Virus record (IMG/VR): IMGVR_UViG_3300032770_001049
Coordinates: 1 to 32,704 of that record
Strand: one strand, 5' to 3'
DNA from: a virus
DNA length: 32,704 nucleotides
Shown here in pieces: positions 1 to 32,704 of this stretch; position 1 is the first letter of the stretch, and the number at the start of each line of letters is the position of its first letter. A model generated the notes under the pieces. The model saw only the letters and a list, made by a program, of their open reading frames with translations, was not told the DNA's origin and did not search any database. Both the position numbers and the translations under genes were made by a program.

Positions 1-360
1 AAGCCCAATGGAAGTAAACGTTTTTTGAAAGCTCTTGCTCCGTAACTGCCAGCTATAACCTTCACATTCTAATTCAACCGGCGAAGTGAAATTTACACGG
101 CGAATAAAGCCCTCGAATTCTTTTTGGTTTTCACCGTTGTAACCGAGGTTGATCACTACTTTGTCTCCCACATTAAATTGCTGAGCTGTTTGTATAGTAT
201 CAGTAGTTTGTGGGCCTGCCATTTGAAGCCGGGCGCTTGCAGGAATTTTTATAGTAGCAGTATCGACAAATGTGTGGATGCTGCGAATAGTTTTCACATC
301 GTTCACTTTCACATTGGTGAACTGCGCGATGTTTATTGCCGAAGTCAGTAGAAAAGCCAT
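1..360 (-). CDS. Baseplate hub-like protein, partial (3' end beyond window)
   Basis: An open frame starts with ATG at 358-360 and runs leftward without a stop to the window edge, giving the first 120 residues. The visible part reads as a beta-rich structural protein, with segments such as GDKVVINLGYNGENQ, then EGFIRRVNF and LECEGYSWQLRSKSF. This pattern resembles the N-terminal part of phage baseplate hub or late-control-D-type proteins (Mu gp44 position). It lies 5 bp beyond the stop of the upstream gene in the tail operon, after tape measure and a baseplate gene, which is where a hub gene is expected. The family assignment rests on position and fold-like pattern, not on a diagnostic motif. 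Confidence 0.6.
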   Translation of the reverse strand, partial: MAFLLTSAINIAQFTNVKVNDVKTIRSIHTFVDTATIKIPASARLQMAGPQTTDTIQTAQQFNVGDKVVINLGYNGENQKEFEGFIRRVNFTSPVELECEGYSWQLRSKSFQKTFTSIGL

Positions 361-365
361 CAGCA

Positions 366-989
366 TCATTGTATATTCAGTTGAAAAATGAAATCACTTA
401 CAAATTCCAATTCGTAACGGTACACGTTTTTTACTCCGAAAAATTCAGGCATCGTCACACGTTTCAAGATCACCTTCTTATCTACGCCCAGCGGTCTGTC
501 AGTGATCACGCACTCCATTTTCATATTCTGCCCTGTTTCCAGAATGTCGTAGTATCTGTTTATTCGTGCGTCGTCAATCTCGCTTCCACTGTGGTTGATG
601 ATAATTCCACGAATGATTATTTGATAGTCATCCAGGTTAATGATTTCGTGAACACTTCCTTTCTGTTCTACCATCGGAGTATCTACAGTTGTCACCTTGC
701 CTTCTATGCGAACCACCGGGTAATCAAGGTCAAAAAGTTCACTTGTGGGCGTCCCAGGTAACGGAGGGAGCGTCAGCCTCACAGGGCAGAAGTACTCGCG
801 GCCCAGCACATCCACCCCGTAAAAGGGGCTGCCATGCTCGCCCACCGTGCCGCGCAATGGTGCGGGCGCTGGCGAAAATGTTTCTGTCTGCGGCTGCGAA
901 ATATTCTCAAGTGCTTTCGGCTGCACGATGTAGGGCGTAGTGCCGAAGGCTTGCCGGTAAAGTTGTACAGGATCGAGAGTGCTCTTCAT
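366..989 (-). CDS. DUF6046-like baseplate/tail protein
   Basis: A 207-residue protein between the tape measure and the hub-like gene. Its start overlaps the tape measure stop (ATGA type), so the two are translationally coupled. The N-terminal 60 residues are proline-rich and probably flexible. From about residue 60 a compact beta-rich domain follows (FYGVDVLGREYFCPVRLTLP, then DYPVVRIEGK and GVKNVYRYELEFVSDF). This pattern is that of a Bacteroidota phage family called DUF6046, which sits where Mu-type phages encode the DNA-circularisation/LysM-like baseplate protein. A structural role in baseplate assembly is inferred from the position. No enzymatic motif is visible. Confidence 0.6.
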   Translation of the reverse strand: MKSTLDPVQLYRQAFGTTPYIVQPKALENISQPQTETFSPAPAPLRGTVGEHGSPFYGVDVLGREYFCPVRLTLPPLPGTPTSELFDLDYPVVRIEGKVTTVDTPMVEQKGSVHEIINLDDYQIIIRGIIINHSGSEIDDARINRYYDILETGQNMKMECVITDRPLGVDKKVILKRVTMPEFFGVKNVYRYELEFVSDFIFQLNIQ

Positions 990-2557
990 AGTGCGCCCGA
1001 TTGTGTTTTACCTGCTGAATAAAGAAGCCGCATAAATTGTTTCATTGTAAGCGCACCGGCTGTCTCAATATCCTTGTCAATCGTAGTGCCTTGAAAAATC
1101 AGATTATCAAAAAACTTTCCGAGGTTGATGGTCAGATTTTTTACACCGCCTCCGGCAATACCGTTTGCAATGTCATCATCTATCGATGGAGCTTTCGGAG
1201 GACCCGCTGGTTTCTCTCTTCCGGCTGCCGCCGCAAAATCCTTCAGTGGATCATTGCCCCATTGGTAAAGCACATCATTCATCGTTAGCGGCTTCACTTT
1301 GCGAGTGGCAAGCAGCTTATTCAAATAGCCGAGATTCTTTTGCGCTTCCTCGGCAGTCTTCGCATTTCGAATTATATCGATCAGCGCATTCGCTTCGGAC
1401 AGTTTAGTATCTTCTAATGCGCTGTTCAATTTCGCTACTGAGTTCGCTGCGCTGTTTGCAGTTAAATCAAGTGTCGTGTACGCTGCGGTCGCTGCACCGA
1501 GCAATGCAAGTATGCCTCCTATTCCGGTTGCATCCAATGCCACTCCGAATCCTTCCGTCGCTACCGTTGCCGTCTCGGTTGCCGCAGTGTAACTGCTGAA
1601 GGCAACGCTCACCGCTTCAAAAACAGCTACCAGTTTTTCAGCGATGAAAACTCCGGCGAGAGCGCCTGCCAATGCAGAAACAGCAACAGCAGCTCCGCGA
1701 ATAACGGATGAGTGATCTTCCATAAATTGCAGGAAGCCGCTAAACATCGTCATTGCCTTTTCATAAATGGGCAGCAGTTGATTTCCGATTGTCGTTTCCA
1801 GTACTGCTACATTTCTTCGAACAGCAAGCCAGGGCGCGCTCGCAGCCATTTTCTCCTGTGCATCTTCAAACTGTCCACCGGCGCCGGTGAGGTTATTCAA
1901 CGCAGTCTCTAATTGCGTCGCCGTCACCGTTCCTTCCGTCATGTATTTGCGAAGCTCCACTCCGGATTTGCCGATCATCTTTCCCAGCTCATCGAAAATC
2001 GGCACGCCTGCCTGAGTGAATACATTCAGCTCTCTCGCAGAAATATATCCGCGCTGTTGAATGCGCGCATACACATCGAGCATGGAATTAAACTTATCCG
2101 CATTTCCGAGAGCCACATCACCGAGTTGGCTGATCAGCTTCCCGGCTTTATCTGCATTCACTCCCAAACTGATCAGCATTTCTCCTGCACTGTGGATCGT
2201 CTCCGGAAGCAGCAAACTTTTTTGATTGTATTGATCGAGCACGTGCATCGCTTCGTCGGCAGCATCCTTGCTCCTTAAAATAATTTGGAATGCAGCTTCA
2301 GTCTCCCCGGCTTTTTCAGCCATGTCCACACTGTGATCAGCAAAAGATTTTATTTCAAGGAGTGCTTGCTGAGCTGCTGCAAATGCCGCCATGCCTCCGA
2401 ACACATCACCGAACAGCGAATGACTGCCCAGGTTTCCCATGTCATTGTTCAGCGTGTTCACATTCTTGTCCAGCTCCTGCGTCTTGCCAAGTATTTTGTT
2501 GGCAGACGCAGAAAATCTGTCGCGAACGCTAATGATATATTCCTGGATATTATTCAC
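986..2557 (-). CDS. Tail tape measure protein
   Basis: A 523-residue protein that sets tail length and fills the tail tube. The N-terminal 250 residues match the tape-measure N-terminal domain: predicted helices, then the stretch around GYISARELNVFTQAGVPIF and MTEGTVTATQLETALNNL, which is typical of the family. Hydrophobic Ala/Gly-rich segments follow at about 285-310 and 335-365, as expected for the part that may enter the cell envelope during DNA ejection. It is short for a tape measure, which predicts a short contractile tail. Its start overlaps the stop of the frameshifted chaperone (ATGA), and its stop overlaps the next gene, so the tail genes form one coupled operon. Confidence 0.88.
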   Translation of the reverse strand: MNNIQEYIISVRDRFSASANKILGKTQELDKNVNTLNNDMGNLGSHSLFGDVFGGMAAFAAAQQALLEIKSFADHSVDMAEKAGETEAAFQIILRSKDAADEAMHVLDQYNQKSLLLPETIHSAGEMLISLGVNADKAGKLISQLGDVALGNADKFNSMLDVYARIQQRGYISARELNVFTQAGVPIFDELGKMIGKSGVELRKYMTEGTVTATQLETALNNLTGAGGQFEDAQEKMAASAPWLAVRRNVAVLETTIGNQLLPIYEKAMTMFSGFLQFMEDHSSVIRGAAVAVSALAGALAGVFIAEKLVAVFEAVSVAFSSYTAATETATVATEGFGVALDATGIGGILALLGAATAAYTTLDLTANSAANSVAKLNSALEDTKLSEANALIDIIRNAKTAEEAQKNLGYLNKLLATRKVKPLTMNDVLYQWGNDPLKDFAAAAGREKPAGPPKAPSIDDDIANGIAGGGVKNLTINLGKFFDNLIFQGTTIDKDIETAGALTMKQFMRLLYSAGKTQSGAL

Positions 2558-2757
2558 GAACCGGACATTTGAGTTATGATTTGCTGAATCATGTCATGCT
2601 CTCTCTTCTCTATTTTTCTTATCGTTAGAAGCGCTGCGACCTTTGTGCACCATTCATGGTCGCTCAGTTGCTCAGGATAAGGTATGTGCATGTAGTAATT
2701 CAGCATTCCATTTAGTATTGTCAGAGAAGTGATGTTCTCTATCTGCTGACTTAAATT
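2554..2757 (-). CDS. Frameshift extension of tail assembly chaperone (T-like part)
   Basis: This 67-codon frame begins inside the end of the upstream chaperone gene and ends at the tape measure start. It has no ATG near its upstream end: the frame opens only with TTG at 2779-2781, and the first internal Met comes well into the frame. It is best read as the product of a -1 shift at the A8 run, joining after Lys-Lys to give KKNLSQQIENIT and onward. The product would correspond to the lambda gpGT extension, which recruits the tape measure and the tube subunit. The extension is rich in helix-forming and charged residues. Confidence 0.72.
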   Translation of the reverse strand, partial: NLSQQIENITSLTILNGMLNYYMHIPYPEQLSDHEWCTKVAALLTIRKIEKREHDMIQQIITQMSGS

Positions 2758-3071
2758 TTTTTTAGCTCGCCGGTGCCCCAATCAAGCAATACGGTAAGCT
2801 CACCACACAGCCAGAGAAAAGCATCTTCGTCAGTCTTCAAAAAGTCACTGCCACCGAGCCAGCAATTTTCTACAATAGCTGTGTTGAATTGATCTTTGCT
2901 TACTGTAGCGAGGAAGCTCATGATCACACGATCCGGCTTGCGCAGGTAAGCCACGTGTCCATCACGTATGAAGGAGAAAATGCGATCCCCATACTTCTTC
3001 TTCCATGCAGCAATCTGCGCCGGAGTCACCTCGCCGGTCGCCTTCGTTTCAATTTGTTTTTCTGTACTCAT
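2751..3071 (-). CDS. Tail assembly chaperone (G-like part)
   Basis: A 106-residue protein between tail tube and tape measure, the usual site of the tail assembly chaperone. It begins with a charged, probably flexible segment. A helical domain follows with the pattern TPAQIAAWKKKYGDRIFSF, then RKPDRVIMSFLATV and ENCWLGGSDFLKTDEDAF, which is typical of Bacteroidota phage chaperones near the tape measure. The zero-frame product ends ELKKI just after an A8 slippery run, so a fraction of ribosomes should make the longer G-T form. Start is ATG at 3069-3071. Confidence 0.75.
   Translation of the reverse strand: MSTEKQIETKATGEVTPAQIAAWKKKYGDRIFSFIRDGHVAYLRKPDRVIMSFLATVSKDQFNTAIVENCWLGGSDFLKTDEDAFLWLCGELTVLLDWGTGELKKI
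2757..2763 (-). promoter_or_regulatory. -1 programmed frameshift site (A AAA AAA)
   Basis: On the minus strand the last codons of the upstream chaperone are CTA AAA AAA ATT TAA. The heptamer A AAA AAA is in the correct frame for simultaneous -1 slippage of two tRNAs, and the stop follows one codon later. The -1 frame is open for 67 codons up to the tape measure start. Frameshifting immediately upstream of the tape measure is a conserved property of tailed-phage chaperone genes. Confidence 0.75.
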
Positions 3072-3105
3072 ACTCTTTCGCTTGTTTACTTTTTAAATTA
3101 AAAGA

Positions 3106-3123
3106 GGCGGCGCAATTGCCGCC
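3106..3123 (-). terminator. Hairpin terminator after tail tube gene
   Basis: A GGCGGC/GCCGCC stem with a 6-nt loop lies between the tube stop and the chaperone start. On the minus strand it is followed by TCTTTTAATTT, so it can act as an intrinsic terminator or attenuator. It would make tube transcript more abundant than tape measure transcript, as stoichiometry requires. Confidence 0.55.
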
Positions 3124-3166
3124 CCTGCCATCGCTGCTCAGGCAGCTATCTTTCGTTTAGTGAGCA

Positions 3167-3586
3167 TCAATCTGCAACTATTCCGAGGCACAGGAAGGGT
3201 AATGTCACCTCCATGAATTTCTCTCCTTGCTTCAGCGCCATCTCAAACTCGGTAAACTTTACAAATTTGTAACTGCGTGTCCGCAATCGCTGGTTGCCTG
3301 TCGGCGCATACGTGCAAACAATATCCCATCCGCTTACGTCGGCCACATCTTTAAATCCTGAATTGCGCGCGCCATCATTCATCTTGTCCACTTCACTTTT
3401 CAGCAGCATCAGCGAGCCTTCATATTTTCTGTTACCCGGCTGTATCGCGATGGGTTCATTACCCGCCGCATACAAATGCTCGTCTTCACTCGTAGTCTTA
3501 TCACTGATTCCGCGCGCACCGACTACAAACTGTCCGTCGAGGTAAATCTTCAGATCAACCCACGCTTGCTCTCTTGAATCGAACAT
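3167..3586 (-). CDS. Tail tube protein
   Basis: A 139-residue protein directly downstream of the sheath gene, the standard sheath-tube order of contractile tails. The sequence is beta-rich with the features of small tube subunits: an early WVDLKIYLDGQFVVGARG strand pair, a central variable loop (about 30-55), and a C-terminal half ending with KFTEFEMALKQGEKFMEVTLPFL. It would polymerise into the inner tube under the sheath. The start is ATG at 3584-3586. The DUF family number is uncertain; a DUF2597- or DUF3277-type tube is likely. Confidence 0.72.
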   Translation of the reverse strand: MFDSREQAWVDLKIYLDGQFVVGARGISDKTTSEDEHLYAAGNEPIAIQPGNRKYEGSLMLLKSEVDKMNDGARNSGFKDVADVSGWDIVCTYAPTGNQRLRTRSYKFVKFTEFEMALKQGEKFMEVTLPFLCLGIVAD

Positions 3587-3618
3587 ATTTTAATGTTTGT
3601 TTAAACTCAATTTAAAAC

Positions 3619-3646
3619 TGATCACTGTTCACTGATCACTGTTCAA
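3619..3646. repeat. Heptanucleotide tandem array 1 (4 units)
   Basis: Four consecutive 7-bp units, TGATCAC alternating with TGTTCAC/A, fill the tube-sheath junction. The last unit overlaps the sheath stop codon. The array belongs to a family with consensus TGnnnnC found at other gene junctions in the structural half. Confidence 0.8.
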
Positions 3647-4821
3647 CTGAACGGATTCTCAAATCCCAGCACTACATCGATCTCCTTCAGGTACGCTTTC
3701 GGAGTCACCTTCTCCACAATGTTGATCTTATTCTGTGCGATCACATTTTGATTCGGATCGATAGATGCCTGGAAGTTGCTGATCTCACCCGCCATCGCCG
3801 TGTTCACCGCATTCTCAATAATACCTTCCAGACTTTTTGCTACGCCTGCGTCCAGCTTGCCGGTAGCATCTACCAGCACGTCCGTATTTACCTTCTCAAC
3901 GTAAGTGGCATAGGTGAGGATCGTCGCTTTATTGATCACGCGGTTACTCGCCACGCTCTTGTAATCGTCAGTGTTCGCTGTAGCCGTAGGATCATCGCTC
4001 CAGTAGTAACCGGCTTTCTGTGCATACTTGAATAGCGTGATGTAACCATTCGTCGGAAAAGTGCCGAGCGTTCCCAGGTTGAACAGCGCATCCACCGTCG
4101 AAGCTCCGATGTATCCCAATCCGTCAATCTGCACATTGCCATCTTCCACGGCGCCGATGTTTCGCTGCACAGTATTCTTTGATAAACGTCCGAGAGCAGC
4201 GCCCACACTTGCTCCGCCTTCATCGAGATCATTGATCGCCGCAGAGCCTCCCACCACTAAACTCACTTTGTTCTTCGAGAGAGTGGTAGCATCCACGAGC
4301 ACCGGCGTGCCGGTGTTCACCACACGCGCTTCAATCAAAACATGAATCGGAGTGTACTTCGCAAAATAATCTTCTGCCAGCGTCTGCGCATTGGTTGCTG
4401 CAGTAATGCAATCCTGGTCGATCACTTTATTCGTCGTCGGTGTGTACGATCCATCCGGAACGCGTGCGATGCCAAGCAATCTCACAACACCGTTGCTCGC
4501 ATCCACAAGCTCCTTCGCTCCGTGTGATGCAGCCGGATCAACCATCGTTGCAAAGAGCACCGTGTTGATCATGAACTCAACCCACAGCTCCGTGCCCACA
4601 GGCGCCTCCGCATAAAACTCAGCGATCTGCTGATACGCGAACTCATCATCCACACTTAGTCCCTGGCTCAACGCATCCGCAAGCGAATGAAAAGTATAAA
4701 CGGTGTTCAGCGTCAGCGTCGTCATCGAAGCCACGCCAATCACCATCGCAGCTACACCATCATTGGTTACCGGTGTGCCGCCAAGAGCACCGTTACTCTG
4801 CGTGATCTGTACATTTCCCAT
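3643..4821 (-). CDS. Contractile tail sheath protein (DUF2586-like)
   Basis: A 392-residue protein upstream of the tail tube gene. Its organisation fits the sheath family used by Mu-like phages of Bacteroidota (DUF2586): an N-terminal segment with GVAAMVIGVAS, a central alpha/beta part, and a C-terminal domain with KATILTYATYVEKVNTDV, then KSLEGIIENAVNTAMAGEI and a last beta strand (AYLKEIDVVLGFENPF) that would link neighbouring subunits. A sheath means a contractile, Myoviridae-type tail, consistent with Mu relatives. Start is ATG at 4819-4821. The stop lies within a heptamer array. Confidence 0.82.
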   Translation of the reverse strand: MGNVQITQSNGALGGTPVTNDGVAAMVIGVASMTTLTLNTVYTFHSLADALSQGLSVDDEFAYQQIAEFYAEAPVGTELWVEFMINTVLFATMVDPAASHGAKELVDASNGVVRLLGIARVPDGSYTPTTNKVIDQDCITAATNAQTLAEDYFAKYTPIHVLIEARVVNTGTPVLVDATTLSKNKVSLVVGGSAAINDLDEGGASVGAALGRLSKNTVQRNIGAVEDGNVQIDGLGYIGASTVDALFNLGTLGTFPTNGYITLFKYAQKAGYYWSDDPTATANTDDYKSVASNRVINKATILTYATYVEKVNTDVLVDATGKLDAGVAKSLEGIIENAVNTAMAGEISNFQASIDPNQNVIAQNKINIVEKVTPKAYLKEIDVVLGFENPFS

Positions 4822-4883
4822 CGTAAGTTTTTAAAGTGTAACTTTTTGTTTCATTCAGTCGTCTTCGTTTTTTTTGAGAAGGT

Positions 4884-4910
4884 GCGGATCAGTTGTTTGG
4901 ACTGATCCGC
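4884..4910. other. Perfect 10-bp hairpin between charged protein and sheath genes
   Basis: GCGGATCAGT and ACTGATCCGC flank a 7-nt loop. No T-run follows on either strand, so it is not a classical intrinsic terminator. It lies in the 115-bp gap upstream of the sheath gene and could be an RNA processing or mRNA-stability hairpin. The rest of the gap (4822-4936) shows no gene. Confidence 0.5.
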
Positions 4911-4936
4911 GTCATGCCCTGGCAGGTTATGCTTCT

Positions 4937-5206
4937 CTATTCTTCTTTTTTCTTCTTGCCATTCTTCTTCGCTGCACCGGCGTCGTCACTTCCATCGGAA
5001 GTATCCGTTCCCTCATCCCAGCTCATCGCTTCATTGCGCGTCACCTTCACCGGCACTTCACTCAGCGGCAGACCTTTGCTCTTGATGTACGTAAGCGCAT
5101 CATTCTCGCTCCAGAAAGCAGTGTCGTCAGCCGTCACCACCCAGCACTCCGGGCGTTTCGGATGCAGCTCAAGCAGCTTCTTGATTCTTGGTTTGTTCAA
5201 ATCCAT
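4937..5206 (-). CDS. Small charged structural-operon protein, unknown
   Basis: An 89-residue protein. The first 60 residues look folded (RIKKLLELHPKRPECWVVTA, then FWSENDALTYIKSKGLPLSE). The last 25 are low-complexity, first acidic and Ser/Gly-rich, then lysine-rich. It lies between the capsid genes and the sheath, where Mu-like phages carry small head-tail connection or decoration proteins. I do not recognise the family. A virion or assembly role is inferred only from its place in the operon. Start is ATG at 5204-5206. Confidence 0.6.
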   Translation of the reverse strand: MDLNKPRIKKLLELHPKRPECWVVTADDTAFWSENDALTYIKSKGLPLSEVPVKVTRNEAMSWDEGTDTSDGSDDAGAAKKNGKKKKEE

Positions 5207-5241
5207 ACTTTAAATTTTTATTAGTGAAAAAAAAAGTTTAC

Positions 5242-5290
5242 TGTTCCCTGATCACTGTTCACTGATACCTGATACCTGACAGCTGACAGC
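5242..5290. repeat. Heptanucleotide tandem array 2 (7 units)
   Basis: Seven consecutive 7-bp units of the form TGnnnnC (TGTTCCC, TGATCAC, TGTTCAC, two TGATACC, two TGACAGC) directly abut the stop codon of the leftward gene at 5291. Two adjacent pairs are identical, which suggests recent unit duplication by slippage. Confidence 0.85.
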
Positions 5291-5710
5291 TCAATTCAGC
5301 TGCACACTCGTCGCGTAATTCAGAAAATGCGTCCCGTCATACACGAAAGGAGTCAGCTTGCTCTTATTCGCCGTCCCGGATAGTGTCGTAGTAATAGTGA
5401 AGCCGGTAAGCAGTGAAGTGCTGAACGTAGTCGTGCGCGTGATCGCTCCGCACCGGGTGATGATGAACACCAACGCACCTGCCTTCAATTCACTCGATGC
5501 CTGCACCGCAATGGTATAGGCGCTATGCAGTGTATCGCTCAAAGTCACAATCGTCATCGTATTGCTCACGTTGAGCGTGTCACTCGTTTGGCTTGCATTC
5601 AATACCGTAGCATCGGCAGCTCCAAACGGCCAGCGTATTTGAGCGCTGGCTGTTGAAGCATCAAAACCAACCATAATCAAAAGTGCTAAAGCAAAAAGGA
5701 TTTTCTTCAT
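5291..5710 (-). CDS. Signal-peptide structural protein, unknown
   Basis: A 139-residue protein if started at ATG 5708-5710; an upstream ATG at 5737 adds nine residues. From the chosen start there is a clear signal peptide: MKKILFALALL, a hydrophobic core, then ASTASAQ as cleavage region. The mature part is Thr/Ser-rich and beta-patterned with no charged core, ending TPFVYDGTHFLNYATSVQ. Signal peptides are unusual for virion proteins, but the gene is embedded in the capsid operon, between membrane proteins and tail genes. It may be a surface or decoration protein, or a phage-encoded periplasmic protein. I cannot decide between these. Confidence 0.6.
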   Translation of the reverse strand: MKKILFALALLIMVGFDASTASAQIRWPFGAADATVLNASQTSDTLNVSNTMTIVTLSDTLHSAYTIAVQASSELKAGALVFIITRCGAITRTTTFSTSLLTGFTITTTLSGTANKSKLTPFVYDGTHFLNYATSVQLN

Positions 5711-5717
5711 GAGGTTT

Positions 5718-5957
5718 TTATAGTTTAACGTTTTCAAAAGTTGCTAATCCAAGCAGCACAGCGATCAGTCCGATCACCGCATCGAAATAGGCAGTGTAAG
5801 TAGTTTGTGTGCGTCCACTGCATCCGTCGAATAAGAAGATGATCACCAAAAGAAAAAAGCACAGCACCGACAGCACACGTTTGGTGCTGGGATCAGTTCC
5901 GTCGCTCAATGCTTTTTTGATAAACTCTTTCATTTCGGAAATTTCTTTTTCAGCCAT
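5718..5957 (-). CDS. Holin-like small membrane protein
   Basis: A 79-residue protein from ATG at 5955-5957. This start is chosen over an upstream one because the extra residues only overlap the preceding gene. It has a soluble charged N-terminus (MAEKEISEMKEFIKKALSDG) and two membrane segments, about residues 29-48 (VLSVLCFFLLVIIFLF) and 56-74 (FDAVIGLIAVLLGLATF). Size, topology and position in the late operon fit a holin or a holin antagonist. Holins share no conserved motif, so this is inference. It overlaps the next upstream membrane gene by 28 bp. Confidence 0.5.
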   Translation of the reverse strand: MAEKEISEMKEFIKKALSDGTDPSTKRVLSVLCFFLLVIIFLFDGCSGRTQTTYTAYFDAVIGLIAVLLGLATFENVKL

Positions 5958-6115
5958 CGCGTTACAAAAAATCCGGCCACTGCCCCTGCCATCGCTCCGA
6001 TCATACTCAGTGCTATTGTCGTTATCACCTGGCAAACCACTCCGAGTACTGTTCCACTCACGGTTCCGAGCAATATTCCATGCACTTCTTCCGGTGTGAT
6101 GGTTCTTATCTGCAT
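5930..6115 (-). CDS. Small glycine-rich membrane protein (holin candidate)
   Basis: A 61-residue protein with one long or two short membrane segments (about residues 13-37 and 38-53), rich in Gly, Ala, Val and Thr, with the glycine-zipper-like stretch GAMAGAVAGFFV and a basic C-terminus RWLKKKFPK. It precedes another small membrane protein in the capsid operon. A pair of small membrane genes suggests holin plus antiholin. The endolysin and spanin are in the oppositely oriented operon, so the lysis genes would be split. Function is inferred from topology only. Confidence 0.5.
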   Translation of the reverse strand: MQIRTITPEEVHGILLGTVSGTVLGVVCQVITTIALSMIGAMAGAVAGFFVTRWLKKKFPK

Positions 6116-6140
6116 CCCTTTCTTCTTTCTTTCGTCATCG

Positions 6141-6164
6141 GGCCGCTGCCTACACGCAGCGGCC
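6141..6164. other. GC-rich hairpin downstream of capsid gene
   Basis: A 9-bp stem (GGCCGCTGC/GCAGCGGCC) with a 6-nt loop lies about 40 bp beyond the capsid stop. There is no T-run on the minus strand, so it may protect the abundant capsid mRNA 3' end and not terminate it. The remaining bases of the 6116-6206 gap show nothing else. Confidence 0.5.
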
Positions 6165-6206
6165 TTCAGACTTCCGTCGATCTGGGTTTGAATTGTCTTC
6201 TAAGGT

Positions 6207-7334
6207 TTATGAACCGAAGGTGATTACTCCTACACCGTTTCCGTCAGCGCGGATAATTCTTCCGCCTGCACGCACCAGGAATGAATAGATGTCGCCATAG
6301 TACAGCGGGTTATTCATGTCCTGGAACATCTGAACGCCGATGCGCGCAAGAGCAATGCGGCTGTCGCACCAGAACAAACCTGCCGGTACGTCGGAAGCAG
6401 CCACAGCCTGTCCGTAAGCATTCACCACATTTGCACTGCTGTACACAAGCACCGTCGAGCGCACATAAATATCGAAGCCGAGCAATCGTCCGCTCACTCC
6501 GGTTCTTATGTCGTACGCTGCCTGGTAAGCCGCCGTCTGGTTTGCATCCAGGTCTTTCAATAAATCCTGCTCCATGTCAGGATCAAGTAAGATGCATCGT
6601 CCGGCTTTCGGAGCGAGAGATACATCGAGTCTTTTCTTTGCACTCCGCAAATCCGCAAGCGTCATCGTGTGGCGGGTGCCGGTCATGCCGGTGATCCACG
6701 CTGTTTTGGCAGTTCCGGTAGCGGAAATAAAATTGCTTGCATCCACCGTGTGATCAGGTGCCCACTTAATGAGTGTATCATCCGCCATCACTTCGCTCAG
6801 CGCCTGCGTGTCATCGGAGACAACGCTCTTGCGTTTATCATAGCTCAGTTCAAACGTATCGGCACTCGGAATCAAACGCGGATCGGTAGTGTACTCGTCC
6901 ATCACATACGTCACGTCCGTATCACTTCGCTTCGTCACGGTAGCAGGAAGTACGCTCCTGTTTTTAACGACTGCTGAAGGAGAAGCCGCCTGGGGAATAT
7001 GAACGACTTTAGCACCGAGAATGTACTGATTGTCGTTTCGGCTTCGGAGCAGAAACTCATTGTCCTTAAAAAGATTTTCTTCAACGGTATTCTGCCATAC
7101 TTCCACTTGCACCGCACTCAGGAAATAAGGAAGTGAGGTGTGCGGAATGATCATCAGCGTCATCACACCGGCAAACACAGCAGGAGTGATCAGCGATTGA
7201 AGCTGCGGCGTGAGCACATCAGCAATACCGGGAGCGGCAACGATAGCGGTGCCGAATACGCTGGCAATCATCATCGCCATTACCGTTGCGAAGAACAATC
7301 CCGCGAGACTCAGTTTCTTTTTTTGATTTTTCAT
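6207..7334 (-). CDS. Major capsid protein
   Basis: A 375-residue protein that forms the capsid shell. The conserved part starts near residue 75 (VEVWQNTVEENLFKDNEFL) and continues with GAKVVHIPQA, TDVTYVMDEYTTDPRLIP and the C-terminal SRIALARIGVQMFQDMNNP and YGDIYSFLVRAGGRI. These are the patterns of a Bacteroidota phage capsid family with an HK97-like fold. The gene follows a protease/scaffold gene, as usual. The N-terminal 75 residues are unusual: two strongly hydrophobic stretches (about 9-35 and 52-75) that look like membrane segments. They may be a cleaved propeptide or a capsid-anchoring segment. Start is ATG at 7332-7334. Confidence 0.82.
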   Translation of the reverse strand: MKNQKKKLSLAGLFFATVMAMMIASVFGTAIVAAPGIADVLTPQLQSLITPAVFAGVMTLMIIPHTSLPYFLSAVQVEVWQNTVEENLFKDNEFLLRSRNDNQYILGAKVVHIPQAASPSAVVKNRSVLPATVTKRSDTDVTYVMDEYTTDPRLIPSADTFELSYDKRKSVVSDDTQALSEVMADDTLIKWAPDHTVDASNFISATGTAKTAWITGMTGTRHTMTLADLRSAKKRLDVSLAPKAGRCILLDPDMEQDLLKDLDANQTAAYQAAYDIRTGVSGRLLGFDIYVRSTVLVYSSANVVNAYGQAVAASDVPAGLFWCDSRIALARIGVQMFQDMNNPLYYGDIYSFLVRAGGRIIRADGNGVGVITFGS

Positions 7335-7363
7335 TTGATTCGTTAATTGAGGTTTTTGTTTTC

Positions 7364-7405
7364 TGATTACTGTTCACTGATCACTGTTCACTGATCCCTG
7401 ATCAC
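7364..7405. repeat. Heptanucleotide tandem array 3 (6 units)
   Basis: Six 7-bp units (TGATTAC, TGTTCAC, TGATCAC, TGTTCAC, TGATCCC, TGATCAC) fill the junction between the capsid start and the protease stop. The TGTTCAC/TGATCAC alternation is shared with array 1. Confidence 0.85.
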
Positions 7406-7413
7406 TGGATCGC

Positions 7414-8430
7414 TCACGCCGGTTCCTTTCCGAATTTTTCTTTGAACTTCTCCTTATATACTTCAGGGTACTTGCTCTTCAGCTCGGTCAGCTTCTCGGC
7501 TTTGTCCAGCTCATCCCATTTCATTTTAATGAGCTTCGCATGTTCTTCTGCATTTTCTTTTTCAGCATCCACAAGCTGTTCGCTGATCGGAGTATGCTTC
7601 GGCATCGCATCGAGCGTCTTCTTCACTTCATCAAAGTCTTTTTCTGCCAGCTTCACATAATTGTCTTTCAGTCCGGCAGGAATTCTTCCTTCACGAATGG
7701 CTTCATCCACCATCGCAACAATCTTCACCGCTTGCGCATCTTTTTTCAACTGCGCAATCTCAGCATCTTTATCGTTCACTTGCTTGCGCAGTTGAACCAC
7801 TTCATTGTTGCTGCCGCGCAGCTTGATCTCAGCAATGCATTCTTCATACGTTGCGGTCTCAGGTAAGCCAAGCTCTTTGCGGAGCTGCACCAATTGTTCT
7901 TTGTTCATTGAAGAAGGATTTTTCGTTTCAAAAATTTCAGAGAGATTTAGAGGCACGCCGTCTTTCAGGTCGATGATCTTGTCACTATTGTCATACAGTG
8001 CTACGCTGCCCATGTTTGCGCCGATGTCGGCCACACTCACTTCTTTCAGCTTCCACTTAGTCACTGAAGGGCCCGTTTGTCCGGCAACCATCAAAGCAGG
8101 ATCATCACTCCACTCAATGGGTTTAATTCCTGCACTCACCATGCGAAGCGTCCCGGCATCCCATTTCGCTTCAATGTCTTTGCAGAAATCATCCACACCA
8201 TCGAAAGAGAGATCACCGAGCCATTGATCGCCGTCCCTGTGGACGTTCGTCACAATGCCGAGCGGCATCACTTCATCTTTTGTTCCCCGGTAAGCGCGGA
8301 AATGGCAATAGAGCATAATCGGGTTCTTGTTGAAATCCGAAACATCGCCGCCATCACTCATGATTCGGAAGCCATACTCGTTGAGCCGGCTGTCGGTGAT
8401 CACTACGGTTCTTGATTTTTTCTCTGCCAC
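7414..8430 (-). CDS. Prohead protease fused to scaffold
   Basis: A 338-residue protein. The N-terminal 150 residues match phage prohead proteases: SRLNEYGFRI, a histidine in MLYCHFRAYRG as candidate catalytic base, MVSAGIKPIEW around a candidate serine, and WKLKEVSVADIGAN. From about residue 175 the chain becomes charged and helical with long coiled-coil character, as in scaffold proteins. Protease and scaffold as one polypeptide is a known Mu gpI/Z-like arrangement. The product would shape the procapsid and then be degraded. The gene starts the leftward late operon at ATG 8428-8430, opposite the terminase operon. Confidence 0.75.
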   Translation of the reverse strand: MAEKKSRTVVITDSRLNEYGFRIMSDGGDVSDFNKNPIMLYCHFRAYRGTKDEVMPLGIVTNVHRDGDQWLGDLSFDGVDDFCKDIEAKWDAGTLRMVSAGIKPIEWSDDPALMVAGQTGPSVTKWKLKEVSVADIGANMGSVALYDNSDKIIDLKDGVPLNLSEIFETKNPSSMNKEQLVQLRKELGLPETATYEECIAEIKLRGSNNEVVQLRKQVNDKDAEIAQLKKDAQAVKIVAMVDEAIREGRIPAGLKDNYVKLAEKDFDEVKKTLDAMPKHTPISEQLVDAEKENAEEHAKLIKMKWDELDKAEKLTELKSKYPEVYKEKFKEKFGKEPA

Positions 8431-8448
8431 TCGCGTGCGTTAATTGAT

Positions 8449-8466
8449 TGATCGGGCACAAAAATG
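8449..8466 (-). promoter_or_regulatory. Candidate promoter of the capsid/tail operon
   Basis: Read leftward, CATTTTTG differs in one base from the Bacteroidota -7 consensus TAnnTTTG. It is followed by GTGCCCGATCA and, 19 bp further on, the protease ATG. The same block, except for one inserted base, precedes the early regulator gene at 29884-29900. It overlaps a GCACAA/TTGTGC inverted repeat (8456-8473), a possible operator. Confidence 0.4.
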
Positions 8467-8483
8467 ATTGTGCTTTTTAGTAT

Positions 8484-8549
8484 CCCGAAATCGGGTTTAC
8501 ATCATGGTGCAGCAGCCGCACCATCATAGTACAGTTACTGCACCATCAT
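8484..8549. promoter_or_regulatory. Cluster of repeat boxes in divergent late control region
   Basis: The box GCACCATCAT occurs at 8518-8527 and again at 8540-8549, 22 bp apart (two helical turns). A 9/10 inverted copy lies at 8501-8510, forming a 7-nt-loop inverted repeat with the first. A small palindrome, CCCGA-AA-TCGGG, lies at 8484-8495. These are in the 170-bp intergenic region from which the terminase and capsid operons diverge, so they are plausible binding sites for a late activator. No terminal hairpin with a T-run is present. Confidence 0.5.
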
Positions 8550-8600
8550 GTTTTTTCAATGCTGAAAAGAAAGGTCGGCAGGTCAACTTTGCGACGTATG

Positions 8601-9059
8601 TCGCAAACTGCACTCACGAAGCAGCAGAAAAAAGAGTTCGCGGAAATTCTTTACTGCAATTTTCAGCTCGATCAAAAAGTCGTTGCTGTAAAAGTGGGCG
8701 TCTCGCCTACTACCATGAACAAGTGGGCGAATGATCCGCGCCTCAACTGGGAGAAAAAAAGAAAACGTCTTCTCATCGGCCGCGAGCAGCAGCTCACGTC
8801 ATTCTATGATCAGCTCGATGCACTCAACAAATTTATTTCCTCGCGCGGTGAAGGAAAAAATTTCCCGAACTCCAAAGAAGCCGACGCACAAAACAAACTC
8901 ACCGGCTCCATCCGCGATCTGGAGCTGGAGCTGAGCATCGCCGATAAGATCGGCGCCATCATGGATTTCATCAAGTGGATTCAGAAAACATCCACCACAG
9001 AAAAAGCAATTGAGTTAACCACGCTCGGCGATGCATTCATTCGCTCCCTGGTAAAATGA
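8601..9059 (+). CDS. Terminase small subunit-like protein
   Basis: A 152-residue protein from ATG at 8601. The frame stays open 14 codons upstream to ATG 8559, but that would use most of the control region. The N-terminal 60 residues form a helix-turn-helix (KEFAEILYCNFQLDQKVVAV, then GVSPTTMNKWANDP). The rest is helical. Its stop overlaps the start of the large terminase subunit (TGAAAG context, ATG at 9056), so the two are coupled. Small terminases bind phage DNA and deliver it to the motor. Mu-like phages have the same order. Confidence 0.7.
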   Translation, partial: SQTALTKQQKKEFAEILYCNFQLDQKVVAVKVGVSPTTMNKWANDPRLNWEKKRKRLLIGREQQLTSFYDQLDALNKFISSRGEGKNFPNSKEADAQNKLTGSIRDLELELSIADKIGAIMDFIKWIQKTSTTEKAIELTTLGDAFIRSLVK

Positions 9060-10636
9060 AAGTAGAAGATAAAAGGGCATTGCTCGAATGGAATGAGTTT
9101 GTGGATAACATCCGCAACAGTACACCTGTGGACATTACCGAAACGCATGCGCAGAAAGCAGAGCGCATCCGCAACCTCGAAGCCAATCCGCAGGCATGGT
9201 TCAGGTATTATTTTCCGAAAGCCTGCTTCGCACCGTCACCGCAGTTTCATGTGCGATCCACCACCAAGCTCATCGCACACCTCAGTGATGACGATAAACT
9301 TTCACCTTCTTCTCCAAGACACTTCGGCTTTCGCCAGTGCCGGCCCTGGTCTCGCGGTTTATCCAAATCCACACTGCGAATGATGGAGATGTTTTACATC
9401 GCCTTCGCAAAAAAATTTCCACTCAATCTTCTTCTCATCTCCAAGTCCGAAGGAAATGCCATCCGGTTGCTCATGCCATACCGCGGCAATCTCGAAGGCA
9501 ACCAGCGCTTGATTCATGACTACGGTGAGCAACAGGGCTTCAGCAATTGGCGTGAGGAAGAATTTATCACACGCGAGAAGAAAGCATTCCGTGCTGTCGG
9601 TGCTGAACAAAATCCGCGTGGCAGCAAGATCGACGAGATACGTCCCAATGTTGTTCTATTCGATGATGTGGATGATGATGAAGTATGCCGCAATCCGGAT
9701 CGGCTGGAAGAACGATGGAACTGGATAGAGCGCGCCGTGATCTTCACCGTCGAAATTTCACGCAAGTATTTTATCCTCTTCGATAATAACATCATCGCTG
9801 AAGATTGCTGCGTCCGTCGTGCTATGAAGCTCGCTGATGATGCAGAGATCGTCAACATCCGCGATGAAAATGGTGTGAGTGTGTGGCCCGAGAAAAACAC
9901 CGAAGCCATGATCGACGAGATGATCAATGGCGTCAGCTGGGCCGCCAGTCAGCAGGAATTCTTCAACAATCCCATTCGCTTTGGAAAAGTATTTCAGGAA
10001 ATCACCTGGGGCGAAGTTCCGCCCTTGTCAAAGTTTCGCTTTCTCGTTGCTTACGCTGATCCGGCAACGTCGAATAAAGATAAGACGGCCGCAGGTAAAA
10101 AATCAACCAACTCGACTAAAGCCGTCGTACTGGTTGGAAAATCTGAACTGAAATATTATGTGATCACCGCCTTCGTCGATGTCACCACGAACAGCACATT
10201 CACAGAATGGCTGTATGAAATCGAGCGCCGGTACCACAGCAAAGTGCAGCTCTACACTTACATCGAAAACAACACGCTGCAAGACCCATTTTATCAGCAG
10301 GTATTCATGCCGCTGTTTTTCGAAGAAGGAAAGAAGCGCGGGAACATGCTCAGCATCATTCCCGATAAACGGCAGAAGCCGGAAAAGTTTTTTCGCATTG
10401 AGGGAACGCTCGAACCATTAAACCGGCTCGGTCTTCTGATTTTCAACAATACTGAAAAGGATAATCCGCACATGCAGCGCCTCGAAGCGCAATTTAAAGC
10501 CGTGTCACCGGCGAGCAAAACAATGGACGGCCCGGATGCAGTTGAGGGCGCCGTGAATAAGATCAAAGAGAAAGAGCTGCTGCTCGAACCCGACATGGCG
10601 CATTTCACCAAACGTTCAAACGCAAAACGATTTTAA
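9056..10636 (+). CDS. Terminase large subunit
   Basis: A 526-residue packaging motor. The N-terminal half is the ATPase: LLLISKSEGNAIRLL is the region of the P-loop (degenerate, no GxxGxGKS), and NVVLFDDVDDDE (about 199-210) is a clear Walker B with acidic end. The C-terminal half is the RNase H-like nuclease: FLVAYADPATS (about residues 328-338) carries the first metal-binding aspartate, and further acidic residues lie in LYTYIENN and DGPDAVEGAV. The length is usual for Mu-type TerL. It would cut and package DNA during transposition-linked headful packaging. Confidence 0.85.
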   Translation: MKVEDKRALLEWNEFVDNIRNSTPVDITETHAQKAERIRNLEANPQAWFRYYFPKACFAPSPQFHVRSTTKLIAHLSDDDKLSPSSPRHFGFRQCRPWSRGLSKSTLRMMEMFYIAFAKKFPLNLLLISKSEGNAIRLLMPYRGNLEGNQRLIHDYGEQQGFSNWREEEFITREKKAFRAVGAEQNPRGSKIDEIRPNVVLFDDVDDDEVCRNPDRLEERWNWIERAVIFTVEISRKYFILFDNNIIAEDCCVRRAMKLADDAEIVNIRDENGVSVWPEKNTEAMIDEMINGVSWAASQQEFFNNPIRFGKVFQEITWGEVPPLSKFRFLVAYADPATSNKDKTAAGKKSTNSTKAVVLVGKSELKYYVITAFVDVTTNSTFTEWLYEIERRYHSKVQLYTYIENNTLQDPFYQQVFMPLFFEEGKKRGNMLSIIPDKRQKPEKFFRIEGTLEPLNRLGLLIFNNTEKDNPHMQRLEAQFKAVSPASKTMDGPDAVEGAVNKIKEKELLLEPDMAHFTKRSNAKRF

Positions 10637-10642
10637 AACGGA

Positions 10643-10942
10643 ATGGCAAAATTCAGAGCAGTTGCAAATGAGGAAGGACGATACAATTTTAATTGTCCGG
10701 GTTGTGGATTTGCTCACGGCGTATGGACGAAAACTGAAAATCCGCTTACGCACGCGCGATGGGACTTTAATGGTGATGTAAATAATCCTACAGTAAGTCC
10801 TTCAATTCTTGTACGAGGATATGATGGAGAGAAAGAACAAAATTATGTCTGCCATTCATTCATCAAAGCAGGTAAGATTCAATTCCTCGGTGATTGCACG
10901 CATGCGCTCGCCGGTCAAACTGTTGAACTTCCAGAATTCTAA
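10643..10942 (+). CDS. DUF6527-like small protein
   Basis: A 99-residue protein with a CPGC motif and histidine nearby (NCPGCGFAHGVW), then DVNNPTVSPSILVRG, VCHSFIKAGKIQFLGDCTHAL. Two cysteine pairs and several histidines suggest a metal site. The pattern matches a widespread phage family annotated DUF6527, often placed near terminase or lysis genes, with unknown function. It starts 6 bp after the terminase stop and precedes the spanin candidate by 11 bp, so it belongs to the same operon. Confidence 0.7.
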   Translation: MAKFRAVANEEGRYNFNCPGCGFAHGVWTKTENPLTHARWDFNGDVNNPTVSPSILVRGYDGEKEQNYVCHSFIKAGKIQFLGDCTHALAGQTVELPEF

Positions 10943-10953
10943 AAAACAGATTT

Positions 10954-11412
10954 ATGAAACCACTGTCAACTGTCCACTATCCACTGTCCATTATCATCTT
11001 GTTCGCCTTCTTATTCACTTCCTGCTTCGCCACGAAGCAAACGCACGACTCACGCAAGCTCAATAAAATTATCGGCAATCATCCGGAATGGATCAAACGC
11101 GACACCACCACCATTCACGATACATCCATCGTTCGCGCCGTGCATGTTGATACAGCCGTCTCCGTGCATTTTGATACAGTGAACATCGTTCACGATCAGC
11201 TTCACGTCCGGCTCGTGCATCTGCATGATACAATTTTTGTCAGCGGCAATTGTGCAGCCGATACCGTCGTGAAAACAATTCGCGTTCCGGTAGAGACCAT
11301 CGTTCCTCCGCCACTGAAAACAATGAGTGCGTGGTGGTATGTAATGGCAGCAATTGCTCTTTTCATGTTTCTATTCTTTCTTCTTAAAGACGCAACGAAA
11401 TTTCGTGGTTAA
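10954..11412 (+). CDS. Unimolecular spanin candidate (lipoprotein with C-terminal TM)
   Basis: A 152-residue protein with the topology of a u-spanin. The N-terminus has a lipoprotein signal (hydrophobic core, then LFTS and Cys24, a good lipobox), which would anchor it in the outer membrane. The middle (25-115) is rich in DT and HD pairs with beta-like spacing. Near the C-terminus one membrane segment (about 126-146, WWYVMAAIALFMFLFFLL) would sit in the inner membrane. Such proteins fuse the two membranes in the last step of lysis. The next gene is the endolysin, overlapping by 8 bp, which supports the assignment. The first codons are built from a heptamer array (10964-10998). Confidence 0.65.
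   Translation: MKPLSTVHYPLSIIILFAFLFTSCFATKQTHDSRKLNKIIGNHPEWIKRDTTTIHDTSIVRAVHVDTAVSVHFDTVNIVHDQLHVRLVHLHDTIFVSGNCAADTVVKTIRVPVETIVPPPLKTMSAWWYVMAAIALFMFLFFLLKDATKFRG
10964..10998 (+). repeat. Heptanucleotide tandem array 4 inside a coding start (5 units)
   Basis: Five 7-bp units (TGTCAAC, TGTCCAC, TATCCAC, TGTCCAT, TATCATC) fall within the first 15 codons of the spanin candidate. They encode the residues STVHYPLSIII, so here the array has become part of a signal sequence. This is the only array of the family that lies in coding sequence. Confidence 0.75.
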
Positions 11413-11905
11413 CCAGGCGACGATAAATCTCATCAAGAGTTTCGAATCGTGCTCGCTCAAAGCATACGATGACAGGCAACCGCTTGCCAACATCGCAGAT
11501 TCGCGTGTAGTGGTCGTCGGCATTCTCACCATCGGCTACGGTCACACCGGCCCGGATGTCAAGCGTGATTCCGTGATCACGCAGCAGCAGGCGGAAGATT
11601 TGCTCGCGCAGGATTTACTACGTGCAGAAAAAATTACGAAGTCGCGCGTGTATGTTCGTCTCAATCCGAATCAGTATGGAGCGCTCGTGGATTTTGTTTT
11701 CAATTGCGGAGGCGAATATTTCAGTCGCAAGCGGCATGAATACGTTCCTTATCGTTTGTGGCTGCTCGTGAATTCACTCGCCGATGAACCGCTGCTGCGA
11801 TCACAGTGGAGAAAAACCGCCGTCACGGAAGCAGGCGTATTTCGTCCGGGGCTGCTCCGTCGTCGCCAGGCTGAAGCTGATCTTTTCTTTTCACCCATAA
11901 CATAA
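11405..11905 (+). CDS. Endolysin, GH24 lysozyme (T4-type)
   Basis: A 166-residue muramidase that cuts peptidoglycan between MurNAc and GlcNAc. The catalytic pattern of GH24 is visible: Glu14 in LIKSFES, Asp22/23 in KAYDD, and the Thr in LTIGYGHT. The spacer between AYDD and TIGYGHT is longer than usual by about ten residues. The family motif FNCGGEYF follows at about 105. GTG at 11405 is chosen as start because the conserved N-terminus begins here and the start overlaps the spanin stop. ATG at 11354 would add 17 unrelated residues. No signal peptide, so it depends on a holin. Confidence 0.82.
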   Translation: MVNQATINLIKSFESCSLKAYDDRQPLANIADSRVVVVGILTIGYGHTGPDVKRDSVITQQQAEDLLAQDLLRAEKITKSRVYVRLNPNQYGALVDFVFNCGGEYFSRKRHEYVPYRLWLLVNSLADEPLLRSQWRKTAVTEAGVFRPGLLRRRQAEADLFFSPIT

Positions 11906-11913
11906 AATCCGAT

Positions 11914-12339
11914 ATGCCTTTTTTAGTTTCTTCAGAAATGACTACCCATTTGTATCAGGAAACGATGGACGACATCAGCCGCAGTGATACCACGAAGATG
12001 GATACCGCCATCAACGAAGCCATTGCAGAAGCGCGCGGCTACATCAATCCCCGGTACGATGATGTGGCAACCTTCGCACAAACCGGCGACGGTCGCAATC
12101 CCATTCTCCTCCTGTACGTAAAAGACATTGCCGTGTGGCATTTCATCACACTTTGCAACTCCAATGTCGAGATTGAGCTGCGAAGGGATCGCTACCGGCG
12201 TGCTATCGAATGGCTAAAGGAAATACAGAGCGGCAAAACGAATCCGGCGCTCCCATTGCCCAATCCTGATGCTGATGGCAACCAGCCCAACACCGGCATC
12301 CAGTCCTCATCCAATACACCCCGGAATAATCAATTCTAA
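11914..12339 (+). CDS. Mu gp36-like protein (DUF1320)
   Basis: A 141-residue protein. The N-terminal 100 residues are helical with the pattern typical of DUF1320: MDTAINEAIAEARGYINPRY, then LLLYVKDIAVWHF and ELRRDRYRRAIEWLKEIQSG. The tail is low-complexity, Asn/Pro/Ser-rich. In Mu, gp36 lies between capsid and head-tail joining genes and is thought to be a head completion protein. Here it precedes the portal gene. Start is ATG at 11914, 9 bp after the endolysin stop. Confidence 0.7.
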   Translation: MPFLVSSEMTTHLYQETMDDISRSDTTKMDTAINEAIAEARGYINPRYDDVATFAQTGDGRNPILLLYVKDIAVWHFITLCNSNVEIELRRDRYRRAIEWLKEIQSGKTNPALPLPNPDADGNQPNTGIQSSSNTPRNNQF

Positions 12340-12364
12340 CTACCAGCCAAACCCCGACCTGCAC

Positions 12365-12511
12365 ATGAAAATTGGGAACATGCAAAAAAGACCGTTTAGA
12401 GCCTGTTTAAATTTCGCAAGGTTCAACGATCTCGAATTTTCCGTATGTGCATGCAAGCAGCTTCCCGAACCGCTTAAATCGCCTTATTTACGATTACCTA
12501 TAACTGATTAG
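12365..12511 (+). CDS. Possible 48-residue ORF in the gp36-portal gap
   Basis: The 190-bp gap between gp36 and portal contains an ATG at 12365 followed by 48 codons. Its TAG stop overlaps by one base a GTG at 12511 that is in frame with the portal. The product (MKIGNMQKRPFRACLNFARF and on) has no recognised motif and base composition is not clearly coding. It may be real and coupled, or chance. Confidence 0.2.
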   Translation: MKIGNMQKRPFRACLNFARFNDLEFSVCACKQLPEPLKSPYLRLPITD

Positions 12512-12525
12512 TGAAACCTGAAACC
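12512..12525 (+). repeat. Heptanucleotide tandem array 5 (2 units)
   Basis: Two TGAAACC units directly before the portal ATG at 12532. The same unit precedes the gp37-like gene at 15721. If GTG 12511 were used as start, the array would be coding (KPETSP). Confidence 0.65.
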
Positions 12526-12531
12526 TCACCA

Positions 12532-13818
12532 ATGGCCGCAACTAAGAAAGAAGAAATCATTACCACTCCCACCGGAACTGACAAAGGGTTAATCGTTCAG
12601 CAGATCACCGTGAGGCCCGTCGTGCGAACGCGTTCTGATATAGCGATGTGGCGCTCCGCAACCATCGAAAGTGACTGGAGCCTGTGGCAGATTCGCGTCC
12701 GTCTTTACGATTTATATGAGGATTGTCTGCTCGATCCCGTGCTCAGTGATCAGATCGATAAAGCACACATCGCCGTCACCGGAAGCAAGCTGCAATTCAT
12801 GCGCGATGGTGAGGAAGTGGACGAGATCAAAGCACTCATCGAAACGGAAGCCTTCGATGAAATGCTGAAAGAAATCGTGAACACCATCCTCTGGGGTTAC
12901 TCCGTATTCGAGTTTTCTTTCGATCCCGAATTTTCAGTGGTTAGTCTTCCGCGTAAGCACATCCGTCCGCTTGCCGGTGAGATTGCGAAAGAGCAATACG
13001 ATGCCACAGGAATTCCTTATCGCGTTCCTCCCGCAAGCAATTTCATCATCGAATGCGGTAAGCAGCGTGATCTCGGCAAGTTGCTCAAAGCAGTACCGTA
13101 TGCACTCTATAAACGCGGAGGCATGGCTGACCTCGCACAGTTCAGTGAGATTTTTGGGCAACCGATCAGGGTAGCCAAATATGATGCGAGCAATGCGCAG
13201 GCACGTGCAGAAGTGCAGAAGGTGCTGGACGAAGCCGGTGCGGCACTTGCCATCACCATTCCGAAAGAGGTTGAGCTGGAATTGAAATCGCCCACAGCCA
13301 ACATCACCGGTGAAGTGTACAAAACGCAGATCGACATCTGCGATAAGCAAATGATGATCCTCATCAACGGACAAACGGAAACCACCATGTCCAGCAACAG
13401 CAGCGGATATGCGCAGAGCAAAACGCACATGGAAACGGCTGATGAGATCAAAGAAAATGTCCGCAAGTACGTAGCGCGCATTCTCAATAGCAAGGTGAGA
13501 GCGCTGCTCGATCTGCATGGTTTCCCGGTGAAAGGCGGCGAGTTCAAGTTTGTAAAAGATGAAGAAGAAATTGCGGCCACAGATAAAATTGTGATCTGGA
13601 ATACCGTGAAAAATATGGGCGTTCCCATCGGTGACGATGATGTGTATGAAGAATTCGGAATTCCCAAACCGAAAGATTACACGGCGCAGAAAGCACAGAA
13701 AGACCAGGAGCGCCAGCAGCAGCTGGATGCAAACAATCAGCAAATGCGGATGATCCATCTCCCGGCTAAAAAGTTCTTCAAGCACCTCTCAGATTTTTTC
13801 GCGCGCGCCCCGAAGTAA
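12532..13818 (+). CDS. Portal protein (Mu gp29-like, DUF935)
   Basis: A 428-residue portal from ATG at 12532; an in-frame GTG at 12511 would add seven residues. The DUF935 pattern is clear: DIAMWRSATIESDWSLWQIR, then LLDPVLSDQIDKAHIAVTGS, LWGYSVFEFSF, PRKHIRPLAGEI and FIIECGKQRDLGKLLKAVPY, and a helical C-terminus with GYAQSKTHMETADEIKENVR. The portal is the dodecameric DNA gate of the head and binds terminase and head-tail connectors. It precedes MuF, as in Mu. Its stop codon lies inside a small hairpin. Confidence 0.88.
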   Translation: MAATKKEEIITTPTGTDKGLIVQQITVRPVVRTRSDIAMWRSATIESDWSLWQIRVRLYDLYEDCLLDPVLSDQIDKAHIAVTGSKLQFMRDGEEVDEIKALIETEAFDEMLKEIVNTILWGYSVFEFSFDPEFSVVSLPRKHIRPLAGEIAKEQYDATGIPYRVPPASNFIIECGKQRDLGKLLKAVPYALYKRGGMADLAQFSEIFGQPIRVAKYDASNAQARAEVQKVLDEAGAALAITIPKEVELELKSPTANITGEVYKTQIDICDKQMMILINGQTETTMSSNSSGYAQSKTHMETADEIKENVRKYVARILNSKVRALLDLHGFPVKGGEFKFVKDEEEIAATDKIVIWNTVKNMGVPIGDDDVYEEFGIPKPKDYTAQKAQKDQERQQQLDANNQQMRMIHLPAKKFFKHLSDFFARAPK

Positions 13819-13825
13819 TCGGGGC
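13807..13825 (+). other. Hairpin containing the portal stop codon
   Basis: GCCCCGA and TCGGGGC flank the loop AGTAA, which carries the TAA stop of the portal. It lies 8 bp upstream of the MuF ATG. It could limit MuF translation, consistent with the low copy number of MuF proteins. Confidence 0.45.
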
Positions 13826-13832
13826 AAGTGAA

Positions 13833-15122
13833 ATGCTCACACGCATCCGTGAGCAGTACACGCATCGCCACACGCACAGTGTGGAGCTGACGATGGTCGA
13901 TACCGGCAGCGATTTCGACAGCACGCTCAACGATTTTCTTTCACAGATTCATTCAGGCACATTAAAAGATGGACAGATTCACCGGGGAATGTATGATCAG
14001 TACGCCAGCACTTTCACTGAAGCGCTCACGAATCAATTCGGCAGTGATTTTTCTTATAGCGCTCCTGATAATCGCATTGCCACCTACATACGCTCCAACC
14101 TGTTTCAGTTCTCGGCTGCTAAAACGGACGCAGCGCGTCGCGCCTTCGCCGATCAGTTGATCGACAGCAATGGCGCAATCAAATCGTTTTCGCAATTCAA
14201 AAAAGATGTCTCATCACTCAGCGATGATTTCAATGAGAATTGGTTGAACACGGAATACAATCAGGTCGTCGCCAGCTCGCAGGCAGCAACAAAATGGATG
14301 GATGTTGAACGTGACAAAGCCGCACTTCCTTATTTGCGTTTTCGTACGATGGAAGATGATCGCGTGCGGCCCGAGCATGCACAGTTCGATAATATGTCGG
14401 CGCCGGTGGATGATCCTGTGTGGGACATTGCTTACCCTCCGCTCGACTGGGGTTGCCGCTGTCATGTATTGCAGGAAGATCATTATGACGGAGCAAAAAA
14501 CTTTGCAGACAATCCATTGCAAAGCGATGCGGTGAAGCAGGTAGTGCCGCGCGAATTCAGAAACAACATCGGTAAGACAGGAACGATCTTTACGAAATGG
14601 GATGCGACCATTGCTGCTACGGATTCAAACAACATCGGCAAATTCGATGCATCATCATTTCAATTACCGCAGCCTTCCGAGATCGCAGCAACGGTATTGC
14701 CGGAAATAATTTCTGCCGACGACTCTCTTGCATTTGGTAAAGCATGGCTTGCAAAGCAGAAAGATGCAGGCGTGAATCAATCGGATTTCATAGCGCGCAA
14801 TATGTCCACCGGTGATCGCGTGATATTCGGCAAGCAGCTTCATGATGTGCTTTCATCCGGCAAATATGATGTGACACCGGAGCTGCTCAACATTGTTCGC
14901 AATGCCGATGAAGTGTGGGTGAGCAACAAAACATTTGATCAGAAAACAAACTCTTATGTCTTCATCAAATATTTTAAAGACAAGCCTGCGGTGGTGATTG
15001 CAAAAATGAATGAAGAGAATAATTATCTCGAAGCAGTGGACGCATACACGCTGAAGAATTTTGATGATAAGAAGCTGACCAAACTTCGAAAAGGAATTTT
15101 ATTATACAGCAAAAAGTACTGA
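13833..15122 (+). CDS. MuF-like head protein with C-terminal PBECR nuclease-like domain
   Basis: A 429-residue protein. Residues about 120-225 carry the MuF signature: a helical segment, LRFRTMEDDRVRPEHAQF, then PPLDWGCRCHV with paired cysteines. MuF proteins attach to the portal and are packaged in the head. A linker follows, then residues about 300-429 form a separate domain (IFGKQLHDVLSSGKYDVTPE, NADEVWVSN, YVFIKYFKDKPAVVIAKM). This resembles the phage Barnase-EndoU-ColicinE5-RelE-like nuclease (PBECR) domains often fused to MuF. Such domains may be injected with the DNA and act on host RNA. The nuclease activity is inferred from family resemblance; catalytic residues are not certain. Confidence 0.78.
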   Translation: MLTRIREQYTHRHTHSVELTMVDTGSDFDSTLNDFLSQIHSGTLKDGQIHRGMYDQYASTFTEALTNQFGSDFSYSAPDNRIATYIRSNLFQFSAAKTDAARRAFADQLIDSNGAIKSFSQFKKDVSSLSDDFNENWLNTEYNQVVASSQAATKWMDVERDKAALPYLRFRTMEDDRVRPEHAQFDNMSAPVDDPVWDIAYPPLDWGCRCHVLQEDHYDGAKNFADNPLQSDAVKQVVPREFRNNIGKTGTIFTKWDATIAATDSNNIGKFDASSFQLPQPSEIAATVLPEIISADDSLAFGKAWLAKQKDAGVNQSDFIARNMSTGDRVIFGKQLHDVLSSGKYDVTPELLNIVRNADEVWVSNKTFDQKTNSYVFIKYFKDKPAVVIAKMNEENNYLEAVDAYTLKNFDDKKLTKLRKGILLYSKKY

Positions 15123-15161
15123 TCACTGAGACCTCAAACCTGATACCTCAAACCTGATACC
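15120..15161 (+). repeat. Heptanucleotide tandem array 6 (6 units)
   Basis: Six 7-bp units begin with the TGA stop of the MuF gene itself (TGATCAC, TGAGACC, then TCAAACC and TGATACC twice alternating) and end 1 bp before the GTG start of gpG. The array is the entire intergenic region. Confidence 0.85.
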
Positions 15162-15162
15162 T

Positions 15163-15723
15163 GTGAATATTGCAAAGGACATTGAACGAATCGGACGCGA
15201 GCTGAAAGCATACCAGCGTGATGTGTACAAAAAAGTAGGTGCAGTCGGTTTGAAATTCATCGATGATAATTTCCGGCTTCAGGGATACCAGGCGACAAAA
15301 ATTATTCCGTGGCGTGCGACGAAGAAAAAAATCAATACGCTTGCACTGGGCAGACCCGGACATCTTACCAGCCGCGGCATTCTCCAGGGAATCGGACGAT
15401 TGCGCAGAAGTCCGCGCACCGATTCGCCGGGACCCGGACTCGTGCGATGGTACACGGATGTCGTGTACGCTGCCGTACACAACCAGGGTTTCAATGGTAA
15501 TGAAAATGTGAGAGCACACATCCGGCGCATCAAGACAAGAGATTCTTTCGAAGGCAGGAAACAAAAATCTACCGGAGTTACAGGCGTGAAATCATTCACG
15601 CGGCACATGAATATTCCGCGTCGTCAATTCATGCCGACCGTAGATCGCCCCAGTGAAATATTCAACAAACAAATCTGGACAAAGATCAACACCGACGTTC
15701 AACACATCTTTCATCACACCTGA
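15163..15723 (+). CDS. Virion morphogenesis protein (Mu gpG-like)
   Basis: A 186-residue basic protein starting at GTG 15163. The pattern is that of phage virion morphogenesis proteins: a helical start (DIERIGRELKAYQRDVYKKV), FIDDNFRLQGY, then WRATKKK, LGRPGHLTSRGILQGIG, YAAVHNQG and a C-terminal RRQFMPTVDRPSEI. In Mu, gpG is needed for head or tail completion, and related proteins act at the head-tail junction. The gene sits between two heptamer arrays; its TGA stop is the first base triplet of the second array. Confidence 0.78.
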   Translation: MNIAKDIERIGRELKAYQRDVYKKVGAVGLKFIDDNFRLQGYQATKIIPWRATKKKINTLALGRPGHLTSRGILQGIGRLRRSPRTDSPGPGLVRWYTDVVYAAVHNQGFNGNENVRAHIRRIKTRDSFEGRKQKSTGVTGVKSFTRHMNIPRRQFMPTVDRPSEIFNKQIWTKINTDVQHIFHHT

Positions 15724-15734
15724 AACCTGAAACC
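15721..15734 (+). repeat. Heptanucleotide tandem array 7 (2 units)
   Basis: Two TGAAACC units start with the stop codon of gpG and end 2 bp before the ATG of the next gene. The same two units precede the portal gene. Confidence 0.7.
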
Positions 15735-15736
15735 TC

Positions 15737-16240
15737 ATGACCGAATCCAACATGTTTGCTCACATCTACAATGCACTTGTAGCACGCCTCGAATCACAGG
15801 TTCCCGAAATTGATTACATCGCGCAGGATTTCGGACAGCTGGAAGTAAATATTCGCCCGATGGTAAATTTTCCGGCCGTGCTCTTCGATCTGGAAGCTCC
15901 GAATTACAGTGATGTGAGCGGCGGCGTGCAGCTCGCCGAAGGGCTGCTCACGGTGCGTGTAGCCGACAATCCGTTTCAGAATGATTCAAATCTTACTCCC
16001 GATGTATCGCGCGACCGTGCACTTAAATATTATGATCTGTCTCAGAAAGTTTTTCTCGCACTGCAAAATTTCGGGGATGATTATTTTGGTGAGATGACGC
16101 GCGTAAGTGAGATCACTGAAAAGCGCGAGGATGCTCTGCGCGTACGCATCATTCGTTTCTCACTCGCCTGGAAAGATGATTCAGCACTCAGCATGCCAAC
16201 AGCAGCTCTCGGCGATCCGAATATTACAGCAGGCTTTTAA
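15737..16240 (+). CDS. Mu gp37-like tail terminator/completion protein
   Basis: A 167-residue protein, last gene of the rightward operon. The N-terminus (MFAHIYNALVARLESQVPEI) and the strands MVNFPAVLFDLEAPNYSD, LAEGLLTVRVADNPF and ALRVRIIRFSLAWKDDSAL fit small tail completion or terminator proteins of the DUF1834/gp37 type. These cap the tail tube and make the joint with the head. No catalytic motif is seen. The gene ends 17 bp from the stop of a gene on the opposite strand, with no terminator hairpin between them. Confidence 0.62.
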   Translation: MTESNMFAHIYNALVARLESQVPEIDYIAQDFGQLEVNIRPMVNFPAVLFDLEAPNYSDVSGGVQLAEGLLTVRVADNPFQNDSNLTPDVSRDRALKYYDLSQKVFLALQNFGDDYFGEMTRVSEITEKREDALRVRIIRFSLAWKDDSALSMPTAALGDPNITAGF

Positions 16241-16257
16241 CGAGGATTTGGTGATGT

Positions 16258-16605
16258 TTAAATTATTCGCACCATATCCTCGATAACGGGGAAAAGAGAA
16301 AGCTGCACCCAATTTTCATCAATAGCTGGATGCATTTCAATCATAGTCCCTTGAAATGGTATGCCATCATGCCAATCGGCAATATAAGTGCGATTTGGGT
16401 AGTTAAGGTATGCGTTGACTAACTTCATATATGTCTTAGGATGCAGGTATATTTTTGGCTTGGGAGACTTAAAATCATGTGAACGTTTTAAAAACTCGGA
16501 TAGTAGTTTCCATAGGAAAGTAGCAGCATCATTCCAATCTTCTGGAAACGAAGGAAGGAGCTTAGCAACAATCGGTGATTGAGAATCATCAAACATATTT
16601 TTCAT
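16258..16605 (-). CDS. Hypothetical protein at convergent junction
   Basis: A 115-residue protein with no recognised family. It is mixed alpha/beta, with aromatic patches (FPEDWNDAATFLWKLLSEFL, KIYLHPKTYMKLVNAYLNYP, YIADWHDGIPFQGTMIEM) and a final WVQLSLFPVIEDMVRI. It contains no membrane segment and no signal peptide. It is the last gene of the leftward early/DGR unit and is separated from it by a heptamer array. The sequence is more AT-rich than the structural genes next to it, so it may be a later insertion. Its strong convergence with the tail terminator gene suggests it is expressed separately. Confidence 0.6.
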   Translation of the reverse strand: MKNMFDDSQSPIVAKLLPSFPEDWNDAATFLWKLLSEFLKRSHDFKSPKPKIYLHPKTYMKLVNAYLNYPNRTYIADWHDGIPFQGTMIEMHPAIDENWVQLSLFPVIEDMVRII

Positions 16606-16629
16606 GAGGTTTCAAATTTAAGATTTCAC

Positions 16630-16657
16630 TGTCAATTGTCCACTGTCCATTGTCCAT
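16630..16657. repeat. Heptanucleotide tandem array 8 (4 units)
   Basis: Four units (TGTCAAT, TGTCCAC, TGTCCAT, TGTCCAT) lie between two leftward genes, directly downstream of the stop of the 104-residue HTH-like gene. This is the rightmost array; no further array is found in the early region. Confidence 0.8.
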
Positions 16658-16661
16658 TCTT

Positions 16662-16976
16662 TCACCAAACAAGGAACGGATATTTCTTCCTTAACACCCG
16701 CACGGTCGTGTTGTTGAGTTTCAGCTCGCGCAAAAAATCACGGTAGCTTTCCTGCAAGAGTTTGATGATGCGCGTTTCGCTCAGCAGAAATTCATCGCTC
16801 AGGTTTTTAATCGTCACATCATACCGCTTTTCATTCAGGATGTGGTAGTAATAATAACGGCAGGCGATCAGCTCGCCACGGCGGCGATCCAGTCCTTTGT
16901 TGCGGCCCTTGCCTTCAGCCTTAGGCTTCGGCGGCTGCTGAAGCAAATCATAGAGAAGTGTCTGTTGTCCGCGCAT
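16662..16976 (-). CDS. Small HTH-like protein, candidate middle/late regulator
   Basis: A 104-residue basic protein. Residues about 30-75 (RRRGELIACRYYYYHILNEK, then DVTIKNLSDEFLLSETRIIKL) look like a helix-turn-helix of the kind seen in activators and in transposase accessory proteins. Its start overlaps the stop of the preceding gene (TGATG), so it is translated with the DGR operon. It sits at the end of the early operon, where Mu has mor and C, the activators of middle and late genes. A role as an activator of the divergent late promoters is therefore possible. The assignment is weak. Confidence 0.45.
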   Translation of the reverse strand: MRGQQTLLYDLLQQPPKPKAEGKGRNKGLDRRRGELIACRYYYYHILNEKRYDVTIKNLSDEFLLSETRIIKLLQESYRDFLRELKLNNTTVRVLRKKYPFLVW

Positions 16977-17593
16977 CAGGGTTTAGTTATGTTCGGGTTT
17001 GGTGATGCGTTGGCTGGCTTTTTCACCCAGTCCACTATTGATCCGCCCACTTTCACGGCTTCGTAGCCAGCCTCTCGCAGTTGCTTCCAGTACTCCGAGA
17101 GGGCTGCTCCCGTCAATGTTTGCTCCTGCTTGCGGGAGTAGATAATGGGTTTCGGATCATGCCTGTGAAAATAACGATCACGCAATTCATTATAGTACTT
17201 TCGTAGATTCTGAATGCTCCACTTTCCTTTCCAGTCGAAGAAATCGCTTGTGAAATAAAACGTTAGCAGCTCTTCGTTTACATCCATGTCGCTCATCATG
17301 CGCCCCTGGATGTTGCTCGCTTTGTACTTGAGTCCGCGATGCTTCTCATAAAGGCGGCAGAACAGAGCCACTTTTTCATTCGTCTTCAAAGCATGTTTAA
17401 CTTCCAGTCCAATGGATTCTAAATGCGAGATGTTCACTTCATCAAAAGGAATCTCTTTCATCAGTGCATCCCATTGCGCCTCGGTGATCTTTTCCATCTC
17501 GTTGATGAAACTGTAGATCACACCATCACGATAAGCAAGCAGCAGCTTGCCATTATATCGCCGTGAATGAAGAACGTATTTGGTGAGGTTCAT
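16976..17593 (-). CDS. Unknown protein coupled to the DGR operon
   Basis: A 205-residue protein of unknown function. The first half is mixed (VLHSRRYNGKLLLAYRDGVI, EAQWDALMKEIPFDE). The second half is helical and basic (KWSIQNLRKYYNELRDRYFH, LSEYWKQLREAGYEAVK). No catalytic motif is recognised. It overlaps both neighbours (ATGA at 17590-17593, TGATG at 16974-16978), so it is translated together with the reverse transcriptase and the 98-residue protein. That makes it a candidate DGR accessory protein, but it could equally be an ordinary early phage gene that shares the transcript. Confidence 0.5.
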   Translation of the reverse strand: MNLTKYVLHSRRYNGKLLLAYRDGVIYSFINEMEKITEAQWDALMKEIPFDEVNISHLESIGLEVKHALKTNEKVALFCRLYEKHRGLKYKASNIQGRMMSDMDVNEELLTFYFTSDFFDWKGKWSIQNLRKYYNELRDRYFHRHDPKPIIYSRKQEQTLTGAALSEYWKQLREAGYEAVKVGGSIVDWVKKPANASPNPNITKP

Positions 17594-17886
17594 GAAAATT
17601 CAAATCGTTCGTTATCCTTAATGATCGTAGTGGTAAAAGGAAATTTCTCCTTCGGCACTTTCAGTATTTGTTCTGTTAGATAAATAGCTCCGGTGAACAG
17701 CACATACTTAATATCGCTGATGCTCAGTTGCAGTTGCAGGCATTTCTTCGCATCACCAAATTTCGAATCGGTAATGCGGTAATCATGAATCGTGATCTCA
17801 CGGTTCAGGATTTTTGCCATCTTGATTTTGTCGCCGATGAAGTTTGGCAGCGATGGCTTGATGTCGAATTCACTGAATTTATTCAT
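17590..17886 (-). CDS. Small protein immediately downstream of DGR reverse transcriptase (accessory candidate)
   Basis: A 98-residue protein whose ATG overlaps the reverse transcriptase stop (ATGA). The sequence is beta-rich (ILNREITIHDYRITDSKFGD, KCLQLQLSISDIKYVLFTGA, KFPFTTTIIKDNERFEF), compatible with an OB-like or single-strand nucleic acid binding fold. It does not look like Avd, the known four-helix accessory protein of DGRs. I recall similar small proteins beside Bacteroides DGR reverse transcriptases, but cannot verify that here. A role in template RNA or cDNA handling is inference from tight coupling. Confidence 0.55.
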   Translation of the reverse strand: MNKFSEFDIKPSLPNFIGDKIKMAKILNREITIHDYRITDSKFGDAKKCLQLQLSISDIKYVLFTGAIYLTEQILKVPKEKFPFTTTIIKDNERFEFS

Positions 17887-18842
17887 ACAGTTTGGTTGAG
17901 AAGTTTTTTGAGTAAATGATTTGTGTCAGCGTGCGCAGCCCATCCATTGTACGAAGCGATGGAAGCTGCATTTTTATTCCGGGCAATCATGCGCGCAAAA
18001 TTCTGCTTGATGGATTTACGCAGGCGCGTATGCGTGTGATAGAAAACATAACCGACAAAATCAATTCCGCGTGCAGTAACAGGTAAGACCTGGTAATTAT
18101 TTTTCACAGTCAGCCGCAATTGCGATTGCAAATAATTTTTGATGTCATTCAACAATTGATGAAGTGCATCTTTATCAGAGTGCAGGATCACGATGTCATC
18201 AGCATAGCGGAAATAATATTTCACTCGTTTGATTTCTTTCAGCCAGTGATCGAAAGGAGTGAGATAAAAGTTTGCGAAATACTGGCTCAGGTAATTTCCA
18301 ATCGGCACACCCTCGGCGCTGTCGATAATTTCATCCAGCAACCAAAGTAGATCAGCATCCTTGAATTTTCTGCGCAGTAATGCTTTCAGAATTTCATGAT
18401 CGATGCTCGGATAAAATTTTCTGATGTCGAGCTTCAAACAATATTGTGTGCCGTCCACATCCTTCAGCGCATCGCGCACAGCATAAGCAGCACCGTGAAT
18501 GCCGCGACCTTTGATGCAACTGTACGTATCGGCAGTGAACATGCTCGTGAAAATGGGTTCCAGAACATTCATCACCGCATGGTGAATAATCCGGTCAGGA
18601 AAATAGGGTAAACGGAATATCAATCGTTCTTTTGGTTCGTGAATGATGAAGGTGGTGTAGGGAGAAGTGAAGTATGTTTTTGCTTTCAGCATCACATGAA
18701 GTGCATGAATGTTCTTCTTTCTGTTCTTATCATGCTGCTGCACTCCATATTGATGCGCCTTACGTTTGCGCGCGCGCTCATCAGCGAGATTCAGGTTCTC
18801 GATGTTGTAGATTTTTTCGTAGAGGTTTGATAATCGTTTCAT
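17883..18842 (-). CDS. DGR reverse transcriptase
   Basis: A 319-residue reverse transcriptase that would copy the template repeat RNA with errors at adenines. Visible motifs: an N-terminal segment NLYEKIYNIENLNLADERAR, SCIKGRGIHGAA (about 108-119), YCLKLDIRKFYPSI with catalytic Asp139, GVPIGNYLSQYFANFYL (178-194), where the IGNYLSQ form is the hallmark of DGR enzymes, YFRYADDIVIL with Asp215/Asp216, and GIDFVGYVFY. The C-terminus has SIASYNGWAAHAD. An upstream ATG at 19050-19052 is in frame, but that extension is the template repeat read through, so ATG at 18840-18842 is chosen; ATG 18945-18947 is possible. The stop overlaps the next gene. Confidence 0.93.
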   Translation of the reverse strand: MKRLSNLYEKIYNIENLNLADERARKRKAHQYGVQQHDKNRKKNIHALHVMLKAKTYFTSPYTTFIIHEPKERLIFRLPYFPDRIIHHAVMNVLEPIFTSMFTADTYSCIKGRGIHGAAYAVRDALKDVDGTQYCLKLDIRKFYPSIDHEILKALLRRKFKDADLLWLLDEIIDSAEGVPIGNYLSQYFANFYLTPFDHWLKEIKRVKYYFRYADDIVILHSDKDALHQLLNDIKNYLQSQLRLTVKNNYQVLPVTARGIDFVGYVFYHTHTRLRKSIKQNFARMIARNKNAASIASYNGWAAHADTNHLLKKLLNQTV

Positions 18843-18946
18843 CAGCCTTTGCTTTAAGAAGTCGCTTTCACTCTCATTACTCACGCCTTCATTTGGTATT
18901 CGTGATTTTTTGCCCTGGCTGGCATGGTCTGCATTGCATTTGTTCA

Positions 18947-19021
18947 TTTGCATAGGTGGGAGCTGACGTTCGTGTTCGTGTTCCAGTGATCGTAGTTCGT
19001 GTTCGAGAAGCCGAAACCGGC
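18947..19021 (-). other. DGR template repeat (TR)
   Basis: Read on the minus strand this repeat would encode AGFGFSNTNYDHWNTNTNV in the frame of the target genes, with AAC and ACG codons concentrated in the middle. The 68-nt core (18954-19021) aligns without gaps with both variable repeats. The core has 18 adenines on the coding strand; 13 are changed in one variable repeat and 12 in the other. All other 50 positions are identical in all three copies. It lies 105 bp upstream of the reverse transcriptase start, in the same orientation, in the untranslated leader. Confidence 0.95.
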
Positions 19022-19064
19022 ATCCGTACTCCGCCGCTCTTGCAATGCACAACCTGAGTTCATT

Positions 19065-19454
19065 TTATTCCTGAATCAAAAAATAATCGATGTACAATTT
19101 TTCAAACTGCTTCGCCGCGTACAATGCGAGTTCCGAGGATCGAAAGCAAAGGCGGGAGCCGACGCCCGTGTCCGTGCCCCAGAGAGCGAAGTCCGTGACC
19201 GAGAAGCCGAAACCGGCAGGTTTCTTTTCACTGGCTTTTACTACGAACCAGGGATAATACTTCCATTCATTATCATCATTCCAATTTGGTTGCCATCCCT
19301 CATTTAATGCTTCGGTAATGATGATTAATTTACTGTGAGCGATGAGTGCAGCTTGATGTTTTTTCGGCATTGCCGAAACATCCGGCAGCACTTTTTTTGC
19401 ATCGAGTTTAAGAGCCTTGCAGGCATCTTCAAATGTTTTGATCGTGCTTTTCAT
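19065..19454 (-). CDS. DGR target protein 1
   Basis: A 129-residue soluble protein with no signal peptide or membrane segment. The N-terminal part (KTFEDACKALKLDAK, then HSKLIIITEALNEGWQPNWN and EWKYYPWFVV) is shared with the second target, and the C-terminal part contains the variable repeat. The order of segments (PWF, GFGFS, variable stretch, VGSRLCF, a terminal helix with YAAKQFEKLY) resembles the C-type-lectin-like fold of DGR targets. Variable residues fall at the surface loop before VGSRL. The gene ends 43 bp before the template repeat. What it binds is unknown; it is placed in the early operon and not near tail genes. Confidence 0.9.
   Translation of the reverse strand: MKSTIKTFEDACKALKLDAKKVLPDVSAMPKKHQAALIAHSKLIIITEALNEGWQPNWNDDNEWKYYPWFVVKASEKKPAGFGFSVTDFALWGTDTGVGSRLCFRSSELALYAAKQFEKLYIDYFLIQE
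19150..19217 (-). repeat. DGR variable repeat 1 (VR1)
   Basis: In target 1 this encodes AGFGFSVTDFALWGTDTGVG. Compared with the template core it has 13 differences, all at template adenines (nine A to G, three A to T, one A to C). Confidence 0.95.
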
Positions 19455-19485
19455 TGTGATTGTTTTATGGTTTTAGTGAAAAAAA

Positions 19486-19974
19486 TCAGAGTGAGAGAAA
19501 ATCATTGTAAATGCTCTCAAATTGTTTCCCTGCGTATTCCGCTAACGCTTCCGTTTTGAAGCAAAGGCGGGAGCCGACGTTCGTGTTCGCGGGCCAGCGA
19601 ACGCAGCCCGAGTGCGAGAAGCCGAAACCGGCTTTCATTTTAAACCAGGGAAACCATTTATATTGATTGGTGTCATTCCAATCCGGTGTCCATCCTTCAT
19701 TGAGTGCGCGGGCAATGATGATAAGTTTGCAATAGGCTTCAATTGATTTTGCATCCTTACTTATATCATGTATGTGAATATTCACATCGCCACTCGATTT
19801 CTCATCGTTTATGCCTAATACTTCACAAGCGTCTTCAAAAGTTTTTACGCGATCTGTGATGTCAGTGAATAGGTTTTTCTCACCGAAAAGAGTTGCCAGA
19901 AGTATTTTCTCGCTGGGCGTTCCCCTCTTGTACGCCGCAATGGCGTTTGATTTTAATACCTGTAATGTGTCCAT
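19486..19974 (-). CDS. DGR target protein 2
   Basis: A 162-residue paralogue of target 1 with an extra N-terminal segment (MDTLQVLKSNAIAAYKRGTP, LLATLFGEKNLF). The shared region (VKTFEDACEVLGI, CKLIIIARALNEGWTPDWND, YKWFPWFKM) is followed by the variable stretch, VGSRLCFK and a helix AEYAGKQFESIYNDF. It is separated from target 1 by 31 bp and read in the same direction. The N-terminal segment predicted as helical could serve to anchor or multimerise the protein. Both targets belong to a widespread Bacteroidota type of short DGR target whose ligand is unknown. Confidence 0.9.
   Translation of the reverse strand: MDTLQVLKSNAIAAYKRGTPSEKILLATLFGEKNLFTDITDRVKTFEDACEVLGINDEKSSGDVNIHIHDISKDAKSIEAYCKLIIIARALNEGWTPDWNDTNQYKWFPWFKMKAGFGFSHSGCVRWPANTNVGSRLCFKTEALAEYAGKQFESIYNDFLSL
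19565..19632 (-). repeat. DGR variable repeat 2 (VR2)
   Basis: In target 2 this encodes AGFGFSHSGCVRWPANTNVG. Compared with the template core it has 12 differences, all at template adenines (seven A to G, three A to C, two A to T). VR1 and VR2 differ from each other at 13 positions. Confidence 0.95.
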
Positions 19975-20004
19975 TTGTTTTATGGTTTTGAGTTAAGAAA
20001 AAAT

Positions 20005-20361
20005 TTATGCTATCAGTTTATCGAGTTCAAGAAGTGTAGTCACCTTCACCACATTTTCCATCACATTGTTGGCAATAATTTCATTCTTCAGCGCATGGTG
20101 CAGCGCAAACGATTGTGCAATGCTGAGCTTGAAGCAGAATTCCTTTCTCACGATCTTCGTTGCCGTGATCAGCTTCATATAAATTTCAGCGATGCAGGCA
20201 TCCACACATTTTTCTTTCGTGCTGCTTCGCCGGAATGGCGCCTGCATCACCGTTTCATCCAGCAGCGCGATCAGTGTGCTGGCATCTTCGAACTGCACGT
20301 GAAAGCGAAAACCGTTCACTGTCTGCTTGATGCTAAACTTGGGGCGGTGCGTTCGTTTCAT
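20005..20361 (-). CDS. Unknown helical protein upstream of DGR targets
   Basis: A 118-residue basic protein with mostly helical character (EDASTLIALLDETVMQAPFR, CVDACIAEIYMKLITATKIV, LSIAQSFALHHALKN). It lies 30 bp upstream of the DGR targets, in the same direction, and its start overlaps the stop of the previous gene. Size and helix content would suit an Avd-like DGR accessory protein, but I see no motif that decides this. It may instead be an ordinary early phage protein. I do not recognise the family. Confidence 0.5.
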   Translation of the reverse strand: MKRTHRPKFSIKQTVNGFRFHVQFEDASTLIALLDETVMQAPFRRSSTKEKCVDACIAEIYMKLITATKIVRKEFCFKLSIAQSFALHHALKNEIIANNVMENVVKVTTLLELDKLIA

Positions 20362-20549
20362 TTTCTGATGATGTTTCCGAGTGAATCTTTAATAGTGGCA
20401 TTCTCGAAGTCGATACTCACGTTCATCTTTTCAGCCAATTCGTTGATCATTTTTCTCGAAGCCAGCATTTTGTTGTATTGATCTCTCTCCATAATTACGA
20501 GTGAGTGAAGTTTATTGAGCACTATTTCCTCCTGTTGACTTCTTTTCAT
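20358..20549 (-). CDS. Small hypothetical protein, early operon
   Basis: A 63-residue charged protein, predicted helical (QQEEIVLNKLHSLVIMERDQ, YNKMLASRKMINELAEKM). No family recognised. It overlaps the preceding GemA-like gene by about 38 bp at its start and the next gene by 4 bp at its stop, so it is embedded in the operon. It could be a small DNA-binding or inhibitor protein; there is no evidence for a specific role. Confidence 0.5.
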   Translation of the reverse strand: MKRSQQEEIVLNKLHSLVIMERDQYNKMLASRKMINELAEKMNVSIDFENATIKDSLGNIIRK

Positions 20550-20973
20550 TTTGGTCGATGGTTATGGTTTTTAAATGATGGCTGAGCACGCGCTGAAATT
20601 GCGTTACCAGCGTGCGCAGTTCTTTTTTGCTGTGATCATTCAGCGGCTTATGCTGTGCAGAATATTTTATGCACCAATCATTGATCCGCTGCATGTCGAG
20701 TATCGGTCGTCCGTTGCTCAGTTGCAGCACTTCATTTTTTCTCACGTACCATCCGAGCTGATGGCAGATGCTGAGAATTTTTCTCCGCATCTTATTCGTG
20801 TCCTGCTGCAATGCATTGATGAGCTGCTCGCATTCGGTGTAACTCATTTCGCTGCTGTGCTCGGTGCGGCCGCCGGTGTAGCTGAGCACAAGCTCCTCTT
20901 TCATATCCGTGAGTTGCGTGGCATTCAAAAGAGCATGCAGCAGCTTGTTTTGTGATTCGCTTCGGTAGATCAT
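20512..20973 (-). CDS. GemA/gp16-like regulatory protein (DUF1018-like)
   Basis: A 153-residue protein. Residues about 60-130 resemble the Mu GemA (gp16, DUF1018) core: KMRRKILSICHQLGWYVRK, MQRINDWCIKY, then HKPLNDHSKKELRTLVTQFQ. GemA modulates host gene expression and lies in the semi-essential early region of Mu-like phages, which is the position here. The N-terminal 55 residues are not typical. Start is ATG at 20971-20973, overlapping the upstream gene. Family assignment is moderate. Confidence 0.55.
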   Translation of the reverse strand: MIYRSESQNKLLHALLNATQLTDMKEELVLSYTGGRTEHSSEMSYTECEQLINALQQDTNKMRRKILSICHQLGWYVRKNEVLQLSNGRPILDMQRINDWCIKYSAQHKPLNDHSKKELRTLVTQFQRVLSHHLKTITIDQNEKKSTGGNSAQ

Positions 20974-21239
20974 TTTACAGTCATTACTTCAAATGGATGA
21001 TGACAACGGACGCAGTTCACTTCGCCTTCGTACGCCATGCCCTGGCGGCGCATCGTCAGATTATTATCGGTGCCGCACTCCGGGCAGCTCGCATGGTGCT
21101 GAATGAAATCGGGATCGTCGCATACTTCATCGTTTGGCGGTGCGAGTGCGGCGAGCTTGATAACGGCAATCACAAAAATCACGACGCCGAAAAGTTCAAG
21201 CAGCGTGATGGCATTGATGGTGATATTGATGTGAAGCAT
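20970..21239 (-). CDS. Membrane protein with zinc-ribbon tail
   Basis: An 89-residue protein. Residues about 10-32 form one membrane segment (LLELFGVVIFVIAVIKLAAL). The cytoplasmic part holds CPEC and CVRC pairs separated by about 24 residues, a typical zinc ribbon. It lies in the early operon between the HD hydrolase and the GemA-like gene. Such small membrane-anchored zinc ribbons occur in phages without known function. Confidence 0.6.
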   Translation of the reverse strand: MLHINITINAITLLELFGVVIFVIAVIKLAALAPPNDEVCDDPDFIQHHASCPECGTDNNLTMRRQGMAYEGEVNCVRCHHPFEVMTVK

Positions 21240-21240
21240 G

Positions 21241-21816
21241 TCAGGGAGTGATTAAGTGGTGAGGAAAATGTTTGCTGAATTCGAGCAGGAACATCTGCTC
21301 CGCGACTTCGTGGTTCCATATATCGGGATGGATCACGCCGGATTTCTCATAGAGAAATTCAACGAGCGGCGCCGGGTTGTTACGCCTGAAATATTCCCAC
21401 TCAAGACGGCAGACATCCAGGTCAAACGGTTTGATCGCCTCATAACTGATCACGGAAAGTTTAAAGCACTGATTGATCGCCGACATGATGCGCGCTTCAA
21501 TCAATGAGATGGTGGGTTCAAGTAAAATCTTCAGTGGCTTATTGATGTCGCCGGTATAGGCTTCCGCAGCATCATGAAGCAGCGCCATTTTTTTCAAGTG
21601 ATCGGGAGCAGCCCAGGTTACCATCACGCTGTGCTGTGCCACGCTCAGAGGAAGTTTTGTTTGACCGAACCAGCGGTTATTATTGCTCAGTCCTTTCGCG
21701 ATGTCGCGGATGTCAATCATTCCCGGAGTTACACTCCTGAAATTGAAATACAATCCGGTGAAGGTGTTGGTCTCACCGGTGTAGGTGTGAAGAGGAACTA
21801 AAGTATAATCTTTCAT
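21241..21816 (-). CDS. HD-domain phosphohydrolase
   Basis: A 191-residue protein of the YfbR-like HD family that acts on nucleoside monophosphates or similar substrates. The metal site is visible: His62 in PLSVAQHS, His81-Asp82 in MALLHDAAEAYTGD, and Asp in PFDLDVCRLEW toward the C-terminus. The N-terminus (TYTGETNTFTGLYFNF, then IDIRDIAKGLSNNNRWFGQT) is the usual form of phage-encoded HD proteins. It may adjust nucleotide pools during replicative transposition. Start overlaps the stop of the upstream gene. Confidence 0.8.
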   Translation of the reverse strand: MKDYTLVPLHTYTGETNTFTGLYFNFRSVTPGMIDIRDIAKGLSNNNRWFGQTKLPLSVAQHSVMVTWAAPDHLKKMALLHDAAEAYTGDINKPLKILLEPTISLIEARIMSAINQCFKLSVISYEAIKPFDLDVCRLEWEYFRRNNPAPLVEFLYEKSGVIHPDIWNHEVAEQMFLLEFSKHFPHHLITP

Positions 21817-22004
21817 GGGTTTGTTTTTAGCTTGAATTGATCGAGTAAAACGGTTTCTTGTTTGTCAATGGATTCTTTGCATTCGAGCAGCTCAATACTC
21901 TTTTGTGTTATTTGCCGGAACAGATCATCGATCTCCTCTTCGAGGCGAAACTTCTCATCGAAGAGAATGCTGAGCGTGTTAAATCCCCGAATCGTCATTG
22001 GCAA
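21813..22004 (-). CDS. Small coiled-coil protein
   Basis: A 63-residue acidic protein, almost entirely helical (LFDEKFRLEEEIDDLFRQIT, KSIELLECKESIDKQETVLL) with heptad spacing typical of a coiled coil. It is the first gene after the hairpin that ends the secreted cargo gene, and overlaps the HD hydrolase start. No family recognised. Confidence 0.55.
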   Translation of the reverse strand: MPMTIRGFNTLSILFDEKFRLEEEIDDLFRQITQKSIELLECKESIDKQETVLLDQFKLKTNP

Positions 22005-22027
22005 TTAAATGGAGGACTTGAAAAGTT

Positions 22028-22059
22028 CCCCGCAGAGATGCGTTAGCAGCCCTGCGGGG
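22028..22059 (-). terminator. Hairpin after the secreted cargo gene
   Basis: CCCCGCAG and CTGCGGGG form an 8-bp stem 10 bp beyond the cargo gene stop. On the minus strand the sequence AACTTTTC follows, a weak tail; on the plus strand a T-rich stretch follows. It probably insulates the cargo gene from the early operon. Confidence 0.55.
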
Positions 22060-22068
22060 ATTTCTTCT

Positions 22069-23823
22069 TTAGAATTTTGCTGCTGTTTCAGTATAAGGAG
22101 AGATGGTGAATGGCGCCATAATGCGAACGGAATATTGCATCGCATTATCGCCGAGTGAATTCCCCTGCAGCACTTCCATTCGTGTCACCGGCAAAAGGTA
22201 ACCATCTACGCTAACATAGCTGATCGGATATGTATTGCCGGTAGGATTGTCGATGATGATCCAGCCGTGATGCGTGATGGGATCGACGCTTCCAATCGCA
22301 TTATCGCATGGAGTAATGGCAATCGAATAATGATTTCCCTCCGTGAAATAGTGCCCCACCATCTTCAGCTCATCGTATACATAATTAGTTTCAATGGGAT
22401 AGTTACTGCCGAGCGATGATGTATAAGCGGTCGTTTCAGGATGCACATCTCCGAGGTTCCAGTACATCGAGCTGGCGATAAGATCGTCTTCAGCATAATC
22501 CAGGTCGATCTCGTGCATCTTGTAAAGCATACCTTCATGTGCGTCGAGAAATGTTCCGGCGATGGGCAGTCCGTCATTCGGGCCAAAGCCCCATTCCGTG
22601 ATGCTCACCGGCAGATGGAAGAAAGCATTCATCCAATGCACATCATTGCTCATGGAAGTGGTCGCCGCAAAATCGAGCGAATCTTTCATCACCTGCGCCG
22701 ACCAGTTCTGTTGCGGCGGCGTTACGCAGAGCTGAATGAAAGGAAGATAATCACGTACGGCAGTGAAAGTGGACATGCCCACGATGGCATTATTAAACGA
22801 ACTCGTATAGTTTGAGCGCCTGATCTGATCAGCATCCATCGTAAACTGCGGTGAAGGGAAATTCGTGAACAGATCCGTCGCAATCGGAGCGACGGTATTC
22901 TTGTAGCTCGTGCCATTGCCGCAGAACACGCAATTATTGTAGCTCTTGTTTGTTTCCTGTCCGAGAATCAATTCATCAATCGGGCAGTACGTGTTCGCCC
23001 AGTTCAGCGCATTGATATTGTTTAGTGAATTGTAATGCTGCACATTGATGGTGACAGAAAGGTTTGCATGCCGCGATGAGACGAATGAAACGGCGCTCGG
23101 CCAGAAGTCGGCAGCATAACTCGTGTAACAATTACTCGAAGTATTTTTTGCATTGCAGTCGTAGCCGCCATTGCCGGTCTTCATTCCCGGAGTCACAGCT
23201 CCAAACACAAAGAGATAATCGAGAGCAGGAACGCCGCCGCCGAAATTGTACGTAGCCCAGCCGAGTGAATCACAGTTGCTTTCAAACGGCTCGGTGTTGA
23301 TGTCGAAGTAACGCGTGCCGTTGTTTTGTGTTTTCTCCAGCGTCACCTTCCACAGTTTCCGATTCACCGGCTGTGAAGTGGAAGCCATCATAAAATCGGT
23401 GAGCGGCGCCAGCGTGTCGGCATATCCGGCAGGAGCTGTGGCAGAGCAGGTGCGCACCGTATCAGCGGGAGAGTCGCCGAATCCGTCACCGTTGGCATCT
23501 ACATAATAGAGATACGTGGTGAGACCTTCGTCAACCAATCCGTCGCAATCATCATCGAGTGAATCGCAGATTTCAGTTGCACCCGGATGCACATTTGCAT
23601 TGTTGTCATTGCAGTCGGTGTGATTGCTCACGTAACCGACTGGTGTCGTTTTTGCCAGTGTGAAAAGTGAATCATTACCATAACCATCGCGATCACCATC
23701 AAACCAAAAGGTATCTCGCTTTGCCTGGTTATTTCTCCATGGGAAAATGTGTTGTGCTCGTGCATGTTGAGCATCGCTGCAAAGGGCTGAGGTAAGCAGC
23801 AGGAAGAAAAGAACTGATTTCAT
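22069..23823 (-). CDS. Secreted MopE-type metal-binding / glycosidase-like cargo protein
   Basis: A 584-residue secreted protein. It begins with a signal peptide (KSVLFFLLLTSALCSDAQ). Residues about 40-125 carry the MopE-type metal-binding repeat (DGDRDGYG, DCNDNNANVHPGATEICD, DDDCDGLVDEG, then DANGDGFGD), common in Bacteroidota exported proteins. From about 150 a TIM-barrel glycoside-hydrolase-like domain follows: DELILGQETN and VSITEWGFGPNDG each hold a candidate catalytic glutamate. No type IX secretion tail is visible at the end. It has no role in phage replication and sits between Gam and HD hydrolase, flanked by hairpins, so it looks like a lysogenic-conversion cargo gene (moron). Confidence 0.75.
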   Translation of the reverse strand: MKSVLFFLLLTSALCSDAQHARAQHIFPWRNNQAKRDTFWFDGDRDGYGNDSLFTLAKTTPVGYVSNHTDCNDNNANVHPGATEICDSLDDDCDGLVDEGLTTYLYYVDANGDGFGDSPADTVRTCSATAPAGYADTLAPLTDFMMASTSQPVNRKLWKVTLEKTQNNGTRYFDINTEPFESNCDSLGWATYNFGGGVPALDYLFVFGAVTPGMKTGNGGYDCNAKNTSSNCYTSYAADFWPSAVSFVSSRHANLSVTINVQHYNSLNNINALNWANTYCPIDELILGQETNKSYNNCVFCGNGTSYKNTVAPIATDLFTNFPSPQFTMDADQIRRSNYTSSFNNAIVGMSTFTAVRDYLPFIQLCVTPPQQNWSAQVMKDSLDFAATTSMSNDVHWMNAFFHLPVSITEWGFGPNDGLPIAGTFLDAHEGMLYKMHEIDLDYAEDDLIASSMYWNLGDVHPETTAYTSSLGSNYPIETNYVYDELKMVGHYFTEGNHYSIAITPCDNAIGSVDPITHHGWIIIDNPTGNTYPISYVSVDGYLLPVTRMEVLQGNSLGDNAMQYSVRIMAPFTISPYTETAAKF

Positions 23824-23885
23824 TACTTTTAATTGTTGTTTTAAGTGAGTTGAAAAATTGTGTGACTTGCTTATTTCAATGAGTG

Positions 23886-23909
23886 GCCTCGCGGTTGCAG
23901 CCGCGGGGC
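23886..23909 (-). terminator. Hairpin after Gam-like gene
   Basis: GCCTCGCGG and CCGCGGGGC form a 9-bp stem with one G-T pair, 3 bp beyond the Gam stop. It separates the Gam transcript from the cargo gene. The 60 bp between it and the cargo ATG hold AT-rich sequence without a clear TAnnTTTG box. Confidence 0.5.
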
Positions 23910-23911
23910 TT

Positions 23912-24442
23912 TTAATTGAGTTCTTCTTTGGGTTTCACATAAAAGGTTTCATCCTGATCCACATACACACCCACCTTATGGAATTTTGCATTCACGGTAG
24001 GTTCCGTTGCATTGCTGAGCAGTGAATCTTTATCCACTTCCTCTTTGATGCGCACGAATTCGGGAAGCAGGTTTTTTAGATTCGCGAGTACGTTTTCCCA
24101 CTTGAATCCTTTTGCCAGCTTCAGCTTCGGCGTTCCGGTTCTGAACCCGATGATGCCGTGAGTGAGTTCAAGACTCTTGCGGTCTTTGAATTGCTCCGGG
24201 TTCGTTTCAGCGTAATGCTGGAGCAGCTCGAACTTCGCATCCATCACGGCTTGCCATTTGTCCAGCTCGGCGGTGAATTCATTTCTCACCTCGATGATCT
24301 TTAATTCCATCTTGGCGGTTTTCTTTTTGAACTGGCTATTTGCCTCTGCATATTCGCCGAGGATTTTGTCTGCCTCTTCAATGCTGATGCTCTCCTTCAG
24401 CAAGGTTTTTTTTCTTCGTCCGATGATTGTTTCCATTTTCAT
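23912..24442 (-). CDS. gam: Gam-like host-nuclease inhibitor
   Basis: A 176-residue protein of the Mu Gam family, which binds double-strand DNA ends and protects them from exonucleases. The pattern is clear: a long helical hairpin (about 18-75, EADKILGEYAEANSQFKKKT and AELDKWQAVMDAKFELLQHY), then a compact part with THGIIGFRTGTPKLKLAKGF and a beta-rich end VGVYVDQDETFYV. Mu Gam has a similar length and lies in the early region too. Start is ATG at 24440-24442; ATG two codons later is an alternative. Confidence 0.85.
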   Translation of the reverse strand: MKMETIIGRRKKTLLKESISIEEADKILGEYAEANSQFKKKTAKMELKIIEVRNEFTAELDKWQAVMDAKFELLQHYAETNPEQFKDRKSLELTHGIIGFRTGTPKLKLAKGFKWENVLANLKNLLPEFVRIKEEVDKDSLLSNATEPTVNAKFHKVGVYVDQDETFYVKPKEELN

Positions 24443-24468
24443 TTTTGGGTTTATGTGATTTGAATTAA

Positions 24469-24876
24469 CTATTTTCCTATGAGCACCGGCTCAAGTGTTT
24501 TCTTAAATTTCTCGAAGCTCGTCCGGTATATTTCGCTGCAAAAAACACGATCACGATGTGCTTGTCTCGCGTGAATGATGGTGCTGTGATCACGGCCGAG
24601 AATCCTTCCCTGTGCCACGAGCGAAACTTCAGGAAGCAGCTCTTGAGCTAATCCGGCAATCATCGCACGTGATCGTGCGAGCGGTTCAGTTCGCGATTTG
24701 CTGAGTAATTCGGTTTCACTTATTGACCATGCTTCGCAAACTTTTTCGATGATCAATCGAAACTTCGAGGGAAGCGAAACGATCTTCCCTGTTTTGGCAT
24801 TTTGCAGCTGCGCTTTCAATGTTTTCAGCTCCATCTCAAGGATGGCGATGCGTGATTTAAGTAGTTCTTCGTTCAT
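24469..24876 (-). CDS. DnaA domain IV-like DNA-binding protein
   Basis: A 135-residue protein: an N-terminal coiled coil (ILEMELKTLKAQLQNA) then a domain that matches the DNA-binding domain IV of DnaA. Diagnostic are the helix pattern ETELLSKSRTEPLARSRAMI, AQELLPEVSLVAQGRILG and RDHSTIIHARQAH, where GRDHST is the DnaA-box recognition motif. The ATPase domain of DnaA is absent. In a transposable phage it may bind DnaA boxes of host or phage, to titrate host DnaA or to recruit replication proteins after strand transfer. The function is inference. The start overlaps the upstream gene. Confidence 0.78.
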   Translation of the reverse strand: MNEELLKSRIAILEMELKTLKAQLQNAKTGKIVSLPSKFRLIIEKVCEAWSISETELLSKSRTEPLARSRAMIAGLAQELLPEVSLVAQGRILGRDHSTIIHARQAHRDRVFCSEIYRTSFEKFKKTLEPVLIGK

Positions 24877-25241
24877 ACTTTTTGTTTTGTGAGTTGCTCA
24901 AATATTTCAGAGGCGGCATTGAGCACGTCGTTCGTGATCATGGCCTGCACTTTCTCCGGGCGATGCCGCAGGTACCAATCCCTGCGGTAATGCGGTTTCA
25001 AATTTTCCTCCAGCTCGTCTTCGAAAAAGCGGGCGACGAAAATCTCATCGATGTTGTACCAGGCATTCTCCCACCATCCCCAGAACTGATGCGTGCGGCT
25101 GATGGTGCTCACGGCCCATTCGTCGTAATTGGTGTAGTGCTCAAGAAAGGCGATGCCGGATTCGAACACGGCGGTCGCATATTCTTCTTTCGTGATGCCG
25201 CACAGGCGGAGCACTCGGTTTTTTACTGCATTCGGTTTCAT
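24873..25241 (-). CDS. Unknown protein, replication operon
   Basis: A 122-residue protein rich in aromatic residues (WAVSTISRTHQFWGWWENAW, RDWYLRHRPEKVQ). No family recognised. It lies between the RecA-like ATPase and the DnaA-like gene, overlapping both by 4 bp, so it is part of the replication/transposition set. Confidence 0.55.
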   Translation of the reverse strand: MKPNAVKNRVLRLCGITKEEYATAVFESGIAFLEHYTNYDEWAVSTISRTHQFWGWWENAWYNIDEIFVARFFEDELEENLKPHYRRDWYLRHRPEKVQAMITNDVLNAASEIFEQLTKQKV

Positions 25242-25987
25242 AACAATTTGTTTTCTGATTCTTCCTCTGAAATCTCATTGTGCAGCTTCAGCGTTTGCTG
25301 CGGCACTTTGAATACTTCAGCGTTTACTATTTGCGGTTTGTAACGGCCATAGAAGCGGGCCATTCCGTAGGTCGCTTTCTCATTCAGGTAAAAAAATCCT
25401 TTGATGTCGCTGGCGAAAAGATGATCGCTGGCGCGCGTGGGCTTGCCCCAGCTCTCGCCGAAGCTGATCATGATGATGGAGAGCAGCCGCTTCTTGAATT
25501 CTTTCGTCATCTCCTGCAACTGCTCGATGGTGAAATCCATGTACTGAACGCTGTCGATGAACACAAAGCGGTAGTGATTCTTTCGAATCTTATCCATCAG
25601 CGTGTTGAACGGAACGGCGTCGCCGAATTGAAAGCGCCCGTCACGCGTCTTGAAGGCAATGCTCACCATACGGTCGCGGATTGTTTTCTTGATCCGCTCC
25701 TCGTGGCTGTTGTAATACACCTTTCCGAAATTGTTGGCGAGGTATTCAGCAAAGCGAAGTGCGAACGTCGATTTCCCTGCGCCCGGAGGCCCGTAAAGCA
25801 TCGCAATAAACTTCGGCTCGGGCCGGCCCATCAGGTCGATGTAGGGCGCTTCGAAATCCAGCTCTTCGTAATTGCGACGCATCACTTCCTTCGGATTGTA
25901 AGTATCCTTCGGTGCACGTTTTATCTTCTCCGGCATTTCATGAATGCCGGGAACCGGTGGTGAGGGCGCTTTTAAAATTTCAGTCAT
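25238..25987 (-). CDS. RecA/AAA-like ATPase
   Basis: A 249-residue ATPase. Walker A is GPPGAGKS (66-73) and Walker B is YRFVFIDS (139-146). The arrangement of strand-loop-helix around them fits a RecA-like fold, similar to phage recombination ATPases of the Sak4 type or single-domain DnaB relatives. No N-terminal primase or extra helicase domain is seen. It could load recombination or replication proteins on phage DNA. It is separate from the MuB-like ATPase in the same operon, so this phage has two ATPases. Confidence 0.65.
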   Translation of the reverse strand: MTEILKAPSPPVPGIHEMPEKIKRAPKDTYNPKEVMRRNYEELDFEAPYIDLMGRPEPKFIAMLYGPPGAGKSTFALRFAEYLANNFGKVYYNSHEERIKKTIRDRMVSIAFKTRDGRFQFGDAVPFNTLMDKIRKNHYRFVFIDSVQYMDFTIEQLQEMTKEFKKRLLSIIMISFGESWGKPTRASDHLFASDIKGFFYLNEKATYGMARFYGRYKPQIVNAEVFKVPQQTLKLHNEISEEESENKLL

Positions 25988-25990
25988 CGG

Positions 25991-26398
25991 TTAGTCTTCG
26001 AGTTTTCTTTTTGCGTAAGAAGTGATGATGGGATACAGCGTGAGCTTTCCTTCTTTGATCGGCTCAGTAACCAGGCGGCAGGTTGCGCGTTTCTCATCCA
26101 TGCCAATGCTTTCAAGTACTCTGTGCGCGAGAGCAGCAGACGCAAAAACGAGTACTTTCTTGTAAGAGCCGCTCGCTTTCTTTAATGGGAATCCATTTTT
26201 AGTGTCCACTTCAAGGAACCACTCAGAAGGATCGTCCTCGCTCTGATGCACAGAGATATTCATCCCGGCTTCTAAGTTCAGGGCCTGCACCGCTTTATCG
26301 TTTAAGTAGGAAGTGGCTAAGGCGAAAGAAATAGTTGGGTCGCCTTCTCTCGATTGAGAGGTCGGAAGTGTTTCAGCGTTAAAAGTTTTCAGTTTCAT
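25991..26398 (-). CDS. Hypothetical early protein
   Basis: A 135-residue protein, mixed alpha/beta (PTISFALATSYLNDKAVQAL, EWFLEVDTKNGFP, KKVLVFASAALAHRVLESIG, LTLYPIITSYAKR). No family recognised. It lies 3 bp upstream of the RecA-like ATPase. Role unknown; a replication or DNA-binding accessory is possible from context only. Confidence 0.6.
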   Translation of the reverse strand: MKLKTFNAETLPTSQSREGDPTISFALATSYLNDKAVQALNLEAGMNISVHQSEDDPSEWFLEVDTKNGFPLKKASGSYKKVLVFASAALAHRVLESIGMDEKRATCRLVTEPIKEGKLTLYPIITSYAKRKLED

Positions 26399-26451
26399 TT
26401 TTGTGTTAATGGTTTTAGATTGGACAAATCAGTCTTCTTCTTCGTATGGGG

Positions 26452-26529
26452 TTAAAAAATCGTAATAGTTGTTTTCAATCTCAGGTCTTCGATTTCTATT
26501 TCATCACTCAATTGATAAAGCCACATCAT
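26452..26529 (-). CDS. Possible small coupled ORF, perhaps frameshifted
   Basis: In the 127-bp gap after the MuB-like gene an ATG overlaps the MuB stop (ATGA) and opens 25 codons (MMWLYQLSDEIEIEDLRLK and on). The -1 frame continues without a stop to 26429 and reads IENNYYDFLTPYEEED, a typical protein end. A single-base change or frameshift would join them into a protein of about 33 residues. The gap shows no other feature. Confidence 0.3.
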   Translation of the reverse strand: MMWLYQLSDEIEIEDLRLKTTITIF

Positions 26530-27437
26530 GCTGCGATTGAATCCATGTCACCAACATTGAGTGAAATGAGCACTTGCAATTGTGTCATTCCTTCTTTATC
26601 CGCTATTGAGTAATTGTCCATCAGTTCACGCAGTGTGCCCATGTCACTGCATATCCTCTGTACATAATCTATAGCATCTTCTTCCGTAATGCTGTAGATG
26701 CTGCAAATCTTATCGATGGTTCCTTTCTGCACCTGGTAAACAGGTTGCCAGTAGCCGATCCGCCTCTTCAGCTCAGGAAAACAACTTTTTCCTTTAGCCG
26801 CCATCTTGAGTATATAATTCTTTAATCGCTCTGTACCGCAGAGCACAATACCACATCGGCGCTCCAGTGATTCAGTGAATTGTTGGAGAATTTCATAAAG
26901 GGCATCGTTGCCCTTATGCATGCTGTCGAAAATCAGCAGTGGATTCTCTACCTTGTTATTGAGAAAATCAAAGATGAAAGCCATGCGCTGACTAATACTC
27001 CCCTCCACGTCCTTGCCTATAGCCCGCATCACTTTATTGAGAAGCTCTTTCACGCTCATGCCTTTTTCAATAAGAACGTAATAAGCATTGCGGGCATCCT
27101 TTTTATTAATGTACTTCTTGAGCGCTTCCGTTTTTCCCGCGCCGGTATAGCCAATCACGGCGAGTGTACGGTGGTTGCGCTTGGCATCAGCGCACAGCGC
27201 CTGAATAGCATTGTAAGTTTTGGTGGTGAGAATGGGCCAATCGGTTGCAGAAAAGCCACACCAATTTGCAGCACGCCTCCACATGTTATCTCCAATGCTA
27301 TCCCACTTTTTATTCACCATTTGGCTGAGCGTTCCGGGACTGATCATCATTTGTGCAGCAGCCTGATTATTGCTATCGGCGCTTTCAAGTTTCTGTGTGA
27401 GCAGTTCGTGAATTTTGTTTTTGTCGTCGAGATTCAT
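26526..27437 (-). CDS. MuB-like transposition ATPase
   Basis: A 303-residue AAA+ ATPase that in Mu delivers the target DNA to the transposase and gives target immunity. The N-terminal 60 residues hold a helix-turn-helix (AAAQMMISPGTLSQMVNKKW) as in MuB. Walker A is GYTGAGKT (96-103) and Walker B is NPLLIFDS. A sensor-like region (GIVLCGTERLKNYIL) follows. The C-terminal helical part ends with GMTQLQVLISLNVGD. It lies downstream of the transposase with one small gene between. Start is ATG at 27435-27437. Confidence 0.87.
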   Translation of the reverse strand: MNLDDKNKIHELLTQKLESADSNNQAAAQMMISPGTLSQMVNKKWDSIGDNMWRRAANWCGFSATDWPILTTKTYNAIQALCADAKRNHRTLAVIGYTGAGKTEALKKYINKKDARNAYYVLIEKGMSVKELLNKVMRAIGKDVEGSISQRMAFIFDFLNNKVENPLLIFDSMHKGNDALYEILQQFTESLERRCGIVLCGTERLKNYILKMAAKGKSCFPELKRRIGYWQPVYQVQKGTIDKICSIYSITEEDAIDYVQRICSDMGTLRELMDNYSIADKEGMTQLQVLISLNVGDMDSIAA

Positions 27438-27467
27438 ACGTTTGTTGTTTGAAGGTTTAGTAATGAT

Positions 27468-27498
27468 CCGGTGAGCACTGTTAGAGGGTACTCACCGG
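27468..27498. other. Hairpin upstream of MuB-like gene
   Basis: CCGGTGAG and CTCACCGG flank a 15-nt loop. On the plus strand AA and nine Ts follow, so it could terminate antisense transcription. On the minus (coding) strand it lies in the leader of the MuB-like gene and has no T-run, so it may affect translation instead. Confidence 0.5.
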
Positions 27499-27507
27499 AA
27501 TTTTTTT

Positions 27508-27705
27508 TTATGAATAGAGAATGTTGTTTGCTTTAGTGACGAGCTGATCGTATGCGTCAAACTCAGTTGGGTAATCTTGCCAGTCTACATATTCAAGAAT
27601 GTCGTATGCTTCCATAATTGCTTTCTTGTTCTTGAATTTGATCGCCATTCTCAATTTGATCATGTTGTTTTCAATAATGTCGAGAGTTACTTTTTGTTTT
27701 TTCAT
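27508..27705 (-). CDS. Small hypothetical protein between transposase and MuB
   Basis: A 65-residue charged protein, helical (IENNMIKLRMAIKFKNKKA, MEAYDILEYVDWQDYPTEFD). No family recognised. It starts 11 bp after the transposase stop in the same transcript. A co-factor of transposition is possible but not shown. Confidence 0.55.
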   Translation of the reverse strand: MKKQKVTLDIIENNMIKLRMAIKFKNKKAIMEAYDILEYVDWQDYPTEFDAYDQLVTKANNILYS

Positions 27706-27716
27706 AAGAATGAATT

Positions 27717-29603
27717 TTAGTCTTCAGCAATTTTTATTTCATCGTCCTCATCACCGCTGAGGTAAATGCTTTCAGCTTTCAGCTTTAGCTCTTTGGGTGC
27801 CAGCTCACCGGCGCGAATGATGTCATCCACACTCCATCCGGCTGCCGCGCGTATGTCTTCCAGTGCATCCTCTGTCGTCTGCCGCTGCTGCTCGCGCACT
27901 TTCATTCTGCGCCTGATCTTTTCCTGGTCTCCTTCACGCATGTCGGCAACGGCGCGCGGGGTGCCATCCTTTTCGTAAGCAATGGCCACAAATCGCAGAT
28001 CACCGGTTGCATCGCGTTTGTAGAGATAGATGTGACTCAGATCGTCCGCATCGTACTTCACGACAAACCGGTCGCGGATCAGCGACAGATCGGGGTTGCC
28101 TTCGGAATCCGTCACTTCATACTGCAAGTCTTTTCTGCCTTTGATCACCGGCTTGATTCCACCGGGATAGTATGTGATCTCTTCCGTGGTATTGTAAAAC
28201 AGTTCCACCATGTCAAAGCGGCTCACCGGTTGCGCCTCGGCATTGATCGAAGAAGCATACTGTTCAGCACGTGTGCAATCGAAGCGCGGATGTTTCCTGT
28301 TATTCCACTCTTCCACGCAGCTCTCGGCAATGCGAATGATCTCCTGCACTGAGGGCAGTTCAGATTTGTGAGCATCGTAGAAATCTTTGTTCACTTTACT
28401 GTCTTCGCTTTTTGTGGTCACATTCATGCCGGTGAAGAACCAGTACTGGCTCATCACTTGTTTCTGAAATCGTCCGATGATCCGCTCGATGTGTTTTGAT
28501 TCGGCATTGTATGGTTTGGCAGCGAAGTGGACTTTAGCAAGCTGATTGAAGAAGTGTTTTGCCTGCGCTCCTTTGTGTCCGCCCTGGTTATCGTAGAGAA
28601 CCTGATAAGGTTTGTGTCCGCTCTTCTTTAAAGCACGTTTGAATGCACGCTGCTGCACGGTAAAATCTTCGCTGCTGTTGCTGAAATCGTAGCCGAGTAT
28701 CATTTCACTGTGCACGTCTACCACGAAGTACATGTTCAGCTCGGCACGGAATCCGCTCGTGAAGAAGTTGAGTTTTGTTCCGTCACCTTCCCACAGTGCA
28801 TCGCGGAAACTGGGCGGCACGATCCGGTTCTTATGCTCATAGCGCAGTCTCCAGCTCTTCCATCCGTGTTTGCCGAGCCACCACAGCGGTTCCACATCGG
28901 CGCGATGCAGGTAAGCGTACACGCATTGTTCCGTCACCTGATCCCATCCGCGTTTAGCAGCTTCACTTAGATATTGAAGAGTGAGTGATGTGGTGTCGCA
29001 CGCTAATTTGAGAGGAGAAGCGTACTGCGCGATCAGCCATTGCTTCGCTTCTTCCGTGAGCTTCTCAGAATTATTGTTACCGAATTTTTTACTGATCAGA
29101 ACTCTGTACCCCTGCTCTTTATATTCCTTGATGCGCGGATAAAGTTTTTTCACGCTGCATGGCAGGTCAACTTTCTTCTGCTCAATGAGTGCAATGGCGG
29201 CATTCAGAAATTGTTCTTTCGACAATCCGGTCTTCTTGCATACATCTTTTGCATTCACGAGCAAATTGAGCCATTGCGCAGCCGTGGTGTATTGTTCGAT
29301 GTGCTGCTGCGGAAGCCCGGTGCCGTCGTTCAATTTGTATTCTGAAAAGAATGTTCGTGCGGCGTGATCGGGTTCGAGGTGAGAGAGGAGGATGGTGTGA
29401 GAGAGAAAAGCAAGAACTTTTTCCTTGTACTGATCCTTCATGGTATCAAAGCATACCAGTAAACCATAAGGTGGTTCCGGATCATCCATGAACTGAAAAG
29501 AAGAGAACGAAAGAGCTTTCGCACGCTTCAATGTATTAGATGAAATGCCGCTCTCGACAGCGGTCTTCCATTCAATCCATTTTTTTTCTTCAATTAACTT
29601 CAT
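27717..29603 (-). CDS. MuA-like DDE transposase
   Basis: A 628-residue transposase that joins phage ends to target DNA. An N-terminal DNA-binding region (about 1-200, with helix-rich segments) precedes the catalytic RNase H fold. The DDE residues are visible: Asp274 in LWEGDGTKLNFF, Asp338 in YQVLYDNQGGHKG, and Glu373 in HIERIIGRF (Glu368 is an alternative). The second-to-third spacing is near 35, shorter than in MuA. A beta-barrel-like part (PVIKGRKDLQYEV, RFVVKYDADDLSHIYLYKRD) and a charged C-terminus with EDDEIKIAED follow. The C-terminal part of MuA contacts MuB. First large gene of the early operon. Confidence 0.92.
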   Translation of the reverse strand: MKLIEEKKWIEWKTAVESGISSNTLKRAKALSFSSFQFMDDPEPPYGLLVCFDTMKDQYKEKVLAFLSHTILLSHLEPDHAARTFFSEYKLNDGTGLPQQHIEQYTTAAQWLNLLVNAKDVCKKTGLSKEQFLNAAIALIEQKKVDLPCSVKKLYPRIKEYKEQGYRVLISKKFGNNNSEKLTEEAKQWLIAQYASPLKLACDTTSLTLQYLSEAAKRGWDQVTEQCVYAYLHRADVEPLWWLGKHGWKSWRLRYEHKNRIVPPSFRDALWEGDGTKLNFFTSGFRAELNMYFVVDVHSEMILGYDFSNSSEDFTVQQRAFKRALKKSGHKPYQVLYDNQGGHKGAQAKHFFNQLAKVHFAAKPYNAESKHIERIIGRFQKQVMSQYWFFTGMNVTTKSEDSKVNKDFYDAHKSELPSVQEIIRIAESCVEEWNNRKHPRFDCTRAEQYASSINAEAQPVSRFDMVELFYNTTEEITYYPGGIKPVIKGRKDLQYEVTDSEGNPDLSLIRDRFVVKYDADDLSHIYLYKRDATGDLRFVAIAYEKDGTPRAVADMREGDQEKIRRRMKVREQQRQTTEDALEDIRAAAGWSVDDIIRAGELAPKELKLKAESIYLSGDEDDEIKIAED

Positions 29604-29632
29604 TGATTGGGTTTAGTAAGTTGAGGGAATGT

Positions 29633-29860
29633 TTAGATGTCAATGAGCTTCTTAATCGAATCAATGATCACATTCTTCTGATTGCGGTAAGTCTCATATA
29701 CTACTATAATTCGTTTAGCGCGCTTGCTTTTGGTATCGCGCTCACCTCTTAGCACTTTGTACACGTAATTTGGGCTGCATCCACAAATCTTAGCTACGAT
29801 AGCCGCCACCTCGTCTTTATTTTGTGTACTCTGTTTATCAGATTCGTTTGTATTACTCAT
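29633..29860 (-). CDS. Ner/Cro-like early regulator
   Basis: A 75-residue HTH protein from ATG at 29858-29860; an upstream GTG would add four residues. The HTH is EVAAIVAKICGCSPNYVYKVL, followed by a basic helix KSKRAKRIIVVYETYR. It is the first gene of the leftward early operon and faces the repressor across a short operator region. In Mu, Ner holds this place and represses early transcription and the repressor gene. This gene and the repressor would form the lysis-lysogeny switch. Confidence 0.75.
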   Translation of the reverse strand: MSNTNESDKQSTQNKDEVAAIVAKICGCSPNYVYKVLRGERDTKSKRAKRIIVVYETYRNQKNVIIDSIKKLIDI

Positions 29861-29892
29861 AATTATTCTCACCTTTGGTTAAATGATCGGGA

Positions 29893-29934
29893 CAAAAATA
29901 GGATGATTATTCATAAAATAGGATGCTTTCTCAT
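29893..29934. promoter_or_regulatory. Early promoter and tandem operator
   Basis: Read leftward, TATTTTTG (29893-29900) matches the Bacteroidota -7 consensus TAnnTTTG. Its start point would lie about 25 bp before the early regulator ATG. Overlapping it are two direct 20-bp repeats, 29895-29914 and 29915-29934, identical at 17 of 20 positions, both starting AAAATAGGATG and ending TCAT. The 20-bp period puts the two copies on the same face of the helix. These are probable operators for the repressor and/or the Ner-like protein. Confidence 0.65.
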
Positions 29935-29943
29935 AAATTTTTT

Positions 29944-30348
29944 ATGAGTCAAAATCAACGACTTAAAGAAGTGCGTATTTCATTGAAGCTTACTCAAGAG
30001 GAGCTTGCAATGCAGGCTGGGGTACGGCAGGAAGAAGTTAGTCGGATGGAAAAAAAAGCAAAAATTAAGGATGAAATCATCCAGTTTCTATACAGAAAAG
30101 ATGTGAATTTGACATGGTTACTTACCGGAGAAGGAGAAATGTTTATAAAGGAAAGAAGGTTTACAAATGAAGATGGCAGCAGTAAAAGTTTAGCAGGAGA
30201 ACCGGAAAATAAGTATGGAACTGAACTTTCTGAAGCTATAAAAAATCAAACGGAGATGTTGAAACAACTTACAATTCAAGTGAGGTCTGAAATTGCAGAG
30301 CTGCGCAAGGAAGTGCAGCATTTGAAAGAAACGAAAGTCGATAAATGA
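29944..30348 (+). CDS. Phage repressor (XRE family, no S24 peptidase)
   Basis: A 134-residue repressor from ATG at 29944; an upstream ATG at 29923 is in frame but lies in the operator. The HTH is LTQEELAMQAGVRQEEVSRM, followed by NLTWLLTGEGEMF, typical of CI-like phage repressors. The C-terminal half is a coiled coil (SEAIKNQTEMLKQLTIQVRS, EIAELRKEVQHLKETK) for oligomerisation. There is no S24 peptidase domain, so RecA-driven self-cleavage is not expected and induction must follow another route. It is divergent to the early regulator. Confidence 0.82.
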   Translation: MSQNQRLKEVRISLKLTQEELAMQAGVRQEEVSRMEKKAKIKDEIIQFLYRKDVNLTWLLTGEGEMFIKERRFTNEDGSSKSLAGEPENKYGTELSEAIKNQTEMLKQLTIQVRSEIAELRKEVQHLKETKVDK

Positions 30349-30362
30349 ATTACTTTTATGTC

Positions 30363-30474
30363 GTCGCACATTACTGAATCACTCCATGCCGGAAGAGCAG
30401 CCGGTGGTTCTCGCGAGAGCGAGAATTTGTGGGGGTGATTCCTTCAAATAATGTGCGACACACAAACCACCGGC
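30363..30474. repeat. Interleaved inverted repeats after the repressor
   Basis: Three perfect inverted repeats are interleaved: A (30363-30373 with 30449-30459, 11 bp), B (30376-30382 with 30435-30441, 7 bp) and C (30400-30409 with 30465-30474, 10 bp). A and B nest; C crosses both, a pseudoknot topology. A palindrome TCTCGCGAGA lies in the middle (30409-30418). The A box GTCGCACA recurs at 30485-30492, at the start of the next gene. No gene overlaps 30349-30482. Confidence 0.65.
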
Positions 30475-30482
30475 CCTTTATT

Positions 30483-30686
30483 ATGTCGCACACTGAAGAA
30501 TTCATTCACGCTTACCTTCATGAAGTACCGGCGAGTTTGCCCGAGCTGAGAAAGCAGTTGAAGGAGTTGATTAAAGCAGTGCATAATGAAACCGTCACGC
30601 CGGAGCAACAGAAGATGCTGGATGAACTTAATCGGCGGGAAGGATTGCTCCCATTGAAGGGGAATGAGAAAAATTTGTTGAATTAA
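30483..30686 (+). CDS. Small acidic/basic helical protein
   Basis: A 67-residue protein from ATG at 30483, predicted helical (PELRKQLKELIKAVHNETV, EQQKMLDELNRREGLLPLK). No family recognised. Its first codons contain a copy of the repeat box that also lies on both sides of the inverted-repeat block. It may be the last gene on the phage side or part of a host or cargo segment. Confidence 0.5.
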   Translation: MSHTEEFIHAYLHEVPASLPELRKQLKELIKAVHNETVTPEQQKMLDELNRREGLLPLKGNEKNLLN

Positions 30687-30696
30687 AAACATCCCC

Positions 30697-31227
30697 ATGA
30701 AATCTCTCTTACTCTTATTTCTTGTTCCAATTACAGCGTTCGCGCAAGACACTACTCATGTAAACTGGCCCCAGCCCGATGAAGTTTCTTACAAATTGTT
30801 CGGTTCGAAAAAAGAATACGTCGAGCAAAATGCTTTGATGAACAACTCTGACAGTAAGCATTTGGTAAGGCTTATCGGATTCAAGCCATATTGGGTCAAT
30901 GAACTGAGTATTTTTATTCAGGGCATGGGATTTCAAAGCGACGCCGATTATAGCGCCACATCATCAACTTGGACTTGGAAAACCAGCACTGAGCATCTTA
31001 CAGGAAAATTTATACTTGATAAAACTGGAAGGATAACTTCTGGCGTTATTACAGGAACTCCCTCTGCGCTGATTGATCTCTTTGTTGGATATTGGGAAAC
31101 CACCTTAGAATTCTATTCAGGAAAAGACCTCTACAGAGGCAAAATTGCAGACAAGCATTTGATTGGAGAGCTTATAGTTTTCAATTGGCGCGCTTCGCAG
31201 CCGTTTATTACAATAAAACCAAATTGA
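30697..31227 (+). CDS. Secreted hypothetical protein
   Basis: A 176-residue protein with a clean signal peptide (MKSLLLLFLVPITAFAQ). The mature part is beta-rich (YWVNELSIFIQGMGFQSD, STWTWKTSTEHLTGKFIL, DKTGRITSGVITG) and may form a small beta-barrel or lipocalin-like fold. No family recognised. It is rightward like the repressor and may be expressed from the prophage as a lysogenic-conversion gene, or belong to the host. Confidence 0.6.
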   Translation: MKSLLLLFLVPITAFAQDTTHVNWPQPDEVSYKLFGSKKEYVEQNALMNNSDSKHLVRLIGFKPYWVNELSIFIQGMGFQSDADYSATSSTWTWKTSTEHLTGKFILDKTGRITSGVITGTPSALIDLFVGYWETTLEFYSGKDLYRGKIADKHLIGELIVFNWRASQPFITIKPN

Positions 31228-31235
31228 TACTCAAC

Positions 31236-31379
31236 ATGGACGAGGAAGACTCTAAAAAGCAGCTGGAACTGCTGACGAAAATTGAGAAGCATTTAGATTT
31301 CTTACATTCATATTTCTTGCTCATGCTTGGTCTCACAATTGCGGGCGTTATTGCATATTTTCTTTTGGTCTATAAATAA
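31236..31379 (+). CDS. Small single-pass membrane protein
   Basis: A 47-residue protein from ATG at 31236. A charged N-terminus (MDEEDSKKQLELLTKIEKHL) is followed by one membrane segment (about 25-45, YFLLMLGLTIAGVIAYFLLV). It begins 8 bp after the secreted gene stop, so the two form an operon. Function unknown. Confidence 0.5.
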   Translation: MDEEDSKKQLELLTKIEKHLDFLHSYFLLMLGLTIAGVIAYFLLVYK

Positions 31380-31406
31380 AGTAGTCAACCGACCAAATTT
31401 TTGAGG

Positions 31407-31420
31407 TGGCAACGTTGCCA
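31407..31420. other. 14-bp perfect palindrome
   Basis: TGGCAACGTTGCCA is fully self-complementary. It lies 12 bp before the 12-bp repeats and may be a protein binding site near the phage end. Confidence 0.5.
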
Positions 31421-31432
31421 AATTCCCCAGCA

Positions 31433-31480
31433 ATGTACACCTATATGTACACCTTCATGTACACCTAAACGTGCATCTAA
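31433..31480. repeat. 12-bp-period direct repeats, possible phage end
   Basis: Three units start with the perfect 10-mer ATGTACACCT (31433, 31445, 31457); a fourth at 31469 is degenerate (7/10). The block lies between the last rightward small gene and the host-side sequence. Terminal TGTACA sequences occur at ends of some Tn7/Mu-class elements, so these might be transposase sites, but the true end cannot be fixed from this window. Confidence 0.5.
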
Positions 31481-31637
31481 TTACATTCAAACACCGTATT
31501 AATCCAGTTTAAAGGCTCATTTTCAGCACCCCAATTGAGCATCAATTACATCTTCTTCAAGCAAATTTCTACCTTTCGTTTTAAATAGCATTTTGCCATT
31601 TTCCTCTATAACTTGTTAATTATTCGCTTTTTCTAAG

Positions 31638-31668
31638 GTTTTGCCGTTTATATATTCTTTCTACCTTT
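31638..31668 (+). promoter_or_regulatory. Bacteroidota-type promoter
   Basis: TTTTG (31638-31642), an 18-bp spacer and TACCTTTG (31661-31668), which matches the -7 consensus TAnnTTTG. The start point would be near 31675. A similar but weaker box lies upstream at about 31571. Confidence 0.5.
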
Positions 31669-31674
31669 GGTTCT

Positions 31675-31790
31675 TACCCCCTTAGTTTGTTCAAAACAAA
31701 GATTGGAGTAGATATTACTTGCTTTAAGCTACTCTTCTTCCTTGTTAATTATAATGGCTCTTCTGAAAACTTTTCAGAAGAGCCATTTTG
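31675..31790 (+). ncRNA. Candidate small RNA between promoter and terminator
   Basis: A promoter-like sequence is followed after about 110 bp by a perfect terminator hairpin. No credible open frame exists between them. Two further hairpins can form: TTTGTT/AACAAA (31686-31700) and GAGTAG/CTACTC (about 31706-31734). Length, lack of ORF and bounded ends suggest a structured small RNA. It does not match 6S, tmRNA, SRP RNA or tRNA as far as I can tell. Confidence 0.4.
31753..31787 (+). terminator. Perfect 17-bp terminator hairpin
   Basis: Both arms of 17 bp are perfectly complementary around a single C, ending ...GAGCCATT followed by TTGTTTG. It is the strongest terminator in the window and would also act on the other strand. 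Beyond it, 31790-32146 holds no gene I can support. Confidence 0.75.
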
Positions 31791-32146
31791 TTTGAAGAGT
31801 ACCACTAATGGGTAAGCATTTAATAGGGTCTTTGTTATCATTTAGGCAAAGAGGCAAAGAAGGTGATCGCATCAATAGAACTACGTCTCTCAGTCCACTA
31901 AGAATATTCAGAGCAATATTCAGTTTGATATTAAGAGAAATTATGGACTACATGTTTAACGCCGTGTCGAAGATCATCCAGAATAATTTGGGATCCAGAT
32001 AACCCTCATCTCCCTCGTCACTCATCCTATCTCGCACACGAATGTCGTTGAGCAAATACTGTGAGCAATTCGCGTGCGCTATGCTTTCCACACCTGGTCT
32101 TTATTCTCCTGCAGATTGGGTCCCCACAAGCCACCAACAAAAGCAC

Positions 32147-32704
32147 TCAATTGTAGCTGGGATTCTCCGGAAAGTTTGCAATCACTTTGAAGCGATCGCC
32201 CATGTTGCGAAGAACAGTGCGCCAGAGTTGTTGGGGTTCTGCATCAAAAAGGTAGTCAGTAGAACCCTCGCTGATGAACCATGAATTTTCTTTGATCTCC
32301 CGCGTTAGCTGATCTTCATTCCAGCCCGAATAGCCAAAGAAGAATCTAATCTCATCGGCCGAAATTTGTTTTGTATCGAGAAGGAAAATCAGTTTTTCAA
32401 AATCGCCGCCCCAGAAAATGCCATCAGCCACCTCCGTGCTGTCAGGCAGCAGATCGCCGCGGCGATGCAGATAATGAAGCGTGTTAGGTTGAACAGGGCC
32501 GCCATAATAAATAAGATTATCAACTACAGGAAAATCATCCACCACTTCGTGCACTTTCATTTCCGTCGGCTTATTCAGGATTAATCCGAATGCACCTTCC
32601 TGCTTGCATTCGCAGAGGAATACAACCGCTCCTTTGAAAAAAGGATCTTCCATAAATGGTTCTGCCACCAATAATTTTCCTGATTCAGGCGTCTCCATAT
32701 TCAT
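32147..32704 (-). CDS. YqgE/AlgH family protein (UPF0301), host
   Basis: A 185-residue protein, complete if the ATG at the window edge is the start; the sequence beyond is not visible. Family motifs are present: KLLVAEPFMEDPFFKGAVVF, GAFGLILNKP, YYGGPVQPNTL, and the C-terminal FFFGYSGWNEDQL. The family is widespread in Bacteria and its exact function is not settled (AlgH was first linked to alginate regulation). It is not a phage gene, so the prophage/host boundary must lie to its left. Confidence 0.88.
   Translation of the reverse strand: MNMETPESGKLLVAEPFMEDPFFKGAVVFLCECKQEGAFGLILNKPTEMKVHEVVDDFPVVDNLIYYGGPVQPNTLHYLHRRGDLLPDSTEVADGIFWGGDFEKLIFLLDTKQISADEIRFFFGYSGWNEDQLTREIKENSWFISEGSTDYLFDAEPQQLWRTVLRNMGDRFKVIANFPENPSYN

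Follow-up and report, generated by a model that had tools for sequence, protein, structure and literature searches.

The locus considered here raises the question of what a diversity-generating retroelement (DGR) might diversify, and with which partner molecules, when it is located far from the tail genes of a prophage; this presupposes that the three repeats by which it was recognized stem from such an element at all. The window (the whole stretch of DNA that was analysed, 32,704 nucleotides of the IMG/VR record IMGVR_UViG_3300032770_001049) is a 32.7-kb virus contig with a Mu-like prophage of a Bacteroidota bacterium, and the following genes served as landmarks:

12511-13818: Mu portal gene
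23912-24442, minus strand: gene for Gam
26526-27437, minus strand: gene for a MuB-like ATPase
27717-29603, minus strand: gene for the Mu-type transposase (MuA)

Capsid, DUF2586 and tape-measure genes are also present on the record. The DGR cassette closes the transposition (early) operon of the minus strand at its downstream end, away from the tail genes and with MuA, MuB and Gam upstream of it on the same strand, and its elements follow each other in the direction of transcription as first target gene (162 aa), second target gene (129 aa), template repeat (TR), spacer, reverse transcriptase (RT) gene (319 aa) and a 98-aa accessory gene. The early operon also contains a gene for a 584-aa protein with a signal-like N-terminus and a MopE metal-binding motif (22069-23823, minus strand), which is likely a cargo gene, and one for a small protein with a DnaA C-terminal DNA-binding domain (24469-24876, minus strand). 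A host AlgH/YqgE gene is found at the contig end (32147-32704, minus strand), and the prophage-host junction probably lies at about 31.4-32.1 kb.

The repeats, comprising the TR and two variable repeats (VRs), were delimited as follows:

18948-19021, minus strand: TR, 74 nt with 21 adenines, from the repeat alignment and comparison with relatives
18965-19003, minus strand: diversifying zone of the TR, holding 16 adenines
18948-18964, minus strand: IMH* of the TR, from comparison with relatives
19144-19217, minus strand: VR1, within the second target gene, changed at 16 of 21 TR adenines and at 0 of 53 other sites
19144-19160, minus strand: IMH segment of VR1
19559-19632, minus strand: VR2, within the first target gene, changed at 15 of 21 TR adenines and at 0 of 53 other sites
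19559-19575, minus strand: IMH segment of VR2

The TR aligns without gaps to both VRs over 74 nt of the minus strand, and all 31 differences (16 in VR1 and 15 in VR2) fall on TR adenines, for which the hypergeometric probabilities are 3e-12 (VR1) and 3e-11 (VR2). In VR1 and VR2, respectively, A>G changes account for 9 and 7 of these differences, A>T changes for 6 and 5, and A>C changes for 1 and 3. The two VRs differ from each other at 13 sites, again at TR adenines only. Our recount agrees with the initial annotation, which had described a 68-nt core with 18 TR adenines, changed to G, C or T at 13 of 18 in VR1 and 12 of 18 in VR2, and 50 further positions that are the same in all three copies. 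It had attributed this pattern to adenine-specific mutagenic retrohoming into two targets fed by one template, a reading borne out by the DGR motifs of the RT, the position of the TR between targets and RT, the adenine-only differences, and the placement of both targets on one strand with each VR matching the same TR. The TR itself lies outside the target genes, while both VRs lie inside coding genes. A search for a third VR, proposed in the initial annotation, found none across the 32.7-kb record. That three copies are repeats of one another could in principle reflect an ordinary duplication, with point mutation or gene conversion acting afterwards. Yet the 31 of 31 differences on TR adenines (p about 1e-11 for each VR), together with the same adenine bias in relatives, reduce the probability of such an origin to practically nil; the base bias already refutes it.

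Not all TR adenines contribute to diversity. In 151 TR/VR pairs of related cassettes, TR adenines in the GSRLCF-coding segment always have one replacement base (A>G in 137 of 137 and in 134 of 134 pairs, A>T in 115 of 119), while A, G, T and C all occur at the AAY/ACG/TAY-type codon positions of the same 151 pairs. Being synonymous (CTA/CTT), the A>T change requires more than selection on the protein as an explanation. Judged from the aligned sequences, these fixed TR/VR differences are of the IMH/IMH* type rather than products of random mutagenesis: IMH and IMH* differ by fixed changes at three positions, seen in up to 137 of 137 pairs. In the window, the fixed set comprises 2 of the 18 core adenines (3 of 21 over 74 nt) plus the GCAA/GCTT end, all in the homing-initiation segment. 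BPP-1 carries 5 mismatches to the TR within a 21-bp part of its IMH (PMC3240598); there, the IMH/IMH* differences set the direction of transfer, and the family of the window has differences of the same kind. Because two of the 18 core adenines carry fixed IMH differences, 16 diversify, and the initial estimate of about 7e10 variants from 18 adenines has to be lowered to 4^16 = 4.3e9 nucleotide variants per target. These correspond to 15^5 x 4^6 = 3.1e9 protein variants per target, with stop codons impossible.

Fixed differences also affect TR adenines of the 5' edge in many relatives (A>G in 37 of 38, 48 of 50 and 75 of 76 cases, at positions -55, -54 and -48 from the GSRL codon), and one of these changes is synonymous. 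Such relatives thus have the exchanged segment marked by fixed changes on either side; the TR of the window has no adenine at the 5' edge positions. The adenines of AAY codons in the TRs of relatives are unevenly retained in several codons, the first in about 15-20% and the second in about 45-50% of cases, for which context bias of the RT and selection are two possible sources.

Downstream of the TR, the enzyme expected of a DGR is encoded:

17883-18842, minus strand: DGR RT gene, 319 aa when counted from the start codon that relatives share (RVT_1, E 1.4e-19; PHROG 1423 RT, E 1.8e-127)

The open frame of the RT extends to 19052, across the TR. The protein carries the DGR motif IGNYLSQ (SQ) and an intact catalytic YADD, and it groups with DGR RTs, its nearest named relatives being those of crAss-like phage DGRs. 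A profile search for Avd in the proteins of the window cassette and of the accessory-bearing loci gave no match; the same profile matches the four Avd cassettes of BPP-1, VP58.5, phiARM81mr and BalMu-1. DGRs of lineage 3 (CLec3) of Wu et al. are reported to lack avd and to have the order target-TR-RT and SRLC-type VR ends (PMC7290462). Going by that description, the DGR of the window matches lineage 3/CLec3 in RT similarity, missing Avd and SRLC-type VR end, an assignment that is based on these sequence features. The crAssphage LMMB and the crAss-like cr55_1 (lineage 3) resemble the window in an RT that is up to 57% identical, in the missing Avd, in the order target-TR-RT and in a VR ending in SRLC. 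CrAss-type DGRs target a single tail-collar protein whose VR occupies the extreme C-terminus, whereas in the window the VR is followed by helices in each of two small non-tail proteins. DGRs with several VRs make up about one in seven (PMC3521204) and those with two targets 13% (PMC10743442). The DGRs of the gut phages nd4 and nd12 also feed two targets from one TR (PMC10743442), but there the two proteins differ in topology, while those of the window are small paralogues. Since DGRs with multiple VRs and the lineage-3 class have already been described, the element in the window is a genuine DGR of a known kind; new or under-described are its linked accessory gene, the structure of its spacer and its conserved pair of non-tail targets. 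The initial annotation had called positions 18947-19632 a complete DGR with a textbook mutation pattern. The repeats and their adenine pattern uphold this description, but the RT gene (17883-18842), the spacer and the accessory gene (17590-17886) lie outside this segment, and the term textbook conceals both the Avd-less type and the position of the targets outside the tail module.

A homologue of the accessory gene required in BPP-1 is absent from about a quarter of DGRs (PMC7290462), and two further elements of the cassette bear on how an Avd-less DGR might work. The first of these is an RNA:

18841-18951, minus strand: spacer RNA between TR and RT, with a hairpin (TGCC..GGCA) and a second, bulged stem-loop (model R1, 77 bits)

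The spacer has a length of ~105 nt and is conserved across 55 cassettes. RNAalifold proposes a structure of 12 pairs, all 12 of which show compensatory changes; 96.5% of cells are compatible with pairing versus 81% after shuffling and at most 42% after sliding, and covariation amounts to 0.54 versus 0.22. The structure is visible from the alignment only, as folding the window spacer alone is uninformative (z -0.44), and a comparison of the spacer with Rfam gave no match. The spacer model finds a match directly upstream of the RT in each of the 12 independent genomes, with E values of about 2e-10 or lower. Its matches in crAss-like, archaeal and Lactobacillus phage DGRs are weak, all of them in front of the RT and, in the crAss-like DGRs, at the expected place. 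The spacer of BPP-1 recruits RT and Avd and serves in cDNA priming (PMC12875486); by analogy, the spacer in the window likely has the same role.

The second element is a small gene at the end of the cassette:

17590-17886, minus strand: accessory gene, 98 aa, OB-fold-like, its start overlapping the RT stop (ATGA)

Hits of the accessory profile lie directly behind the RT in 196 of 196 cases (all loci), and so do 79 of 79 viral hits from a search that did not involve the RT, with one edge case excluded. When RT and accessory gene were searched independently in 396 whole genomes, the same 12 genomes carried both and none carried one alone. In hankyphage (Bacteroides phage p00; locus L232, 2523-3827), the accessory domain is a C-terminal fusion to the RT (residues 328-434, or 328-423 in the match with E 1.8e-10). 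The archaeal viruses ANMV-1 and vir525 have an accessory homologue directly behind the RT, and in some crAss-type cassettes a diverged accessory gene lies between target and TR (hhalign E 4e-5), the position held by Avd in BPP-1.

The accessory protein was modelled with the order strand-strand-strand-helix-strand-strand (pLDDT 88.6). Its fold matches, weakly, the OB domains of HIN-200 DNA sensors (best PDB E 0.2, TM 0.41); a sequence comparison with PDB gave nothing significant. The protein may be a nucleic-acid-binding partner of the RT that takes the place of Avd. Its OB-like gene might instead be an ordinary phage nucleic-acid-binding gene that came to lie next to the RT by chance; small genes are numerous in phage early operons, the link to the RT comes from sequence comparison and the fold match is weak. 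The fusion to the RT in hankyphage, the occurrence in DGRs of archaeal viruses and of unrelated phages whose targets are of other types, and the finding of the gene without an RT in 0 of 396 whole genomes and 0 of 79 testable viral contigs make such a chance neighbourhood highly improbable, and we retain a dedicated RT partner as our reading. According to a review, a further DGR-linked protein, left unnamed there and lacking a Pfam family, had been put forward by Wu et al. 2018 (NAR). Since this protein may be the same gene, priority for the association of the accessory gene with DGRs is uncertain.

Other well-studied systems share part of this arrangement with the window. Hankyphage (PMC6199706) is likewise a transposable Bacteroidota phage with the same accessory domain, but it has one annotated VR in one target region, and its accessory domain is fused to the RT rather than separate. 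ANMV-1 (PMC4372165) has its accessory homologue behind the RT as in the window, yet differs in its Mtd-like target AdtA, its 114-bp repeats and its archaeal host. BPP-1 has adenine mutagenesis, the order TR-spacer-RT and the IMH/IMH* logic in common with the window; unlike the window, it carries Avd between target and TR and a single tail-fibre target, lacks the OB-like accessory gene and yields no match to the spacer model. In BPP-1, a DNA hairpin with a GRNA loop immediately downstream of the VR is needed as well.

We regard it as about 90% probable that the early operon of this Mu-like prophage harbours an Avd-less, functional-looking DGR, in which RT and accessory protein bind the TR-spacer RNA and an adenine-mutated cDNA replaces the VR of either target. 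In such a mechanism, the TR-spacer transcript would be bound by the RT and the accessory protein; the spacer would place the RNA and, by analogy with BPP-1, prime cDNA synthesis. The RT would then misincorporate opposite template adenines, the mutated cDNA would be exchanged for the VR of either target with entry at the IMH segment, and the fixed TR/VR differences in the IMH would keep the transfer one-way. A joint action of spacer RNA and accessory protein with the RT is what we infer. An accessory protein that is exclusive to the RT and fused to it in hankyphage, combined with a covarying RNA, offers a concrete and testable answer to the question of how Avd-less DGRs work.

Relatives of the cassette allowed us to assess whether DGRs of this family diversify. 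Target and RT searches of IMG/VR and GTDB genomes yielded about 130 loci. The layout target-target-TR-RT recurs among them, the VRs being offset from the TR by about 194 and 607 nt, and about 70 related cassettes share it; these counts are conditioned on the adenine pattern, as the layout scan was restricted to adenine-only repeat pairs. Because that scan itself selects such pairs, an unconditioned check was run in which 12 genomes were picked by the RT alone and 14 repeat pairs were matched blind to the base. Adenines make up 190 of the 770 sites but received 117 of the 124 mismatches. In each of the 12 genomes the layout is conserved, with two or more targets plus the accessory gene.

Between two contigs of one phage (L015 and L024), 17 of 62 VR adenines differ, as do 3 of the 182 remaining VR positions, while the 86 TR sites show no difference and the 3747 flanking sites one; the corresponding values for L022 and L029 are 9 of 51, 0 of 119, 0 of 87 and 9 of 2762, and for the prophages of Elizabethkingia miricola and E. 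occulta (L016 and L132) 23 of 40, 0 of 123, 0 of 82 and 67 of 2153. Even L013 and L018, with flanks about 11% apart, have identical TRs and differ at 23 of 45 VR adenines and 0 of 124 other VR sites. The expectation that variation is confined to the VR adenines thus holds in relatives of the window phage, on which this check was made, and the DGR family is active in nature because near-identical relatives differ almost only at these positions.

The cassette of the window itself might nevertheless be decayed, its repeats recording past activity and no current diversification. Exact DNA pattern searches of the viral collection found no sister copies of the window TR, and hence no sister genome with different VRs. 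Decay does occur in the family: in a Chitinophagaceae MAG (L125, 6276-7019), TR, spacer RNA and two targets are kept, while RT and accessory gene are lost. (This type of DGR is present in about 3%, i.e., 12 of 396, of the genomes of the family to which L125 belongs.) In the window, on the other hand, the RT frame with its YADD and SQ motifs, the spacer stems, the accessory gene and both target frames are intact. In addition, the non-adenine VR sites still match the TR (0 of 53 different in each VR), where drift would be expected without retrohoming, and close relatives are active. We therefore deem decay improbable and consider the cassette to be functional-looking.

What this DGR diversifies is a pair of small proteins:

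19065-19454, minus strand: second (TR-proximal) target gene, 129 aa, phrog_11581
19486-19974, minus strand: first target gene, 162 aa, phrog_11581, with an extra N-terminal helical part of ~38 aa

The family phrog_11581, to which both belong, is annotated as of unknown function, and searches of the targets and of the accessory protein against Pfam and NCBIfam gave no match. In a tree of 147 targets with the VR masked, first and second targets are largely separate (17 label changes versus 56 in shuffles), and the second target of the window groups, with a support of 99, in a set in which 27 of 28 rows are second targets. According to this tree, the target pair is made up of old paralogues that arose by a duplication and were kept in order, and this speaks for two roles. 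The AlphaFold model of the target (mean pLDDT 85) is confident except for the VR loop. A fold search against PDB gave no match, and the significant matches in BFVD are all uncharacterised phage proteins.

By position, the VR-bearing target proteins of the window are not tail genes, and we infer that they are binding proteins with a task in the cell, or at any rate not in the tail. As viral DGRs mostly target tail proteins (PMC8144416), both could also be virion receptor-binding (tail) proteins of which only the gene position is unusual. The Bacteroides phage Versailles bears on this in two ways. Its single TR matches an adenine-only VR in the adjoining tail protein and another VR in a phrog_11581 protein 43 kb away (L239, 2621-2739, and L234, 5368-5482). 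One TR with two such VRs implies that the VR segment and a lectin-type one of a tail protein can stand in for each other, as a tail function would have it, and lends a C-type-lectin (CLec) fold of the VR domain indirect support; yet the phrog_11581 protein of Versailles has recombination and replication genes as its neighbours. The targets of the window likewise belong to the transposition/early operon, at a distance from the tail genes, have no tail domain in their 129 and 162 aa, and find only uncharacterised proteins as fold matches in BFVD. We thus consider a tail function to be rather unlikely.

Our own, tentative proposal, to which we give somewhat less than even odds, is that Avd-less DGRs of this type are a distinct machine, consisting of RT, OB-fold protein and structured spacer RNA, that diversifies a co-evolving early non-virion pair in transposable phages of Bacteroidota and thereby serves intracellular or lysogeny-related recognition and not adsorption. 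A conserved, hypervariable pair of early proteins points to a use of phage DGRs beyond tail change. A relative of the target family in BI-TP1 was considered as a live DGR target (the BI-TP1/LoVEphage idea) and was discarded, the RT of BI-TP1 being broken. Extra target-family genes or VRs are located several kb from the cassette in L039 (1140-1538) and L131 (1641-2252), each with an adenine-only VR of the same TR, and a further target-family gene or VR lies several kb off the cassette in genome G272 (C15:1933060-1933512).
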